A stretch of DNA of 64,000 nucleotides from contig NZ_CP102293.1 of NCBI RefSeq assembly GCF_025152575.1, positions 2,294,001 to 2,358,000 of the forward strand. Reading direction: 5' to 3'. Numbering within the stretch: position 1 is the stretch's first letter; each line of letters opens with the position of its first letter. Positions 1 to 64,000 of the stretch are shown one piece after another. The notes below the pieces were generated by a model. It saw only the letters and a program-made list of their open reading frames with translations, did no database searches and had not been told where the DNA came from. The position numbers and the translations under genes were made by a program. The stretch comes from Subdoligranulum variabile. GTDB taxonomy: Bacteria > Bacillota > Clostridia > Oscillospirales > Ruminococcaceae.

Positions 1-130
1 AGCAATCCAGAAGAAAACCTATGTAGAGTACCTGTTGGACCTTTTTCTTTATGAAAGTGAAGAAGAACAAAGGGTATGGGTTGCAGAACACACAGCAGAA
101 ATCACACACTTGGAAAGGAGATTGAAAATC

Positions 131-2842
131 ATGGCTGAGAACAAACCCACCAACCGAGAGCGGCTAAGGGAAATCACAGATGGCATCGAGCAGGGGATCA
201 AGGAACTGTTTGAGAGTGAAAAGTATATGCGCTATCTGTCCGTCATGTCCCGCTTCCACCGCTATTCGGTAAACAACACCATGCTCATCTATATGCAGAA
301 GCCGGACGCCACATTGGTAGCCGGATACAATAAGTGGAAAGACCAGTTTGAGCGTCATGTAAAAAAGGGCGAGCATGGCATTACCATCATCGCCCCCACA
401 CCGTATAAGAAGAAAATCGAGGAGCAGAAGCTGGACCCGGATACCAAGGCTCCGATTCTGGATAAAGACGGAAAGATCGTCACAGAGGAAAAAGAAATCG
501 AAATCCCCATGTTTCGTCCGGTCAAGGTCTTTGATGTGAGCCAGACCGATGGGAAACCTTTGCCGGAGCTTGCTTCCTCCCTTTCCGGCAATGTGCCAAA
601 TTATGAGGCATTCATGGAGGCTCTGCGCCGCAGTGCGCCGGTGCCGATCACTTTTGAAGCAATGGCCGCCGATACGGACGGCTATTTTTCTACCGATCAT
701 CAGAAAATCGCCATTCGTCGGGGCATGAGTGAGGTGCAGACGGTTTCGGCCACAGTACACGAGATTGCCCACAGCAAGCTCCATGACCCTAAAAAATATG
801 AAATGCTACCGTCATGGAAGGTTGTGCTGGAGAGTGAAGGTGGAACCAAGCATGATTTCAAGCTGGATTTTGCCACAGAAAAAGAAGCTGAACAGTTTGC
901 TTCTGATATGGATTGGCGCTATGTGGACGAAAATCAGTTTGAATGGCGGCTTGCAGTTGAGGAAGATGCAACCGCAGAAAAACAGGCAATCAAAAACCGT
1001 CACACGGAGGAAGTGGAGGCTGAAAGCATTTCCTATGCGGTCTGCAAGTATTTTGGCATCGAGACTGGAGAAAACAGCTTCGGCTATATTGCAAGCTGGA
1101 GTAAGGGCAAGGAACTGAAAGAACTGAGAGCCAGTTTGGAGACCATCAACAAAACCTCCGACACTTTGATCTCCGATATTGAGCGCCACTATAAGGAAAT
1201 CTGCAAAGAGCGCGGAATCGACCCTCATGCAAAGGTAGAGCCGGAACCCGCCCCGATAGAGCAGCCAGAAGATGCCGCTAAGGTATCTGATGGACAGCAG
1301 ACCGGCAATCTGACCTACTATGTAGCAGAGTGCATGGAGTTTCCAAACCTCGGAGAATACCACGATAACCTGTCTTTGGAGGAAGCTGTCCGCATTTATC
1401 AGGAGATTCCGGCAGAGCGAATGAACGGGATCAAGGGCATTGGTTTTGAGCTGAAAGACGGAAGCGACTATGAAGGACCTTTTCCGATTTTGACCGGCCA
1501 GACCATTGACCTGGACACCATCCAGGCAATCGACTATTACCGTGATAATCCTCTGGTGCAAAAAGCGGTAAAGGAACTGGCTGCGGCAATGCCGGAAATG
1601 GAAGTGCTGGGGGCGGACGCCAATCAGCAGGAGGCTTTGTTTCTGATCGACAATGCCACCTATCTTCATATCCAGTCCTGTGACAGCGGCTGGGACTATA
1701 CCCTTTACGATGCCGCATCCATGAAAGAGTTGGATGGTGGTCAGCTGGATATGCCGGAGATTTCCCGCATGAAGGCAGTTCTCCAGATTTGTGATGACAA
1801 CGATTTGGGCAGAGACTCGGTAAAATACGCACCGTTGTCCATGATTGAGACCTTGCAGGAAGCTGCCTACCAGCAGATGCAGGCAGAGGCCAGTCAGATG
1901 ACTGCTTCTTCCCAGCTGCCGGAGGCACAGGAGCAGGCGCTGGATGAATACCCAACGCCGGATGAGCAGGTCTCCACACCGGATATGCAGAAATACGGTT
2001 ACTCTTATGACGGGATGCTCCCTGTTACCAGAGAACGGGCGCTGGAACTGGATGCCGCCGGTTTGACTGTCTATGTGCTGCATGAGGACAATACGGAGAG
2101 CATGGTGTTTGACCCGCAGGAGATCATGGAGCATGGCGGTCTTTTCGGCGTGGATCGTGAGGAATGGGAGAAAAGCCCTCAGTTCCACGAAAAGGTCATG
2201 GAGCGTCAGGAACATCAGCAGGAACGAGAACAGGCATTTCTCTCCCAGAACAGAAACTGCTTTGCCATCTACCAGGTGAGCCGTGACGATCCGCAGAATG
2301 TGCGCTTTATGAATCTGGACTGGTTAGAGTCCCATGATGTTTCCGTAGACCGCAGCAATTATGACCTCATCTACACCGCTCCGCTGAGTGAGTCTGGCAC
2401 TGTGCCGGAGCAGCTGGAAAAACTCTATCAGCAATTCAATCTGGAAAAACCCGTAGACTTTCACAGTCCCTCCATGAGCGTCAGCGACATCGTTGCGATC
2501 AAACAGGACGGTAAGGTATCCTGTCATTACTGCGACAGCGTTGGTTTTACCCAGATCCCCGGATTCCTGCCGGAAAATCCGCTGAAAAATGCAGAGATGG
2601 CCGTAGAGGACGATTACGGCATGATCGACGGCATCATCAACAATGGCGCAAAAGAGCCTACGGTGGCAGAGCTGGAACAGCAGGCCCGAAGCGGTCAGCC
2701 CATTTCCCTGATGGCTCTGGCAGCCGCCACCCATCGGGAGGAATGGGAAAAGAAAAAATCCGTTGTGGAACAGCTGAAAAACCAGCCCAAAGCAGAACAC
2801 AAAAAGACAGCACCCAAAAAGAGTGCGGAAAGGGAGATTTGA
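131..2842 (+). CDS. ArdC-like / YodL-domain polyvalent ICE protein
   Basis: A 903-residue protein of the large multi-domain proteins carried by Tn1549-type ICEs. Residues ~1-130 resemble the ArdC N-terminal ssDNA-binding domain; HEIAH at 210-214 is a zinc-metallopeptidase motif, with a later AESISYAV helix that may supply the third ligand. A YodL-like domain lies around 710-810, with linker or polyvalent-protein domains between. ArdC-type proteins protect entering single-stranded DNA from restriction, so a role in establishing the ICE in a new host is inferred. The frame is open from base 2, but ATG 131 was chosen because GGAAAGGAG precedes it at suitable spacing; a TTG at 35 is the alternative. 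Its stop is one base from the next gene's ATG. Confidence 0.85.
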   Translation: MAENKPTNRERLREITDGIEQGIKELFESEKYMRYLSVMSRFHRYSVNNTMLIYMQKPDATLVAGYNKWKDQFERHVKKGEHGITIIAPTPYKKKIEEQKLDPDTKAPILDKDGKIVTEEKEIEIPMFRPVKVFDVSQTDGKPLPELASSLSGNVPNYEAFMEALRRSAPVPITFEAMAADTDGYFSTDHQKIAIRRGMSEVQTVSATVHEIAHSKLHDPKKYEMLPSWKVVLESEGGTKHDFKLDFATEKEAEQFASDMDWRYVDENQFEWRLAVEEDATAEKQAIKNRHTEEVEAESISYAVCKYFGIETGENSFGYIASWSKGKELKELRASLETINKTSDTLISDIERHYKEICKERGIDPHAKVEPEPAPIEQPEDAAKVSDGQQTGNLTYYVAECMEFPNLGEYHDNLSLEEAVRIYQEIPAERMNGIKGIGFELKDGSDYEGPFPILTGQTIDLDTIQAIDYYRDNPLVQKAVKELAAAMPEMEVLGADANQQEALFLIDNATYLHIQSCDSGWDYTLYDAASMKELDGGQLDMPEISRMKAVLQICDDNDLGRDSVKYAPLSMIETLQEAAYQQMQAEASQMTASSQLPEAQEQALDEYPTPDEQVSTPDMQKYGYSYDGMLPVTRERALELDAAGLTVYVLHEDNTESMVFDPQEIMEHGGLFGVDREEWEKSPQFHEKVMERQEHQQEREQAFLSQNRNCFAIYQVSRDDPQNVRFMNLDWLESHDVSVDRSNYDLIYTAPLSESGTVPEQLEKLYQQFNLEKPVDFHSPSMSVSDIVAIKQDGKVSCHYCDSVGFTQIPGFLPENPLKNAEMAVEDDYGMIDGIINNGAKEPTVAELEQQARSGQPISLMALAAATHREEWEKKKSVVEQLKNQPKAEHKKTAPKKSAEREI

Positions 2843-2843
2843 T

Positions 2844-3059
2844 ATGGGAAACTTTACTTTTGAGGAAATGAACCTGATGTGCATTTACAATACCGGCAGC
2901 CGCACCGGGCTGATCGACAGCCTGCGTGAAATGCACGGCGAGCTTTCGCCGGAGGAAACGGAACTGAGGGAGCTGACCGACAGTGCCCTTACGAAGCTCT
3001 GTGCGATGACCGATGAGGACTTCTCTCAGCTGGAGCTGTACCCGGATTTTGACCAGTAA
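2844..3059 (+). CDS. TTRAP-family transposon-transfer assisting protein
   Basis: A 71-residue acidic protein starting MGNFTFEEMNLMCIY and ending in LELYPDFDQ, the pattern of the TTRAP (transposon-transfer assisting) family found just upstream of the helicase gene in Tn1549-type elements. The molecular role is not established. ATG 2844 lies immediately after the preceding stop, with GGGAG as ribosome binding site, so the two genes are probably translationally linked. Its last codons and about 35 bases of downstream sequence recur in diverged form at 4501-4560, which marks the cargo between as inserted. Confidence 0.85.
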   Translation: MGNFTFEEMNLMCIYNTGSRTGLIDSLREMHGELSPEETELRELTDSALTKLCAMTDEDFSQLELYPDFDQ

Positions 3060-3088
3060 ATTTATCGTGTCAGGATGACATAGTGAGA
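3028..3088 (+). repeat. Direct repeat, left copy (TTRAP tail)
   Basis: The last ~10 codons of the TTRAP gene plus about 30 downstream bases. This matches 4501-4560, with 17 consecutive identical bases (TTGACCAGTAAATTTAT) and scattered matches on both sides. The pair flanks the two hydrolase genes. Confidence 0.75.
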
Positions 3089-3126
3089 GAAACTGTCCGA
3101 TGGAAAGGCGGTTTCTTTTGTTTTTT
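3089..3126 (+). terminator. Rho-independent terminator after TTRAP gene
   Basis: The stem GAAACTG/CGGTTTC is followed by a T-rich tract. It separates the backbone pair from the cargo hydrolases. Confidence 0.55.
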
Positions 3127-3207
3127 ACAAAAGCCCACTATACTTTTAAGGTTGAGGAAATTATAATGAATGATGGATAAACATAGAAATTATGGAGGAT
3201 TACTATC

Positions 3208-3846
3208 GTGGATAAAGCAGTTATTTATATACATGGAAAAGGAGGAGATGCTGAAGAAGCTCTCCATTACAAGTCGCTCTTTAGTGATTGTGATGTAATT
3301 GGTCTTGACTATACTGCACAGTTTCCATGGGAAGCAAAAGAAGAATTTCCATTACTTTTTAATTCGATTTATAGAAACTACAAGACTGTTGAAATAATCG
3401 CCAATAGCATTGGAGCGTATTTTGCTATCAATGCCTTATCAAATCAGCAAATAGAGAAAGCATATTTTATTTCGCCCATTGTAGATATGGAAAGGCTTAT
3501 TGCTGATATGATGATTTGGGCAAATGTTACAGAAGATGAACTCAAAGAGAAAAAAGAAATTCAGACAACCTTTGGAGAGACCCTTTCATGGGATTATCTT
3601 TGCTATGTAAGAGAAAATCCTATTATATGGAAAATCCCAACGCACATTTTGTATGGTGAAAAAGATAATCTTACCGCTTATGGAACGATATTTGAATTTG
3701 CCCAAAGAACCCATTCAACACTTTCTGTCATGAGAAATGGAGAACACTGGTTTCATACAGAAGAACAGATGAAGTTTTTGGACGAATGGATTGTTGAAAA
3801 TTCTAAACACAATGACAGGTTTTCAAGAGCAACTTGTGTGCGTTGA
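3208..3846 (+). CDS. Alpha/beta hydrolase, cargo gene
   Basis: A 212-residue alpha/beta-hydrolase-fold protein. It begins VIYIHGKGG (oxyanion-hole HG), has the nucleophile-elbow-like ANSIGAYFA near residue 73, a LYGEKD acid-turn segment and a late GEHWF histidine region. The substrate cannot be told. GTG 3208 is used, with ATGGAGGAT upstream as ribosome binding site. The gene is AT-rich compared with the ICE backbone and sits between duplicated TTRAP-tail sequences, so it is inferred to be inserted cargo. A second, different hydrolase follows within 30 bases. Confidence 0.7.
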   Translation: MDKAVIYIHGKGGDAEEALHYKSLFSDCDVIGLDYTAQFPWEAKEEFPLLFNSIYRNYKTVEIIANSIGAYFAINALSNQQIEKAYFISPIVDMERLIADMMIWANVTEDELKEKKEIQTTFGETLSWDYLCYVRENPIIWKIPTHILYGEKDNLTAYGTIFEFAQRTHSTLSVMRNGEHWFHTEEQMKFLDEWIVENSKHNDRFSRATCVR

Positions 3847-3874
3847 TGAATATCTTGAACTTAGGAGGTGTTTA

Positions 3875-4477
3875 ATGAAAACGGTTCTTTTACATGGGTT
3901 GGGACAAACTGCACAGGATTGGAAAGAAGTAGTCCAACAACTATCAATTTCCGATGTCGATTGCCCAGAACTTTTTTCTTCAACAGAAGATGAAATATCA
4001 TATTCGCAGATTTTAGGCGATTTAGAACAGCGGTATTCTGAAGAAAAAGAGCCGCTTCGTATCTGTGGTCTTTCGTTAGGTGCGCTTCTTGCGATTGATT
4101 TTGCTATTCAGCATGAAGAAAAAGTGGCTTCGCTGGTTTTGATTGGCGCACAATATAAAGTTCCAAGCTTACTGATAGATTTTCAAAATCTTATCTTCCG
4201 TTGTATGCCAAACAAGGCTTTTGAAAGTATGGGACTATCAAAAAGCAGCACCATAAAATTGGCTCACTCTATGCGATCATTGGATTTTACTGCGCAATTA
4301 AATAATATTTGTTGTCCAGTGACAATTTTGTGTGGCAAAAAGGATACTGCCAATCTAAAGGCTTCTAAAAGGCTAAAAGAATTGCTACCCCAAGCTACTT
4401 TGCACATCGTTCCAAATGCAGGACATGAACTCAATAAATATGCACCAAACACGATTGCAGAGATATTAAACAACTAA
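3875..4477 (+). CDS. Alpha/beta hydrolase, cargo gene
   Basis: A 200-residue alpha/beta hydrolase: VLLHGLG near the N terminus, nucleophile elbow GLSLG (~residues 69-73), CGKKD acid segment and NAGHELN catalytic histidine region. This fits small esterases/lipases or MenH-like hydrolases, with no specific substrate evident. ATG 3875 is preceded by TTAGGAGGTG at ideal spacing; an in-frame start at 3791 overlapping the previous gene is less likely. It probably forms a two-gene transcript with the hydrolase just upstream. Low GC and the flanking repeats indicate a recent insertion. Confidence 0.75.
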   Translation: MKTVLLHGLGQTAQDWKEVVQQLSISDVDCPELFSSTEDEISYSQILGDLEQRYSEEKEPLRICGLSLGALLAIDFAIQHEEKVASLVLIGAQYKVPSLLIDFQNLIFRCMPNKAFESMGLSKSSTIKLAHSMRSLDFTAQLNNICCPVTILCGKKDTANLKASKRLKELLPQATLHIVPNAGHELNKYAPNTIAEILNN

Positions 4478-4500
4478 ACACTCAAAACCTTACTCCTAAA

Positions 4501-4560
4501 CTGGGGTTGTATCCAGATGTTGACCAGTAAATTTATTGAACCAAGATGAGGTGGTGAGAG
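4501..4560 (+). repeat. Direct repeat, right copy (relic of TTRAP tail)
   Basis: It reads LGLYPDVDQ followed by a stop in the matching frame, then the same AAATTTAT...GTGAGAGA context as after the real TTRAP gene at 3028-3088. No start or body of a second TTRAP gene is present, so it is a tail-only relic. Confidence 0.75.
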
Positions 4561-4565
4561 AAGTT

Positions 4566-5039
4566 ATGCAATATATGATACGAGAAATGAAAAGCCAAGA
4601 ATACAGATTGTTAAGCGATTTTTTATACGAAGCGATTTATATTCCGGAAGGTGTTGAAGCACCACCTAGATCAGTCATAGACTTTCCAGAATTACAAGAA
4701 TATATCATTGAGTTTGGGAATCGAAAACACGATAAAGCCTTAGTTGCAGAAATTCAAGGAGATATAGTAGGAGCTATTTGGGTAAGAATTATGAATGATT
4801 ATGGACACATTGATAATGATACACCATCTCTTGCTATGTCTGTCTGCCCTCGATATAGAGGATTAGGCATTGGAACTTCATTATTGAAACAACTATTACA
4901 AGTAGAAAGATTGGCTGGATATTCAAAAATATCCCTGTCCGTTCAGAAAAGTAATTATGCAGTGAAAATGTATGAGAAAGTGGGATTTACTGTTGTTGAC
5001 GAAAATGATGAGGAGTATATTATGATTGTAAATCTATAA
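4566..5039 (+). CDS. GNAT-family N-acetyltransferase
   Basis: A 157-residue protein with the GNAT acetyl-CoA motif A region CPRYRGLGIGTSLLKQLL (R-G-x-G-I-G pyrophosphate-binding loop) and the following NYAVKMYEKVGF motif B. It should transfer an acetyl group from acetyl-CoA to an amine; substrate unknown. ATG 4566 is preferred, with the purine-rich GAGAGAAG just upstream; a TTG at 4536 lies inside the duplicated TTRAP tail and is less convincing. AT-rich codon use and position just after the repeat mark it as cargo. Confidence 0.75.
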   Translation: MQYMIREMKSQEYRLLSDFLYEAIYIPEGVEAPPRSVIDFPELQEYIIEFGNRKHDKALVAEIQGDIVGAIWVRIMNDYGHIDNDTPSLAMSVCPRYRGLGIGTSLLKQLLQVERLAGYSKISLSVQKSNYAVKMYEKVGFTVVDENDEEYIMIVNL

Positions 5040-5162
5040 AAAATACAGTTTGCATAACAAATAACCTAACCCCAATTTAATATTCACAGTTTTACCCAGC
5101 AGGAAATTATTTAGGTTTCCTGCTTTTCTTTTATCCAAAAACCGAAAGGAGGACAGAACACC

Positions 5163-8100
5163 ATGCCAACCAAAGCTGAACTGTATGCGCAGATGGCGGA
5201 CAAGGTGGCAACACAGCTCACGGGGAGCTGGCAGGAATGGGCAGGGTTTCTCACCACTGCTTCCCGCCTTTACAAATACCCGTTCCATGAGCAGCTGATG
5301 ATCTACGCCCAGCGACCGGACGCCACCGCCTGTGCAGAGTACGATTTGTGGAATGAAAAGATGGGCCGATATGTAAGGCGCGGTTCCAAGGGAATCGCTC
5401 TGGTGGACGATTCCTGGGACAGACCACGCCTGCGCTATGTCTTTGACATTTCCGACACCGGAACCCGTGAACATTCCCGCACTCCTTGGCTGTGGCAGCT
5501 GGAGGAGCGTCATCTGGATTCCGTGCAGGCCATGCTGGAGCGCACCTACGATGTTTCCGGTGATGACCTTGCCGGACAACTCACCGAGGTAGCCGGAAAA
5601 CTGGCCGAGGAATACTGGACGGAGCATCAGCAGGACTTCTTCTATATCGTTGACGGTTCCTTTTTGGAGGAATATGATGAGTATAACATCGGAGTGCAGT
5701 TTAAGGCAGCCGCCACCGTCAGCATCACTTACGCTTTGATGTCCCGCTGTGGACTGGAGCCGGAACGCTACTTCGACCACGAAGATTTCATGGCGATCTT
5801 TGATTTCAACACCCCGTCCACCATCGGGGCGCTGGGAACAGCGGTCAGCCAGATCAACCAGCAGGTGCTACGGCAGATCGGCGTCACCGTCCGAAATGCA
5901 GAGCGCGAAGCCAACCAAGAAAGGAGCAAACAAGATGAACAATCCCATGACCTATATCCAGAACGGAGACTATCTGATTCCCGACCTGAAGCTGAGCCAG
6001 CAGCCGGAGAAATCCCTGGGCAAGTACGGCAGGATGAGGAAAACCTATCTGAAGGAACACCGTCCCATCCTCTACAACCAGATGCTACTGAGCGAGAAGC
6101 TGTACCCGCACCTTCTGGAGATCGACGAGACCGCCCAGAGCAGACTGGAGCAGATGATACCCCAACTGGCGAAGGAAGCGGGAGCCACCGAGGAACTGAA
6201 AGCCAGCGATCCCATGAAGTGGGTGGGGCTGATGAACACCTGCAAAGCCCAGGCCGAGGAGATTCTGATGGCGGAGCTTATCAACAGCTGACCCTAAACC
6301 TGTTCCTCTCCGAAGCGGAACAGATCCAATCCATAGATGAAGCAGAGAATGTAGCGCATACATCCTCTGCTTTTTCTTTTGCCCAAAATGACATCGACCA
6401 TGTGCTGCGTTTGGGCGGCAATACAGACCGTCAAAGGGAGCGTGTGGTTGCAGCCTTTGAAAAGCAGAAAACCACCGCTGAGATTGCCAAGATACTGAAA
6501 ACGCTGTACCACGGCGGCAATGGCCTTGGCAGTGTGAGCGCATGGTATGCCGAGGATGGTATCCATCTTTCCCATGGGAAGTCTGTCCGTTATGACAGGT
6601 CTGCCCAGGTCATTTCCTGGGAGAGCGCCGCAGAGCGTATCGGGGAGCTTTTGGAGAGCGGCCAGTTTGCCTCCAATGTGGAGCTTACAGAAGCGGCAGG
6701 CTATGAACGCTCCCTCCTCTCGGAAAAGCTCTGGCATCTGTATCACGATCTCAGTGAGGACGCCAGAAAAGCCGGATATTTGTCCTGCCTGTCAGAGATC
6801 AAAGGCAATGGTTTCCCGGAGGAGACTCGCCGCCTGACGGAGCAGCTGAGTGACCCGGCTTTCCGCCAGACACTCAAGGAAGAATACGCCGCCTTCTGGA
6901 CTGCCTATCAGCAGGACCGTGATCTGTTGCGTTTTCACTATCACAGACCAAGGGAGATCTGGGAGAACCTGAAGGACCTTGACCTGCCACGCAGGACCTT
7001 TTCTTCAGACCTTTCCCAAGTGCCAACCGTTCAGCACTTCATTACCGAGGATGAGATCGACGCCGCTATGACCGGCGGCAGCAGTTTCGCCGGAGGAAAA
7101 GGCCGTATCTATGCGTTCTTCATGGCAAACCATACGGATAAGGAGAAAGTGAGATTCCTCAAAGACGAGTATGGCATTGGCGGACGCTCTCATGCCCTGT
7201 CCGGCGCAACACACAGCGGCGAAGATCACGATGGGAAAGGACTGCACTATAAAAAGCAGGACTGCCCAGATGTTCACTTGAACTGGGAAAAGGTTGCCAA
7301 GCGCATTACCTCACTTGTCCAGAAAGACCGCTATCTTACCGAACAGGAACAGGCGCAGTATGACAAAATCCAGTCTAAACAGGAACTGGCCGAAGAAGAT
7401 GCCATTCAAGCACAGCAGCCGGAGGTGGAGAAAGAAACGCCAAAGCCTACCCTTGGGGAGCAGTTTGAGCAGTATAAGCCTGTGGTGACTGCCGCCATTT
7501 CCGAGGATACCGCATATCGCAATGCCTGCGGTCATTCTGACCGTGAAAATGCTGTCATCGAGGGCAATGCCGCTGTGCGCCGTGCAGTCCTTGGTTCTAA
7601 GGATATGGAGCTGATCCGACTCTATTCGGATGTGCCGGAGTTCCGTCAGCGTCTACACCGGGAAGTGATCGACGAGACCTATCCAAAGCTCCATGAGCTT
7701 CTGCGCCCTCTTTCTCAGGAAGATATTGATACTGCCCTTTGTGCATGGAACGGCAATATCGAGAGTAAACACGCTGTTGTCCGCTATATGAAAGACCATG
7801 CAAGAGAAAAAGATACCGCCGCATGGCTGGCTCAGGAATACGGCGGCAGTAACAGCAACAGCCTGTTCGTTGTCCGTGCCGGCAGCCCGGAGGAAACGCA
7901 GCTGCCCTGGCCGAAGGTACAGCGCAGGCTTGCCCAGCTCATTCAGGAGGACCGGTTCTATACCGAAGAAGAACAGGACCGTTTTGACGACATCGACCCA
8001 ATCGCCATCCGGGAAGCTCTGGAGGAAAGAGGGATCGTCAACGGCCAGGTGGCAGACACGGAAAAACTGGACAATGCCCCGTTTATCCAACAGGTGATGT

Positions 8101-11100
8101 CAGATGCCGAGCAGATCGCAGATGCCGAGACAGAGCAGACTTCCAAAGTTTCCATTTCCGATGAGGAATATGACGCAGTTCGCCGCCCAATTCCGCAAAG
8201 AACCTCCTATGACCCAGCCGCCCCGGTCTATGCCGTGGGCGATACCGTGTATATCGAAGATGACGCCTATCAGATCACAGAGCTGCGGGAGGACACCGTA
8301 CAGCTTCTGCCCACCGGGATGGTATATCCCATCTACCGGGCAGAGCGCAAAGAACAGTTCGAGCAGCTGCTTCGGGCAGACCGCCGCAATGCTTACTATA
8401 CCGAGTTTCTTCCTATTGACCCGGACAAGGCAGATCAGGACTTGCGGGATGTATTGGCTCATGGACTGATGGATGAAGCGGATAAAAAGCAGATTTCCAC
8501 GCTGCTGCAATCCGGCAGGAGCAACAGCGAGATCGCCTACTGGCTGAGCAGAGCCTATTCCGGTGAGATTGAGACACTGAATCTGGAGACCGGCGATATT
8601 GCCGATTACCGTACCACGGCACAGGGCATAGAACTGGAAGTCATGGATGCAGAGGAAAAGCGTCTGGCTATGCTGTATTTCCGCTGGGATGAGGTTGCGC
8701 CTTTGCTGCGCGGGATGTATGCCCGTCAGCAGGACGGTTTTGGACAGGAACAGCCCCAACCGGCTACCGAATCCCCGACCTTCCATTCTGAGACCATGGC
8801 CGTCTATCCGGGCGATAAGAACAATCTGCCTTATGATGTGGTGGTGGAACGACTGCATATCGAGGAGCCGGAGCCACCAGCCCCTGTGACTGAGCCGGAG
8901 AAAACCTTTGAGGAAGTGTTGGATGAACACCCGGTTTCCATTCAGGTCAATGGCCAGTGGCAGACCTTTCCCAATGCCAAAGCTGCCGAGGAAGCCTCCT
9001 ATGAGGAATACAAGGCTAACCTGCGCCGCAATGCAAAAAACTTCCGCATTACCGATGAGCATTTGGGCGAAGGCGGTCCGAAAGCCAAGTTCCAGGCAAA
9101 TGTCAATGCGATTCGTTTGCTGAAAGAGCTGGAAGCTGCCGGACAGCAGGCAAGCCCCGAACAGCAGGAGGTTCTTTCTCGATATGTGGGCTGGGGAGGT
9201 CTCTCTGATGCGTTTGACCCGGAGAAACCGGCATGGGCTTTAGAGTATGCCCAGCTAAAAGAACTGCTGACCCCGGAGGAATATGCCGCCGCCAGAAGCT
9301 CTACCCTCAACGCCCATTACACCAGCCCTACGGTCATTCAGGCCATCTATGAAGCGGTGGACCGTATGGGATTTGAGACCGGAAATATTTTGGAGCCGTC
9401 TATGGGTGTGGGCAATTTCTTTGGTATGCTGCCGGAGAAAATGCGAAACAGCCGTCTGTACGGCGTGGAGCTGGACCCTGTTTCCGGGCGCATCGCAAAG
9501 CAGCTCTATCCCAAGGCGGACATCACAGTAGGCGGCTTTGAGACCACCGACAGGCGTGACTTCTTTGACCTTGCCATCGGCAATGTGCCTTTTGGTCAGT
9601 ATCAGGTCAATGACAAAGCCTACAACAAGCTGAATTTCAACATTCATAATTACTTTTTCGCCAAAGCACTGGATCAGGTGCGTCCCGGCGGTGTGGTAGC
9701 TTTTGTGACCTCCCGCTATACCATGGACGCCAAGGATTCCACCGTGCGCCGTTATCTTGCCCAGCGTGCCGAGCTGTTGGGAGCGATCCGTCTGCCTAAT
9801 GATGCGTTCAAAAAGAATGCCGGTGCCGAGGTGGTATCGGACATCATCTTTCTCCAAAAGCGGGACCGTCCGCTGGACATTGCACCAGAGTGGACGCAGA
9901 CCGGACAAACGGAGGATGGGTTTGCCATCAACCGGTATTTTATCGACCACCCGGAAATGGTGCTGGGCAGACAGGAGCCGGTAAGCACTGCTCATGGTAT
10001 GGACTACACCGTGAACCCTATCGAGGGACTGGAGCTTTCCGACCAGCTGCATGATGCGGTGAAGTATATTCATGGCACTTATCAGGAGGCAGAGCTGCCG
10101 GAGCTGGGCGAAGGCGAAGCCATTGACACCTCCATTCCTGCTGACCCCAATGTGAAGAACTATTCCTATGCCATTGTAGACGGGCAGGTGTACTACCGGG
10201 AAAACAGCCGTATGGTGCGCCCTGACCTCAACGCCACCGCAGAAGCCCGCGTGAAAGGTCTTGTGGGACTGCGTGATTGTGTGCAGGAACTGATCGACCT
10301 TCAGATGGATGCAGCGGTTCCAGACAGCACCATTACCCAAAAGCAGGCGGAACTGAACAGCCTATATGACAGCTTTTCTGAAAAATATGGCCTTATCAAT
10401 GACCGTGCAAACCGACTGGCCTATGCAGATGATTCTTCCTATTACCTACTCTGTGCGCTGGAAGTCATCGACGAGGACGGGAAGCTGGAACGCAAGGCAG
10501 ATATGTTCACCAAACGGACCATCAAGCCCCATCAGGCGGTGGCTGTGGTGGATACGGCAAGTGAAGCACTGGCGGTGTCCATCTCGGAAAAAGCCTGCGT
10601 GGATATGGACTATATGAGCCAGCTTACCGGAAAAACAAAAGAAGCACTGGCCGGAGAGCTGCAAGGCGTAATTTTCCGTGTACCGGGACAGTTGGAGCAG
10701 GACGGAACGCCCCATTATGTGACTGCTGATGAATACCTCTCCGGCAATGTACGCCGCAAACTGCGTCAGGCGCAGCGGGCCGCACAGCAGGACCCGGTTT
10801 ATGCAGTCAATGTGGAAGCTCTTACCGCCGCCCAGCCCAAAGACCTGGATGCGTCGGAGATTGAGGTGCGTCTGGGAGCTACCTGGATCGACAAAGAGTA
10901 CATCCAGCAGTTTATGTATGAGACCTTCAACACCCCGTTTTATCTCCAGCGCAGTATCGAGGTCAACTATTCGTCCTTTACCGCTGAATGGCAGATCAAG
11001 GGGAAATCTTCTGTATCCTACAACGATGTGGCAGCTTATACCACCTATGGGACCAGTCGTGCCAATGCCTACAAGATTTTAGAGGACAGCCTGAACCTGC

Positions 11101-11436
11101 GGGATGTCCGCATCTATGACACCATAGAGGACGCAGACGGAAAAGAGCGCCGCGTACTGAATGCCAAGGAGACCACCCTGGCGGCTCAAAAACAGCAGGC
11201 AATCCGGGAAGCCTTTAGGGACTGGATCTGGAGAGACCCGGAACGCCGCCAGACTTTGGTGCGCCAGTACAACGAGGAAATGAACTCTACCCGTCCCCGT
11301 GAATATGATGGCAGCCATATCACTTTTGGGGGAATGAACCCGGCCATTACCCTGCGGGAACACCAGAAAAGCGCCATCGCCCATGTGCTGTATGGAGGAA
11401 ATACCCTGTTGGCACATGAAGTAGGCGCAGGCAAAA
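5163..11436 (+). CDS. Giant N6-DNA-methylase/SNF2 helicase, exon 1
   Basis: The first 2091 codons plus one base of a 2929-residue ICE protein (with 14232-14726 and 17565-19585). Residues 1-80 resemble an ArdC-type N-terminal domain (KYPFHEQLMIYAQRPDAT). Four degenerate copies of a ~85-residue module lie near 410-500, 626-720, 853-935 and 1093-1178. The methylase-like domain has EPSMGVGNFFG (motif I, ~1410) and GNVPFG (motif IV position, ~1473). The exon ends at the Walker A lysine, HEVGAGK, where a group II intron begins. ATG 5163 follows AAAGGAGGA. Such proteins are conserved in Tn1549-type ICEs and are thought to protect or process transferred DNA. Residues ~258-375 are low-complexity because another gene is encoded there in a different frame. 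Confidence 0.85.
5935..6291 (+). CDS. TnpV-family protein overprinted inside the helicase gene
   Basis: A 118-residue TnpV-like protein: YLIPDLKL, GKYGRMRKTYLKEHRP, LYPHLLEIDETAQSRLEQM and DPMKWVGLMN are all family-like. It lies entirely inside helicase exon 1, one base shifted. AAGGAG precedes ATG 5935 at good spacing and it ends TGA at 6289-6291. The helicase frame over the same bases encodes a disordered R/E/P/G/S-rich linker with no recognisable domain, whereas the TnpV frame has normal hydrophobic patterning, so this frame appears to be the constrained one. TnpV function is unknown; the family is typical of these elements. Confidence 0.8.
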   Translation: MNNPMTYIQNGDYLIPDLKLSQQPEKSLGKYGRMRKTYLKEHRPILYNQMLLSEKLYPHLLEIDETAQSRLEQMIPQLAKEAGATEELKASDPMKWVGLMNTCKAQAEEILMAELINS

Positions 11437-14231
11437 GTGCGACACGTTCGTAACTGAAAAGGTTACGCACAAGTCAGCTAACAATAGAATCGGGATTTGA
11501 AAGGAGTCCCTGAAAAGACTTGGAGAACTAATATTCCGATAGGTGGAATGAAGGGGTAACGCCCTGAAACGCCTACCTTATAAACTGCGATATGCGGCAG
11601 TCCTCTGTAACAAGGGCTACGGTATAACGCTCGCTAAAGTCGGCGGAAATGCACCCAAACGGATTATGCCGTGGAAAGTGTCCCAGAGGTGGGATATGTG
11701 CATGATACGCCGGAGGTCTATAAACTGCCTATGGTCAGAATGTCATGGATGACTGACGAAATCCCGAATGTACGGGTCTAAAAGGCGCAGGAGCAGAAAT
11801 GCTCCTTTCCGATTACGGAAGTATGTGAGGATGAGTAAGAATTTTTACTATGAAAGTCCTTGCGGTGTTACAGGCACCGCCCAGCATACAGGCTCAGAGG
11901 GACACCTAAGGGCAGATATGTACAGATAGGAATATTGGAACGTGGAAAGGCTGGAACACGGAGCCGGTTACAGGCTATGAGGTGTTGGATTGGAAAGCGT
12001 ATTGCGTATAACAATCCTTTATCCAGTTGAGAGAGATGGCACAGTACCGTTGAAGCCGTAGAAATACGGTGGAGGGATGGCCATTAGTCGTCAGCAATCA
12101 ATAAATTGAAAACTATACAGACACAAAGGTTCGAGTATGACTAAGAAAAGCGAAATCCTCTCGAAAGAAAGGAAAGTACCTGACTTTGGCAAACAAGAAG
12201 AAACCCTTAAAGAAACAGAAAATCCGCAACTCCGAATACTACGATATGCAGCTCGTTCTTGACGAACTGTATGCCGCAAGTGTCAAGGGGCAGCGGTTCT
12301 GCAATCTTGTGGAACTGATAAAACGCCCTGAAAACATCAAGCTGGCCTACAGAAATATCCGAAAGAACAGCGGCAGTCGAACGGCGGGTGTGGATAATAA
12401 GACAATAAGCGATTTGAACAAATGGAACGAAAATGCTCTGGTCGCCCATGTTCAGCGCAAGCTGGACTGGTATGTTCCTAATGCTGTCCGCAGAGTGGAA
12501 ATACCAAAGGATAACGGGAAAACCCGCCCCCTTGGAATACCCACGATTATGGACAGGCTCATTCAGCAATGTATTCTGCAAGTATTAGAACCTATCTGTG
12601 AAGCAAAATTCTTCAAGCGAAGCAATGGTTTCAGACCAAACCACAGTGCAGAAAATGCCATTGCCCAAGCGGAGAGAATGATACAGAACGTAGGTTGCCA
12701 CTATGTCATTGATATAGATATCAAGTCTTTCTTTGACAATGTGAACCACGGAAAACTGCTGAAGCAGATGTGGACACTCGGAATTAGGGATAAAAAGCTG
12801 CTGTCTATCATTTCTGCCATGCTAAAGGCAGAAGTGGCTGGAATCGGTTTTCCCGAAAAGGGTACGCCACAGGGCGGTATCATTTCCCCACTGTTGTCAA
12901 ACATCGTCCTGAATGAACTGGATTGGTGGATTGTCAGCCAGTGGGAAGAAATGCCTACCCAAAGGAACTATGTACACAGAATCTATGCGAATGGAACTCC
13001 CGACAAAAGCAGTACCATCCGAACCCTGCGCAACTACACGAATCTGAAAGAGTGCTATTTTGTCCGCTATGCAGATGATTTCAAAATCTTTTGCAAAAAG
13101 CGGTCGGATGCAGTCAAGCTGTTCGAGGCTACGAAACAATGGCTTTTAGATCGTCTGGGACTGGAAATCAGCCCAGAGAAATCAAAGATCGTAAATCTGA
13201 AACGCCATTACTCTGAATTTCTTGGCTTTAAGCTGAAAGTTCGAACAAAAGGAAAGAAGCCAGATGGACAACCAAGGTATGTAGTAGAAGCGCATATCAA
13301 GGATAAAGCATTGCAGAAAATCCGGGAGAAAAGCAAGGAAATTATTGGGCAGATACGGCAGACCTATGACCCAGGAATGGAATATCGTCTGATACAGAAA
13401 TACAACTCCTATGTCATGGGCGTTCATAACTATTACAGCATTGCAACCCATGTGAATCTTGACTTCCACAAAATCGCTTTCGATGTCAAAAAGAGCCTTT
13501 ACAACAGATTGAAGCACAGACTGCAAAAGAAAGGTCAAATCACAAACAGGTATATCAAGGAAAAATACGGCACAAGCCGGGAGGTGCGTTATCTGAATGG
13601 TCATGCCATCGTCCCGATTGCCTATGTTCAGCATAGAGTACCTATGGATAAGAAAAGTCGAGTAAACAAGTACACGCCAGAAGGACGGGTTGAGATTCAT
13701 AAGGATCTTGCCGGTATCAATATGGCAGTACTCTATCATCTGATGAACAATCCATGCGGTAAGCAAAGTGTGGAATACAACGATAACCGCATTGCGCTCT
13801 ATGTTGCACAGAAAGGAAAATGTGCCGTCTCCGGTGTGGAACTGGAAGCAAAGCAAGTGGACTGTCACCACAAAAAGCCATTGGTGCTTGGGGGCAATGA
13901 CAGCTACCAAAACCTGATTATTGTCTCCGCTGTGGTTCACATTCTCATTCATTCCAGTAATGAGCGCACCATCCGAAAATATCTGAAAGTGCTAAACCTG
14001 GATAAAAAGCAGTTGGCAAAGCTCAATAAACTTCGTGTGATGGCAGAAATGCTGGAACTCGTTTTCTAAAGGGCAAATCTGTTTGATGTATAGATTGTCA
14101 TAAAAAGTGCTGACGATGGAAAGCCGTGTGATGGGAAACTGTCACGCACGGTTTGGAGCGGGGGAAAATCTGGAGGAACGGATATGCAGCCTGCGGCTGC
14201 ATATCCCGCCCAAAGGATTACCTATCGCTAT
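11437..14231 (+). mobile_element. Group II intron 1, in the Walker A codon run of the helicase
   Basis: It starts GTGCGAC, the usual GUGYG 5' end, and ends AT. Removal joins GGCAAAA to CTTTTGAG and gives A-G-K-T-F-E-M, the expected helicase motif I, so the boundaries are fixed by the reading frame. Roughly 750 bases of ribozyme domains I-III precede the maturase gene. Domain V is 14121-14154 (34 nt, AGC triad at 14122-14124, GAAA loop). Another 77 bases follow before the 3' splice site, including a perfect hairpin with arms GGATATGCAGC/GGCTGCATATCC. Length is 2795 nt. Confidence 0.92.
12186..14069 (+). CDS. ltrA: Group II intron reverse transcriptase/maturase (intron 1)
   Basis: A 627-residue intron-encoded protein. 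The reverse transcriptase domain has RPLGIPTIMDRL, GTPQGGIISPLLSN and the catalytic YADD (~residue 297); then comes a maturase (X) domain and a C-terminal HNH endonuclease (CAVSG...DCHHKKPLVLGG...HILIHS). All motifs look intact, so both splicing help and retrohoming are plausible. The TTG start at 12186 follows GAAAGGAAAG. The gene lies in domain IV of its own intron and is clearly different from the maturase of intron 2 (different HNH spacing). Confidence 0.93.
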   Translation: MANKKKPLKKQKIRNSEYYDMQLVLDELYAASVKGQRFCNLVELIKRPENIKLAYRNIRKNSGSRTAGVDNKTISDLNKWNENALVAHVQRKLDWYVPNAVRRVEIPKDNGKTRPLGIPTIMDRLIQQCILQVLEPICEAKFFKRSNGFRPNHSAENAIAQAERMIQNVGCHYVIDIDIKSFFDNVNHGKLLKQMWTLGIRDKKLLSIISAMLKAEVAGIGFPEKGTPQGGIISPLLSNIVLNELDWWIVSQWEEMPTQRNYVHRIYANGTPDKSSTIRTLRNYTNLKECYFVRYADDFKIFCKKRSDAVKLFEATKQWLLDRLGLEISPEKSKIVNLKRHYSEFLGFKLKVRTKGKKPDGQPRYVVEAHIKDKALQKIREKSKEIIGQIRQTYDPGMEYRLIQKYNSYVMGVHNYYSIATHVNLDFHKIAFDVKKSLYNRLKHRLQKKGQITNRYIKEKYGTSREVRYLNGHAIVPIAYVQHRVPMDKKSRVNKYTPEGRVEIHKDLAGINMAVLYHLMNNPCGKQSVEYNDNRIALYVAQKGKCAVSGVELEAKQVDCHHKKPLVLGGNDSYQNLIIVSAVVHILIHSSNERTIRKYLKVLNLDKKQLAKLNKLRVMAEMLELVF

Positions 14232-14726
14232 CTTTTGAGATGGTAGCTGCTTCGATGGAAGCCAAACGCCTGGGACTGTGCCAGAAATCTCTCTTTGTGG
14301 TTCCAAACCATCTGACCGAGCAGTGGGCGTCGGAGTTTCTGCGTCTCTATCCTTCCGCCAATATCTTAGTCACCACCAAAAAGGACTTTGAGACCAATAA
14401 CCGAAAGAAGTTCTGCGCTCGTATTGCGACGGGTGATTATGATGCCATCATCATGGGCCATAGCCAGTTTGAGCGTATCCCCATCAGCCGGGAGCGTCAG
14501 GAACGGCTTCTCTATGAACAGATCGACGAGATCACTGAGGGGATTGCAGAGGTACAGGCCAGTGGCGGCGAGCGTTTTACCGTCAAGCAGCTGGAGCGTA
14601 CCAGAAAGTCTCTGGAAGCCAGACTGGAAAAGCTGCAAGCCGAGGGACGAAAAGACGATGTGGTGACTTTTGAGCAGCTGGGTGTGGACCGTTTGTTTGT
14701 GGACGAGGCCCACAACTATAAAAACC
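14232..14726 (+). CDS. Helicase exon 2 (motif Ia to DEAH box)
   Basis: 165 codons' worth of the giant helicase, reading T-F-E-M-V-A-A-S-M-E-A-K-R-L-G after splicing. It holds LFVVPNHLTEQWASEF (SNF2 motif Ia region), a coiled segment, and VDEAHNYKN (Walker B/DEAH, about residues 2246-2254 of the joined protein). It ends one base into a Leu codon, where intron 2 starts. There is no independent start or ribosome binding site, and apparent reading frames entering from the intron sequence are read-through. Confidence 0.9.
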
Positions 14727-17564
14727 GTGCGAAACGTTGTGCATAAGTCGTAGCAGACAGCTATGACGAAAAGCACCATGCGATAGCACTTGATATATCA
14801 AGAAAATATCGTAGAGAACTCAAATCTCAAATTCAGAGGCGAAATTCCTCTGCCGTACAGAATCAATGCCGGAAAGGAGAAATCCCTCAGCGGTCTGTCA
14901 AACCGCAGGCAGTACGAGAGCTAATACTCCACTGTGCGTTGTCTATCTGTAAATAGACAGGGTACAAAGCGTGGTGAAGTCGTAACCTGAAAACCTAAAC
15001 CGAAAGGCATGGATAATAATGGTGCGGGCTTCCGAAACCTATGGCTATCCAGTAGTGAAAGCTATGCAGCATCGTAAGAGTGCTTGGCATCCGAAAGGAT
15101 GAAGATTGGAGAAAGCAGATACGGCTGGTTTTTCCGTATATGCCCCATGAAATGAAATATTCATGCGGAACCACACAACAACTGTGATTCAAAGTGTGGT
15201 TAGGTTCTCCCGGTGTAAGGTAGCGGCCTAAGGGTTTCAACGGTCTATTGACCACAAGGATAGAGATTTGGGAACGTTTGAGAGCCTGTATTTGGAGTGT
15301 TACAGCACAATGAAGAATACAGGAAGTCAGCCGCGCCATAGTAGTCTGCAATTGGGTAATGCCAATTACACGGGGCTGAAATGCCCCACGGCGAAGGGCA
15401 CGAGTCAGATTGATTTGTAAATTTCACGAAAGAAAATCCAATAACTCCCTGAAAGACGGGTGGCGAACTGCGAGGTGAAAACCTTGTGCATTTAAGCGTC
15501 AGATTTTCAACAGAAAAAGAATTGAAACAGTTTCAAGACCTGCTCTATGAAAAATCGGGGCAAGGCGTTTCATTCACGGGACTGTTGGAAGCAATGGTCA
15601 GCGAAGTGACTATTGTAACCGCTGTTCATAACATCAAGTCCAACAAGGGCAGCAAAACTGCCGGTGTGGACAGGATGAAAATGGACAAGTATCTGCAAAT
15701 GCCAAAAGAAGAACTATTTCAGTTGATTCAATCAAATATCTCCAATTACAAGCCGAAGCCAGCCAAACGGAAGTATATCGAAAAGGCAAACGGCAAAAAG
15801 CGACCTCTGGGTATTCCCACTGTATTGGATAGGATTATACAGGAATGTATGCGACTGATTCTGGAACCGATATGCGAAGCGAGATTCTATCCGCACAGCT
15901 ATGGTTTCCGTCCTTACCGGGCGCAGAAGCACGCTATCCGGGATATTGTCAATGTCATCAATGCAAGTGTGAAATCCAAAGACCAGCCGGTATGGGCAGT
16001 CGAGGGAGATATAAAGGGCTGTTTTGACAACATCAATCATAGATTGTTGCTGAAAAAGCTATGGCGAATCGGAATCCACGATAAGAGGGTTCTGAAAATC
16101 ATCAGCCAAATGCTAAAAGCCGGATATATCGATCAGGACTTATACCATGCAACAGAAATGGGAACACCACAGGGCGGTATATTATCTCCGTTGCTGTCCA
16201 ATGTGTATCTCAATGACTTTGACTGGTATGTGGGGCGCTGCTATATGGAGCCGCACCGTCAATGCAAGCACAAATGCAACGATACCCGAAGGCTGAAATG
16301 GTCTGGAATCACCCCGAAATACAATTTTCGCTATGCGGATGATTGGGTGATCCTGACCTCTACGGAACAGGAAGCGTTCCGTATGAAGCATGAACTGACA
16401 AAGTATTTTAAGCATCGCATGAAGTTGGAACTGTCACAGGAAAAGACCTATGTAACCGATTTGAGAAAGAATGGTATTCATTTCCTCGGTTACATAGTCA
16501 AGGCAGAACGAAAGAGGAAAACACCAGACCCAGCCACATGGTCAGATAATCTGGTAGGAAAGCCATTCCCTGATATGGAACGATTGACGAAGAAAATCCA
16601 TACCTTGCAAAAAGAAGTTAGGAAAATTGGATTATACACGCAATCCAACACGCAGGCGGCTCAAATCCAGTATGTGAACTCCGTGATTATGGGACTGGCA
16701 CAGTATTTGCAACCCTCTATCTGTTCTCATGCCTACCATGCCATTGACCGTAGAGTGAATAATACGGCGTTGGCAGTATGGAAAAACCTGTTTCCCAAGC
16801 AGTACAACCAAATGCAGGTGCCGTTAAAGGAATTAAGTAATCTGCCACATCGGCACGAAGGTTATGACAGTAAAACCTTCGCAATTCAAATTGATGGGAA
16901 ATGGTTCGGAATAACCTATGCGTTTATTACACACAGTCGTTATGAAAGCAAACCATTTGACCAGAAAATGACCCCTTATACGGAGGATGGACGCAGGCGG
17001 TATGTAAATTATCGTACCAAGCATAAACCGTTGCCCTGTGACCGCCCCTCCATCAATACACCCGAAGATATAGCCTTATCCATCTACGCTAGCGGCAAGG
17101 GATGGAAAGCCAATTTCGAGTATTTTATGAATCGGGAATATGCCTACAACCGAGATAAGGGAAAATGCAAATGCTGTGGTAGATATTTCTCTGAACTGAT
17201 TCCGAAGCATTGTCATCATGTAAATCCACGACTTCCGATTGAAAGAATCAACAAAGTTCCAAATTTAGCATGGCTATGTATACCGTGTCACCGCATGGTA
17301 CACAACAGTCCTATACCGCCAGAGTTGGATGCCAAGGCGGTACGCAAAATCAAGAAATATCGTGAAAAACTCAAAAAGTGAAATTTACAAGTGCGCTGTA
17401 TTCGTGAGGGTACAGATGCAATGAAATCAGTAGAAAGTAAGTCAATCTGATGGTAGGCCGGGTGCGCTGAAAGGTGCACGCCCGGCGTGAGACGGGGGAA
17501 AATCCGGAGGAAACGAATGTGCGGCTTCGCCGCACATCACGTTCAAAGGATTACCTATCGTCAT
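14727..17564 (+). mobile_element. Group II intron 2, directly after the DEAH box of the helicase
   Basis: It starts GTGCGAA and ends AT. Removal joins AAAAACC to TGTTTCTATAC and gives N-Y-K-N-L-F-L-Y-T-K-M in frame. Length is 2838 nt, with its own maturase. The domain V candidate is 17455-17488 (34 nt, GAAA loop aligned with intron 1), but the expected AGC triad reads GGC. A further 76 bases, with a perfect ATGTGCGGC/GCCGCACAT hairpin, separate it from the 3' splice site, as in intron 1. Both introns end with nearly the same ~20 bases (CAAAGGATTACCTATCG then NNAT). Confidence 0.9.
15486..17381 (+). CDS. ltrA: Group II intron reverse transcriptase/maturase (intron 2)
   Basis: A 631-residue intron-encoded protein. 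Reverse transcriptase motifs RPLGIPTVLDRI, GTPQGGILSPLLSN and FRYADDW (catalytic YADD) are followed by a maturase domain and a C-terminal HNH nuclease with paired cysteines (CKCCGRYF...HCHHVNPRLP...CIPCHRMVHNS). GTG 15486 is used, with GCGAGGTG upstream. No frameshift or missing motif is seen. It is a distant relative of the intron 1 protein, so the two introns are independent invasions and not a local duplication. Confidence 0.92.
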   Translation: MHLSVRFSTEKELKQFQDLLYEKSGQGVSFTGLLEAMVSEVTIVTAVHNIKSNKGSKTAGVDRMKMDKYLQMPKEELFQLIQSNISNYKPKPAKRKYIEKANGKKRPLGIPTVLDRIIQECMRLILEPICEARFYPHSYGFRPYRAQKHAIRDIVNVINASVKSKDQPVWAVEGDIKGCFDNINHRLLLKKLWRIGIHDKRVLKIISQMLKAGYIDQDLYHATEMGTPQGGILSPLLSNVYLNDFDWYVGRCYMEPHRQCKHKCNDTRRLKWSGITPKYNFRYADDWVILTSTEQEAFRMKHELTKYFKHRMKLELSQEKTYVTDLRKNGIHFLGYIVKAERKRKTPDPATWSDNLVGKPFPDMERLTKKIHTLQKEVRKIGLYTQSNTQAAQIQYVNSVIMGLAQYLQPSICSHAYHAIDRRVNNTALAVWKNLFPKQYNQMQVPLKELSNLPHRHEGYDSKTFAIQIDGKWFGITYAFITHSRYESKPFDQKMTPYTEDGRRRYVNYRTKHKPLPCDRPSINTPEDIALSIYASGKGWKANFEYFMNREYAYNRDKGKCKCCGRYFSELIPKHCHHVNPRLPIERINKVPNLAWLCIPCHRMVHNSPIPPELDAKAVRKIKKYREKLKK

Positions 17565-19585
17565 TGTTTCTATACACAAAAATGCGGAATGTGGCTGGTC
17601 TTTCCACATCGGATGCACAGAAATCCTCCGATATGTTTGCCAAGTGCCGCTATATGGATGAGATCACCGGAAACCGTGGCGTGATCTTTGCCACCGGCAC
17701 ACCGGTCAGCAACTCCATGACCGAGCTTTACACCATGCAGCGTTATCTTCAATATGAACGCCTGCAAGAACTGAACATGACCCACTTCGACTGCTGGGCT
17801 TCCCGATTTGGGGAGACCGTCACAGCATTGGAGCTGGCACCGGAAGGCACCGGCTACCGGGCAAGAACGAGATTCAGCAAGTTCTTTAATCTGCCGGAGC
17901 TGATGAACCTGTTCAAAGAAGTGGCGGACATTAAGACTGCCGACCAGTTAAATCTCCCTACCCCGGAAGTGGAGTACCACAACATCGTGGCGCAGCCCAC
18001 CGAACATCAGCAGGAAATGGTCAAAGCTCTTTCGGAGCGTGCATCGCTGGTACACAGCGGAACTGTTGACCCGTCCCAGGATAACATGCTCAAGATTACC
18101 TCGGATGGCCGTAAGTTGGGGCTTGACCAGAGGATCGTCAACCAGATGCTGCCGGACGAACCTGGCACAAAGGTCAATCAGTGTGTGGACAACATCATGC
18201 AGATCTGGCGGGACGGCAAAGCTGACAAGCTGACCCAGCTGGTGTTCTGCGACATTTCTACACCACAGGCAAAAGCTCCTGCAAGCAAGGCGGCGAAAAC
18301 GCTGGATAATCCACTGCTTCACGCATTGGAAGGCACTGTGCCTCTGCCGGAGCAGGAGCCGGCCTTTACGGTATATGACGATATTCGTCAGAAACTTATT
18401 GCCCAGGGGATGCCTGCCGACCAGATCGCTTTTATCCATGAAGCCAATACCGAAGTGCGGAAAAAGGAGCTGTTCTCTAAAGTCCGTACCGGTCAGGTTC
18501 GTGTCCTCTTAGGCAGCACCGCCAAGATGGGCGCAGGCACCAATGTGCAGGACCGTCTGGTGGCACTTCATGACCTGGACTGTCCGTGGAGACCGGGAGA
18601 CCTTGCCCAGCGCAAGGGTCGTATCGAGCGTCAGGGTAACAAGAATCCTCTTGTCCATGTGTACCGCTATGTGACAGAAGGAACCTTTGATGCATACCTC
18701 TGGCAGACGGTGGAGAATAAGCAGAAATTCATCAGCCAGATCATGACTTCTAAATCGCCGGTGCGTTCCTGCGATGATGTGGATGAAACAGCCCTCAGTT
18801 TTGCCGAGATCAAGGCTCTGTGCGCCGGAGATCCCCGCATCAAGGAGCGTATGGATTTGGATGTGGAGGTATCCCGCCTGAAGCTGATGAAAGCCGACCA
18901 CCAGAGTAAGCAATATCGTCTGGAGGACCAGCTGCTCAAATACTTCCCGGAGGAGATTGAAAAGCACAAAGGCTTTATCAAGGGTTTTGAATCCGATCTG
19001 GAGGTTTTGGCAGCGCACCCGCACCCGGAGGACGGTTTTGCTGGTATGGAAATCCGCGGCGATCTGCTGACCGATAAGGAGAACGCTGGCGCAGCCCTTT
19101 TGGATGCCTGCAAGGAGGTCAAAACCTCCGATCCGGTGCAGATCGGCAGCTACCGGGGCTATGCCATATCCGTGGAATTTTCCGCATGGAAACAGGAGTA
19201 TACGCTCCTGCTGAAAGGACAGATGACCCACCGGGCAACCCTTGGTACAGACCCTCGCGGAAATCTTACCCGTATCGACAATGCCCTCGCCCAGATGCCC
19301 CAGCGTCTGGAGGCGGCAAAGGCACAGCTGGATAACCTCTGTCAGCAGCAAGCTGCGGCAAAGGAGGAAGTCGGAAAGCCATTCCTTTATGAAGAAGAAC
19401 TGAGATGCAAAAACGCCCGTCTGGTGGAGCTGGATACCCTGCTCAACATCGACGGAAAGGGGCAGGCACACACCGAGTCTGTTGTTGCCAAAAGTACACG
19501 GCCTTCGGTGCTGGATAACCTAAAACGCCCGGTGCAACCCCGCAGTACAGACAAGAAACCAAAACAGCATGAGGAGGTGCGATAA
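17565..19585 (+). CDS. Helicase exon 3 (SNF2 C-terminal helicase lobe)
   Basis: The last 673 codons of the giant protein. After splicing it continues LFLYTKMRNVAGLSTSDAQKSSDMF. It includes IFATGTPVSNSM (SNF2 motif III region), then the second RecA lobe with LLGSTAKMGAGTNVQDRL and WRPGDLAQRKGRIERQGN (motifs V and VI, near residue 2570), and a coiled-coil tail. The three exons add to 8790 bases, 2929 residues, the usual size for this ICE family. The stop at 19583-19585 lies just before the next gene's ATG, whose ribosome binding site is inside this gene. Confidence 0.9.
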
Positions 19586-19586
19586 C

Positions 19587-20393
19587 ATGAATACTAACGA
19601 TCTGAATACAGCCCTTTATGAAAAGATGGCTGCCGAACAGGACAAGTTCCGGGACTGGCTGAAAAGCCAGCCCCCGGAAGAAGTCTTAAACCATGCCTAT
19701 GAGTACACCATCCGCGAGGACATCGTGATGGCAATGGAGGAACTGGAGTTGATCGACACCCAGGCTCAGGCACTTTTGGAATCTCCCTCTCCGCTGGCGG
19801 ATGTGTACCGCTATTTTGAAAAGCTGGAGACCGGCTATATGGATGTGATCCGGGACAGCATTGAAAGCCGTGCCGACGATGTGTGCAGAGCCAAAGAGGA
19901 ACTGCGAACAACACCGGTCTATCCACATTCTGCTGCCTATGCGTCCGAGCATGGGGAAATGGCACAGTACAACCTCTCATATCAGGCGAACAGCGCCTGC
20001 AAAGAAGCCATTGAGCAGACCATCAGCGCCCACTATGCAGAGAATCGGCTGGATACGGAGGCTGCGGTCAAAGATGTGCTGGAAAAGTTCGGGACGGAAC
20101 GGGTACAGTTCATTCTTGCAAACACCATCCAGCACAAGAACCATGACGGGCGTATCTCTCAGGACAATAAAGCCTGGGCAAAAACCATTCCCATGCCGGA
20201 GGACAGCGGCGCTTCCCGCCACTGCGCCTATCTGGTTGTGGATGGGGTCAATCCCGGTCTGACCGATCTGTTTACCAGGCAGGCCAGAAAAACCATGCAG
20301 GAACAGCAGAAAAGTTCTGTCCTGCAAAAGCTCAAACAGGAACCGCCTGCCCATAAGCCTGTCGCCCCGAAGAATCAGGAGCCGGAGCGATGA
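19587..20393 (+). CDS. DUF3848/DUF3849 domain ICE protein
   Basis: A 268-residue protein. The N-terminal part (LYEKMAAEQDKFRDWLKSQPP...EYTIREDIVMAMEE) fits DUF3848 and the middle part (VYPHSAAYASEHGEMAQYN...ACKEAIEQTI...RVQFILANTIQ) fits DUF3849, both typical of Tn1549-type ICEs. Biochemical role unknown. ATG 19587 is two bases after the helicase stop with GAGGAGGTG upstream, and its stop overlaps the mobC start (ATGA), so helicase, this gene and mobC form one translationally coupled operon. Confidence 0.8.
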   Translation: MNTNDLNTALYEKMAAEQDKFRDWLKSQPPEEVLNHAYEYTIREDIVMAMEELELIDTQAQALLESPSPLADVYRYFEKLETGYMDVIRDSIESRADDVCRAKEELRTTPVYPHSAAYASEHGEMAQYNLSYQANSACKEAIEQTISAHYAENRLDTEAAVKDVLEKFGTERVQFILANTIQHKNHDGRISQDNKAWAKTIPMPEDSGASRHCAYLVVDGVNPGLTDLFTRQARKTMQEQQKSSVLQKLKQEPPAHKPVAPKNQEPER

Positions 20394-20734
20394 GCAGTCC
20401 CAAGCGCAAGCGGGATGTGCCGGTTCTGTTTTGGGTATCCGCTGATGAAATGGAGTTGATTCAGCAGAAAATGGCACAGTTTGGGACAAAAAACCTGAGC
20501 GCCTATCTGCGGAAAATGGCTGTGGACGGCTATGTGGTGCAGCTGGATTTGCCGGAACTGAAAGAACTGGTATCCCTGCTGCGCCGAAGCAGCAACAACT
20601 TGAACCAGCTGACCCGCAAAGTGCATGAGACCGGGCGGGTTTATAATGCTGACTTGGAGGATATATCCCAGCGGCAGGAACAACTGTGGGAGGGTGTGAA
20701 GGAAATCCTTACCCAACTCTCCAAACTTTCATAA
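20390..20734 (+). CDS. mobC: MobC-like relaxosome protein
   Basis: A 114-residue protein starting RKRDVPVLFWVSADEMELIQQKMAQFGTKNLSAYLRKMAVDGYVV, a ribbon-helix-helix-like N terminus, followed by RRSSNNLNQLTRKV, the bacterial MobC signature region. MobC proteins bind near oriT and assist the relaxase nick. It overlaps the preceding stop by four bases. The relaxase lies 2.4 kb downstream, separated by two small genes and an inverted cargo gene. Confidence 0.85.
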   Translation: MSSPKRKRDVPVLFWVSADEMELIQQKMAQFGTKNLSAYLRKMAVDGYVVQLDLPELKELVSLLRRSSNNLNQLTRKVHETGRVYNADLEDISQRQEQLWEGVKEILTQLSKLS

Positions 20735-20754
20735 CAGGGATAGGTACTCCATTT

Positions 20755-20801
20755 GCGGAGGGAGGAACGGCGTTTCTTCGCCGCACCTTCCTCCGCTTTT
20801 T
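20755..20801 (+). terminator. Terminator-like hairpin after mobC
   Basis: The arms GCGGAGGGAGG and CCTTCCTCCGC enclose a nested hairpin (CGGCG/CGCCG) and are followed by TTTTTCTTTTTG. It could also be part of an oriT-type structure, as it lies next to mobC. Confidence 0.65.
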
Positions 20802-20885
20802 CTTTTTGTCTGTATCCTTGTCTTTTGCCTGTCCGTACCGGATAATATGAGTAGAATAAGAAGCGTAGCAAAGGAGTGAAAACAG

Positions 20886-21188
20886 ATGCTGACCTTTGAA
20901 AAGGTGCTGGAGATTTTTGCGGATTACCTGACCGCAGACGAGACCATAGAAGTTTATATCAGCCGCCATGGATGTGTAAGAGTTGAATTTGACCAAGATT
21001 TTCACTATTGCTCTGGCGAGGTGTGCCATACTCCCAAGGAACTGTTCGACCTCTTAGCCGATGATTACCGGACTTATCTGGAGATTGAACTGACCAAAGG
21101 AAAACGGGAAGTGACGGAAGATGATGAGAGAGAAGCGGATGCCCTGTGCAAACGGCATCTGGAGCGTTGGAAGGAGGAACAGGAATGA
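20886..21188 (+). CDS. Conserved small ICE protein, function unknown
   Basis: A 100-residue acidic protein (MLTFEKVLEIFADYLTADETIEVY...) with no catalytic motif that I can see. A related small gene is commonly found between mobC and the relaxase in Tn1549-type ICEs. The ribosome binding site AAAGGAG precedes ATG 20886. Its stop overlaps the start of the next membrane-protein gene (ATGA), indicating coupled translation. Confidence 0.7.
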   Translation: MLTFEKVLEIFADYLTADETIEVYISRHGCVRVEFDQDFHYCSGEVCHTPKELFDLLADDYRTYLEIELTKGKREVTEDDEREADALCKRHLERWKEEQE

Positions 21189-21484
21189 AGATTTTGAAAT
21201 GTCTGCTGATGATCGTAACTGCACCGGTCGTTTTGGTGTTGACGCTTTTTGTCTGGCTCTGCACGGGGCTGATCTACATATCCGGTCTGGTGCTTGGTCT
21301 ACTAAGCACAGTAATTGCTCTGCTTGGCGTGGCTGTGCTGATTACCTATTCCCCGCAGAATGGTGTGATTTTGCTGGTTATGGCATTTTTGATTAGCCCG
21401 ATGGGGCTGCCGCTGGCTGCGATCCGGCTACTGGGAAAGGTGCAGAGTTTGAAATTTGCGATACAGGATTGGGTGTATGGGTAA
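21185..21484 (+). CDS. CD1845-type small membrane protein
   Basis: A 99-residue protein with two or three strongly hydrophobic segments (about residues 4-25, 27-58 and 62-80) and a conserved-looking tail (AIRLLGKVQSLKFAIQDWVYG). It matches the pattern of the CD1845 family of ICE membrane proteins. Function unknown; a role in the transfer apparatus is only an inference from location. ATG 21185 overlaps the previous stop; a longer frame from 21146 is unlikely because it runs through the previous gene. Confidence 0.7.
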   Translation: MKILKCLLMIVTAPVVLVLTLFVWLCTGLIYISGLVLGLLSTVIALLGVAVLITYSPQNGVILLVMAFLISPMGLPLAAIRLLGKVQSLKFAIQDWVYG

Positions 21485-21512
21485 ATGATGTGAATATAAT
21501 TTGGAATGAAAA

Positions 21513-21554
21513 AGAAGCAGGACAATGGGAGATGAGACCCAATGCCCTGCTTCT
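21513..21554. terminator. Bidirectional terminator between convergent genes
   Basis: The arms AGAAGCAGG..TGGG and CCCA..CCTGCTTCT sit between the membrane-protein stop and the inverted gene's stop. The loop is about 8 bases. Confidence 0.6.
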
Positions 21555-21558
21555 CTGT

Positions 21559-22977
21559 TTATTCGGAACGAACTGTAATATATTTTTGTTTTCGACTGTT
21601 TGGCTTATCTGGAATAGTCATTTTAAGCTGGCCACTTTCCAGTAGTGGATTCAAATATTTTCTTGTAAAATAAGTGAGATTTCGATAACCAATAAACGAG
21701 CAAATTTCTTGTTTGCTTTTTTCTGTTATACAAAAATCCAAGACTGCGTGTAGGATGTCCTGTGATTTATCTTGATCACTAACTTGGTCACAATCTTGGT
21801 CACTGACTAAGTCTTTCTGACTAAGATGGTAATTCACATTTTTCAAAATAACTCTGAAATCTGTCGCTGTTGAGGAAAATTCGGGCTTATATGCCTCTGT
21901 GTATCCAGGCAGCTTTTCGGTTTCACTGACGATTTTGCGTAGACCACTTCCACGGCGTTCCATGTACTTCATGCGGTGGAACAGGTCAGCAATCACAGGG
22001 TTTCGTCGCATCGAACGAATACTGTAAATATCGTATTCCTGAATTGAGCCGCCGCCAAACATACCGCCCGGAGATGTGATTTCCACCCGATCATCAAACA
22101 TATCAATATGGATTTCGCTGCCAAGCACAATATAATCACGATGGATAAGCGCATTGACAAGAGCCTCTGTCACAGCTCGTTCAGCATAATCCGGCTTGTC
22201 TACACGATACTGTGCCTCTTTGACAAAACGGACTTTGGAATTATTGCGAATAAATTCACTGCCACTTTTCAGTAGATAAATCAGATTCCCTTCGTATTCT
22301 TTATCGTCCAATGCATCATCAAAGATAGAGCCTTTTTCCAAGCCATTCCACCGGGTACAGAACATACGGGAGTTATAGACTGTGTGCTGATCGGTCATGA
22401 GCTTTCCGGCATTGGTCAAGACCCCATTTTTGTCAGCCAAACCGAAGGAGACATAATCGGATGGCTCAAAGCGGAGACCAGTCCGTTCCAGATAGGTTGC
22501 TTCCAGAAGTGTAAAGCTGTAATCCTTTTTTACCGCATCTGTTGTTAGGGTATCAAAGGACTGATTGGTTCCCTTTAAGATCAGTTCATTCACAATGTAA
22601 TCCGGGGCAATTACGCTTTCATTTCCAACACGGATATATGCTTCCATCACTCCGTCTGCCTTGTAATAATATGGGGTGCTGCGGCCGGGAGAAACCTCCA
22701 GAGCCAATAGGTTTTTACCATCTTCCTGCAATGGCTTTAAGATAAACTGAGGTAATGGTGTGATTCGTTCTTTGATTAAGCGGCTGATCGCCTCAGCATC
22801 CTTTTGAACATCAGACAAGCCGATAGGCTTCCGGTCATCAGAGACCCCGAAAAACAGAGTGCCGCCGATTCCATTGGAAAAGGCACTGACACTTTTTAAC
22901 CAGCTTTTTGGCTTTTTTATTTCGAGAGCAACTTTGAAATCACATTCTGTTGCTTCGGCAATGAGCTGTTCTATCAT
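21559..22977 (-). CDS. AlbA_2 (Schlafen-like) / ATP-binding DNA-binding regulator
   Basis: A 472-residue protein. The N-terminal AlbA_2/Schlafen-type domain includes ESDFK-like ECDFKVALEIKK and SVSAFSNGIGGTLFFGVSDD. A HATPase_c_4-like region follows around EALVNALIHRDYIVLGSEIHIDMFDDRVEITSPG, and the C-terminal end looks like a winged helix. Such proteins are usually annotated as putative transcriptional regulators or ATP-binding proteins; some relatives act in phage defence. It is the only gene on the minus strand in the mobilization block and separates mobC and its neighbours from the relaxase, so it is probably inserted cargo. AGGAGGGAT (in reverse) is its ribosome binding site. Confidence 0.75.
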   Translation of the reverse strand: MIEQLIAEATECDFKVALEIKKPKSWLKSVSAFSNGIGGTLFFGVSDDRKPIGLSDVQKDAEAISRLIKERITPLPQFILKPLQEDGKNLLALEVSPGRSTPYYYKADGVMEAYIRVGNESVIAPDYIVNELILKGTNQSFDTLTTDAVKKDYSFTLLEATYLERTGLRFEPSDYVSFGLADKNGVLTNAGKLMTDQHTVYNSRMFCTRWNGLEKGSIFDDALDDKEYEGNLIYLLKSGSEFIRNNSKVRFVKEAQYRVDKPDYAERAVTEALVNALIHRDYIVLGSEIHIDMFDDRVEITSPGGMFGGGSIQEYDIYSIRSMRRNPVIADLFHRMKYMERRGSGLRKIVSETEKLPGYTEAYKPEFSSTATDFRVILKNVNYHLSQKDLVSDQDCDQVSDQDKSQDILHAVLDFCITEKSKQEICSFIGYRNLTYFTRKYLNPLLESGQLKMTIPDKPNSRKQKYITVRSE

Positions 22978-23103
22978 AAAAATCCCTCCTTTGAGGTTGT
23001 AGAAAGTTCTTTTTTATTATACCCAGCGGAGAAAGTTATTGCAACGATAGAAACAAAGAGTTCAGCGAAAACAAAAATATTTATGAGAGGAGGTCCTTCT
23101 ATT

Positions 23104-24516
23104 ATGGCAACTACAAGAATCATGCCGCTTCATGTTGGCAAGGGTCGCACAGAAAGCCGGGCAATCAGTGACATCATCGACTATGTGGAAAACCCAAAGA
23201 AAACAGATAACGGCAAGCTCATTACCGGCTATGCGTGTGACAGCCGGACCGCCGATGCAGAGTTTCTTCTGGCAAAGCGGCAGTACATTGCCGCCACCGG
23301 ACGAGTGCGCGGCGCGGATGATGTGATTGCTTACCATGTGCGCCAGTCATTCAAACCCGGTGAAATCACGCCGGAGGAAGCAAACCGCCTGGGCGTGGAA
23401 TTTGCCAAGCGGTTTACCAAGGGCAATCACGCCTTTGTGGTCTGCACCCACATAGACAAATCGCACGTTCATAATCACATCATCTGGTCGGCGGTCAATG
23501 CAGATTGTGACCGAAAATTCCGCAACTTTTGGGGCAGCACCAGAGCCGTCCGGCGCTTGAGCGATACCATCTGTATCGAGAACGGATTGTCCATTGTGGA
23601 GGACCCAAACCCCCACGGAAAAAGCTACAACAAGTGGCTGGGCGAACAGGCCAAGCCCTCCCATCGGGAACAGCTGCGTGTGATGATTGACAACGCATTA
23701 TCACAAAGTCCTGCTGACTTTGAAGAACTGCTGAAGCTGTTGCAAGAGTATGGTTGTGAAGTCTCAAAGCGCGGAAAATCGTATCGACTGAAGCTCTCTG
23801 GTTGGGAGAAAGCCGCCCGCATGGAGAGTCTGGGCGAAGGATATGGATTGGAAGATTTGCGGGCAGTTCTCTTAGGGAAGAAAGCACATACCCCGCGAAA
23901 AAAAACAGTCGCACAGGCAGAGCCGCCAAAGATCAATCTGCTGGTGGACATTCAGGCAAAATTGCAGGCCGGAAAAGGTGCTGGCTATGCTCGATGGGCT
24001 AAGGTTTTCAATCTGAAACAAATGGCAAAGACCATGAATTACCTGTCAGAGCATAACCTGCTGGAGTATGCGGTTTTGGAAGAAAAGGCTGCGGCTGCCA
24101 CGGCACATCACAATGATCTTTCGGCGCAGATCAAAGCGGCTGAAAAGCGCATGGCAGAGATCGCTGTTCTGCGTACTCACATCGTAAATTATGCCAAGAC
24201 CCGTGAGGTCTATGTGGCATACCGCAAGGCGGGTTACTCTAAGAAATTCCGGGAGGAACATGAGGAAGAAATTCTGCTCCACCAGGCTGCTAAGAATGCC
24301 TTTGATGAGATGGGCGTCAAGAAGCTTCCCAAGGTCAAAGAGTTGCAGACGGAGTACGCGAAATTGCTGGAAGAAAAGAAAAAGACCTATGCCGAGTACC
24401 GGCGTTCCCGTGAGGAAATGCGGGAGCTTTTAACGGCAAAGGCAAATGTAGATCGAGTGCTGAAAATGGAGGTAGAACAGGATGTTGAAAAAGAAAAAGA
24501 CCACGGCCAGCGGTAA
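23104..24516 (+). CDS. MOBP-type relaxase
   Basis: A 470-residue mobilization nuclease. CTHIDKSHVHNHIIWSAV carries the H-x-D-x-x-H-x-H metal-binding motif of MobA/VirD2 (MOBP) relaxases. A long charged, coiled-coil-rich C terminus follows. It would nick oriT and lead the transferred strand. ATG 23104 is preferred to the in-frame start at 23083 because AGAGGAGG lies directly upstream. Its stop codon is inside a small hairpin (CCAGC/GCTGG). Confidence 0.9.
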   Translation: MATTRIMPLHVGKGRTESRAISDIIDYVENPKKTDNGKLITGYACDSRTADAEFLLAKRQYIAATGRVRGADDVIAYHVRQSFKPGEITPEEANRLGVEFAKRFTKGNHAFVVCTHIDKSHVHNHIIWSAVNADCDRKFRNFWGSTRAVRRLSDTICIENGLSIVEDPNPHGKSYNKWLGEQAKPSHREQLRVMIDNALSQSPADFEELLKLLQEYGCEVSKRGKSYRLKLSGWEKAARMESLGEGYGLEDLRAVLLGKKAHTPRKKTVAQAEPPKINLLVDIQAKLQAGKGAGYARWAKVFNLKQMAKTMNYLSEHNLLEYAVLEEKAAAATAHHNDLSAQIKAAEKRMAEIAVLRTHIVNYAKTREVYVAYRKAGYSKKFREEHEEEILLHQAAKNAFDEMGVKKLPKVKELQTEYAKLLEEKKKTYAEYRRSREEMRELLTAKANVDRVLKMEVEQDVEKEKDHGQR

Positions 24517-24553
24517 GCTGGTCCTGGTCAAAAGCGTTCGCAGAACGCGCAGC

Positions 24554-24679
24554 CACAGAATGAAATTCTGTGTTCAAAGGGGCTTGGGGGCGCTGCCCTC
24601 AACAAGCAAGCGGAGAGGAAAATCACGGAGGGATTTTCTTCTCTGCGGGCCTGTGTGTATTAACACAGGCATTGCTTGC
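24554..24679. other. Structured non-coding region after the relaxase
   Basis: Hairpin CACAGAAT/ATTCTGTG (24554-24572) is followed by a three-way-junction-like fold: outer arms GCAAGC (24606-24611) and GCTTGC (24674-24679) enclosing GAGAGGAAAATC/GATTTTCTTCTC and CCTGTGT/ACACAGG. No credible gene is seen here. It could be an RNA, a strand-processing site or a terminator cluster. Confidence 0.45.
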
Positions 24680-24704
24680 CTCTTTTCTCTGGAAATAAAA
24701 AGAA

Positions 24705-24737
24705 CCAGTGAGAAAATCGTTAAATTTCACTCACTGG
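24705..24737 (-). terminator. Terminator of the XRE gene
   Basis: The arms CCAGTGAG/CTCACTGG are followed on the minus strand by TTCTTTTTATTT, directly after the regulator's stop codon. Confidence 0.65.
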
Positions 24738-24738
24738 C

Positions 24739-25095
24739 TCAATTCATTTCAAATTTCTCGGACAACTCTGTTAGCTCTTTCACCGTTTCCTGTGTGTGAT
24801 GCAACAGGGTGTCGCGCATTTCTGGCGGACAGCTGGAATAAAGCATTTTCATCTGATTGACACCCTCATCCTCCAGAGAAATATCTGGATTTATAAGCGT
24901 ATCTAAAGAGATGTGCAGGACCTTTGCCAATGCTCTCAAAATCAAATAGGACGGGTTCATTTTCCCTTTTTCGATATTGGCAATTTGCTTTACAGAAACA
25001 TGGCTTAGATCGGAAAGTTCCTGTTGTGTCAGTTCTTTATTCTTTCGGGCTTCCCGCATTTTTTGCCCTAAAGCAGTTAAATCATCAATCGGCAT
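24739..25095 (-). CDS. XRE-family transcriptional regulator
   Basis: A 118-residue DNA-binding protein. The helix-turn-helix LTQQELSDLSHVSVKQIANIEKGKMNPSYLILRALAKVL (about residues 22-60) is typical of Cro/C1-type repressors; the C-terminal part is a short helical tail. ATG 25095 was chosen because the GAGG of GAGGTGG is about nine bases upstream; two upstream ATGs are too close to it or precede it. It is divergent from the response regulator gene and is a candidate regulator of this cargo. Confidence 0.8.
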   Translation of the reverse strand: MPIDDLTALGQKMREARKNKELTQQELSDLSHVSVKQIANIEKGKMNPSYLILRALAKVLHISLDTLINPDISLEDEGVNQMKMLYSSCPPEMRDTLLHHTQETVKELTELSEKFEMN

Positions 25096-25269
25096 AATCA
25101 TCCACCTCAAGTATATTCTATCGTGCCGATTTGCACAAAGGAATAACCTTATTATACCGGTTAATAGGTTTGATTATGCCGGTTTTTAATAAAGACCTGA
25201 ATACCATCCTTGTATCACTAACTGGATCAACTTATAATATAGATGGAAATTTTTTTGAAAAAAATCCGT

Positions 25270-25306
25270 CCGCTGTAACATTTCGCGGACATTTGCCTGT
25301 TATACT
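25270..25306 (+). promoter_or_regulatory. Promoter and operator of the response-regulator/kinase operon
   Basis: The core CGCTGTAACATTTCGCGGAC lies in a 26-base block (25270-25295) repeated without change at 27153-27178, upstream of the ABC genes. Six bases-distance later comes the -10 box TATACT (25301-25306). A GAAATTTTTTT run lies upstream of both copies. No good -35 box is present because the block occupies that place, as expected for an activator-dependent promoter. Confidence 0.75.
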
Positions 25307-25334
25307 ATCTGCAAAAAGCAAAGGAAGTGAGGAT

Positions 25335-26027
25335 ATGAAGCAGATTTTAATTGTCGAGGACGACAGTTTTTTGAATAAGATGTTGACTTATAACCTGACC
25401 GCAGATGGCTATGGCGTGACTTCTGCCCTAAACGCCAGAACCGCAGCCGATGCCATCCGCCAACGGGAGTTTGATTTAGTTCTGCTGGACGTCAACCTGC
25501 CGGACGGCAACGGTTTTGAACTGTGCAGGCTAATAAAGCCCCAGCACCCGGACACCATCATAATTTTCCTGACCGCCAACGATCAGGAGAGCGACCAGAT
25601 ACGGGGTTATGAGGTGGGCGCGGTGGACTACATCACAAAGCCCTTTGTGCTCAGAGCCTTGCAGCGAAAAATCAAAGCCATGTTCGCCATGCTGGAACAC
25701 CACAAACCAGCTAAAGACATTTACGACGATGGACGGCTGTTTCTGGACTTTTCAGAGCAGGCGGCTTCCTTAAATGGAAAGCCTCTGACTCTATCCCCGA
25801 TGGAGTACAAAATGCTGAACCTGTTTCGCAAAAATCCCCGGCAAGTGCTGACTCGTGGACAGCTTTTGGAAAAGCTGTGGGATATAGACGAGAAGTATGT
25901 GGACGAACACACCCTGACAACCTCCATCAGTCGGATTCGCAGCAAGATTGAATCCGACGGAGGTGCCCCCTACATCAAGACCGTTTACGGCATGGGCTAT
26001 CAATGGACGGGAGGCGAGGCAAAATGA
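25335..26027 (+). CDS. OmpR-family response regulator
   Basis: A 230-residue protein. The receiver domain (residues 1-~115) has acidic pocket VEDD, phospho-acceptor Asp in LVLLDVNLPDG and switch lysine in DYITKPF. The C-terminal winged helix has LSPMEYKMLNLFRKNPRQVLTRGQLLEKLW and YIKTVYGMGYQW. ATG 25335 follows GGAAGTGAGG. It overlaps the kinase start (ATGA). It probably binds the repeated operator found before both this gene and the downstream ABC genes. Confidence 0.92.
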   Translation: MKQILIVEDDSFLNKMLTYNLTADGYGVTSALNARTAADAIRQREFDLVLLDVNLPDGNGFELCRLIKPQHPDTIIIFLTANDQESDQIRGYEVGAVDYITKPFVLRALQRKIKAMFAMLEHHKPAKDIYDDGRLFLDFSEQAASLNGKPLTLSPMEYKMLNLFRKNPRQVLTRGQLLEKLWDIDEKYVDEHTLTTSISRIRSKIESDGGAPYIKTVYGMGYQWTGGEAK

Positions 26028-27055
26028 AGTTTCAAAACCTCTCGGTAAAGCGGCTGTTTGGCCGGGTGGCAATGGGGCTTGTCCTCTCCATGTCCGGGAT
26101 CACCATAGCCCTGTTTCTTGTGACAAAACAGATTGCGGTGCTGCTGACGGGCGGGGCGCTGCTGTTGTGCGCCCTTGTGGGGATTTTCGTATTAACGCAG
26201 ACCTTTGGAAAGCGGCTATCGCAGTTTACCGCTGACCTGTGCCAGACTTTAGACCACATGATCGCTGGAAATGAAGCGCCCCAGCGCCCGGAGGACAGCG
26301 AAACCCAGCTTGCCAGAATCGGGCACCGGCTGGCAAGGCTTTACCAGATCATGCAGGAGAACCGCCGCCGGGTGGACGAGGAACGGCAGGAGTTACAGAC
26401 CCTTGTATCGGATATTTCCCATCAAGTGAAAACGCCGGTAAGCAATCTGAAAATGGCGACGGACACCCTGCTGGAAAAGCCCATGACCGAGGCGGAGCGC
26501 ACCGACTTTATCCGGGGAATCCGCAGCCAGACGGATAAGCTGGACTTTCTCTTTCAGGCCCTTGTGAAAACCTCCCGGCTGGAAACGGGCGTGATCCAGT
26601 TGAACAAGAAACCGGGCCGCCTCTTTGATACTGTGGCGCAGGCCATGAGTGGGATCGTGTATGCAGCGGAGAAAAAGGAAATTGCCGTGTCCGTGGACTG
26701 CCCGGAGGATTTGACCGTTTCCCATGACAGCAAGTGGACATCCGAAGCCCTCTTTAACCTGCTGGACAATGCGGTGAAGTACACCCCGGCAGGCGGGAAA
26801 ATCGCTGTGTTGGTGGTGCTGTGGGAAATGTATGTGGAGATCAAAGTGACCGACACCGGCAAGGGCATTTCTGAAAGCAATCAGGCCGCCATCTTCCGGC
26901 GCTTCTATCGTGAGGAAGAAGTACACGAACAGCAGGGCGTGGGCATTGGCCTATATCTGGCTCGCGAGATCGTAACGCGACAGGGCGGTTATATCAAAGT
27001 GGTTTCGGAGCCGGGCAAGGGTTCGGAATTTTCCATTATGCTGCCTACAAAATAG
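26024..27055 (+). CDS. Sensor histidine kinase, intramembrane-sensing type
   Basis: A 343-residue kinase. Two transmembrane helices (about 12-32 and 37-57) are joined by only a few residues, so there is no extracellular sensor domain, as in BceS-type kinases that sense through a partner transporter. The dimerization domain has phospho-acceptor His in SDISHQVKTPVSNL; the ATPase domain has NLLDNAVKY (N box), DTGKGIS (G1) and GVGIGLYLAREI. ATG 26024 overlaps the regulator's stop. The downstream ABC exporter is the likely sensory partner or output. Confidence 0.9.
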   Translation: MKFQNLSVKRLFGRVAMGLVLSMSGITIALFLVTKQIAVLLTGGALLLCALVGIFVLTQTFGKRLSQFTADLCQTLDHMIAGNEAPQRPEDSETQLARIGHRLARLYQIMQENRRRVDEERQELQTLVSDISHQVKTPVSNLKMATDTLLEKPMTEAERTDFIRGIRSQTDKLDFLFQALVKTSRLETGVIQLNKKPGRLFDTVAQAMSGIVYAAEKKEIAVSVDCPEDLTVSHDSKWTSEALFNLLDNAVKYTPAGGKIAVLVVLWEMYVEIKVTDTGKGISESNQAAIFRRFYREEEVHEQQGVGIGLYLAREIVTRQGGYIKVVSEPGKGSEFSIMLPTK

Positions 27056-27111
27056 AACGCGGCGGACGGCCATTTCCGGCTGCCGCCGTAAATTTTTTTG
27101 AAATGTCCGAG

Positions 27112-27189
27112 CGTTGTAACATTTCACCCTGATTTTCAATGAAATTTTTTGGCCGCTGTAACATTTCGCGGACATTTGGGTTTTACAAT
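27112..27189 (+). promoter_or_regulatory. Promoter and operator of the MacB-type ABC genes
   Basis: A half-matching site (CGTTGTAACATTTCA, 27112-27126) precedes the full 26-base block (27153-27178) shared with 25270-25295. The -10 box TACAAT is at 27184-27189, the same distance from the block as at the upstream promoter. Confidence 0.75.
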
Positions 27190-27231
27190 ACCCTTATCAA
27201 CAGGCAGAAAGCCTTGAAAGGAGTTTTGAGT

Positions 27232-27897
27232 ATGAGCGTTTTACAGACGATTGATCTGAAAAAGTATTACGGCACAGAGCCGAACATCACCCGCGCCCTT
27301 GACGGCGTGAACTTCTCCGTGGAGGACGGCGAGTTTGTGGCTGTTGTGGGAACCTCCGGCAGCGGCAAGTCTACCCTGCTTCACATGATGGGCGGGCTGG
27401 ACACCCCTACTTCCGGCAATGTCATTGTCCGGGACAAAGAGCTGTCAAAAATGAACGACGAGCAGCTTACCATCTTCCGCCGCCGCAACATCGGCTTTAT
27501 CTTCCAGAACTATAACCTTGTTCCCATCCTGAATGTGTATGAGAACATCGTCCTGCCGGTGGAGTTAGACGGGGACACGGTGGATCAGAAGTTTTTGGAC
27601 GAGATCGTTCACCTGCTGGGGCTGGAAGATAAACTGAAAAATATGCCTAACAATCTTTCCGGCGGCCAGCAGCAGCGTGTGGCGATTGCCCGCGCCCTGA
27701 TTACCAAACCGGCTATCGTGCTGGCCGACGAGCCGACCGGCAACCTTGACAGCAAGACCAGCGCCGAGGTGCTGGGGCTTATCAAGCGCACAAGTGCGGA
27801 GTTCCGGCAGACTGTTGTGATGATTACCCACAATAACGACATAGCCCGCCTTGCAGATCGGATTGTCCGCATTGAGGATGGCAAGATTGTGGAGTAA
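27232..27897 (+). CDS. ABC transporter ATP-binding protein, MacB/LolD type
   Basis: A 221-residue ATPase: Walker A GTSGSGKST, Q loop FIFQNYNLVP, signature LSGGQQQRVAIARAL, Walker B VLADEPTGNLD and H loop MITHN. The NYNLVP and DEPTGNLDSKT sequences place it with MacB/LolD/BceA exporters. ATG 27232 follows AAAGGAG. The permease gene follows after 14 bases. Control by the upstream two-component system is inferred from the shared operator. Confidence 0.92.
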   Translation: MSVLQTIDLKKYYGTEPNITRALDGVNFSVEDGEFVAVVGTSGSGKSTLLHMMGGLDTPTSGNVIVRDKELSKMNDEQLTIFRRRNIGFIFQNYNLVPILNVYENIVLPVELDGDTVDQKFLDEIVHLLGLEDKLKNMPNNLSGGQQQRVAIARALITKPAIVLADEPTGNLDSKTSAEVLGLIKRTSAEFRQTVVMITHNNDIARLADRIVRIEDGKIVE

Positions 27898-27911
27898 GGA
27901 GGTGGCAGACT

Positions 27912-30326
27912 ATGACATGGCCTTTTGAAAATGATACAAGTGCCATTGTAAAAAAATTGGCAGGTAGGAGTATGCAAGCGGATAAGAGAAACAAGGCATT
28001 TCTGCTTTTGACAATCGCCATCTCTGTCTGTATGGTTTTTTCGATTCTCCTAATATCAACAGGTACACAAGAGAAATTCAAGAACACACAGAGGAATAAA
28101 GCGCAGATTGGCATTTTGGGAGTTACAGACGAACAAACGGCTCAGCTGCATCAAAACGAAAATATTACATGGGTTGGCGAATATTCCGCTATAGGTGTGT
28201 TTTATGTTGAAAATAAAACAATCACTGTTGCTTATGGAAATGAAGATTATTTTTTACATCAGGAAGAAAAAACTTTTCAGGGAAGTGTGCCGCAGAAAGC
28301 GGATGAGATTATGCTCCCCCAGAACTACCTTGATTTTTTAGGAAAATCCTATCAGACTGGCGATACAATTTCTATTGACCTGACTGGAACAGGACAGAAA
28401 GCAGAATATACACTTTCAGGTGTTTTGAATAATACAAAAGAAAGCAACGGATATTTTATTTATGTTAGTAAAGAGCTTGCCCAAGATTTGGCAAAAGATT
28501 CTTTTCAGGTTACAGCATATACGCGGTTGAATACAGACGCCATAAGTTCCACGGCTATTCTTAATTTTGCCGGCAAAGCAATACAAAATACAGGCATTGT
28601 CGAGGAACAGGTAATGCTTACAGAGTATTCTGCTGTTATGTCGGGTGTGATAACATCGGGTATTCCGATTCCAGTACCACTACTGGCGGCGTTGACGGCT
28701 ATTTTGGCGGCAACGATTGTCTATGGTGTTTTTTACACAAAGATTGTAAAAAATGTTCAGATGTTTGGGCAACTGCGGACAGTTGGCATGACAAAAAGAC
28801 AGATTAAACGGATGGCAAGTAAAGAGGGACGTTTATATGCCTTAGCTGGTATTCCTTTGGGGCTTGTCATTGGTGTACTGATTGGATTTATTGGCTGTCC
28901 TGATGGATTCCGGCTAAAAACAACAGTTATTTATGCTGTACTGATTGCCGCAGTAGCCTTTGTAACAGTGAATATTGCCATTTTTAAGCCTGTCCGAGTA
29001 GCAATGAATACTTCCCCGGTAGAGGGTGCTAAATACCTTGCGTATGCTGGAAAGGCAAAAAGCAGCTCAAAACTGCATCGGAAACTTACGCCGTTTAATC
29101 TGGCGAAAATAAATATACAAAGAAACAAACAAAAAGCAGTTCTGACGCTTTTAATGCTTGGAGTAAGCGGAGCTCTTTTACTGGTTACTTCTACGGTTGC
29201 TGGTTCTATTGATCCGGCAAAACAGGCAAGTTTCAAATATTATCCTGCCGGTAACATTCTTATACAAATAAGAAATACAGTTGGCAGCTCTTTCGATAAC
29301 GAAGCGGAGCCATACGGAAGTGCAAAATTGCAACTGGAAGAAAATCCACTTGAAGATCAGGCATTGATGCAGGAATTAGAAAAGGTAGATGGGATAGAAA
29401 AGATTACCGCATTTGACAGCGTTTATATGACAGCTACTTTTTCGGGCGAAAGTGGTTCTATCACGAGCATTTCAGACTTCTTTCCAACCTTAAATCGGGA
29501 ACAGACAGAAGAAAAGCAGGCGGCGTTATCCTCTGGAACAGCAGATTACGATGATATGGTTGAGAAAAATGGAATATTGGTTGCAGAAGATATAGCACAA
29601 GTTGGCGATACTTTGAAGATTGAGGGCAGAGCTTTTGATGGTAGAACCTTTGATGTGGAAGCCGTTGTTGTAGGCACATACAATAGATCTGATTTAATGG
29701 AGGATAGCCCGGTTGTTCCTGGAAGCCCCTACTTCATTATGACTTATGACACAGCAAAGAAACTGACAGGGATAACGGAACAGACGGGGATTCTGGCGAT
29801 TAAAAATTCAGAGGGATGTTTTGATGAAGTTTTGACCGCAGTTCAGAAGATTGCGGATAAAAATGAAAAAATAGAAGTAAATACGATTGAACAAACGATT
29901 AAAAATATTCAGCATCGATACAGTGCATCTATAAATGCTCTATATATGACTTCTGCTATTCTGTTCGTCTTTGGAAGTATCAGTCTTATGAATATGCTTA
30001 TGGTTGATTTTCAGAATAGAAAGCGTGAATTCGGTCTGTTGGAAGCTGTTGGGGTAACGCGAAAACAGTTGAAAGCAATGCTGAATAGGGAGATTGGAAT
30101 TTACCTCGGAGGTTCATTGGCAATATCTCTTATATGCGGAAGTATTTTTAGTGTAATTGTATGCAGACGATTAGATGCCATCAATCATTGTATTACGTTG
30201 AAATTACCGTGGTTTTTCCTGTTGGCACTGATTTGTGTATTATTGGTGATATACCTTGTTTTTTCGATGTATTCCAAAATGGAATTGAAAAAAGCGAGTA
30301 TTTTATCAGCAATAAAAAGTGAGTAG
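27912..30326 (+). CDS. ABC transporter permease with two FtsX domains
   Basis: An 804-residue membrane protein with TM1 near 29-48, a large extracellular domain, three helices (~257-355), a helix near 410, a second extracellular domain, and three C-terminal helices (~680-795). This duplicated FtsX layout fits MacB/LolE-like permeases that expel or release peptides or lipids, and differs from the ten-helix BceB pattern. Codon use becomes more AT-rich than in the ATPase gene, suggesting a different history. Together with the ATPase, kinase and regulator it makes a probable antimicrobial-peptide sensing and resistance module. Confidence 0.85.
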   Translation: MTWPFENDTSAIVKKLAGRSMQADKRNKAFLLLTIAISVCMVFSILLISTGTQEKFKNTQRNKAQIGILGVTDEQTAQLHQNENITWVGEYSAIGVFYVENKTITVAYGNEDYFLHQEEKTFQGSVPQKADEIMLPQNYLDFLGKSYQTGDTISIDLTGTGQKAEYTLSGVLNNTKESNGYFIYVSKELAQDLAKDSFQVTAYTRLNTDAISSTAILNFAGKAIQNTGIVEEQVMLTEYSAVMSGVITSGIPIPVPLLAALTAILAATIVYGVFYTKIVKNVQMFGQLRTVGMTKRQIKRMASKEGRLYALAGIPLGLVIGVLIGFIGCPDGFRLKTTVIYAVLIAAVAFVTVNIAIFKPVRVAMNTSPVEGAKYLAYAGKAKSSSKLHRKLTPFNLAKINIQRNKQKAVLTLLMLGVSGALLLVTSTVAGSIDPAKQASFKYYPAGNILIQIRNTVGSSFDNEAEPYGSAKLQLEENPLEDQALMQELEKVDGIEKITAFDSVYMTATFSGESGSITSISDFFPTLNREQTEEKQAALSSGTADYDDMVEKNGILVAEDIAQVGDTLKIEGRAFDGRTFDVEAVVVGTYNRSDLMEDSPVVPGSPYFIMTYDTAKKLTGITEQTGILAIKNSEGCFDEVLTAVQKIADKNEKIEVNTIEQTIKNIQHRYSASINALYMTSAILFVFGSISLMNMLMVDFQNRKREFGLLEAVGVTRKQLKAMLNREIGIYLGGSLAISLICGSIFSVIVCRRLDAINHCITLKLPWFFLLALICVLLVIYLVFSMYSKMELKKASILSAIKSE

Positions 30327-30453
30327 ACTTATTGGATCTTGCTGTATCATAGAACTTCATAAATATTTCCTTAAAAGAGAAAATCTGCCGGACGACGGCA
30401 AAAGAAAAAAGCCGTCGTACAGCAGACCTATTAACACGCCTATACTATCTTTT

Positions 30454-30490
30454 GGCGGCTTTGAGAAATTCAGAGCCGCCGTTTCTTTTT
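30454..30490 (+). terminator. Terminator after the MacB-type ABC operon, copy 1
   Basis: The arms GGCGGCT/AGCCGCC are followed by GTTTCTTTTT. The same structure is at 37180-37213. Confidence 0.75.
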
Positions 30491-30556
30491 GCCTAAAATA
30501 GAAACCCGACGACCCTTATGCAATCAGCTGGGGCGGCATATAAGGAGGATGCCGTC

Positions 30557-30625
30557 ATGTCTGCGTTAGTGGTCCACAATACCCATGAGTTACATCAGTT
30601 AAAAAAAGCCTTGCCCCTCCTCTAG
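30557..30625 (+). CDS. Leader peptide, copy 1
   Basis: A 22-codon frame with AAGGAGG upstream of ATG 30557. It ends HELHQLKKALPLL then TAG. The second leader (37275-37382) has HDLHQLKKALLLL in the matching place, so the coding frame is conserved although the starts differ. It is followed by a terminator hairpin, the layout of a translational attenuator. No stronger function can be assigned. Confidence 0.55.
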   Translation: MSALVVHNTHELHQLKKALPLL

Positions 30626-30692
30626 GTTATCAGGCTCATTCATCGGTATTATCATGGCAGGTAAAACGGAATAATTATGGCTTATTTTTGCG

Positions 30693-30727
30693 CGCCAGTA
30701 TCCCTTTGCGGGGAGCTGGCGTTTTTG
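30693..30727 (+). terminator. Attenuator-type terminator in leader copy 1
   Basis: CGCCAG and inner TCCC pair with GGGGA and CTGGCG, followed by TTTTT. In copy 2 the inner stem is TTTCC/GGAAA, a paired change that supports a real RNA stem. Confidence 0.7.
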
Positions 30728-30774
30728 CTTGCTGTTTTTTAGATAGACGAGCGGTTTGTTACCGCTGTCGGTCT

Positions 30775-30824
30775 CCACCTCCATTCGATTCACCCGTTAA
30801 CCACCCGTGAATCGAAATGGAGGT
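30775..30824 (+). promoter_or_regulatory. Hairpin masking the ribosome binding site, copy 1
   Basis: CCACCTCCATTCGATTCAC pairs with GTGAATCGAAATGGAGGT. The second arm includes the GGAGGT ribosome binding site of the gene starting at 30830. Confidence 0.75.
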
Positions 30825-30829
30825 ACATA

Positions 30830-31252
30830 ATGAAGAAAGTCAATCTTAGGGACTTATATCCTGATGTTTATAAAACAGATCATTTTATAGAGGTAACAGA
30901 AGATGTGCTGGAGACGATCCGTGACGCTGAGCGTGCAGAAGCTGCCTATGACCGGAGGATGTATCGCTATAAGGCGTATTACTCCCTGGACTGCGACAAC
31001 GGCATTGAAAATGCGATCCTGATGAAGCCCCAGACACCGGAAATGCTTCTGGAGGAAAAGCAGCTGCGGGAGCAGCTCTACGCCGCAGTGATGGCGCTGC
31101 CGGAGAAACAGGCCAAGCGGATCTATGCCCGGTATTATCTGGGTATGCGTGTGAGCGAGATCGCCGCAGCGGAGGGTGTAGACCCAAGCCGTGTCCGTGA
31201 CAGCATCCGGCGCGGTCTGAAGCAACTGGCAAAGTTTTTTAAGATAGAATAA
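30830..31252 (+). CDS. Sigma-70 region-4-like regulator, copy 1
   Basis: A 140-residue protein. The C-terminal part (LPEKQAKRIYARYYLGMRVSEIAAAEGVDPSRVRDSIRRGLKQL) is a sigma region 4 type helix-turn-helix. The N-terminal half (YDRRMYRYKAYYSLDCDNGIENAI) is family-specific and there is no sigma region 2, so it may be a regulator and not a full sigma factor. This gene type usually sits near the excision genes in Tn1549-like ICEs. A diverged paralogue is at 37548-37961. Confidence 0.8.
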   Translation: MKKVNLRDLYPDVYKTDHFIEVTEDVLETIRDAERAEAAYDRRMYRYKAYYSLDCDNGIENAILMKPQTPEMLLEEKQLREQLYAAVMALPEKQAKRIYARYYLGMRVSEIAAAEGVDPSRVRDSIRRGLKQLAKFFKIE

Positions 31253-31257
31253 GCAAA

Positions 31258-31301
31258 GGGCGCAAGGTATCAAAGTGCTTCTGGCACAGGACCTTGCGCC
31301 C
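31258..31301 (+). terminator. Perfect inverted repeat after sigma copy 1
   Basis: GGGCGCAAGGT and ACCTTGCGCCC form perfect 11-base arms around a 22-base loop, a few bases after the stop. No T tract follows, so termination is uncertain. Confidence 0.45.
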
Positions 31302-31353
31302 CATCTATTGCAGTAGCTTTAGAGGAGTATTTCGCAGAGTTGTCTTTGGATGC

Positions 31354-31392
31354 AAAAGAAGCAGGGACCTTTTCAGATTTCCGGCTTCTTTT
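31354..31392. terminator. Bidirectional terminator between sigma copy 1 and kinase
   Basis: The arms AAAAGAAGC/GCTTCTTTT lie between two convergent genes and give a T tract on both strands. Confidence 0.6.
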
Positions 31393-31425
31393 GTGCTAGT
31401 GATAAATATCCAAAATGCTTTTGAC

Positions 31426-32814
31426 TTAACTCAAATGGGCTTTTGGGATTGTATCTGTAGAGTCAAAAGTCAAGATGATTTTACATCCACAGTTAATCTT
31501 ACTGTCAATGGTCATAGTCCCTTCATGTGCCGCTACAATTTGTCGAACCAAAACAAGCCCCAGCCCATGTCGAAGATCTAAGCGCTCATCTGTGCTTTCT
31601 AAATAATGAGGTTTTTCTTTAAGTTCTTGTAGTTTTTCTTCGGAGAGTCCTATACCATCGTCTTGCACAATAAGCTGAATGGTATTTTCCATCCGTCTTA
31701 AAGATAACAGAATCCTACATCCCAGCGGGTTGTGCTTCATACTATTTTGAACAAGATTATTCACGGCTCGTGAAATCAATCTGGCATCACATTCTAACAT
31801 AGTGTTTTCAGCGTCATTAGCAATTTCAATTCCAATATTATAGCTATCGGAAATTCCTATGTTCAATAGGTCTGCTACATAGGTTCGTAGCAATTTGGAT
31901 AAGCGAACCATCTCTTTGTGAAGTGGCTGCATTTCATATTCCAACTGCGATACTAAATTCAAATCCTGCACCAGTTCTTTGATTCTTACGCTTTGCTTCC
32001 GTACTATTTCAGCCTGTTCTTGGATGGTCTTGCTGGTAGATTCATTTTCCGCAATGCGGCCCGCATACCCCATAATCATGGAGAGCGGTGTGCGGATGTC
32101 ATGGGAAACGCCGCTGATCCAGTTCGCCCGTGCTTCATTTTGCCGATTCAAAATGGAAGAAGCTTTGTTTACGCTGCTTGCAATATCCGACAGTTCTCCG
32201 CTGATATGAAGTGAGACTGGCTTTCCATCTGCCAGAGTTTCCACGGCAGATACGATCGGTTCGGTATTACGGATGATTTTGCGTTTGGAGAAATAATAGG
32301 CACAAAAGAGGCACAGTACATCCAATCCCAACATTCCAAGCACAAAGACGGGGAGCCGTCGAAGTGCTGAAATGGAATAGTAATTGCTGGTGAGTTTTGT
32401 ATAGCTGTCTTTTGGATAACCCAATACCAACAGTCCATCATCGGTGTTCCAGACAAAAACCGGATAATCTTCAATATATCCTTTTGAAAACAATGCGACA
32501 TCTTGAATAGTGTAACTTTTTGGCACTTCATCGGGCAAATCAACCGACCAATAACACTGCCCATCAGCGTTTAAGTAGATTGCCCAAATATGATTCTGCC
32601 GGAGCTTTTGCGCTGCGTCATCTGATAATCGTTCTGGTGTGGCGGCAGCAGCGGTCATTTCCAACATGGGGTGCGGGGATGAAGTTCCATAATCCTCGGT
32701 CACAACCTTTTGAAATGTCAGGCCGAATACCACTGCGTTAAGAAACAGTAGTATCAGAATAAAAGTAGCGAAAGATATAAGATGTTTTGATATATAATGT
32801 GCAAATGATCTCAT
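31426..32814 (-). CDS. Sensor histidine kinase (cargo 2)
   Basis: A 462-residue membrane kinase. TM1 is at about 11-31, followed by an extracellular domain of ~120 residues, TM2 about 153-175, a linker, phospho-acceptor His in SGVSHDIRTPLSM, N box NNLVQNSMKHN, G1 DDGIGLS and HGLGLVLVRQI. The extracytoplasmic sensor differs from the intramembrane kinase of cargo 1. It lies downstream of its response regulator (four-base gap) and divergent from the LanFEG-type ABC operon, the arrangement of peptide-resistance systems such as Cpr in Clostridioides or lantibiotic immunity loci. The ligand is unknown. Confidence 0.9.
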   Translation of the reverse strand: MRSFAHYISKHLISFATFILILLFLNAVVFGLTFQKVVTEDYGTSSPHPMLEMTAAAATPERLSDDAAQKLRQNHIWAIYLNADGQCYWSVDLPDEVPKSYTIQDVALFSKGYIEDYPVFVWNTDDGLLVLGYPKDSYTKLTSNYYSISALRRLPVFVLGMLGLDVLCLFCAYYFSKRKIIRNTEPIVSAVETLADGKPVSLHISGELSDIASSVNKASSILNRQNEARANWISGVSHDIRTPLSMIMGYAGRIAENESTSKTIQEQAEIVRKQSVRIKELVQDLNLVSQLEYEMQPLHKEMVRLSKLLRTYVADLLNIGISDSYNIGIEIANDAENTMLECDARLISRAVNNLVQNSMKHNPLGCRILLSLRRMENTIQLIVQDDGIGLSEEKLQELKEKPHYLESTDERLDLRHGLGLVLVRQIVAAHEGTMTIDSKINCGCKIILTFDSTDTIPKAHLS

Positions 32815-32818
32815 GGCA

Positions 32819-33520
32819 TTACTTCCTTGCTATCAGCTTGTAGCCCAAACCTTTAATAGTTATCAGGGATACAGGTTTTGATGGATCGGTTTCAATCTTT
32901 TCCCGGACACGCCGCACATGAGCATTGAGGCTGTTTTCGTAGCCGAATGGGTTATCCCCCCACAAGGCTTCGCAAAGCGCATCTACGGTAACGATCTTTC
33001 CCGCATTGCGGGCAAGCGTTTCAAGCAGGGCGTGTTCTTTGGCCGTTAGGGAAATAACCTCGTTGCCCTTATAGACTTCAGCCCGGCTGAAATCAATCTT
33101 ACACCCATCTAATACAAGCAGTGGGGAATCCTCTTTATAGGTTCGCCGGAGTACCGCATAGATACGCAGTAGTAATTCCTGTGGCATAAAGGGCTTTGAA
33201 ATGTAATCGTCTGCACCAAGCCCCAACCCCGATAATTTGTCTGTTGCCTCGTCCTTCGCTGTTAAAAAAATGATCGGCACATTGGTAAAGGTGCGGAGCT
33301 GCTGCATCAAAGAAAAGCCGTCCCCATCTGGCAGCATGACATCCAAAACAATTAAATCAGGAGTTTCCTCTTTTGCGGTCAAAATAGCTTCTTTGACCGA
33401 CATAGCAGTAAGGACAGTTTCAAATCCTGCATCTTTCAATATATCTGATATCATCTTCAATAGTTCCTGTTCGTCATCTACCAACAGGAGCCTTTTACTA
33501 TGTAAAAAAGAATTATCCAT
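32819..33520 (-). CDS. OmpR-family response regulator (cargo 2)
   Basis: A 233-residue regulator. The receiver has VDDEQ, LIVLDVMLPDGDG (phospho-Asp) and DYISKPF; the winged-helix output has LTAKEHALLETLARNAGKIVTVDALCEALWG and LITIKGLGYKL. It is divergently transcribed from the ABC operon; two AAAGTAAGG direct repeats 11 bases apart in the shared region are its likely binding site. Confidence 0.92.
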   Translation of the reverse strand: MDNSFLHSKRLLLVDDEQELLKMISDILKDAGFETVLTAMSVKEAILTAKEETPDLIVLDVMLPDGDGFSLMQQLRTFTNVPIIFLTAKDEATDKLSGLGLGADDYISKPFMPQELLLRIYAVLRRTYKEDSPLLVLDGCKIDFSRAEVYKGNEVISLTAKEHALLETLARNAGKIVTVDALCEALWGDNPFGYENSLNAHVRRVREKIETDPSKPVSLITIKGLGYKLIARK

Positions 33521-33594
33521 AGCATCCTCTCCAATCTGATTTTCTTTGCTTCTATTATATCATAGGCTGTCCATTCTGCGATCTTGTCCCTTAA

Positions 33595-33614
33595 AAAGTA
33601 AGGTAAAAGTAAGG
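33595..33614 (+). promoter_or_regulatory. Direct-repeat operator before the LanFEG-type operon
   Basis: AAAGTAAGG occurs at 33595-33603 and 33606-33614, an 11-base step equal to one helical turn, as in many OmpR-family binding sites. It lies between the divergent regulator and transporter genes. Confidence 0.6.
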
Positions 33615-33676
33615 ACGGGAGAATGTAGATGTCAGGTTGAAGCTGTACCATAAAAACATCGAAAGGAGATGTTTCT

Positions 33677-34441
33677 ATGGACTATATCATCACAACGGAA
33701 CAGTTGACAAAGAAGTACAAAAATTTCATCTCGGTCAACAATGCTTCGCTTCATATTCGCAAGGGCAGCATTTATGGTTTTCTCGGCCCCAACGGTGCGG
33801 GGAAATCTACGACCATGAAAATGCTGCTGGGCCTGACCGCGCCGACAAAGGGCAGCTTTACTATTGATGGGAAGCAGTTCCCGAATGATCGGATTGCCAT
33901 TCTCAAAGAGATCGGCTCTTTCATCGAAGCGCCGTCTTTCTACGCAAACCTGACCGGGCGGGAAAATCTTGATATTATCCGCCGCATTTTGGGACTGCCG
34001 AAAGCCGATGTGGAGGATGCTCTGGAACTGGTAGGGCTGACTGAGTTTGGCGACCGGCTGGCAAAAAAGTATTCGCTGGGAATGAAGCAACGCTTGGGCC
34101 TTGCCGGGGCGCTGCTGGGGCGTCCGCCGATCCTGATTCTGGACGAACCCACCAACGGCCTTGACCCGTCCGGTATCCACGAAATCCGCAATCTGGTAAA
34201 ATCCTTGCCCAGCCTTTACGACTGCACGGTGCTGATCTCGTCCCATATGCTGTCTGAAATCGAATTGATTGCAGATGACATTGGGATTCTCAACCACGGG
34301 CGGATGCTATTTGAGGGAAGTATGAATGATCTGCGTCAGTACGCTCTGCAATCCGGTTTTGCTGCGGACAATCTGGAAGATGTGTTCCTTTCTATGGTTG
34401 AGAAAGATAACATGGACAGAAAGCAGAGGGCAAAATTATGA
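33677..34441 (+). CDS. LanF/BcrA-type ABC ATP-binding protein
   Basis: A 254-residue ATPase: Walker A GPNGAGKST, signature YSLGMKQRLGLAGALLG, Walker B LILDEPTNGLDPSG and H loop ISSHML. The LGMKQRLG signature and C-terminal region are those of lantibiotic-immunity and bacitracin-type exporters (LanF, BcrA, CprA). The GGAG ribosome binding site lies inside a small ACATC/GATGT stem. Its stop overlaps the next start (ATGA), so the operon is coupled. Confidence 0.9.
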   Translation: MDYIITTEQLTKKYKNFISVNNASLHIRKGSIYGFLGPNGAGKSTTMKMLLGLTAPTKGSFTIDGKQFPNDRIAILKEIGSFIEAPSFYANLTGRENLDIIRRILGLPKADVEDALELVGLTEFGDRLAKKYSLGMKQRLGLAGALLGRPPILILDEPTNGLDPSGIHEIRNLVKSLPSLYDCTVLISSHMLSEIELIADDIGILNHGRMLFEGSMNDLRQYALQSGFAADNLEDVFLSMVEKDNMDRKQRAKL

Positions 34442-35163
34442 AAACGCTGGCAATCGAACTTCGGAAAGAAAAGCGAACCGGCGTGATTCCTGTGCTGCTG
34501 GCCGTTGGTGTCTTGGGAGCCGCCTACGCATTTGTCAATTTCATTGTGCGGAAAGACACACTTCTGAATCTGCCGCTGGCCCCGATGGATGTCTTGTTGA
34601 CCCAGCTCTACGGCATGATTATGGTGCTGAATCTGTTCGGTATCGTGGTTGCTACCTGCATGATCTACAACGTGGAATTTAAGGGAAGCGCCGTTAAGAA
34701 GATGTATATGCTTCCCGTCAGCGTCCCGGCCATGTATCTGTGCAAATTTCTGATTCTAACGGTCATGTTTTTGGTTGCAATCGTGCTGCAAAACTTGGCG
34801 CTTGCACAAATCGGCATGACGGATTTGCCGGACGGAGCGTTTGAGATGGGTACGCTGGTAAGCTTTGCCGGATACTCTTTTCTCACATCCATGCCGGTAC
34901 TGTCGTTTATGCTGCTGATTTCCTCGCGCTTTGAAAATATGTGGGTGCCGCTTGGAATTGGTGTTGCCGGTTTTCTAAGTGGTATGGCCCTTGCAAATTC
35001 GGGGCTGACGCTTTTGCTGGTGCATCCTTTTGTGATTATTCTGAAACCTGCGGTAGCCATGAGCGCCCAGCCTGATCCGACGGTTGCTCTTGTCGCTTTG
35101 GCGGAAACACTGTTGTTCCTTGGTGTTGGCTTGTGGCTGGCGAAGTACAGACGCTACGAGTAA
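34438..35163 (+). CDS. LanE/MutE-type ABC permease
   Basis: A 241-residue integral membrane protein with about six hydrophobic helices, starting MKTLAIELRKEKRTGVIPVLLAVGVLGAAYAFVNF. The short cytoplasmic N terminus followed by six helices is the layout of ABC-2 type immunity permeases (LanE). It overlaps the ATPase gene by four bases and precedes a second permease; the two should form the channel for the ATPase. Substrates of this family are cationic antimicrobial peptides; the specific one is unknown. Confidence 0.85.
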   Translation: MKTLAIELRKEKRTGVIPVLLAVGVLGAAYAFVNFIVRKDTLLNLPLAPMDVLLTQLYGMIMVLNLFGIVVATCMIYNVEFKGSAVKKMYMLPVSVPAMYLCKFLILTVMFLVAIVLQNLALAQIGMTDLPDGAFEMGTLVSFAGYSFLTSMPVLSFMLLISSRFENMWVPLGIGVAGFLSGMALANSGLTLLLVHPFVIILKPAVAMSAQPDPTVALVALAETLLFLGVGLWLAKYRRYE

Positions 35164-35179
35164 GGAGGGATAATAAGAA

Positions 35180-35944
35180 ATGAGCTTTTTGGATTTGCTC
35201 AAAATCGAGTTTATGAAAGTAAAACGCTCCAAAATCGTACCCCTGATTTTCATTGCACCTCTATTGGTGGTGGTTTCTGGGGTTGCGAGTTTGAGCAACT
35301 ACTTTACGCCGGAATACACCAATGCGTGGCCTGCTATGTTTATTCAAAGTGCGCTTGTTTACGCCTACTATCTGCTTCCATTCAGCATGATCGTGGTTTG
35401 CGTGATGATCGCAGGACGAGAAACAGGAAATAATGGGATTCTGAAAATGCTGGCGCTGCCGGTCAGCCGCTGCGCATTATCCATTGCCAAATTCTGTGTG
35501 CTTACCTTTTATCTGTTTATGGAGATGGTGGTGTTTCTTGTCGTATTTGTAATCGCTGGGTTGATTGCAACACAGACAATGGTGGTCACAGAGACCCTGC
35601 CAATCCTGTATCTTCTGAAATGGTGCTTGGGGCTGTTTCTGACTATGCTGCCGTGCATTGCGGCTATGTGGGCCATCACCGTACTGTTTGAAAAGCCGCT
35701 TCTCTCTGTGGGATTGAATTTGCTGCTTGTGATTCCTGGTGTATTGGTTGCAAATACGCCGCTGTGGATCGCCTACCCGTATTGTTACAGCGGTTATCTC
35801 GTTTCCTGCTCTCTCCATGACTTTACAGCAGAAACTTCCGACGCCGCTTTTTCGATGTTTCCGTTCCTGCCGTGCGCGATAGTCGTGTTTGGTCTGTTTT
35901 TCGCGCTGGCTGTCACCCAATTTGGGAAAAAAGAAATGAGGTAA
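35180..35944 (+). CDS. LanG-type ABC permease
   Basis: A 254-residue membrane protein with six helices (MSFLDLLKIEFMKVKRSKIVPLIFIAPLLVVVSG...), the ABC-2 pattern of LanG permeases. It is the second permease of the transporter encoded with 33677-35163. AAGGAGGGA precedes the ATG. Four bases separate it from the next small gene. Confidence 0.85.
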   Translation: MSFLDLLKIEFMKVKRSKIVPLIFIAPLLVVVSGVASLSNYFTPEYTNAWPAMFIQSALVYAYYLLPFSMIVVCVMIAGRETGNNGILKMLALPVSRCALSIAKFCVLTFYLFMEMVVFLVVFVIAGLIATQTMVVTETLPILYLLKWCLGLFLTMLPCIAAMWAITVLFEKPLLSVGLNLLLVIPGVLVANTPLWIAYPYCYSGYLVSCSLHDFTAETSDAAFSMFPFLPCAIVVFGLFFALAVTQFGKKEMR

Positions 35945-35948
35945 AACT

Positions 35949-36245
35949 ATGGAAAGGAAAAAACTTCAATCAGTTAGTATCGCTGCGCTCATTGTGAGCA
36001 TCCTGCCGCTGGCGGCTCTTGCCCCGTCGTTCCTGCACCTTTCGCTGTCGGACAGAGTCCGAACCGCTTGGGCCGGAGCCAATATCGTTTTTGTCCTGCT
36101 GAGCCTGATCCTTTCGGTGGTATGTGTGCGGAGCAAGGAAAGCCGCAGCGTTATCAATATCGCATCCACGGCAATCAGCGCGTTTTGGGCGTTACTGATG
36201 GTGGGAATTGTTGCGCTTGCCGTGTTCCTTACTTTCGTTCAGTGA
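35949..36245 (+). CDS. Small three-helix membrane protein of the ABC operon
   Basis: A 98-residue protein with three hydrophobic segments (about 9-28, 41-60 and 70-95) and no recognised domain. It directly follows the LanG-type permease, so it is probably an accessory or immunity-type membrane protein of the same system. The permease ends GAAATGAGG, which supplies the ribosome binding site. Confidence 0.7.
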   Translation: MERKKLQSVSIAALIVSILPLAALAPSFLHLSLSDRVRTAWAGANIVFVLLSLILSVVCVRSKESRSVINIASTAISAFWALLMVGIVALAVFLTFVQ

Positions 36246-36255
36246 GGAAATTGCT

Positions 36256-36738
36256 ATGCGGAAAATCATTGGATGTTGCCTGATTGCTGTTTCTTTACTG
36301 GCCTGTACTGCCTGCTCCGGCCTCGACAGGTTAAGTGAAAATCTCAGGGAAGGAGCAGAGCAATTAGGTGATGATGTAGTGATTGGGAAAAGCAACGCTC
36401 TTATAGCCCCTTATCAGTCTTTTGAGGGCAGCCGGACTTCGGACAACGATGCTTTTCTGGCCACCTATGACGCTTCTGTAACTGGATTTAACGGACAGGA
36501 TATTTTGGTTGCTGACACCGACCTCAAGGAAAATGAGTGCCGTGAAATTGTAATCCGATACCAGTTTGATTCTCTTGATGGGGACTGTCAACTCATTTAC
36601 ATCTCCCCGGACTTGGAGGAGCAAGTGCTTTCTGAATCTGCCAGCGGAAGCGTTGCCGTTCAGCTTCAAGCTGGAGCGAACTACATCGGAATCACCGGCA
36701 CAGACTATTCGGGCGCGATCCAGATTACTGTGGGATAA
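36256..36738 (+). CDS. Lipoprotein of the peptide-resistance operon
   Basis: A 160-residue secreted lipoprotein: signal peptide MRKIIGCCLIAVSLLACTAC with lipobox LTAC-like ACTAC at about residues 16-20. The mature part is acidic and mostly beta-like, without a known domain. A surface lipoprotein beside a LanFEG transporter recalls LanI-type immunity lipoproteins, which bind the peptide outside the cell; this is an inference from context only. ATG 36256 follows GTGAGGAAA. Confidence 0.7.
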   Translation: MRKIIGCCLIAVSLLACTACSGLDRLSENLREGAEQLGDDVVIGKSNALIAPYQSFEGSRTSDNDAFLATYDASVTGFNGQDILVADTDLKENECREIVIRYQFDSLDGDCQLIYISPDLEEQVLSESASGSVAVQLQAGANYIGITGTDYSGAIQITVG

Positions 36739-36751
36739 ACGATAGAATGAT

Positions 36752-37099
36752 ATGAAACGAATATTGGTAGTGGATGATAACACGGAATATCTGCAAGTCC
36801 TGTCATCTGTGTTATCGGGCGATTTTGATACGATTAAGGCCACGGGCGTCAAGGAAGCATTGGACATACTTCAAGCAGTCACAGTTGATGCAATCTGTTC
36901 CGATTTCAACATGAAAGATGGCACGGGGTTGGGTTTGCTTGAAAAAATCCGACATAAAGGTTTGAGAACGCCTTTTCTGCTAATGTCTGGCGATGACAGT
37001 AGAACATTAGAGCAAAAAGCCAAACTGTACTATGGTGGTTTCTGTTGCAAAACTGATTTTGATTTAATCCGTAAAATTAAAGCCTTAGTCAGCAACTAA
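36752..37099 (+). CDS. Receiver-only response regulator
   Basis: A 115-residue stand-alone receiver: acidic VVDD (residues ~6-9), phospho-acceptor Asp in ICSDFNMKDG (about 51), Ser in LLMSGDD and Lys in CCKTD. There is no output domain; the gene ends with a stop and then the leader of the next gene. As the last gene of the ABC operon it could titrate phosphate from the kinase or act on a partner protein. It is unusual in LanFEG-type operons. Confidence 0.8.
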   Translation: MKRILVVDDNTEYLQVLSSVLSGDFDTIKATGVKEALDILQAVTVDAICSDFNMKDGTGLGLLEKIRHKGLRTPFLLMSGDDSRTLEQKAKLYYGGFCCKTDFDLIRKIKALVSN

Positions 37100-37179
37100 A
37101 TAAAGATACCATCTGCCGGACGACGGCAAAAGAAAAAAAGCCGTCGTAGAGCAGACAATTTGACACGCCCATTTGAAAC

Positions 37180-37213
37180 GGCGGCTTTGATTTTCAGAGC
37201 CGCCGTTTCTTTG
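37180..37213 (+). terminator. Terminator after the LanFEG-type operon, copy 2
   Basis: GGCGGCT pairs with AGCCGCC, followed by GTTTCTTTG. It is the counterpart of 30454-30490. Confidence 0.7.
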
Positions 37214-37274
37214 CGTTTGCACAAACCAATGACGACTTGCAGGGACACGGTAGCCGATTGGAGGTTAATTTACC

Positions 37275-37382
37275 GTGTCCCGTTTGCTTTTTCAAAGCTC
37301 ACATGATCTACATCAGTTAAAAAAAGCATTGCTCCTCCTCCGGGCAAGTATAATATTGTATCGGCATTATCGTTCTATGTAA
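37275..37382 (+). CDS. Leader peptide, copy 2
   Basis: A 35-codon frame from GTG 37275 with TTGGAGG nine bases upstream. It contains HDLHQLKKALLLL at codons 10-22, matching leader copy 1, then a different tail. It ends before the attenuator hairpin. Translation is inferred from the conserved frame and ribosome binding site. Confidence 0.5.
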   Translation: MSRLLFQSSHDLHQLKKALLLLRASIILYRHYRSM

Positions 37383-37410
37383 TTCGGCATAATAGTGGTT
37401 GTTTTTGGCG

Positions 37411-37445
37411 CGCCAGTTTTCCATCGCGGAAATCTGGCGTTTTTT
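37411..37445 (+). terminator. Attenuator-type terminator in leader copy 2
   Basis: CGCCAG..TTTCC pairs with GGAAA..CTGGCG, followed by TTTTTT. Confidence 0.75.
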
Positions 37446-37492
37446 GTTGCCATTTTTTCAGAGATGATCCGGTTGTTTGCCGATGCCGTTCC

Positions 37493-37542
37493 CCACCTCC
37501 TTTCGATTCACTTGTCAATCACCCGTGAATCGAAATGGAGGT
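37493..37542 (+). promoter_or_regulatory. Hairpin masking the ribosome binding site, copy 2
   Basis: CCACCTCCTTTCGATTCAC pairs with GTGAATCGAAATGGAGGT, covering the GGAGGT of the gene at 37548. The loop differs from copy 1 while the arms are kept. Confidence 0.75.
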
Positions 37543-37547
37543 ACAGA

Positions 37548-37961
37548 ATGAAGAAAATTAACCTTCGAGAACTTTATCCTGATGTTTATACAACAGACTT
37601 TTTGGTAGATGTGACAGAGGAAGTAATGGAGGCTATTCGAGCTGCTGAGCGTGCAGAAGCTGCCTATGACCGGAGGATGTATCGCTATAAGGCGCATTAC
37701 TCCCTGGACTGTGACAACGGCATTGAAAATGCGGTGCTGTTGAAGCCGCAAACACCGGAGATGGTTTTGGAGGAAAAACAGTTTCAGGAGCAGGTCTATG
37801 CTGCTGTGATGAAGCTGCCGGAGAAACAGGCAAAGAGGATTTATGCCAGATACTACCTGGGAATGACGGTAAATGAAATTGCTGAAGTAGAAGGTGTAGA
37901 CCCAAGCCGTGTCCGGGACAGCATCCGGCGTGGTTTAAAGCAGCTCGGAAAATATTTTTGA
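37548..37961 (+). CDS. Sigma-70 region-4-like regulator, copy 2
   Basis: A 137-residue paralogue of 30830-31252, with the same helix-turn-helix (LPEKQAKRIYARYYLGMTVNEIAEVEGVDPSRVRDSIRRGLKQL) and N-terminal half. Differences are spread along the protein, so the two copies diverged before coming together or long ago. This copy is in the usual place upstream of excisionase and integrase. The start is ATG 37548; an extended in-frame start at 37395 would run through the leader hairpins and is rejected. Confidence 0.8.
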   Translation: MKKINLRELYPDVYTTDFLVDVTEEVMEAIRAAERAEAAYDRRMYRYKAHYSLDCDNGIENAVLLKPQTPEMVLEEKQFQEQVYAAVMKLPEKQAKRIYARYYLGMTVNEIAEVEGVDPSRVRDSIRRGLKQLGKYF

Positions 37962-38511
37962 TAAAGTTTCATTTGATGCGCCTGTTTTTTGCCTTTTTTG
38001 TCAGTGTTAATAAGAAGGACAAGTTTTCCTCCTTCATCAGTACATTGACAATCGAATAGACAGCACAACAGGTACATAACCCATGTATGAGCGAATATGA
38101 AACGCCGCGAAGATGGAGCAGTCAGGGAGGTGATGAAAGAACTGCTTCGGAGCGATCTACGATTTCATAAAACGGATTGTGGCAGATTCGGCGCGATGAC
38201 TGCATGGGGGCTTAAAGATACTTCCTCACGGCCCGCCAAAGACTTGGGGGGAACCCTGCGGCACACGATACGAACGATGCTGCGGAGTTATGACAGCCGC
38301 GCCAGCGGAGACCTGTTGTGTTCCCATCGTCAGGGGGCGTGGCAAATGTGACGAGAATTGAGTCATATTAAAATAGGAAGCGACTGCTCTTTTGGGTGGC
38401 CGCTTTCTATTCAAAATCAGATACCATGCGCTGGCAGTTTCGGCTGCCAGCGTATTCATGTGATTTTGAAAGCACGATGATAACCTTGACAGATAGGAGG
38501 GAATATAGTCT
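37962..38511 (+). other. Region between sigma copy 2 and excisionase
   Basis: No convincing gene. An 84-codon frame (38097-38351) has a basic, repeat-poor sequence without a clear ribosome binding site and is left uncalled. A hairpin with 9-base arms CGCTGGCAG/CTGCCAGCG (38429-38452) lies about 60 bases before the excisionase start; with no T tract it may be a regulatory or recombination-related site. Confidence 0.4.
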
Positions 38512-38742
38512 ATGGAAAAGCTCATTACACGAAAAGAAGCTGCTGAAATCTTAGGAATCAGCATAGCAACGCTGGATGCCGCCCGTAACAACGGCTTAAT
38601 CTCTTATGTGCAGTATGTTCAGAATGGCTGTGTGTATTTTACTGCGGCAGGTCTCCAGGAGTATATCGCAAAATGCACGCACAGAGCAAAACCAGTTGAG
38701 AGAAGCGCAACTTACCGTAAACCTCGAAGCGGAAGATCGTGA
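38512..38742 (+). CDS. xis: Excisionase-type helix-turn-helix protein
   Basis: A 76-residue protein beginning EKLITRKEAAEILGISIATLDAARNNGLISYVQ, a MerR/excisionase-type DNA-binding fold, with a basic tail. Directly upstream of the integrase, it fits the directionality factor that favours ICE excision. GATAGGAGGGAA precedes ATG 38512. It is 84 bases before the integrase start. Confidence 0.8.
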   Translation: MEKLITRKEAAEILGISIATLDAARNNGLISYVQYVQNGCVYFTAAGLQEYIAKCTHRAKPVERSATYRKPRSGRS

Positions 38743-38826
38743 GCCGGTCCGTATCCTTGATGGAATCAGAGAGGTCTGATAAAACAAAGGTACAGCGCTG
38801 GAGATTATTCTTAGGAGGTGGAGGAA

Positions 38827-40044
38827 TTGGCAAATAGAAAAATAATACTTCCTCAATATGGCACAGTCATGAAAAGAGGTGTCCTATATTATAGGACCAG
38901 AATCAAAGATGCGAATGGTAAGCTCGTAGCTATCTACGCAAAAACACCTGAAGAACTATATAACAAAGAAACGCTTGCGTTGGAACAGATTGAGAATGCT
39001 ACTTTTCATCGGAAAACGCCCACAGTTGCAGAGTATTGTGAAAAGTGGCTTCTGATGCAGTCGGTTCATGTACGAGCCACTACCTTGACGGATTACACAT
39101 CAAAGGTCAGGCGGCATATTATAGCGGAATTGGGAGATAAACGGATGGGTGAGGTTAGCCTGGATGATATTCAGCTTGCCCTTGTTCCGGTTTCCAAAAA
39201 ATCTGCATCGGTTTATAAATCTGTGGTAATCCTTTACAAATCTATCTTTCGCGCAGCGATGGAAAGCAGGATTATTGACCACAACCCAACGATTTATCTG
39301 ACCACAAAAGGTGGCGGTGTTCCACAAGAGGATCGTCAGGCTTTGACAGATGAACAGGTGGAGCGCCTTTTGGATGCTATCCGAGATTTGCCGCCTTATG
39401 TCTTTGTCATGATTGGTTTATATGCAGGGCTACGCCGGGAAGAAATTCTTGCTCTGCAATGGGATTCAGTATATCTGGATACAGATACTCCATATCTGAC
39501 GGTAAGACGGGCATGGCACACCGAACATAACAGACCGGTGATTTCGGATGAATTGAAAACCAAGGCTGCGGAGAGAAATATCCCCCTTCCTGTTTGCTTG
39601 GCTGAGTGTTTGAAAGCAGCAAAGGAAACTTCGACTTCGGAGTATGTGGTTTCAAACCGGGATGGCGAACCGCTGTCCTACACGCAGTTTAAGCGACTTT
39701 GGCAGTATATTGTTACGAGGACGGTCAAGGAGCGGAGCTATTATCGGTATGAAGATGGAAAAAGAGTAAAGCATACTGTCACACCTGTCTTGGGAGAAAA
39801 GGCTGCTCATAACGGAAAAGTGGTTTACAGTCTGGACTTTGAAGTAACACCCCATCAGCTGCGGCATACTTACATTACCAATCTCATTCATGCATCGGTA
39901 GATCCCAAAACGGTTCAATACCTGGCAGGCCATGAAAGCAGCAAGATTACCATGGACATTTATGCAAAGGTTAAGTACAACAGACCAAATGAGTTGGTCA
40001 GATCAATGAACTGTGCGTTTGCAAGCTGGGATGCAGCACAGTAA
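38827..40044 (+). CDS. int: Tyrosine recombinase / ICE integrase 1
   Basis: A 405-residue Tn916/Tn1549-type integrase. The N-terminal arm-binding domain (YGTVMKRGVLYYRTRIKDANGK) and SAM-like core-binding domain precede a catalytic domain with Arg in GLRREEILALQW, HQLRHTYITN (H-x-x-R), GHESSKITMDIYAK (His and nucleophile Tyr). TTG 38827 is taken as the start since AGGAGG (38813-38818) is eight bases upstream; the GTG at 38818 overlaps that site. A related integrase follows directly. Confidence 0.9.
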   Translation: MANRKIILPQYGTVMKRGVLYYRTRIKDANGKLVAIYAKTPEELYNKETLALEQIENATFHRKTPTVAEYCEKWLLMQSVHVRATTLTDYTSKVRRHIIAELGDKRMGEVSLDDIQLALVPVSKKSASVYKSVVILYKSIFRAAMESRIIDHNPTIYLTTKGGGVPQEDRQALTDEQVERLLDAIRDLPPYVFVMIGLYAGLRREEILALQWDSVYLDTDTPYLTVRRAWHTEHNRPVISDELKTKAAERNIPLPVCLAECLKAAKETSTSEYVVSNRDGEPLSYTQFKRLWQYIVTRTVKERSYYRYEDGKRVKHTVTPVLGEKAAHNGKVVYSLDFEVTPHQLRHTYITNLIHASVDPKTVQYLAGHESSKITMDIYAKVKYNRPNELVRSMNCAFASWDAAQ

Positions 40045-40066
40045 TAACAAATAGGAAATGAAGCAG

Positions 40067-40097
40067 GAGCGAGGCAAGGATGTCTCGCTCTTTGTTT
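40067..40097 (+). terminator. Terminator after integrase 1
   Basis: The arms GAGCGAG/CTCGCTC are followed by TTTGTTTT. Confidence 0.65.
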
Positions 40098-40191
40098 TAC
40101 CTCAGCCGTATCTTTGATTAAATCGAGGCTTTCTGATAAAAAGAGAGTGTAGATACGGAGACTACACATTATCAAGAAAGGACGATCAAAG

Positions 40192-41403
40192 ATGGCAAAA
40201 AAGAAAACACAGATCCCGAAGTACGGGACCATTACATTGAAAGGAATCCAGTATTACAGAACCAGGATTACGGATGCAGATGGCAAAGAGTTGAGTTTGT
40301 ATGCCGCAACTTGTGAAGAATTGTATGAGAAGCAGTTAGAGGCCCGGAAGCAGGTGGAAGAAATTATCTTTCACCGGCAGCACCCGACAGTAGCCGAGTA
40401 TGGAGAGAAGTGGCTGCTGATGCAGTCGGCAAAGGTGTCTGCGTCTACACTCAGAGGTTATACGAGGGATATGACAAACTATATCATAAAACCTCTGGGA
40501 GAGATGTATATGGAAGAAGTGACCGCTGACGATATTCGGCTGGCGCTTGTTCCATTGTCAAAGAAATCGGAAGGCTTATACAATAAGGTCAATATGCTAC
40601 TCAAGTGCATTTTTTATGCGGCAGAGAGAAACCAAATTCTTGAACACAATCCCTGTGTGGGAATATCGGGCAAGGGCGGAAAACCATCAAAAAAGAGAGA
40701 GGCATTGACAGATCAGCAGGTAGCCGTGCTTCTGGATACAGTCAAGGGGCTTCCTCCATATTTGTTTATTATGCTCGGTTTATATTCCGGTCTGCGTCGG
40801 GAAGAAATTCTTGCACTGCAATGGGATTGTGTATTTCTGGACGAGGATACACCTTATCTATCGGTGAGGCGGGCATGGCGTACAGAGCATAACAGACCCG
40901 TGATTTCTACGGTGCTAAAGACTCCGGCGGCAAAAAGGGATATTCCGATACCGAAGTGTTTGGTGGATTGTCTGAGAGAAACGAAAGAAAATTCCATATC
41001 AGATTATGTGATTGCTGACAGTAAAGGGGAGCCGCTGGCTGCTTCGCAGTTTCAAAGAGTGTGGCAGTATGTCGTTGTCCGCTCCACTAAGCCCCGGAAC
41101 TATTATAAGTATGTGAATGGGCAGAGCATCAAATACGCGGTTACCCCAACGCTGGGCATGACCCAGAAAAATCAACCCAAAATCAGATATACGCTGGACT
41201 TTGATGTAACCCCGCATCAGCTACGGCACACTTACATTACCAATCTTCTCTATGCTGGTGTTGATCCAAAGACCGTCCAATACCTTGCCGGACACGAAAA
41301 CAGCAAAACAACTATGGACATCTATGCAAAAGTGAAGTACAATAAACCAGAGGAGCTGTTTGGGGTAGTAAATGGTGCGTTTCATCAGGCTATTGCTGAA
41401 TGA
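40192..41403 (+). CDS. int: Tyrosine recombinase / ICE integrase 2
   Basis: A 403-residue integrase, collinear with integrase 1 along its length and with all catalytic residues (GLRREEILALQW, HQLRHTYITN, GHENSKTTMDIYAK). The start ATG 40192 follows AAAGGACG. It has its own upstream region with the inverted repeat GTGTAG/CTACAC, after a terminator, so it is likely expressed independently. No separate excisionase is linked to it. Two intact integrases suggest a merged or accreted element. Confidence 0.9.
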   Translation: MAKKKTQIPKYGTITLKGIQYYRTRITDADGKELSLYAATCEELYEKQLEARKQVEEIIFHRQHPTVAEYGEKWLLMQSAKVSASTLRGYTRDMTNYIIKPLGEMYMEEVTADDIRLALVPLSKKSEGLYNKVNMLLKCIFYAAERNQILEHNPCVGISGKGGKPSKKREALTDQQVAVLLDTVKGLPPYLFIMLGLYSGLRREEILALQWDCVFLDEDTPYLSVRRAWRTEHNRPVISTVLKTPAAKRDIPIPKCLVDCLRETKENSISDYVIADSKGEPLAASQFQRVWQYVVVRSTKPRNYYKYVNGQSIKYAVTPTLGMTQKNQPKIRYTLDFDVTPHQLRHTYITNLLYAGVDPKTVQYLAGHENSKTTMDIYAKVKYNKPEELFGVVNGAFHQAIAE

Positions 41404-41790
41404 AAAAAGGCCGTTTTTTATGGTCCGCACACCGGATAACTGAGAGGCAGAAAGCCGGAAAAGCCCGGAGTATCAAGGAAAAACAGCTCAAAAACTCGCG
41501 CAGTACGGCTTGAAGGCTGCCCGTCGCGCTCCCCAGTTCAGCAAGCGCTGATTGTCCGCACTACTTGCGAACTTTTCAGTACGCTTCACGACTTTTTTGC
41601 ACGATTGTGTGCAGAAAATCGGATGCGCCTGACGTGGTGGAATGCAGCAAATCGCCTTGGAACCTGCTGAAAAAGCAGCAGGTAAGAAGCGAGTATGCAG
41701 CAGACCATCCCGAAGCAAATTGCCTATCGCAGGAGACGTTTTTCGCAAGGAGAACGTCTCCTGCTTTTTTATTTGCAAAAAAGAAAGACC
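41404..41790 (+). other. ICE right-end / island left-end region
   Basis: No convincing gene; all frames here are short or antisense. It contains the 20-base repeat at 41534 and, just before the island integrase's stop, a hairpin (GGAGACGTT..AACGTCTCC, about 41729-41761) followed by TTTTTTA on the plus strand. Confidence 0.5.
41534..41553. repeat. Candidate attachment site, left copy
   Basis: CAGTTCAGCAAGCGCTGATT, identical to 50541-50560. It contains TCAGC/GCTGA arms. It lies 130 bases after the ICE integrase 2 stop and 240 bases from the island integrase stop. Confidence 0.7.
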
Positions 41791-42852
41791 TTATGGCTTG
41801 CAAATCATGTTGATACCGTCGATAAGGGTCTGGATATCCAGATGAGTGTACACACGTTCGGTCAGGCTCATGGCACCGGAATGACCGGCAATCTTCTTCT
41901 GAATGGTGGGGTTCACACCGGCATCAGCCATCATGGAAATACAGGTATGCCGGGTGTCGTGGGGCTTGTGCTTCATCCCGTATTCTTCCATCAAAGGGTC
42001 CCAGTAGGTGTCGCAGTAATTGAAGTAGTCCAGATGCTTGCCGTCGGTGGTGCAAAGCAGATACTCGCAGGGCGAGCGCTCCATCCATCCTTTGTAAAAG
42101 GGCAGCATCTTGTCTGCAATGGGCACCTTCCGGATACCGTTTTCGGTTTTGCTTTCCACCACATCAAAATACTGTTTTTCCAGATGGACGTTCTCCTTCT
42201 TCAGATCCAGAAACTCCGAAATGCGGCAGGCATTGTAATTGAGCATGAGCAAAATCTGACAATAGGGATTGGCTTTGTGCGCCCACAGGGTTGCCAGCTC
42301 TTCTTTTGTGAAGATATTGCGGTCACGCCGGTTGGGATTCTTGTCCCGGTAACCTGCCAGATCGACAAATTGGGAATAGTCCTTATTGCAGATGTCGTTC
42401 TTCATGGCATAGGCATACATCTGGTTGAACAGACCCTTTAGCTTTTTCAGCGTAGGATAGTTCTTGCCGCAGGTTTCAATGACAAGCTGCAAGTCACACA
42501 GTTTGATCTCACGGAAGGCTTTATCGTACAAAAATCCGCAGACTTTGTACGAAGCCTCATACCCCTTTACATTGGAATGTGAGATAGTGGGATACTTGGA
42601 TTTGGACCAGCGCTCGTACACTTCGGCGAAAGTGACCTTGGCGGTATCCACATCATAAGGGTTCTGATTGTATTCGGCCAGCATTTTCAGACCTTCGGCT
42701 CGGGTTTCAGCATAGCCGATGATGATGAAATCCTGAATCTGTCTGCCTTTTCCTTTATCCAAATGCCAGCCGATGGTTTTGCGTACCATATAGGGTTTTC
42801 TGCGTTTTCCGGACATTTTGACTACGCTGCCGTAGCCATTGGGTAATTTCAT
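41791..42852 (-). CDS. int: Tyrosine recombinase / island integrase
   Basis: A 353-residue phage-type integrase with Arg in NACRISEFLDL, HDTRHTCIS (H-x-x-R) and GHSGAMSLTERVYTHLD (His, Tyr). It differs from both ICE integrases, including in its N-terminal domain. The start at 42852 (MKLPNGYGSVVK) follows AAAGGGAG in reverse; the longer frame reaching 42918 overlaps the regulator's stop and has no ribosome binding site. It reads toward the left 20-base repeat, as expected for an island integrase. Confidence 0.88.
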   Translation of the reverse strand: MKLPNGYGSVVKMSGKRRKPYMVRKTIGWHLDKGKGRQIQDFIIIGYAETRAEGLKMLAEYNQNPYDVDTAKVTFAEVYERWSKSKYPTISHSNVKGYEASYKVCGFLYDKAFREIKLCDLQLVIETCGKNYPTLKKLKGLFNQMYAYAMKNDICNKDYSQFVDLAGYRDKNPNRRDRNIFTKEELATLWAHKANPYCQILLMLNYNACRISEFLDLKKENVHLEKQYFDVVESKTENGIRKVPIADKMLPFYKGWMERSPCEYLLCTTDGKHLDYFNYCDTYWDPLMEEYGMKHKPHDTRHTCISMMADAGVNPTIQKKIAGHSGAMSLTERVYTHLDIQTLIDGINMICKP

Positions 42853-42917
42853 GTTTTTATCAAACTCCCTTTCGCTCAGGCAGATTTTATGATAAAGAGG
42901 AAAACCTCTTATCAGCA

Positions 42918-43520
42918 TTACTTCAGATTTTCCAGCTGCTCCTTGGTCATGGTCTTCAGCTCGGCAAGGCTATATTTGCTGAGATCGGCGGAGTAGAGGG
43001 GCTTGTCTGTCAAGGGCGTTCCGGCATATTGGGCCGTATTCTCCTGCATCCAGCTTTTCATCTGTTTGGGATTGTGCCAGTACTCTTCGGACCATGTGCG
43101 TGCGGAGGAGAAGTTCTCCAGAAGGTAGCAAAGCGTTCCATTCAGACTGGCATCGGGATTGTCAGCACGAAAAATCAGGGAAGCGGTGAAATTCCCATCA
43201 TCGTTTTGTTCGTGTTTGATGTCCACATCAAAATGTAGCTCTTTCTTTTTATTGAGCTCATAGAGTACTGCGATGACGTCGGACAGAGAGTTCAGTTGCA
43301 GTTGGGGTTCTTCAAACCCCAACAGGTAGGAAGGGGTTACCCCCAAAAAGTTTGCAATGCTGCATACGGTGTCAAAGAAAATCCTGCTTTCACCACTTTC
43401 GTAGCTCTGCACGGTGCGCAGGCTTTTCCCCAAAAACTTCGCAAGTTGAGTCTGTGTAATATTTTTTTCTGTGCGGACTTCTTTGATGCGCTGTCCGATT
43501 TGTTCGTTTGTAAGATTCAT
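42918..43520 (-). CDS. XRE-family repressor of the island
   Basis: A 200-residue protein: N-terminal helix-turn-helix ITQTQLAKFLGKSLRTVQSYESGESRIFFDTVCSIANFLGV (about residues 20-60), then an alpha/beta C-terminal domain of unknown type. Its own promoter reads TTGATT-17-TAGTAT on the minus strand. The divergent promoter at 43612-43640 contains a perfect palindrome, its likely operator. It probably controls maintenance and mobilization genes. Confidence 0.85.
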   Translation of the reverse strand: MNLTNEQIGQRIKEVRTEKNITQTQLAKFLGKSLRTVQSYESGESRIFFDTVCSIANFLGVTPSYLLGFEEPQLQLNSLSDVIAVLYELNKKKELHFDVDIKHEQNDDGNFTASLIFRADNPDASLNGTLCYLLENFSSARTWSEEYWHNPKQMKSWMQENTAQYAGTPLTDKPLYSADLSKYSLAELKTMTKEQLENLK

Positions 43521-43539
43521 GGCTTCTCACCTCGTCTTA

Positions 43540-43568
43540 ATACTATCATAGGAATGCGAAGAAATCAA
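43540..43568 (-). promoter_or_regulatory. Promoter of the island repressor
   Basis: On the minus strand, TTGATT (43568-43563), 17 bases, TAGTAT (43545-43540). Confidence 0.6.
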
Positions 43569-43611
43569 GCATCTTAGGCAAATTATATGAAAATTAAACT
43601 CATATACAAGA

Positions 43612-43640
43612 TTGACATACGCAATAAAACTGCGTATAAT
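43612..43640 (+). promoter_or_regulatory. Consensus promoter with embedded operator palindrome
   Basis: TTGACA (43612-43617), 17 bases, TATAAT (43635-43640): perfect consensus. ATACGCA (43617-43623) and TGCGTAT (43631-43637) form an inverted repeat across the spacer, so a bound repressor would block RNA polymerase. Confidence 0.85.
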
Positions 43641-43683
43641 GTAATTGCTGAAAAGCAATCACAAGCAGAAGGAGGTGGAAAGC

Positions 43684-43926
43684 ATGGGAGAAAGTCAGAA
43701 CTACGGAAAGATGCCGCCGTTTACGGGGAGAAATGTGCCGGTAACGGAAATTGCAAGGGCAATGCACAAGGACGCGCAGTATGTACGAGTGGGCCTGCAA
43801 CAGGGAATTTTCAAGTTCGGTTACGCAGTCAAGCTGGAAGGTTCCAACGAGTATAACTACTACTGTCCTGACCGCAAGGTATGGGAGGAAATCGGCTATT
43901 TTAACCCGGAGAGTCATGTTGGGTAA
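43684..43926 (+). CDS. Small putative DNA-binding protein of the island
   Basis: An 80-residue protein. VPVTEIARAMHKDAQYVRVGLQQGIFKFGYAVKL looks like a helix-turn-helix of the excisionase/MerR-like kind, followed by YYCPDRKVWEEIGY. AAGGAGGTGG precedes ATG 43684. As the first gene after the consensus promoter and before repA, it may be an excisionase or a replication co-regulator; which one is not decided by the sequence. Confidence 0.65.
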   Translation: MGESQNYGKMPPFTGRNVPVTEIARAMHKDAQYVRVGLQQGIFKFGYAVKLEGSNEYNYYCPDRKVWEEIGYFNPESHVG

Positions 43927-43984
43927 CAAAAAAGAGCGCTTACCCGTGCAGGGGTAAACGCTCCGATGAAAGACAGTACCAACA

Positions 43985-44046
43985 GCGGCTGCTGTGTGTA
44001 ACTATCAGGCACCACTGATATTTTACCACAGCAGCCGCCATTTTTG
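43985..44046 (+). terminator. Hairpins between small gene and repA
   Basis: Perfect 12-base arms GCGGCTGCTGTG (43985-43996) and CACAGCAGCCGC (44028-44039) are followed by TTTTT. A smaller hairpin (GAGCG..TTACCC / GGGGTAA..CGCTC) lies at 43934-43963. They probably attenuate read-through into repA. Confidence 0.6.
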
Positions 44047-44066
44047 AAGAAAAAATGGGAGGCTTT

Positions 44067-45032
44067 ATGGAAAATGAGAGTACTGTAAAATTGATTTCCC
44101 TGGATACAATTCCCGTACAAGAAGTGGAGTGGCTGGTATATCCATTCATTCCCTGCGGAAAGATCACCATCATTCAGGGCGATCCCGGCGAAGGGAAAAC
44201 GACCTTTATTCTGCAGCTGATCGCGCGTCTCACTACCGGCAGACCTGCATGGGACGGAATGTCTCCTATGACACCCGGCAACGTGATCTACCAGACGGCG
44301 GAGGATGGTCTGTCGGATACCATCAAGCCAAGACTGCTCGCCGCCGGTGCGGCCTGTGACAAGGTGCTGATGATCGACGACAGCGATAGGGCGCTGACAC
44401 TGGAGGATGACCGGCTGGAACAGGCCATTGTGCAGACCCATGCACGGCTGGTTGTGCTTGACCCGATCCAAGGCTACATCGGGGCCGGGGTGGATATGCA
44501 CCGCGCCAATGAGATCAGACCGCTGATGCACAGGATCGGTGTCTTGGCTGAAAAGCATCACTGTGCCATTGTCCTGATCGGGCACATGAACAAGAACAGC
44601 GGGGAAAAATCCAGTTACCGGGGACTCGGTTCCATCGACTTTCAGGCTGCTGCCAGAAGTGTTCTGGTGGTGGGCCGTATCAAGGATGATCCGACGCTGC
44701 GGGTTGTCTGCCCCACCAAAAGTTCCCTGGCTCCGGAAGGAAAGGCTATCGCCTTTCGCCTCGACCCGGAGCAGGGCTTTCAATGGGCAGGTGAATATGA
44801 CATCAGCGCAGAAGATTTGCTTTCAGGCAACAGCCGAGGGCACAAGCTGCGGGAAGCACAGAATTTCCTGCAGGAAGTGCTGGCGGAAGGGGCTCTGCCG
44901 CAAACTGAAATAGAGGCAGCTGCGGAGCAAAAAGGCATCAAGCCCAAAACGCTGCGCAATGCCCGGTACGAATTGGGTGTCACTTCCCACAAGGTGGGAA
45001 AACGATGGTTGTGGGAATTGCCACAAGAATAA
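44067..45032 (+). CDS. repA: RepA-like AAA/RecA-fold ATPase
   Basis: A 321-residue hexameric-helicase-type ATPase: Walker A GDPGEGKTT (about 37-45), Walker B RLVVLDPIQGYIG, and a C-terminal winged-helix-like region (ALPQTEIEAAAEQKGIKPKTLRNARYELGV). This matches the RSF1010 RepA-like ATPases found next to MobV relaxases in mobilizable elements, where they act in replication. ATG 44067 was chosen with TGGGAGG just upstream; an in-frame ATG at 44055 precedes that site. Confidence 0.8.
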   Translation: MENESTVKLISLDTIPVQEVEWLVYPFIPCGKITIIQGDPGEGKTTFILQLIARLTTGRPAWDGMSPMTPGNVIYQTAEDGLSDTIKPRLLAAGAACDKVLMIDDSDRALTLEDDRLEQAIVQTHARLVVLDPIQGYIGAGVDMHRANEIRPLMHRIGVLAEKHHCAIVLIGHMNKNSGEKSSYRGLGSIDFQAAARSVLVVGRIKDDPTLRVVCPTKSSLAPEGKAIAFRLDPEQGFQWAGEYDISAEDLLSGNSRGHKLREAQNFLQEVLAEGALPQTEIEAAAEQKGIKPKTLRNARYELGVTSHKVGKRWLWELPQE

Positions 45033-45040
45033 TTTAAGGA

Positions 45041-45079
45041 GGCAAGATGACCCTATCTATAAGAACAGGGCATCTTGCC
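45041..45079 (+). terminator. Terminator-like hairpin after repA
   Basis: The arms GGCAAGATG/CATCTTGCC are extended by CCCT/AGGG, directly after the repA stop. Confidence 0.55.
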
Positions 45080-45168
45080 TTCTTGAAAACAAGAGATTGC
45101 TTTTTCAGCTAGGTAGCCCCGCAGGGCGCAAAGGCGCTTTTGATGCGAAGTGTCAAAAGTGCTTTTGC

Positions 45169-45189
45169 GTTACTCTTGGCAAGAGTAAC
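45169..45189. other. Inverted repeat before the relaxase, candidate oriT
   Basis: GTTACTCTTG and CAAGAGTAAC are perfect 10-base arms with one central base. It is preceded by repeated CTTTTG elements (45138-45167) and followed by CCGGC/GCCGG. It lies 37 bases before the MobV start; oriT sites of this family are usually just upstream of mob and contain such repeats. The nick site is not identified. Confidence 0.45.
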
Positions 45190-45225
45190 AGAACCCGCCG
45201 GCTTGCGCCGGAGAAAGGAGAAATT

Positions 45226-46401
45226 TTGAAAAGGACAATCAGCGCCATGGTTGGGAAAGGCTCCCTCAATCATAACAGCCGTGAGTTTTACGCCCCCAAT
45301 GTAGACCCGTCCCGCAGCCATCTGAACGTGGAATTCTGCAAGGAAGATATCCGAACGGTGTATCATGAACTGTTTGACGCAGCACAGCAGCGTTACAATG
45401 CAAGGCAGACACGCAGTGACCGCCGTATAGCGGACTATTACACAAAAATCAGTTCTTCCAAGCAGGAAAAGCCCTTCCATGAGATTGTGCTGCAAATCGG
45501 AAACAAGGATGATACCGGTATCGGCTCGGAAACGGCAGACCTCGCCCGGCAATGTCTGGAAATGTATGTCCACGGCTTCCAAGCGCGAAACCACACACTG
45601 CGTATGTTCTCCGCTCATTTGCACATGGATGAAGCGACGCCCCATGTCCATATTGATTTTGTGCCCTATATCACCGGCAGCAAACGGGGAATGGATACCC
45701 GTGTATCCCTCAAACAGGCGCTGGCGCAGATGGGCTTTGTGGGCGGAACACGCAGCGCCACAGAGTGGAATCTTTGGGTGCAGCGGGAAAAGCAGGTGCT
45801 GGCGGATATCATGCGGGAGCATGGCATCGAATGGGAGCAGCTCGGCACCCACGAAGAACACCTATCGGTATTGGAGTACAAAAAGCAGGAACGCAGCAAG
45901 GAGGTCAAGGAACTGGATTCCGCCATTGCGCAGAAACGCACCGAAGTGGAAAAGATAGAGGATACCTTGCAGGCGGTCCAGAAACAAGTGGTGGACCTTG
46001 ATAAGATCGAGGCTGTCAGTGCGAAAAAGGCGCTTTTGAGTGATCGGGTAACGCTGCCGCGCAGTGACTTTGAGAGCCTGTTCCATGCGGCCAAACAGTA
46101 TGTGGTGTACCGCCGTCAGGATGAACAGCTGCAGAAACTGCTGGATGCCGCCCAGGAGAAAATCCGGCAGCTGGAAAGTGTGCTGAACAGTCTGAAAGAG
46201 AAAGTGAATGATCTGACCAACAGACTGGCAGAGCAGACCTCTCATCATCGTCAGTCACTCATGTTGGAAAGAGCACGGCGGATGCAGATGGAAAAAGAAA
46301 ACACACGCCTCAAACGGGAAAAGGCAGGCATGGTGGCGCTTCTGCGTAAACATGGAATTGTATGGAAGGAAAATCTGTTCACCGAACGAAACGAGAGATA
46401 A
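45226..46401 (+). CDS. mobV: MobV-type relaxase (Pre/Mob family)
   Basis: A 391-residue mobilization protein with the MobV motif HLHMDEATPHVHIDFVPY (H-x-D-E-x-x-P-H-x-H), N-terminal NHNSREFYAPNVD and a long coiled-coil C terminus (~250-375). It would nick the island's oriT and allow transfer by a helper conjugation system. TTG 45226 has AAAGGAG six bases upstream; the frame continues upstream to 44959 inside repA but without plausible protein sequence. Confidence 0.88.
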   Translation: MKRTISAMVGKGSLNHNSREFYAPNVDPSRSHLNVEFCKEDIRTVYHELFDAAQQRYNARQTRSDRRIADYYTKISSSKQEKPFHEIVLQIGNKDDTGIGSETADLARQCLEMYVHGFQARNHTLRMFSAHLHMDEATPHVHIDFVPYITGSKRGMDTRVSLKQALAQMGFVGGTRSATEWNLWVQREKQVLADIMREHGIEWEQLGTHEEHLSVLEYKKQERSKEVKELDSAIAQKRTEVEKIEDTLQAVQKQVVDLDKIEAVSAKKALLSDRVTLPRSDFESLFHAAKQYVVYRRQDEQLQKLLDAAQEKIRQLESVLNSLKEKVNDLTNRLAEQTSHHRQSLMLERARRMQMEKENTRLKREKAGMVALLRKHGIVWKENLFTERNER

Positions 46402-46431
46402 AAATGTAGATCTTGTATAATCATGAAAAGA

Positions 46432-46465
46432 AAAAGCCGACCGAGAGTTATCCTGGTCGGCTTTT
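46432..46465 (+). terminator. Terminator after mobV
   Basis: AAAAGCCGACC and GGTCGGCTTTT flank a 12-base loop; T-rich sequence follows. It separates mobilization genes from the HEPN cargo, which has its own -10 box TATAAT at 46573-46578. Confidence 0.8.
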
Positions 46466-46639
46466 GTTATTATAAATTCTAAATGACTTGAGGTGTTTGA
46501 ATAATTCGAAAATATAAAACTTGCTTTGTATGTAAAGTAGAATTCTATATAGAGTTGATCTTTTTTATTTGATATAATGATATTAAATATTGGAAATTGG
46601 AATTGAATGGGCGAACTATTTAAGGAGAAGTAATTTGAT

Positions 46640-48058
46640 ATGTTAAAAATAGGCAACAATTTTTGCGGATATCTAAATGTAGGAAATGATAAATTCGTCT
46701 TCAATATAACTAAATCGTTGGTTACATTACTTCCAGCGGAAAGCGACCCAAAGAAAATTGAAGCAATGCTTTCTCGGCTACGATCTCACGATACTGATCA
46801 CCCTGAGTTCTTTTTTGGAAATGATGGGAACAGTACAATAGCCTTTGAACGTAACACGAACTTTTCTATGGACGTGCTACAGTTGAGCCCAATTGTTAGG
46901 TTTAGAACACCAATTATAATTAAGGCGGCTGGTAATACTCACTATTTCAAAAGCCAATTAACGGCTGAATGGGATTGCTTTCATGCAATAACCTTTTTTG
47001 GGGGGAACATAAATGCAATTTTTCCTCCAGCTATTGCACGAAAACCTAGGTATTCTCAAGGACAGGTTGATGGTGAAGAAGCGATAGCTATTGAACTTCA
47101 GCCAAGTAGTTATTATTCACACTCTACCGAAATTGAAATTGATGGAACAAAATCAACGCTTACGGTTTCCCTTTATCAAACGGAGGGAACTAATGAAGAA
47201 CACATGAATTCTTATAATGTCGGAGAATTGAGCGCCTATGTACGACTTTCTTTCGACGAGGCACAAAAGTTTGAAAAGATTGAGAGATACTATCAGATTA
47301 TTTATTCTTTAATAGCAATTTTAACTGCACAGAATAATGTTGTATTTAATGTTTATCTAAGCCAAAAAGAGAAAGATGGATTATTTCACAGAACTGGTGT
47401 TTGTAAAATATTTGATAGCTTTCAAAATTATTCTGTTCGCAAGAGCCATAAAGTAATACAGATATTAAGTGTATTCGATCATATCCCTAAGATAGTTGAA
47501 AGCATTGCAGTAGGTAAGGCTCAGTCTATCCTTGATGTACTTCCTGATGATAACGCGAACATAAATCGAATTTCAATAACCAATGTTCAAGATTTATGTA
47601 CTGCGTTAGAAATAATATACAATGAGAACAAACATAAAAGGCCTAAAGACACATTGATTGAAGAACTGAAAGCCTCTATTAATGATACTATAAGCGCATT
47701 TGTCCAGAGCAAATTAAAACAAGGTGAGCTAGAAATCAGCATACAAGATGATACAAATATAGCAAGTGCATTTAAATATTTGGATTTTACGTTAACTGAT
47801 AAGATTCTCACACTTTATAGTGAGTGTCAATCTATAATAGATGGCTTTATAGCTCATAAATCTTTACCTCAAATTAATGAAAGCAGAGTACGATCTTTTG
47901 TAAGGCTAAGAAATAATAAAACACATAACGGTGAAATCGAATGGGGCGATAATGCAGCAACATATGTGATTTTGTTAGCGCTTCTTTACGCTAGTTTTTT
48001 GAAAAATGTTGGCGTAAATGATGATATTATTCAGCAACTACTCGTAAATGTTTTTTAA
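46640..48058 (+). CDS. ApeA-like HEPN-domain protein, first of a pair
   Basis: A 472-residue protein. An all-beta-looking N-terminal domain (GYLNVGNDKFVFNITKSLVTLLP) is followed by a mixed middle region and a helical C-terminal domain with RNNKTH at residues 424-429, the RX4H catalytic motif of HEPN ribonucleases. The layout resembles ApeA-type anti-phage proteins, in which the N-terminal part senses infection and HEPN cuts RNA. TAAGGAGAAG precedes ATG 46640. The gene is much more AT-rich than mobV or the chromosome. A paralogue with the same layout follows. Confidence 0.75.
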   Translation: MLKIGNNFCGYLNVGNDKFVFNITKSLVTLLPAESDPKKIEAMLSRLRSHDTDHPEFFFGNDGNSTIAFERNTNFSMDVLQLSPIVRFRTPIIIKAAGNTHYFKSQLTAEWDCFHAITFFGGNINAIFPPAIARKPRYSQGQVDGEEAIAIELQPSSYYSHSTEIEIDGTKSTLTVSLYQTEGTNEEHMNSYNVGELSAYVRLSFDEAQKFEKIERYYQIIYSLIAILTAQNNVVFNVYLSQKEKDGLFHRTGVCKIFDSFQNYSVRKSHKVIQILSVFDHIPKIVESIAVGKAQSILDVLPDDNANINRISITNVQDLCTALEIIYNENKHKRPKDTLIEELKASINDTISAFVQSKLKQGELEISIQDDTNIASAFKYLDFTLTDKILTLYSECQSIIDGFIAHKSLPQINESRVRSFVRLRNNKTHNGEIEWGDNAATYVILLALLYASFLKNVGVNDDIIQQLLVNVF

Positions 48059-48245
48059 AATAGATCGGTCATCTACGGAATATTGTTTGTTCTAGTTTTG
48101 ACCAAGATGTCTTCATTGTCGCCATAATTAAAAACGATTTTGCCCCATGGATAGAAGACAATTATTAATAAGAATATGTCGATGTAGGAGCGTCTAAGTA
48201 ATATCTACAAAAAATCTCACAGAGCAATGATAAGAAGGTGGTACT

Positions 48246-49688
48246 ATGAGCAGTAAGGATGCGGATTTTGATAACAAAATTTATACAGGAATACTTGAGT
48301 ATGCAGGTGATGATTACCAATTTGTTTTTTCAAGCGGAAAATTAAAACTGATTCCTGCGTCCAAAGAAAAAAGAGCGGAAATGTGGAAATTTGGCAAGAA
48401 AGAAATTGCCAAAGGAGTTTATACATCGGATGAGCCGCCTCGTATGGAAGAGGATATTTTAGTTGGAAGATGTCATGAAAGTAATGAGCAAATCGTTTTT
48501 CTGCCCCAAAAAGGAGCATATATTTCTAAGACCAATACTGTGTTGATTATTAAGCTGACGGCTTACATTGTATGTAAACGTGAAAGAAATTCCATAGACC
48601 GAATTAGCTTTAATGGTCCAGAAATCAATTGTATTCATCCTACAAATCAAGCCATCGAATGTACGTTCGATATAGAATCATTTATAAATAATGGTACCTT
48701 TGCAGTGACGACGAAAGATTTTGAGTGCACCACAACTAAAAGGCAGCCATTTGTTGTGGACGGGAAAAAAGTTTCTGTTTGTTTTGGCATTTCCCGCACG
48801 ATGGGTGCGAAGATCTGGGAACCGCCCATGACGCTTTCGTCAAATATGATGTTCGAATTTGATGCAACTGATGATTATAGATTTATTCTTAGACTATGGT
48901 ATATAGCAAAGCAGTTTATTCAATTCCTTTGTTATAGGAAAAACGTGGAGTTTAATAAAGTGGAATTAGCTGCACCATATCAAGATGGAAAACATGAGAA
49001 TTTTGCAGAGCTATATGTTCTGGATGGAGGAGAAAAGGCGGACATTCAAGGGCTAAAGGATGGACAATACATTAAACAGGTGTATATATCAGGCCATGAA
49101 GGACAGATATTGGCAGACATAGCAGACGATAAATTATATTTACGTCATTTGCCTGACTCTCTTGAAAGTAGTAAACATATTGATGCAGCGCGTTTTGTAA
49201 TGATTACCGCAGCGTTCGAGTGGGAATTTGATAGGTTATTCCCTGATGGAATTGAAAAAAGTCAACAACGTATAGACGCTGAACACGAGGTTTCTCAAAA
49301 ACTCAACGAACTAATTGACATGAGCAGTGGAAAGACTAAGAAAATTTACAAATCCCTGTTGAGGTGTATAGAGTTCAGCCCAAGTTTGGCCAATAAAATC
49401 GAAAAAATAGGTTCTGATATGGGAGCGTTGCTAGAGCCTTTTGGACAACCGCTATATAGTTTGAATAAAGAGCAATTAAATTATGCTGATATGGGCAAAA
49501 GGATTGGAGATCAGAGAAATCATTTCGCGCATGGCGACTTGGACGAGGATTTTATAGGTCTATCTTTGTTGGATTTGATTTTCTTACAACGGATTATTTA
49601 TGCTATGCAGTTGAAATCGTCTGGCATTGAAAATCAGGAAATTCAAAGAGCGATTAATGATCTATTCCGATGTGGCCTTGTATTCTGA
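48246..49688 (+). CDS. ApeA-like HEPN-domain protein, second of a pair
   Basis: A 480-residue protein with the same order as its neighbour: N-terminal GILEYAGDDYQFVFSSGKLKLIP, middle region ending in an FEFDATDDYRFILRLWYIAKQFIQFL helix and YLVLD-like strand, then a helical C-terminal domain with RNHFAHG (R424...H429, RX4H). Overall identity to the first protein is low, but motif order and the position of the HEPN motif are the same. AGAAGGTGG precedes ATG 48246. It is probably a defence gene acting with or beside the upstream paralogue; the 187-base gap holds no clear terminator, so co-transcription is possible. Confidence 0.75.
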   Translation: MSSKDADFDNKIYTGILEYAGDDYQFVFSSGKLKLIPASKEKRAEMWKFGKKEIAKGVYTSDEPPRMEEDILVGRCHESNEQIVFLPQKGAYISKTNTVLIIKLTAYIVCKRERNSIDRISFNGPEINCIHPTNQAIECTFDIESFINNGTFAVTTKDFECTTTKRQPFVVDGKKVSVCFGISRTMGAKIWEPPMTLSSNMMFEFDATDDYRFILRLWYIAKQFIQFLCYRKNVEFNKVELAAPYQDGKHENFAELYVLDGGEKADIQGLKDGQYIKQVYISGHEGQILADIADDKLYLRHLPDSLESSKHIDAARFVMITAAFEWEFDRLFPDGIEKSQQRIDAEHEVSQKLNELIDMSSGKTKKIYKSLLRCIEFSPSLANKIEKIGSDMGALLEPFGQPLYSLNKEQLNYADMGKRIGDQRNHFAHGDLDEDFIGLSLLDLIFLQRIIYAMQLKSSGIENQEIQRAINDLFRCGLVF

Positions 49689-49689
49689 A

Positions 49690-50429
49690 TTTACTTCTTT
49701 GGAAAAGGTAGTACCAATGGCTGTGTCATTGCGCTCTTTATTCTACTGTACTTCGTTAGACTGACCCCCGGATATGCAGACCTGGAATATACAGAAGCCT
49801 TCGCGGAGCAGTTATATTAGAGAGCCCTGTATCTTCTCTATTTACCGTTCCTGTTTGTTGTGGCATATCTGCCGTTTTTGGGGGAGGAATATGACTGGAG
49901 ATATTGCCTGCAGTCATTATTGCAAAAGAAGTTCGGATATTGGATCGGCACGCTGATCAATGGTTCTATGCGGGGTCTTTGGCATATTTCCATGCTTATC
50001 CTTAGCCATGCAAGCAATGACGTTTTCTATGCGGGATTAAGGCAAATTGCATTCTGCATCTGTTTGGGCTTCTTTTTGACTTTCTCAAAAGAAGTGACAA
50101 ATAATATCTGGTTGTTGGCTGTCTTACATTATCTGAACAACCAGTTTGCTGTTTTTATATCCCTGAATCCATCTTCTGTAGGGAAAATCAATGCAACAGG
50201 ATTTTTAGATGCACTGTCAATTTTTATCTATAATGCTATTTACATTCTTCCGTTCCTTGTCTACCGGTTGTATCTATGGAAAAAAGCGAAAAAAGCGCCA
50301 GCTAATTACAGCACCCGCATGCTGGGGGAAGCTAATAAGCACCTTGCCCCTTCGTACTCCCTCCACAGCCCTGAGCTGCCGTGGATAAGAAGCAGAAAAG
50401 AAGCAAGGTGCCTTGCAGATTCTGGCTGA
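49690..50429 (+). pseudogene. CPBP-family intramembrane protease, broken
   Basis: The frame reads GCVIALFILLYFVRLTPGYADLEY...AEQLY, then an in-frame TAG (49818-49820), then LYLLYLPFLFVVAYLPFLGEEYDWRYCLQ...GTLINGSMRGLWHISM and several further helices. EEYDWRYCLQ and the later GLWH are CPBP (type II CAAX prenyl endopeptidase/bacteriocin-immunity) motifs. The N-terminal helices and start are missing: the frame begins right after the HEPN gene's stop. The last ~45 residues look like frameshifted sequence. So it is 5'-truncated and interrupted. Confidence 0.75.
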
Positions 50430-50462
50430 AGTTGTAAAAACTTTTGCCTGGATGATTGTAAA

Positions 50463-50560
50463 ATGCACGGTTCTGTGTTGTTATTGCTTCCGGAAAACGC
50501 TCAAACCGAAGTAGCCAAAACACAGTCGCCGCACCGGAAACAGTTCAGCAAGCGCTGATT
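50463..50560 (+). other. Repeated intergenic unit A (promoter-like, possible small RNA)
   Basis: It resembles 52249-52342: both begin CACGRTTYTGTGTT..TTATT and end CCGCACCG-AAA..TTCAGCA-(4)-CTGAT, and both are followed by a strong terminator hairpin upstream of a chromosomal gene. The unit here includes the right 20-base repeat. Possible readings are a small RNA, a leader RNA or a repeated intergenic element. Confidence 0.5.
50541..50560. repeat. Candidate attachment site, right copy
   Basis: CAGTTCAGCAAGCGCTGATT, identical to 41534-41553. It coincides with the 3' hairpin of intergenic unit A. Confidence 0.7.
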
Positions 50561-50579
50561 CCTTTTTCCCATGCATCCA

Positions 50580-50610
50580 AGCCCGGAACCGGAAGGTTCC
50601 GGGCTTTTTT
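50580..50610 (+). terminator. Strong terminator after intergenic unit A
   Basis: AGCCCGGAACC, loop GGAA, GGTTCCGGGCT, then TTTTTT. Confidence 0.85.
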
Positions 50611-50664
50611 ATGGGAGGGGGCGCCCTCCTGCCAATGGACACAAAAATGGATTTTGCCGAAATA

Positions 50665-50693
50665 TGGACAAACTATGTCCAAGATGGTACAAT
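50665..50693 (+). promoter_or_regulatory. Promoter and palindromic operator of the NCS2 permease
   Basis: TGGACA (50665-50670), 17 bases, TACAAT (50688-50693). The -35 box is one arm of a perfect palindrome TGGACA-AACTA-TGTCCA (50665-50681), a likely repressor site. No purine riboswitch core was recognised in the remaining ~75-base leader. Confidence 0.65.
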
Positions 50694-50769
50694 GGTTTTC
50701 GTGTTTTTGGCCCACGCTTCTGCCCGAGGAGCGAGGAGAAAAACCATAAATTCAAACGGGAGGAATTTC

Positions 50770-52140
50770 ATGTTAGAAAAAGTTTTCAAACTGCGGGAAA
50801 ATCATACCAACGTCAAAACAGAGATCATGGCAGGTATCACCACCTTCATGACCATGGCGTATATCCTTGCGGTCAACCCCAGCGTCCTGTCCGCTGCCGG
50901 TATGGATCCCAACGCGATCCTCATTGCCACTTCGCTGTCTGCTTTCATTGGCACGGCGCTGATGGCACTGCTGGCCAACTATCCCTTTGCGCTGGCCCCC
51001 GGCATGGGCCTGAATGCCTACTTCGCCTACACCGTCGTCCTGAAAATGGGCTACACCTGGCAGATGGCCCTGATGGCCGTCTTTGCGGAAGGCATCATCT
51101 TCATCATCCTGTCCCTGACCAACGTCCGGGAGGCGCTCTTCAACGCCATCCCCACCACCCTCAAATCCGCTGTCAGCGTGGGCATCGGCCTGTTTATCGC
51201 TTTTGTGGGCCTGCAGAACGCCAAGCTCATCGTCAACAGTGACTCCACTCTGCTGACCTACCAGAGCTTTAAGGGCGAAACCTTCCACAGCGTGGGTGTG
51301 GGCGCCATCCTGGCCCTGATCGGTGTGCTGATCATCGCCATCATGCTGGTCAAGCAGGTCAAGGGGGCCATCCTCTACGGCATCGTGATCACCTGGGTGC
51401 TGGGCATCCTCTGCGAACTGTGCGGTGTGTACATCCCCGACGCCGAGGCCGGTATGTACTCCGTCATTCCCACTTCCTTCGTCAGCTTTGACTTCTCCGC
51501 CCTGGGCCAGACCTTCGGCCAGGTGTTCAAGGTGGACTTCGCCGGACTGAACGTGCTGGATTTCTTCGCCGTGATGTTCGCCTTCCTCTTTGTGGACCTG
51601 TTCGACACCCTGGGCACCCTCATCGGCGTTGCCTCCAAGGCGGATATGCTGGATGAGAATGGCCGTCTGCCCCGCATCAAGGGCGCGCTGCTGGCCGATG
51701 CCATCGCCACCAGCGCCGGTGCCGTGCTGGGCACTTCCACCACCACCACCTACGTGGAGAGCGCTTCCGGCGTCACCGAGGGCGGCCGCACCGGCCTGAC
51801 GGCCATGACCACCGGTGTCCTCTTCCTGCTGGCGGTGATCTTCAGCCCCCTGTTCCTGACCATCCCTTCCTTTGCGACGGCTCCCGCCCTGATCGTGGTG
51901 GGCTTCTATATGCTGGGCGCGGTGGCAAAGATCGACTTTGACGATCCTTCCGATGCCATCCCGGCCTTCCTGACCATCGTGGCCATGCCCCTGGCGTACA
52001 GCATCTCGGAGGGCATCGCCATCGGCGTCATCTCCTGGACGCTGCTGAATCTCATCACCGGCAAGGCCAAGGAGAAGAAGATCAGCCCCCTGATGTACGT
52101 GCTGACGGTGCTGTTCATCCTCAAGTATGTCCTGCTGTAA
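50770..52140 (+). CDS. NCS2-family purine permease
   Basis: A 456-residue transporter with about 12-14 helices. MAGITTFMTMAYILAVNPSVLSAAGMD, NYPFALAPGMGLNAYF, FLFVDLFDTLGTLIGVASKADMLDENG and GTSTTTTYVESASGVTEGGRTGLTA are characteristic of AzgA/PbuG-type adenine, guanine or hypoxanthine proton symporters. ATG 50770 follows GGGAGGAA; the frame upstream to 50611 has no ribosome binding site. It is the first clearly chromosomal gene after the island and has the high GC of its downstream neighbours. Confidence 0.9.
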   Translation: MLEKVFKLRENHTNVKTEIMAGITTFMTMAYILAVNPSVLSAAGMDPNAILIATSLSAFIGTALMALLANYPFALAPGMGLNAYFAYTVVLKMGYTWQMALMAVFAEGIIFIILSLTNVREALFNAIPTTLKSAVSVGIGLFIAFVGLQNAKLIVNSDSTLLTYQSFKGETFHSVGVGAILALIGVLIIAIMLVKQVKGAILYGIVITWVLGILCELCGVYIPDAEAGMYSVIPTSFVSFDFSALGQTFGQVFKVDFAGLNVLDFFAVMFAFLFVDLFDTLGTLIGVASKADMLDENGRLPRIKGALLADAIATSAGAVLGTSTTTTYVESASGVTEGGRTGLTAMTTGVLFLLAVIFSPLFLTIPSFATAPALIVVGFYMLGAVAKIDFDDPSDAIPAFLTIVAMPLAYSISEGIAIGVISWTLLNLITGKAKEKKISPLMYVLTVLFILKYVLL

Positions 52141-52248
52141 GGGCGGCGCAGTACGTCCTGCCGGGCCGTGGCAACAAGCACAAAAGAAGCCGCAGCCCCG
52201 GTAAATTTTGGGTATAAGTGCGGTTGTTTTGTCGAAATGCTTGCAAAA

Positions 52249-52342
52249 CACACGATTTTGTGTTATTATTTCAACTCGAAAGTGCAAGAATTGAAACGAA
52301 AATCACTCGTTGCCCGCACCGCAAAATTCAGCAGATGCTGAT
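52249..52342 (+). other. Repeated intergenic unit B (promoter-like, possible small RNA)
   Basis: The counterpart of 50463-50560. Here the terminal hairpin is TCAGCA-GA-TGCTGA (52328-52341), compared with TCAGC-AAGC-GCTGA in unit A: the arms are kept although the bases differ. A TTGCAA box (52242-52247) lies just upstream. Confidence 0.5.
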
Positions 52343-52364
52343 CAACCCTGTATTCTATTCCATG

Positions 52365-52397
52365 GTGCCGGTCCTTCACGGGGCCGGCACTTTCTTT
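52365..52397 (+). terminator. Terminator-like hairpin upstream of the 3D-domain gene
   Basis: GTGCCGGTCC pairs with GGGGCCGGCAC, then TTTCTTT. It ends 14 bases before ATG 52412, so it either ends the upstream RNA or attenuates the gene. Confidence 0.7.
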
Positions 52398-52411
52398 GTG
52401 AGGAGCCCCCT

Positions 52412-53563
52412 ATGCCTTTATCCCTCAAAACCAAAGAACATATCCGCCGCCGCCTTGTGCTGGAACTGCCCAAATGGGGCGCTCTGGCCGGTGGAGCCCT
52501 GGCACTGGGCCTGGCCATTGCGTTCACGTCCCAGTCGCTGCATTTTGTGGTGGTCAGCGACACCCACGGCGGCAGCACCCGCATTCTGACATCCTCCAGC
52601 AGTGAAGAAGCGCTGCTCACCATGACCGACACGCCGCCTCTGGAAGAAAACGACAAGATCGTCTGGTCCCAGAACGCCGATGGCAGGCTGATGCAGGTGC
52701 TGCGGGCCTATACCGTGCCGGTCACGGCAGACGGAGAGACCCGGGAGGTCATTACCACCGGCGCCACCGCCTCGGAACTGCTGGCCCAGCTGGGAATTTC
52801 CTACGATGACAACGACATCCTGACGCCCGCGGCGGATGAGACTGTAACGGAGGGCAGCAGCCTGACGCTGCAGCGGGTGGAATATGTGGACTACACCGAG
52901 GACGTGGTGATCCCGTCGGAGCGGCAGGAGATCCCCACCAGCCTGTTTTACCGTGACCACGACGAAACCATGACGCTGCAGGAAGGCAGCGACGGGTTGG
53001 ATACCGTGACCTGGCGGGACGTCTATATTGACGGGGAATGGTCGGAAAAACAGGAACTGGACCGCGTGACCCAGGTGGGCATGGTGCCCACCATCGTCAA
53101 GGTCTATGGGGATCAGGCGCCGGTATCCTCCTTTGTGGGGCCGGAGATCGTGGATGGTGTGCCCTCGGAGGGCGTTACCGAGACGTATACCGGCCAGCGC
53201 TCCACAGGGTATTCCGCATCGTCCACGGCCAAGGGGGCCAGCGGCCGGCGGCTGACCTACGGCACGGTGGCGGTCAATCCCAATGTCATTCCCTACGGGA
53301 CCCTGATGTACATCACCAGCGACGACGGGACCTTTGTGTACGGGTACGCCTATGCGGCGGATACCGGTACCGCCATGATGGAGGGCCACGCCTTCGTGGA
53401 TCTGTACTACCAGACCTACCAGGAATCGGTGGAGAGCGCCGTGGTGCCGGTGACGGTCTACATCATCGATGACGCGGTGGCGGCACAGTACGAGGATCAG
53501 AACAACGAGATCATGGATTCGCTGCTGGCGCAGATGGACGCCTCTGACGATTCCGCTTCGTAA
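52412..53563 (+). CDS. Membrane-anchored G5 / 3D-domain cell-wall protein (YabE-like)
   Basis: A 383-residue protein: short basic cytoplasmic start, one transmembrane helix (about 24-45), DUF348-type ubiquitin-like segment (~95-165), a G5-like region (~165-270), and a C-terminal 3D domain (GRRLTYGTVAVNPNVIPYGTLMYI...YAADTG...VDLYY) with the three conserved aspartates of MltA-type lytic transglycosylases. YabE-like proteins remodel peptidoglycan. ATG 52412 follows TGAGGAG. A strong bidirectional hairpin follows its stop. Confidence 0.85.
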   Translation: MPLSLKTKEHIRRRLVLELPKWGALAGGALALGLAIAFTSQSLHFVVVSDTHGGSTRILTSSSSEEALLTMTDTPPLEENDKIVWSQNADGRLMQVLRAYTVPVTADGETREVITTGATASELLAQLGISYDDNDILTPAADETVTEGSSLTLQRVEYVDYTEDVVIPSERQEIPTSLFYRDHDETMTLQEGSDGLDTVTWRDVYIDGEWSEKQELDRVTQVGMVPTIVKVYGDQAPVSSFVGPEIVDGVPSEGVTETYTGQRSTGYSASSTAKGASGRRLTYGTVAVNPNVIPYGTLMYITSDDGTFVYGYAYAADTGTAMMEGHAFVDLYYQTYQESVESAVVPVTVYIIDDAVAAQYEDQNNEIMDSLLAQMDASDDSAS

Positions 53564-53570
53564 CATAACA

Positions 53571-53607
53571 AAAAGCAGGAAAGGCGATTGCCTTTCCTGC
53601 TTTTTTA
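53571..53607. terminator. Bidirectional terminator between 3D-domain gene and buk
   Basis: AAAAGCAGGAAAGGC-GATT-GCCTTTCCTGCTTTTTT: a 14-base stem with A and T tracts, serving both convergent transcripts. Confidence 0.9.
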
Positions 53608-53640
53608 TTCATGGCAGGGGAGAGGGACCCTGCCGGGCCA

Positions 53641-54708
53641 TCAATATTCCTTGGCTTCCTCTTCGCCGGTGACCACGCGCAGGGCGCCCTGGCAGAGCGC
53701 CAGCAGCTCGTCCTCGCCGGGGTAGACGGTGATGGGGGCAATGAAGCCCAGGTACTTCTGCAGAACCTCACGGGTGTAGTCGTTGTAGGCGATGCCGCCG
53801 GTCAGGATGATCTGGTCCACCTGGCCGCAGAGCACGGCTGCCATGGCGCCGGCTTCCTTGGCGATCTGGTAGTAGAAGGCGTCCTGCACCAGCTTGGCTT
53901 CGGCGTTGCCTTCCTTGGCCATCTTGTCCACCGTGCGGGCGTCGTTGGTGTGCAGATAGGCGTTGAAGCCGCCGTTGCCGCAGATCTTCTTGTAGACTTC
54001 CTGCTGGGTGTACTTGCCGCTGAAGCACATCTTCACCAGGTCGCCCACCGGCACGGTGCCGCTGCGCTCGGGGCTGAAGCAGCCTTCGCCGTCCAGAATG
54101 TTGTTGACATCCACCACCTTGCCGTGGTTGTGGGCGCCGACGGAAACACCGCCGCCCATGTGGATGACGATGAGGTTCAGATCCTCGTAGCGCTTGCCGT
54201 TCTCCTTGGCGAAGCGGCGGGCCACGGCCTTCTGGTTCAGGGCGTGGAAGATGGAGCGGCGGGGCAGCTCCGGCATGCCGGACAGACGGGCCTTGTCGGT
54301 CAGCTCATCCACCACGACGGGGTCCACAATGTAGCTGGGCACGCCCAGGGCGTCGCCAATCTCGCGGGCCAGGATGCCGCCCAGGTTGGAGGCGTGCTGG
54401 CCCTGGACGCCGGCTTTCAGGTCGGCCAGCAGGGCGTCGCTGACGGCGTAGGTGCCGCCGGGAATGGGCTTGAGCAGACCGCCGCGGCCGACGATGACGT
54501 TCAGGCTCTTGGGGTCACAGTTCTTCTCTTTCAGGAAGTCCAGAATGATCTCCTTGCGGAAGTCCTTCTGGTCGATGACGCTGGCGTACTTGGCGATCTC
54601 CTCGGTGGGGTGGCGCAGCGTTTCCTCGAACAGCAGGGTCTCATCCTCGAACACACCAACCTTGGTGGAGGTGGAACCGGGGTTGATGACCAACGTTTTG
54701 ATGGACAT
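53641..54708 (-). CDS. buk: Butyrate kinase
   Basis: A 355-residue acetokinase-family enzyme that converts butyryl phosphate plus ADP to butyrate plus [18 protein letters not shown] (phosphate 1 motif), [11 protein letters not shown] (nucleotide-binding glycine loop), [11 protein letters not shown] and [10 protein letters not shown] (adenosine motif) are all present and the length is normal. It is downstream of ptb with a 24-base gap and AAAGGAGAAG as ribosome binding site. This gives the cell the kinase route to butyrate, as in some cluster IV species. Confidence 0.95.
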
Positions 54709-54732
54709 GGTATCTCTTCTCCTTTTCTTCTC

Positions 54733-55644
54733 TTATTCCTGCTTCAGGCCGGCAGCCACAACGGCGGCCAGCGCGATGGAGTTGACCTTGGTCTGGAAGG
54801 AATCGGAGCGGCTGGTCAGGATGGCGGGCACCTTGGTACCGGTCAGGATGCAGCCGTTCTTGCACTCGGCGGTGTGGACCAGCGTCTTGTAGACAAGGTT
54901 GCCGGCCTGGATGTCGGGGAAAAGCAGGATGTCGGCATGGCCGGCGGCCGGACGGTCCTGGGCGCCCTTGTGATGAGCGGCCTCGGGATCGATGGCGATG
55001 TCCATGGATAGGGGACCGTCCACCACGCAGCCGGTGATCTTGCCCTCTTCGTTCATCTTGCGCAGTTCGTCGGCATCCACGGTGCAGGGCATCTTGGGGT
55101 TGACCACCTCAACAGCGGCCAGGGGCGCTACCTTGGGGCACTCCACGCCGCAGGCATGGGCCACGGCCACGGTGTTCTCGATGATGTGGACCTTGTCCTC
55201 CAGGGTGGGGTAGGTCATGAAGGCCACGTCGGTGAGGAAGAGCAGCTGCTCGATGCCCTTGACTTCGAACACGGCCACATGGGACAGCGTCTTGCCGGTG
55301 CGCAGACCCACTTCCTTGTCCAGCACACTCTTCAGGAAGGTCTTGGTGTCCAGCAGGCCCTTCATGTACATGTTGGCCACACCGTCGTGGGCCAGCTTGA
55401 CGGCCTTCAGCGAGGCCTGGACCTTGTCCGGCTCGTTGATGATCTCGTAGTCGCTCAGGTCAATGTTGAGCTCCGCAGCGATCTTGCGGATGGCGGCTTC
55501 GTCGCCGACGAGAATGGCGTCGGCAATGCCCTGCTTGTGGGCCGCGTCGACGGCTTCCAGAACGGCGTCGTCCTCGGCGGCGGCTACGGCCAGCTTCTGC
55601 TTGCCGCAGGTCTTTACTTTTGCGATCAGATCCTCAAAATTCAT
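54733..55644 (-). CDS. ptb: Phosphate butyryltransferase
   Basis: A 303-residue enzyme converting butyryl-CoA and phosphate to butyryl phosphate and CoA. DYEIINEPDKVQASLKAVKLAHDGVANMYMKGLLDTKTFLKSVLDKEVGLR and the C-terminal RPAAGHADILLFPDIQAGNLVYKTLVH are typical of PTB and related phosphotransacetylases. It is the first gene of the ptb-buk operon, read from the promoter at 55738-55710. It takes the product of the bcd-etf branch located 4 kb away on the other strand. Confidence 0.93.
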   Translation of the reverse strand: MNFEDLIAKVKTCGKQKLAVAAAEDDAVLEAVDAAHKQGIADAILVGDEAAIRKIAAELNIDLSDYEIINEPDKVQASLKAVKLAHDGVANMYMKGLLDTKTFLKSVLDKEVGLRTGKTLSHVAVFEVKGIEQLLFLTDVAFMTYPTLEDKVHIIENTVAVAHACGVECPKVAPLAAVEVVNPKMPCTVDADELRKMNEEGKITGCVVDGPLSMDIAIDPEAAHHKGAQDRPAAGHADILLFPDIQAGNLVYKTLVHTAECKNGCILTGTKVPAILTSRSDSFQTKVNSIALAAVVAAGLKQE

Positions 55645-55709
55645 GGTACAGCACCTCGTTTATTGTATCCTGGCAGGTAATCCAGAGGGACACACCCTCG
55701 CATGTTAAA

Positions 55710-55738
55710 ATAATAACACGGTAGCGCCTGCGGGTCAA
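55710..55738 (-). promoter_or_regulatory. Promoter of ptb-buk
   Basis: On the minus strand TTGACC (55738-55733), 17 bases, TATTAT (55715-55710), about 65 bases before the ptb start. Confidence 0.75.
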
Positions 55739-55891
55739 GAGGCAAAACACCCGTCGCTGTTCAGCGCGGACGGCGCAGTACCCCTATTAAATAGGTAGGC
55801 TGCATGGAGACCACCCCTGCGGAAAAGAAAAGTTTTGTGCGGAATGCCAAAACAAATCTGCGATTTCAACATAATTTTAACAGTTGGGCAA

Positions 55892-55920
55892 TTGACAAAA
55901 CCTTAACAAGATGGTAAAAC
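55892..55920 (+). promoter_or_regulatory. Promoter of coaD and possibly the butyrate operon
   Basis: TTGACA (55892-55897), 17 bases, TAAAAC (55915-55920); TATAGT follows at once and is an alternative -10. The ~170-base leader contains a short CCGA/TCGG stem before TTTTT (about 55981-55997) and TCCGCCC/GGGCGGA arms (56037-56075) just before the ribosome binding site. Between 55645 and 56094 no gene is seen. Confidence 0.65.
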
Positions 55921-56094
55921 TATAGTAGAGTTTCTGGAAATGCGCCGGAAACCCTGCGGCACCAGCCGCCGCGCACCTGACCGAGTCGGTTTTTGATGAT
56001 TGCCTGAAGCCAGCCACGGCGCCGGTGCCTACATTTCCGCCCAAGGTTGTTTAATTTTTAACAGATAGGGCGGAAGAGGAAAGGTTTGTGTACC

Positions 56095-56583
56095 ATGCCC
56101 ATTGCCATGTATCCCGGCAGCTTTGACCCCGTTACCCGCGGGCATCTGGATATCATCAAGCGCTCCAGCCGTATGTTTGACAAGCTGATCGTCGCCGTGC
56201 TGGTCAACAGTGCGAAGACGCCGCTGTTTACGGTCGAGGAGCGCGTTGCCATGCTGCGGGAGTGCTGCAAGGATATGCCCAACGTGGAGGTGGATTCCTT
56301 CAACGGCCTGACCGTGAGCTTTGCCAAGCAGAAGGGGGCCACCGTCATGGTACGGGGGCTGCGCGCGGTCACGGATTTCGAGAATGAGATCCAGCTCGCC
56401 CACACCAATTACGCCATGATGCCGGAGATCGAGACGATGTTCCTGGCCACGGCCATCAAATGGAGTTACCTGTCTTCCACCATCGTGCGGGAGGCCGCCC
56501 ACTACGGGCAGGACGTTTCCCGGTTCGTGCCGCCCAACGTGGAGAAGGAACTGCTCGCCAAGCGGGCGGCAGGCAAACTCTGA
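56095..56583 (+). CDS. coaD: Pantetheine-phosphate adenylyltransferase
   Basis: A 162-residue enzyme for the penultimate step of coenzyme A synthesis (4'-phosphopantetheine plus ATP to dephospho-CoA). YPGSFDPVTRGHLDII contains the nucleotidyltransferase (T/H)xGH motif and SYLSSTIVRE the ISSTxxR-type motif. Length is typical. ATG 56095 follows AGAGGAAAGG. It directly precedes the CoA-dependent butyrate genes with an 88-base gap and no clear terminator, so it could be co-transcribed with them. Confidence 0.95.
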   Translation: MPIAMYPGSFDPVTRGHLDIIKRSSRMFDKLIVAVLVNSAKTPLFTVEERVAMLRECCKDMPNVEVDSFNGLTVSFAKQKGATVMVRGLRAVTDFENEIQLAHTNYAMMPEIETMFLATAIKWSYLSSTIVREAAHYGQDVSRFVPPNVEKELLAKRAAGKL

Positions 56584-56671
56584 GCACAGAATTCACACCG
56601 CCCCGGCGGTTTGAAGATACACGGTTTACTAAAGAAGTCTATCCACAAAAAATGTTTTCAGGAGGCTACTT

Positions 56672-57856
56672 ATGAAGAAGATCGTCATTGCAAGCGCCTG
56701 CCGTACTGCCATCGGCAAGTTCGGCGGCACGCTGTCCAACGTCCCCGCTGCGGAACTGGGCTCCATTGTCATCAAGGAAGCCATCAACCGCGCCGGCATC
56801 AAGCCTGAGCAGGTCGACCATGTCTACATGGGCTGTGTCATCCAGGCAGGCCTGGGCCAGAACGTTGCCCGTCAGGCCAGCCTGAAGGCCGGTCTGCCCG
56901 TCACCACCCCGGCTGTCACCGTCAACGTGGTCTGCGGCTCCGGCCTGAACTGCGTCAACATGGCTGCCCAGATGATCGAGGCCGGCGATGCTGACATCGT
57001 CGTGGCCGGCGGTACTGAGAACATGGATATGGCTCCCTTCGCCATGATGAAGGGCCGCTACGGCTACCGCATGGGCTCCCCCATGGGCAAGAGCGAGCTG
57101 GTGGACACCATGGTCAACGACGCTCTGTGGGACGCTTTCAACAACTACCACATGGGCATCACCGCTGAGAACGTGGCTGAGCAGTGGGGCCTGACCCGTG
57201 AGCAGCTGGACGAGTTCGCTTACAACAGCCAGGTCAAGGCCGACGCCGCCATCAAGAGCGGTGCCTTCAAGGACGAGATCGTTCCCGTCACCATCAAGAC
57301 CAAGAAGGCCGAGATCGTCTTCGATACCGATGAAGGCCCCCGTCTCAGCCCGATGGAAGTGCTGGGCAAGCTGAAGCCCGCCTTCAAGAAGGACGGCATC
57401 GTCACCGCCGGCAACTCCTCCGCCATCAACGACGGCGCTGCTGCCCTCGTCATCATGAGCGAGGACAAGGCCAAGGAACTGGGCATCACCCCCATGGCTA
57501 CCTGGGTCGGCGGCGCTCTGGGCGGCGTAGATCCCTCCATCATGGGTGTCGGCCCCATCGCCGCCACCAACAAGGTCATGGCCAAGACCGGCCTGACCGT
57601 GGACGACATGGACCTCATCGAGGCCAACGAAGCCTTCGCTGCGCAGAGCCTGGCTGTTGCCCATGACCTGAAGTTCGACATGAGCAAGGTCAACGTCAAC
57701 GGCGGCGCCATCGCCCTGGGCCATCCCGTCGGCGCTTCCGGTGCCCGTATCCTCGTCACCCTGCTCTACGCCATGAAGCATCGCGGCGCTCACAAGGGCC
57801 TGGCTACCCTGTGCATCGGCGGCGGCATGGGCTGCGCCACCATCGTGGAAATGTAA
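56672..57856 (+). CDS. thl: Acetyl-CoA acetyltransferase (thiolase)
   Basis: A 394-residue thiolase that condenses two acetyl-CoA to acetoacetyl-CoA, the first step of butyrate synthesis. The acylated Cys is in [10 protein letters not shown] (about 88), the catalytic His in [10 protein letters not shown] and the second Cys in [19 protein letters not shown] precedes the ATG. It is first of a tightly packed operon thl-crt-hbd-bcd-etfB-etfA. Confidence 0.96.
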
Positions 57857-57874
57857 GTTACGGAGGAATCGGAA

Positions 57875-58660
57875 ATGTCCTTTGTCAATACCGAAATCCA
57901 GGACGCTGTCGCCGTTGTGACGATTGACCGTCCCAAGGCGCTCAACGCCCTGAATCCCGAAGTGCTGGCCGACCTGAAGGCCGCCTTCGAATCCATTGAC
58001 CAGAACACCGTGCGCTGCGTGGTCCTCACCGGCGCCGGTGACAAGAGCTTCGTGGCCGGTGCCGATATCGGCTCCATGTCCACCATGACCAAGGCGGAAG
58101 GCGAGGCCTTCGGCAAGCTGGGCAACGACATCTTCCTGATGATCGAGCACTTCCCGCTGCCCGTCATCGCGGCCGTCAACGGTTTTGCCCTGGGCGGCGG
58201 CAACGAGCTGGCCATGAGCTGCGACATCCGCATTTGCTCCGACAACGCCGTCTTCGGTCAGCCCGAAGTGGGCCTGGGCATCACCCCGGGCTTCGGCGGC
58301 ACCCAGCGCCTGGCCCGTCTGGTGGGCATGGGCATGGCCAAGCAGATGGTCTACTCCGCTCTGAACATCAAGGCGGATGAGGCTCTGCGCATCGGTCTGG
58401 TCAACGCCGTGTACACCCAGGAAGAGCTGATGCCTGCGGCGCTCAAGCTGGCCGGCAAGATCGCGAAGAACGCGCCCATCGCCGTCCGCAACTGCAAGAA
58501 GGCCATTAACGACGGCATCAGCCTGCCCATCGAGAAGGCCGTGGAAGTGGAAGAAAAGCTGTTCGGCGACTGCTTCGAGACCCACGATCAGGTGGAGGGC
58601 ATGGGCTGCTTCCTCAGCCGCGAGAAGCCGAAACCCAAACCGGTTTTCACCAACAACTGA
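57875..58660 (+). CDS. crt: Enoyl-CoA hydratase / crotonase
   Basis: A 261-residue crotonase-family enzyme, here expected to dehydrate 3-hydroxybutyryl-CoA to crotonyl-CoA. AGADIGSM (oxyanion hole), NGFALGGGNELAMSCDIRI with the first catalytic Glu, and PEVGLGITPGFGGTQRL with the second Glu are present. It starts 18 bases after thl, with CGGAGGAA as ribosome binding site, and is followed by hbd in pathway-related order. Confidence 0.95.
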   Translation: MSFVNTEIQDAVAVVTIDRPKALNALNPEVLADLKAAFESIDQNTVRCVVLTGAGDKSFVAGADIGSMSTMTKAEGEAFGKLGNDIFLMIEHFPLPVIAAVNGFALGGGNELAMSCDIRICSDNAVFGQPEVGLGITPGFGGTQRLARLVGMGMAKQMVYSALNIKADEALRIGLVNAVYTQEELMPAALKLAGKIAKNAPIAVRNCKKAINDGISLPIEKAVEVEEKLFGDCFETHDQVEGMGCFLSREKPKPKPVFTNN

Positions 58661-58696
58661 TTTTTTATAAATAACAATTTCAGGAGGGTTACTACT

Positions 58697-59569
58697 ATGA
58701 AGGTAGGCGTTATTGGCGCTGGCACCATGGGCCAGGGCATTGCAAAGGCTTTTGCGCAGGTCGAGGGTTACACCGTGGCTCTGTGCGACATCAAGCAGGA
58801 GTGGGCCGAGGGCGGCAAGGACAAGATCGCCAAGGGCTACGCCAAGCTGGTTGCCAAGGGCAAGCTGGACCAGGCTGAAGTGGATCGCCGTCTGGCGGCC
58901 ATCACCCCGGGCCTGAAGGAAGACATCTGCGCCGACTGCGACCTCATCGTCGAGGCTGCTTTCGAGGACGTGAAGGTCAAGCAGGACACCTTCTCCGCGC
59001 TGGACAAGATCTGCAAGCCGGAGTGCGTTTTCGCTTCCAACACTTCCTCTCTGTCCATCACTGAGATCGGCAAGGGCCTGTCCCGTCCTCTGGTGGGCAT
59101 GCACTTCTTCAACCCCGCCGACCGCATGAAGCTCATCGAGGTCATCGCCGGTGTGAACACCCCCGCCGAGACCGTGGAGACCATCAAGAAGATCAGCGTG
59201 GAGATCGGCAAGACTCCCGTTCAGGTCAATGAGGCTGCCGGCTTCGTCGTCAACCGCATCCTGATCCCCATGATCAACGAAGCTGCCTTCATCAAGATGG
59301 AGGGCGTTTCCGACATCGCCGGCATCGACACCGCCATGAAGCTGGGTGCCAACCATCCCATGGGACCCCTGGAGCTGGGCGACTTCGTCGGCCTGGACAT
59401 CTGCCTGGCCATCATGGACGTCCTGTACAAGGAGACCGGCGACAGCAAGTACCGTGCCTGCCCGCTGATCCGCAAGATGGTCCGCGGCGGCAACCTGGGC
59501 TGCAAGACCGGCAAGGGCTTCTATGTCTACAACGCCGATCGCACCAAGACCCCTGTGGACGCCCTGTAA
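58697..59569 (+). CDS. hbd: 3-hydroxybutyryl-CoA dehydrogenase
   Basis: A 290-residue dehydrogenase reducing acetoacetyl-CoA to 3-hydroxybutyryl-CoA. The Rossmann nucleotide-binding loop is GAGTMGQGIAKAF, followed by NTSSLSITEI and the catalytic His in GMHFFNPADRMKLIEVI; the helical C-terminal domain includes NHPMGPLELGDFVGLD. AGGAGGG precedes the ATG, 36 bases after crt. Confidence 0.95.
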   Translation: MKVGVIGAGTMGQGIAKAFAQVEGYTVALCDIKQEWAEGGKDKIAKGYAKLVAKGKLDQAEVDRRLAAITPGLKEDICADCDLIVEAAFEDVKVKQDTFSALDKICKPECVFASNTSSLSITEIGKGLSRPLVGMHFFNPADRMKLIEVIAGVNTPAETVETIKKISVEIGKTPVQVNEAAGFVVNRILIPMINEAAFIKMEGVSDIAGIDTAMKLGANHPMGPLELGDFVGLDICLAIMDVLYKETGDSKYRACPLIRKMVRGGNLGCKTGKGFYVYNADRTKTPVDAL

Positions 59570-59645
59570 TTCAGTAAAACTTTCGCGCCTGGCGCGGGCA
59601 ATACCGCGCCGGGCTGCGTTTGTTTGAGTAATGGAGGTTTATCAA

Positions 59646-60815
59646 ATGGATTTTACTCTGTCCAAGCAGCAGCAAATGGTCCAGAAAATGTACAAGGAAT
59701 TTGCTGAGAACGAAGTCAAGCCTCTCGCCAAAAAGGTCGATGCCGAGGAATATTTCCCCGTTGAGACCGTTCAGAAGATGGCGAAGCTGGGCATGATGGG
59801 CATCTACTTCCCGAAGGAAGTCGGCGGCGCCGGCGGCGATGTGCTGTCCTACGTCATGGCCGTTGAGGAGATGTCCAAGGTCTGCGGCACCACCGGTGTC
59901 ATCATCTCCGCCCACACCTCTCTGTGCGCCGCTCCCATTTTCGAGAACGGCACCCCCGAGCAGAAGGCCAAGTACCTGCCCAAGCTGTGCAGCGGCGAGT
60001 GGATCGGCGCGTTCGGTCTGACCGAGCCCGGCGCCGGCACCGATGCCCAGGGCCAGCAGACCTTCGCCGTTGACGAGGGCGATCACTGGAAGCTGAACGG
60101 CTCCAAGATCTTCATCACCAACGCCGGCTACGCCAACGTCTTCATCATCATCGCCGTTACCGGCACCGTGCTGGACAAGCGCGGCCGCAAGCAGAAGGAA
60201 ATCTCCGCCTTCATCGTCGAGCGCACCGATCCCGGTTTCAAGGTCGGCAAGCCCGAGGACAAGATGGGCATCCGTGGTTCCTCCACCTGCGAGCTGATCA
60301 TGGAAGACTGCATCATCCCGAAGGACCGTCTGCTGGGTGTCAAGGGCAAGGGCTTCCAGCTGGCCATGGCCACCCTGGACGGCGGCCGTATCGGCATTGC
60401 TGCCCAGGCTCTGGGCATCGCCGAGGGCGCCCTGGACGAGACCGTCGCCTACGTCAAAGAGCGTAAGCAGTTCGGCCGTTCCATCTCTGCGTTCCAGAAC
60501 ACCCAGTTCGAGCTGGCCGAGATGAAGGCTCGCGTGGATGCCGCCAAGTTCCTGGTTTACCAGGCCGCTCTGAAGAAGCAGAGCGTGATGGACGGCGCCA
60601 AGGCCCGTTACAGCGTCGAGGCCGCCGAGGCCAAGCTGATCGCCGCCCGTACCGCCAGCGATGTGACCCGCCGCTGCCTGCAGCTGTTCGGCGGTTATGG
60701 CTACACCCGTGACTATCCCATCGAGCGCATGATGCGCGATGCCAAGATCACCGAGATCTACGAAGGCACCAGCGAAGTCCAGATGATGGTCATTTCCGGC
60801 GCGATGCTGAAGTAA
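59646..60815 (+). CDS. bcd: Butyryl-CoA dehydrogenase
   Basis: A 389-residue acyl-CoA dehydrogenase reducing crotonyl-CoA to butyryl-CoA. FGLTEPGAGTDAQGQQT (FAD and substrate loop), QLFGGYGYTRDYPIERMMRDAKITEIYEGTSEVQ with the catalytic Glu, and a full four-helix C-terminal domain are seen. Followed by etfB and etfA, it should form the electron-bifurcating Bcd-Etf complex that also reduces ferredoxin. ATG 59646 was chosen because TGGAGG precedes it; an earlier ATG at 59631 overlaps that site. A GGCGCGG/CCGCGCC hairpin (59591-59610) lies in the hbd-bcd gap. Confidence 0.95.
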   Translation: MDFTLSKQQQMVQKMYKEFAENEVKPLAKKVDAEEYFPVETVQKMAKLGMMGIYFPKEVGGAGGDVLSYVMAVEEMSKVCGTTGVIISAHTSLCAAPIFENGTPEQKAKYLPKLCSGEWIGAFGLTEPGAGTDAQGQQTFAVDEGDHWKLNGSKIFITNAGYANVFIIIAVTGTVLDKRGRKQKEISAFIVERTDPGFKVGKPEDKMGIRGSSTCELIMEDCIIPKDRLLGVKGKGFQLAMATLDGGRIGIAAQALGIAEGALDETVAYVKERKQFGRSISAFQNTQFELAEMKARVDAAKFLVYQAALKKQSVMDGAKARYSVEAAEAKLIAARTASDVTRRCLQLFGGYGYTRDYPIERMMRDAKITEIYEGTSEVQMMVISGAMLK

Positions 60816-60831
60816 GGAGGCAAGACGTACC

Positions 60832-61617
60832 ATGAAAGCAATTGTTTGTGTCAAACAGGTTCCCGATACGCAGGGCAAGGTCGCTGTCAAGGCTGACGGC
60901 ACCATGGACCGCGCAGCGATGGCAACCATCACCAACCCCGACGACCTGAACGCCGTCGAGGCCGCCCTGCAGCTCAAGGACGAGACCGGCTGCGAAGTCG
61001 TTGTCGTCACCATGGGCCCGCCGCCGGCCGAAGGCATGCTCCGTGAGCTGATCGCCCGCGGTGCCGACCGCGGCGTGCTGGTTTCCGGCCGTGAGTTCGG
61101 CGGTTCCGATACCTTCGCTACTTCCCAGATCCTGGCCGCTGCCGTCAACAAGATCGGCGTTGGCCCCGAGGACATCGTCTTCTGCGGCCGTCAGGCCATC
61201 GACGGCGATACCGCTCAGGTTGGTCCCCAGATCGCCGAGAAGCTGCATCTGCCCCAGGTCACCTATGTCACCGACATCAAGAAGGACGGCAACTCTCTGG
61301 TTGTCAAGCGCCAGCTTGAGGACGGCTACATGGAGCTGAAGGTCAACACGCCCTGCCTGCTGACCTGCATCAAGGAGCTGAACAATCCCCGTTACATGAG
61401 CGTGTCCGGCATCTTCGAGTGCTACGACAAGCCCATCGACGTTTTCGATTACAACACCCTGAAAGATGACCCGCTCATCGAGACCGACACCATCGGCCTC
61501 AAGGGCTCCCCGACGAATGTTTACAAGTCCTTTGCTCCTCCGGTCAAGGGCGCGGGCATGATGGTCGAGGATGCGGCCCAGCTGGTTGGCATCCTGAACG
61601 ACAAGCACCTGATTTGA
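60832..61617 (+). CDS. etfB: Electron transfer flavoprotein beta subunit
   Basis: A 261-residue EtfB with CVKQVPDT at the N terminus, VVVVTMGPPPAEGMLRELIARGADRGVLVS and FCGRQAIDGDTAQVGPQIAEKL. In Bcd-linked EtfAB the beta subunit helps bind the bifurcating flavin and takes NADH electrons. AAGGAGGC precedes the ATG, 17 bases after bcd; etfA follows after 17 bases. Confidence 0.95.
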   Translation: MKAIVCVKQVPDTQGKVAVKADGTMDRAAMATITNPDDLNAVEAALQLKDETGCEVVVVTMGPPPAEGMLRELIARGADRGVLVSGREFGGSDTFATSQILAAAVNKIGVGPEDIVFCGRQAIDGDTAQVGPQIAEKLHLPQVTYVTDIKKDGNSLVVKRQLEDGYMELKVNTPCLLTCIKELNNPRYMSVSGIFECYDKPIDVFDYNTLKDDPLIETDTIGLKGSPTNVYKSFAPPVKGAGMMVEDAAQLVGILNDKHLI

Positions 61618-61634
61618 GGAAGGAGAAACGTACA

Positions 61635-62735
61635 ATGGCTGAATTCAATGCAATGGACACCGCCGCCTTCAAGGGCGTGTGGGTTTTCTGCGAGCAGCGC
61701 GAAGGCCAGATCCAGACCATCAGCTATCAGCTGCTGAGCGAAGGCCGCAAGCTGGCCAACGACCTCGGCGTTGAGCTGTGCGGTGTCGTTATGGGCAGCG
61801 AGCTCAACGAAGATTACATCAAGGCGCTGGGCGGCTACGGTGCCGACCGCGTCTACTACCTGGACAGCCCCCTGCTGAAGGACTACACCACCGATGGCTA
61901 TGCCAAGGCGCTGTGCGACCTCATCATGGAGAAGAAGCCCGAGATCATGCTGATCGGCGCCACCAACCTGGGCCGTGACCTTGGTCCCCGCTGCGCTGCC
62001 CGTCTGCACACCGGCCTGACCGCCGACTGCACCCACCTGGATGTGGACGTGGAGAAGTACAAGAACTTCCTGCGCACCACCTCCAACATCGACGTGGACA
62101 ACACCAAGTTCGAGGAGAACACCAACCTGAAGATGACCCGTCCTGCTTTCGGCGGTCACCTGATGGCCACCATCATCTGCCCCCGTTTCCGTCCGCAGAT
62201 GTCCACCGTCCGTCCCGGCGTTATGCAGACCCAGGCCTTCGACGAGGCCGGTGCTGCCAAGGTCGTTGTCGAGAAGATCGCTCCCGCACTGACCGCCGAT
62301 GATATCCATGTGGAGATCCTCGACATCAAGAAGAGCGCCAAGAAGATGGTCGACCTGATCGGTGCCGATGTGGTCGTTTCCGTCGGCCGCGGCATCAGCT
62401 CCGACGTGGACAAGGGCATTGCCCTGGCCGAGGAACTGGCCGGCGTTCTGGGCGGCGTTGTCGGTGCTTCCCGTGCCGTTACCGATGAGGGCTGGCTGTC
62501 CAGCGATCATCAGGTCGGCCAGACCGGCAAGACCGTGCATCCCCGCATCTATGTGGCCCTGGGTATCTCCGGCGCCATCCAGCATGTGGCCGGTATGCAG
62601 GATTCCGATACCATCATCGCCATCAACAAGAACGAGAGCGCCCCGATCTTCGATGTTGCCACCTACGGCATCGTCGGCGATCTGTTCAAGGTCGTTCCCG
62701 AACTGATCAAGGAGATCCGCGCCGCCAAGGCCTGA
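61635..62735 (+). CDS. etfA: Electron transfer flavoprotein alpha subunit
   Basis: A 366-residue EtfA. The C-terminal FAD domain has [49 protein letters not shown] and [23 protein letters not shown], both diagnostic. It pairs with EtfB and Bcd to couple crotonyl-CoA reduction to ferredoxin reduction. AGGAAGGAG precedes ATG 61635. It is the last gene of the operon, followed by a strong terminator. Confidence 0.95.
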
Positions 62736-62763
62736 TTTCCGGATCACGTTGATCTGAAATAAA

Positions 62764-62795
62764 AGGCGCCGCAGCGAAAGCTGCGGCGCCTTTTT
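62764..62795 (+). terminator. Terminator of the butyrate operon
   Basis: AGGCGCCGCAGC, loop GAAA, GCTGCGGCGCCT, then TTTT. Confidence 0.95.
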
Positions 62796-62810
62796 GTGTT
62801 GCAGATTGCC

Positions 62811-62840
62811 AAAAAGGCCGCCCCGTTTTACCGGAGCGGC
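62811..62840 (-). terminator. Terminator of the DUF4358 lipoprotein gene
   Basis: On the minus strand GCCGCTCC pairs with GGGGCGGC, followed by CTTTTT. Confidence 0.75.
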
Positions 62841-62858
62841 TCTTCACTGTTATTACAA

Positions 62859-63500
62859 TCAGATTTCAGCGTCCTTGCTGTTGGTGTAATCGAAGGTCAC
62901 ACCCAGGGCACCGGGGACGGCGTCCATCAGGGCGTCTACGTCGGTAAGCTCGCTGTTGGTCATCACAAAGAGAACCTTGTCGCCGAAGGTGGCCACCCGG
63001 GCTTTGTCGGCCATGACGCAGACCCACTTGTTCATCTGGACGTTCTCCAGCACCGCATCGGCGATGGTCTGGGCATCGGCTTCGTCCTTGACCCGCAGCA
63101 GCACCAGACTGTAGGCCTGGCTGCCGGTCAGCGATTCGGAATATACGCCCGCATCCACCAGGGCGGCCTGGTCGGCGGTCAGGCCGGTGTGGTAGGTGCA
63201 CCAGCTGGCGTCACTCAGGTCGATGGCATTGGTGGTCAGCATCATCAGTTCCACCGGGTAGGCTTCGTAGATCTTGTCCACCATACCGCTGAGTTCGGCG
63301 TCGGGGGTCAGGGCCACGCCGGTCTCGGGGGTGACTTCCATGCCGGGATCGGAGGCAACGCCGTCGTCCGACGCCACGGGATCGTTGAGGATCTCATCGG
63401 GCAGCGGGGTGGGGGTGGCCTCGGTGGGCTCCTGGGTGTTGCTGCAGGCAGCAAGCAGCAGGGCAGCGGCCAGGCTCAGGCAAAACAGTGCTTTTTTCAT
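62859..63500 (-). CDS. DUF4358-type lipoprotein
   Basis: A 213-residue secreted lipoprotein: signal peptide MKKALFCLSLAAALLLAAC with lipobox LAAC, a Pro/Thr/Asp-rich linker (~20-70), and a folded domain (IYEAYPVELMMLTTNAIDLSD...YHTGLTADQAALVDAGVYSESLTGSQAYSLVLLRVKDEADAQTIADAV) that fits DUF4358. Function unknown. Its ATG overlaps the stop of the upstream cyclo-ligase gene (ATGA), so the two are co-translated. Confidence 0.8.
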   Translation of the reverse strand: MKKALFCLSLAAALLLAACSNTQEPTEATPTPLPDEILNDPVASDDGVASDPGMEVTPETGVALTPDAELSGMVDKIYEAYPVELMMLTTNAIDLSDASWCTYHTGLTADQAALVDAGVYSESLTGSQAYSLVLLRVKDEADAQTIADAVLENVQMNKWVCVMADKARVATFGDKVLFVMTNSELTDVDALMDAVPGALGVTFDYTNSKDAEI

Positions 63501-64000
63501 TGTAAAAGTCCTTTCTCGGTCAGAATTTCATCAGGGGAAAACCGGATGTCCCATCCATCGGCGGGCAGGTCGGGCAGTACCAGCGCTGCGGGACAAAGCA
63601 GCAGACGCTTTCCCTTAGCATGTGCCAAAAATCGGTCATAATACCCGCCGCCGCGGCCCAGCCGCACACCATCGGACCGGACGGCCAGGCAGGGGATGAG
63701 CAGCAGCGTGCGGTCGCCTTCGGGCGGACAGACCGCCAAAAGGTCGCCGGGCGGTTCCGGAATACCGTAGGCACCCTGCCGCAAAAGGGCAAGATCGGGA
63801 ATCTCCACCCACTCCATCCGGCCTGCCCCGCTCACCCGGGGCAGCAAAAGCCGCTTGCCGTCGGCTAAGGCGCGCTGGAGAATAGGCCAGGTGTTGGGCT
63901 CGTCGGGCAGGGAGGCAAAGGCCAGCACGGTGTCCGCCTTTTGCCAGCAGGGCAGCGCAAACAGCGCCTTGGCCATATCCCTGCCCGTAGTTTGCATATT
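63497..64000 (-). CDS. 5-formyltetrahydrofolate cyclo-ligase, partial
   Basis: The C-terminal ~167 residues of 5-FTHF cyclo-ligase (ATP-dependent conversion of 5-formyl-THF to 5,10-methenyl-THF). RLGRGGGYYDRFL is the family's nucleotide/substrate motif, with ADTVLAFASLPDEPNTWPIL and KRLLLPRV before it. The N-terminal basic RR-x-x-L helix is missing and the frame is still open at the window edge, so the true start is outside. It overlaps the lipoprotein gene by four bases. Confidence 0.88.
   Translation of the reverse strand, partial: NMQTTGRDMAKALFALPCWQKADTVLAFASLPDEPNTWPILQRALADGKRLLLPRVSGAGRMEWVEIPDLALLRQGAYGIPEPPGDLLAVCPPEGDRTLLLIPCLAVRSDGVRLGRGGGYYDRFLAHAKGKRLLLCPAALVLPDLPADGWDIRFSPDEILTEKGLLQ

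Follow-up and report, generated by a model that had tools for sequence, protein, structure and literature searches.

Two divergent ApeA-like HEPN genes in the cargo slot of an integrative mobilizable element at rpsI

Two adjacent genes of Subdoligranulum variabile, here called A and B, encode divergent ApeA-like HEPN proteins and occupy the cargo slot of a small mobile element. Our favored explanation, to which we assign a probability of roughly 0.7, is that A and B are independent single-protein ApeA-like anti-phage genes that share one cargo slot by chance. The genes lie within a 64,000-nt stretch of the chromosome (contig NZ_CP102293.1, positions 2,294,001 to 2,358,000), referred to below as “the window”, and the original prediction had proposed them as a candidate two-protein defence system. 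Here, we describe the two proteins, the element that carries them, the occurrence of their relatives, and the explanations that compete for the pair.

Two subfamilies of ApeA-like proteins

Gene A (46640..48058, + strand) and gene B (48246..49688, + strand) are intact ORFs encoding proteins of 472 and 480 aa, exactly as first read. Both are AT-rich, with a GC content of 34.2% for A and 37.6% for B versus 50.1% for the backbone from the integrase to MobV and 60.7% for the right flank. Given their shared orientation and the gap of 187 bp between them, co-transcription is possible; a promoter scan was uninformative for a shared transcript, with 18 promoters found as against 14.9 in shuffled sequence (sd 4.0). 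BLASTP aligns the two proteins with 21% identity over 321 columns (E 1e-4), and profile-profile comparison aligns 422–434 columns with a probability of 91.2–96.0% (E 1e-6 to 4.5e-9; reversed controls, E 0.18–0.63). Judged by these alignments, A and B are homologous end to end, at ~20% identity. A recent tandem duplication was considered and is ruled out by this low identity and by the membership of A and B in separate subfamilies.

The most apt name for A and B is divergent ApeA-like HEPN proteins, from two old subfamilies, a naming that draws on Pfam matches, a conserved motif, and the homology of A to B, and that agrees with the original description of two diverged proteins of this kind. Relatives at E 0.001 or better number 194 for A and 703 for B. 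Against Pfam ApeA_NTD1 (PF18862; cut-off 25.5 bits), A scores 22.7–24.3 bits; the domain is matched in 9/31 A-family members at E 0.1 or better and appears in precomputed annotation for 2 of the best 120 of 194 relatives, while B has no match to it. Against HEPN_Apea (PF18739; cut-off 24.4 bits), A scores 14.2 bits, and 7/31 members of its family match. B is borderline, at 23.8 bits as a protein and 26.7 bits in six-frame translation, with matches in 29/32 family members and precomputed annotation in 10 of the best 120 of 703 relatives. The HEPN_Apea domain of ApeA can be assigned to B, at the cut-off; an Rx4-6H active-site motif such as that of ApeA is found in both families.

For comparison with canonical ApeA, we used one clade of 116 proteins (L044 and its relatives) in which both Pfam domains score over their cut-offs. 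Profile-profile comparison with this clade was not significant for A (E 0.064–0.084, with reversed controls at 0.18–0.63) or for B (E 0.055–0.2), the B alignment being collinear and its motifs paired. PADLOC gave no match for B and only a meaningless HerA match for A (E 0.014), and a sequence search of solved structures gave 0 matches for either protein at E 10. In the AlphaFold2 models (mean pLDDT 82.5 for A, 87.8 for B), both proteins have a beta-rich N-terminus, a helical C-terminus, and the motif at a helix end, upholding the domain order first proposed for them. The C-terminal part is assigned a HEPN fold from its sequence profiles and motif; at E 0.001, a Foldseek search of the PDB matched nothing to either model, and a VIA-align fold search listed no HEPN chain, its lists being filled by the N-terminal part and so excluding nothing. 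In one database protein, P0145, the start is GmrSD_N (DUF262) and the remainder corresponds to the final two-thirds of a B relative; it may have arisen by a deletion that fused two genes, by a true exchange of domains, or as a chimera of the assembly.

The motif that had drawn attention to the pair, Rx4H at residues 424–429 in both proteins, is present as described: RNNKTH in A and RNHFAH in B. On composition, chance alone would give ~0.4 Rx4H motifs in each protein, and B contains another at residue 342. Therefore, the motif alone is little proof, and the evidence lies in its conservation. Among rows with letters at both positions, R and H are found in 119/119 in the A family (best 120 of 194 relatives, one row gapped) and in 118/118 in the B family (best 120 of 703 relatives, two rows gapped), and the profile alignment pairs the A motif with that of B. 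The identical residue number would seem to be partly luck, since the A–B alignment contains indels. Because each family retains its own full motif, neither A nor B resembles a degenerate regulator.

The element at rpsI and its cargo slot

By its gene content and ends, the DNA that carries A and B is recognizable as an integrative mobilizable element at the 3′ end of rpsI, i.e., it has a tyrosine integrase, a relaxase, and att repeats that correspond to the rpsI 3′ end. The element is 9.0 kb long and is bounded by a perfect 20-nt direct repeat. The left att core (41534..41553, + strand) is a copy of the rpsI 3′ end and translates to QFSKR-stop, with which ribosomal protein S9 ends; the right core lies at 50541..50560 (+ strand). 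With up to three mismatches allowed, the core has two matches in the window versus 0.03 expected. The backbone begins with the tyrosine integrase (41791..42918, − strand; Pfam Phage_integrase, 3e-17), an Xre-type HTH regulator (42918..43520, − strand; Pfam HTH_3, 1.6e-13), and a small ORF of 93 aa (43645..43926, + strand) with no credible Pfam or NCBIfam match; in the related backbones L082 and L083, these three are 99.5%, 99%, and 98–100% identical, respectively. There follow an AAA_25 ATPase (44055..45032, + strand; Pfam, 2e-30) and a MobV relaxase (44959..46401, + strand; Pfam Mob_Pre, 1.7e-17; NCBIfam MobV, 44.6 bits, below the cut-off of 100). The MobV start codon is uncertain, as the ORF overlaps the preceding gene and the ORFs of relatives begin later. 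The last gene on the right is a CPBP/Rce1-like protease ORF (49860..50429, + strand; Pfam Rce1-like, 4.2e-12), whose last 130 residues are 100% identical in L084. Related elements retain this ORF at their own right ends, and it is probably an N-terminally cut remnant. An Rfam scan of positions 38000–51000 gave no match.

Intact rpsI lies ~20 kb to the left of the window (chromosome coordinates 2273466–2273828), and its end differs from the att core at three bases. The rpsI 3′ end and the distal att core (chromosome 2344541) are ~71 kb apart, a span probably taken up by a tandem array in which this element is the distal member. The core, with up to two mismatches, is found in 23/35 genomes of the genus (reversed control, 0/35). 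The left att copy is immediately preceded by two tandem paralogous tyrosine integrases (38818–40044 and 40192–41403), apparently the end of a neighboring element in the same array; elsewhere in the genus, 60–80% relatives of these integrases also adjoin this core.

Ten related backbones could be read past the slot; L083, which ends at a contig edge, and G659 were left out. The DNA match to related backbones ends at 46124–46473 on the left (for L080 also earlier, at 45086) and resumes at 50035–50363 on the right. The stretch between, 46474..50034, has no such match and is the slot that holds A and B. Because backbone similarity stops before A and restarts after B, the two genes are the replaced part. 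Together, the att repeats, the integrase, MobV, and the swapped slot bear out the view that A and B are cargo of a mobilizable island. Elsewhere, the slot holds an AlwI-type restriction-modification (R-M) pair with AIPR (L080), a helicase with a NERD/UvrD helicase (L085), a YhcG nuclease with an N6 methylase and an Mrr-type nuclease (L124), or a YhcG nuclease among other genes (L125). In L084 and L123, it holds a TetR regulator, a radical SAM protein, an S-adenosylmethionine synthetase, and a RelA/SpoT-type protein, and in L082, L120, L121, and L122 there is no cargo and an integrase comes next. Thus, the slot often, and not always, carries defence-type genes.

Two further features of these backbones were observed. 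The cargo shared by L084 and L123 is unusual, and its radical SAM protein has a weak PADLOC viperin match (5e-9). The backbones of L082, L120, L121, and L122 are near-identical to the present element up to MobV and then continue with a different integrase and chromosomal-looking genes; in L082, the integrase after MobV has Tn916-type domains. It is as if the relaxase module were common to element types with different attachment sites.

Occurrence of A and B relatives and their neighbors

A B-family gene was sought in the flanks of 14 A-family loci from named genomes, where the A relatives are 38–52% identical and some flanks are short because contigs end; none was found (0/14). A profile search for B in the same 14 genomes also gave 0/14, the B alignment having found, as a positive control, B in its own genome and in one other. 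Within the host's family, 3 of 297 genomes have A and 8 have B, and within the host's class (E 1e-10), 4 of 391 genomes have A and 2 have B; these counts include the genome of the window itself, the only one with both in either sample. Moreover, B relatives are present in host-family genomes that have no A, and HEPN_Apea is matched in 9 of 394 genomes of the host's order, with one match each. The closest relatives (64–74% identical for A, 61–88% for B) are known as proteins only, and the pairing counts cover more distant ones.

For the relatives read, an obligate pairing of the A and B families is excluded. Recurrent adjacency, as expected of a two-protein system, was found neither among the loci nor among the genomes, and no adjacent pairs on islands turned up among them; the proposal of a joint system, put forward from the window by itself, is therefore not sustained. 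Instead, as far as the loci are readable, relatives are single, stand-alone genes in the manner of ApeA, while in the window two homologues adjoin. The open-access literature that we searched yielded no account of tandem ApeA genes. Neither protein had a match in plasmid and phage collections; among viral contigs, A had no match and B had one.

Up to three genes on each side were surveyed at 13 A-type loci and at 8 loci of the B type, 105 proteins in all, with L048 and L050 being near both families. R-M or other defence genes are found near relatives at ≥5 of the 13 A-type loci and ≥2 of the 8 B-type loci. Pfam families among the neighbors include DNA methylases, ResIII, Type ISP, MmeI, MvaI/BcnI, DpnI, and AbiJ_NTD3, as well as resolvases, integrases, and many housekeeping families (among the best 25 of 69 and 25 of 41 families). 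Ten neighbors picked by hand, a choice that was not blind and had no control set, each have a PADLOC model match with an E value of 1e-6 or better; they lie at L014, L015, L018, L020, L024, L036, and L048 and are of type IIG, type III, and type II R-M, DpnI-like, PDC-M49A, and OLD-like ATPase types. This agrees with the available text of a study that places ApeA genes within R-M operons in epsilonproteobacteria (PMC3710099), and the setting of A and B is ordinary for such genes.

Proposed role and comparison with known systems

Most likely, A and B each act as an independent infection-triggered RNase, as suggested by analogy with known HEPN RNases and ApeA. According to the portions available of one source, HEPN domains act as homodimers, and ApeA is listed among HEPN proteins (PMC13405049). 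Each protein would likewise form a homodimer, with R424 and H429 at the center of an RNase site made by the C-terminal HEPN domains. An infection-derived signal may be sensed by the beta-rich N-terminal part, which would free an RNase held inactive until then; the freed enzyme would cut cellular RNA, perhaps tRNA, and growth arrest would precede phage spread. By the title of a 2026 preprint cited in PMC13405049, ApeA is activated by deoxydinucleotides. Set beside a weak PilZ-like barrel signal, this is a lead rather than a result, and an unlikely one; if true, it would make the A–B pair a ready test of trigger choice by ApeA-like proteins.

Other explanations take the pair, or the element, as the unit of function. 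It is highly improbable that A and B make up one system, whether a heterodimeric HEPN nuclease or an effector with its regulator: the genes are adjacent, on the same strand, equal in size, and homologous over their full length, the reported action of HEPN RNases as dimers (PMC13405049) would allow it, and an intact motif in both proteins fits a composite active site, but B is missing from all 14 A loci and all 14 A genomes, joint occurrence is confined to the host's own genome in both larger sets, and each family keeps a full motif of its own. This pairing evidence comes from A relatives that are 38–52% identical. Division of labor would need no physical contact, only two effectors of the same type with different trigger ranges and hence wider joint protection. 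Consistent with this idea, the C-terminal motif is common to both proteins and the N-terminal halves have diverged: the mean frequency of the commonest residue in B is 0.60 over residues 1–110 versus 0.86 over residues 411–450, the values for A being near-equal (0.69 and 0.73). However, recurrence of the pair was not found, and one example cannot tell selection from chance accretion; we consider such a division of labor rather improbable.

We give similarly little credence to a role of A, B, or both chiefly in stabilizing the element, through addiction or in the manner of a toxin–antitoxin (TA) pair, rather than in anti-phage defence. A and B are probably both RNases and are carried by a mobile element, and according to the text available of PMC5704250, addiction may be a function of TA and type II R-M systems on elements of this sort; against this, no antitoxin-like small gene was recognized beside A or B, and their relatives stand alone, often near R-M genes. 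We retain the explanation that A and B are independent genes brought together by chance. The analysis adds two ApeA-like subfamilies, large (194 and 703 proteins) and diverged, for which PADLOC has no credible match, and places them in the exchangeable cargo of a small mobilizable element; an adjacency in a single genome, tempting as a two-component system, is not upheld by related loci.

The element has a counterpart in IMESag-rpsI of Streptococcus agalactiae, which is also ~9 kb, with a tyrosine integrase, a MobV-family relaxase, and the rpsI 3′ end as its site (PMC5090054, in part), and which is listed with a Rep_Trans initiator and TA genes in the accessible part of PMC5704250. Unlike IMESag-rpsI, the present element is found in a different host group, has different cargo, and has an AAA_25 ATPase.

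As for the proteins, the portions available of PMC3710099 describe ApeA as a HEPN family with a conserved active site, found in R-M operons, and ApeA-NTD1 as a mostly-beta domain of ~300 aa. Like A and B, ApeA has ~470–480 aa, a mostly-beta N-terminal half, C-terminal HEPN-type helices (putatively so in A and B), and an RNxxxH-like motif (in the canonical clade, RNYYIH in P0241, with R and H in 116/116). Like the relatives of A and B, ApeA genes stand alone and have R-M neighbors. Unlike ApeA, A and B score at or below the Pfam cut-offs, have no significant profile match to the canonical clade and no credible PADLOC model, and lie side by side as two homologues in their own genome.

PrrC works with an R-M partner. 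RnlA, PrrC, and the HEPN protein of the type IX retron all depend on company of some kind, be it an antitoxin, an R-M system, or a retron, and no such partner was seen for A or B. These proteins resemble A and B in having an active site of Rx4-6H type or an equivalent (PMC3710099 and PMC13405049, in part), and their infection-triggered cleavage of RNA resembles the role that we propose for A and B.
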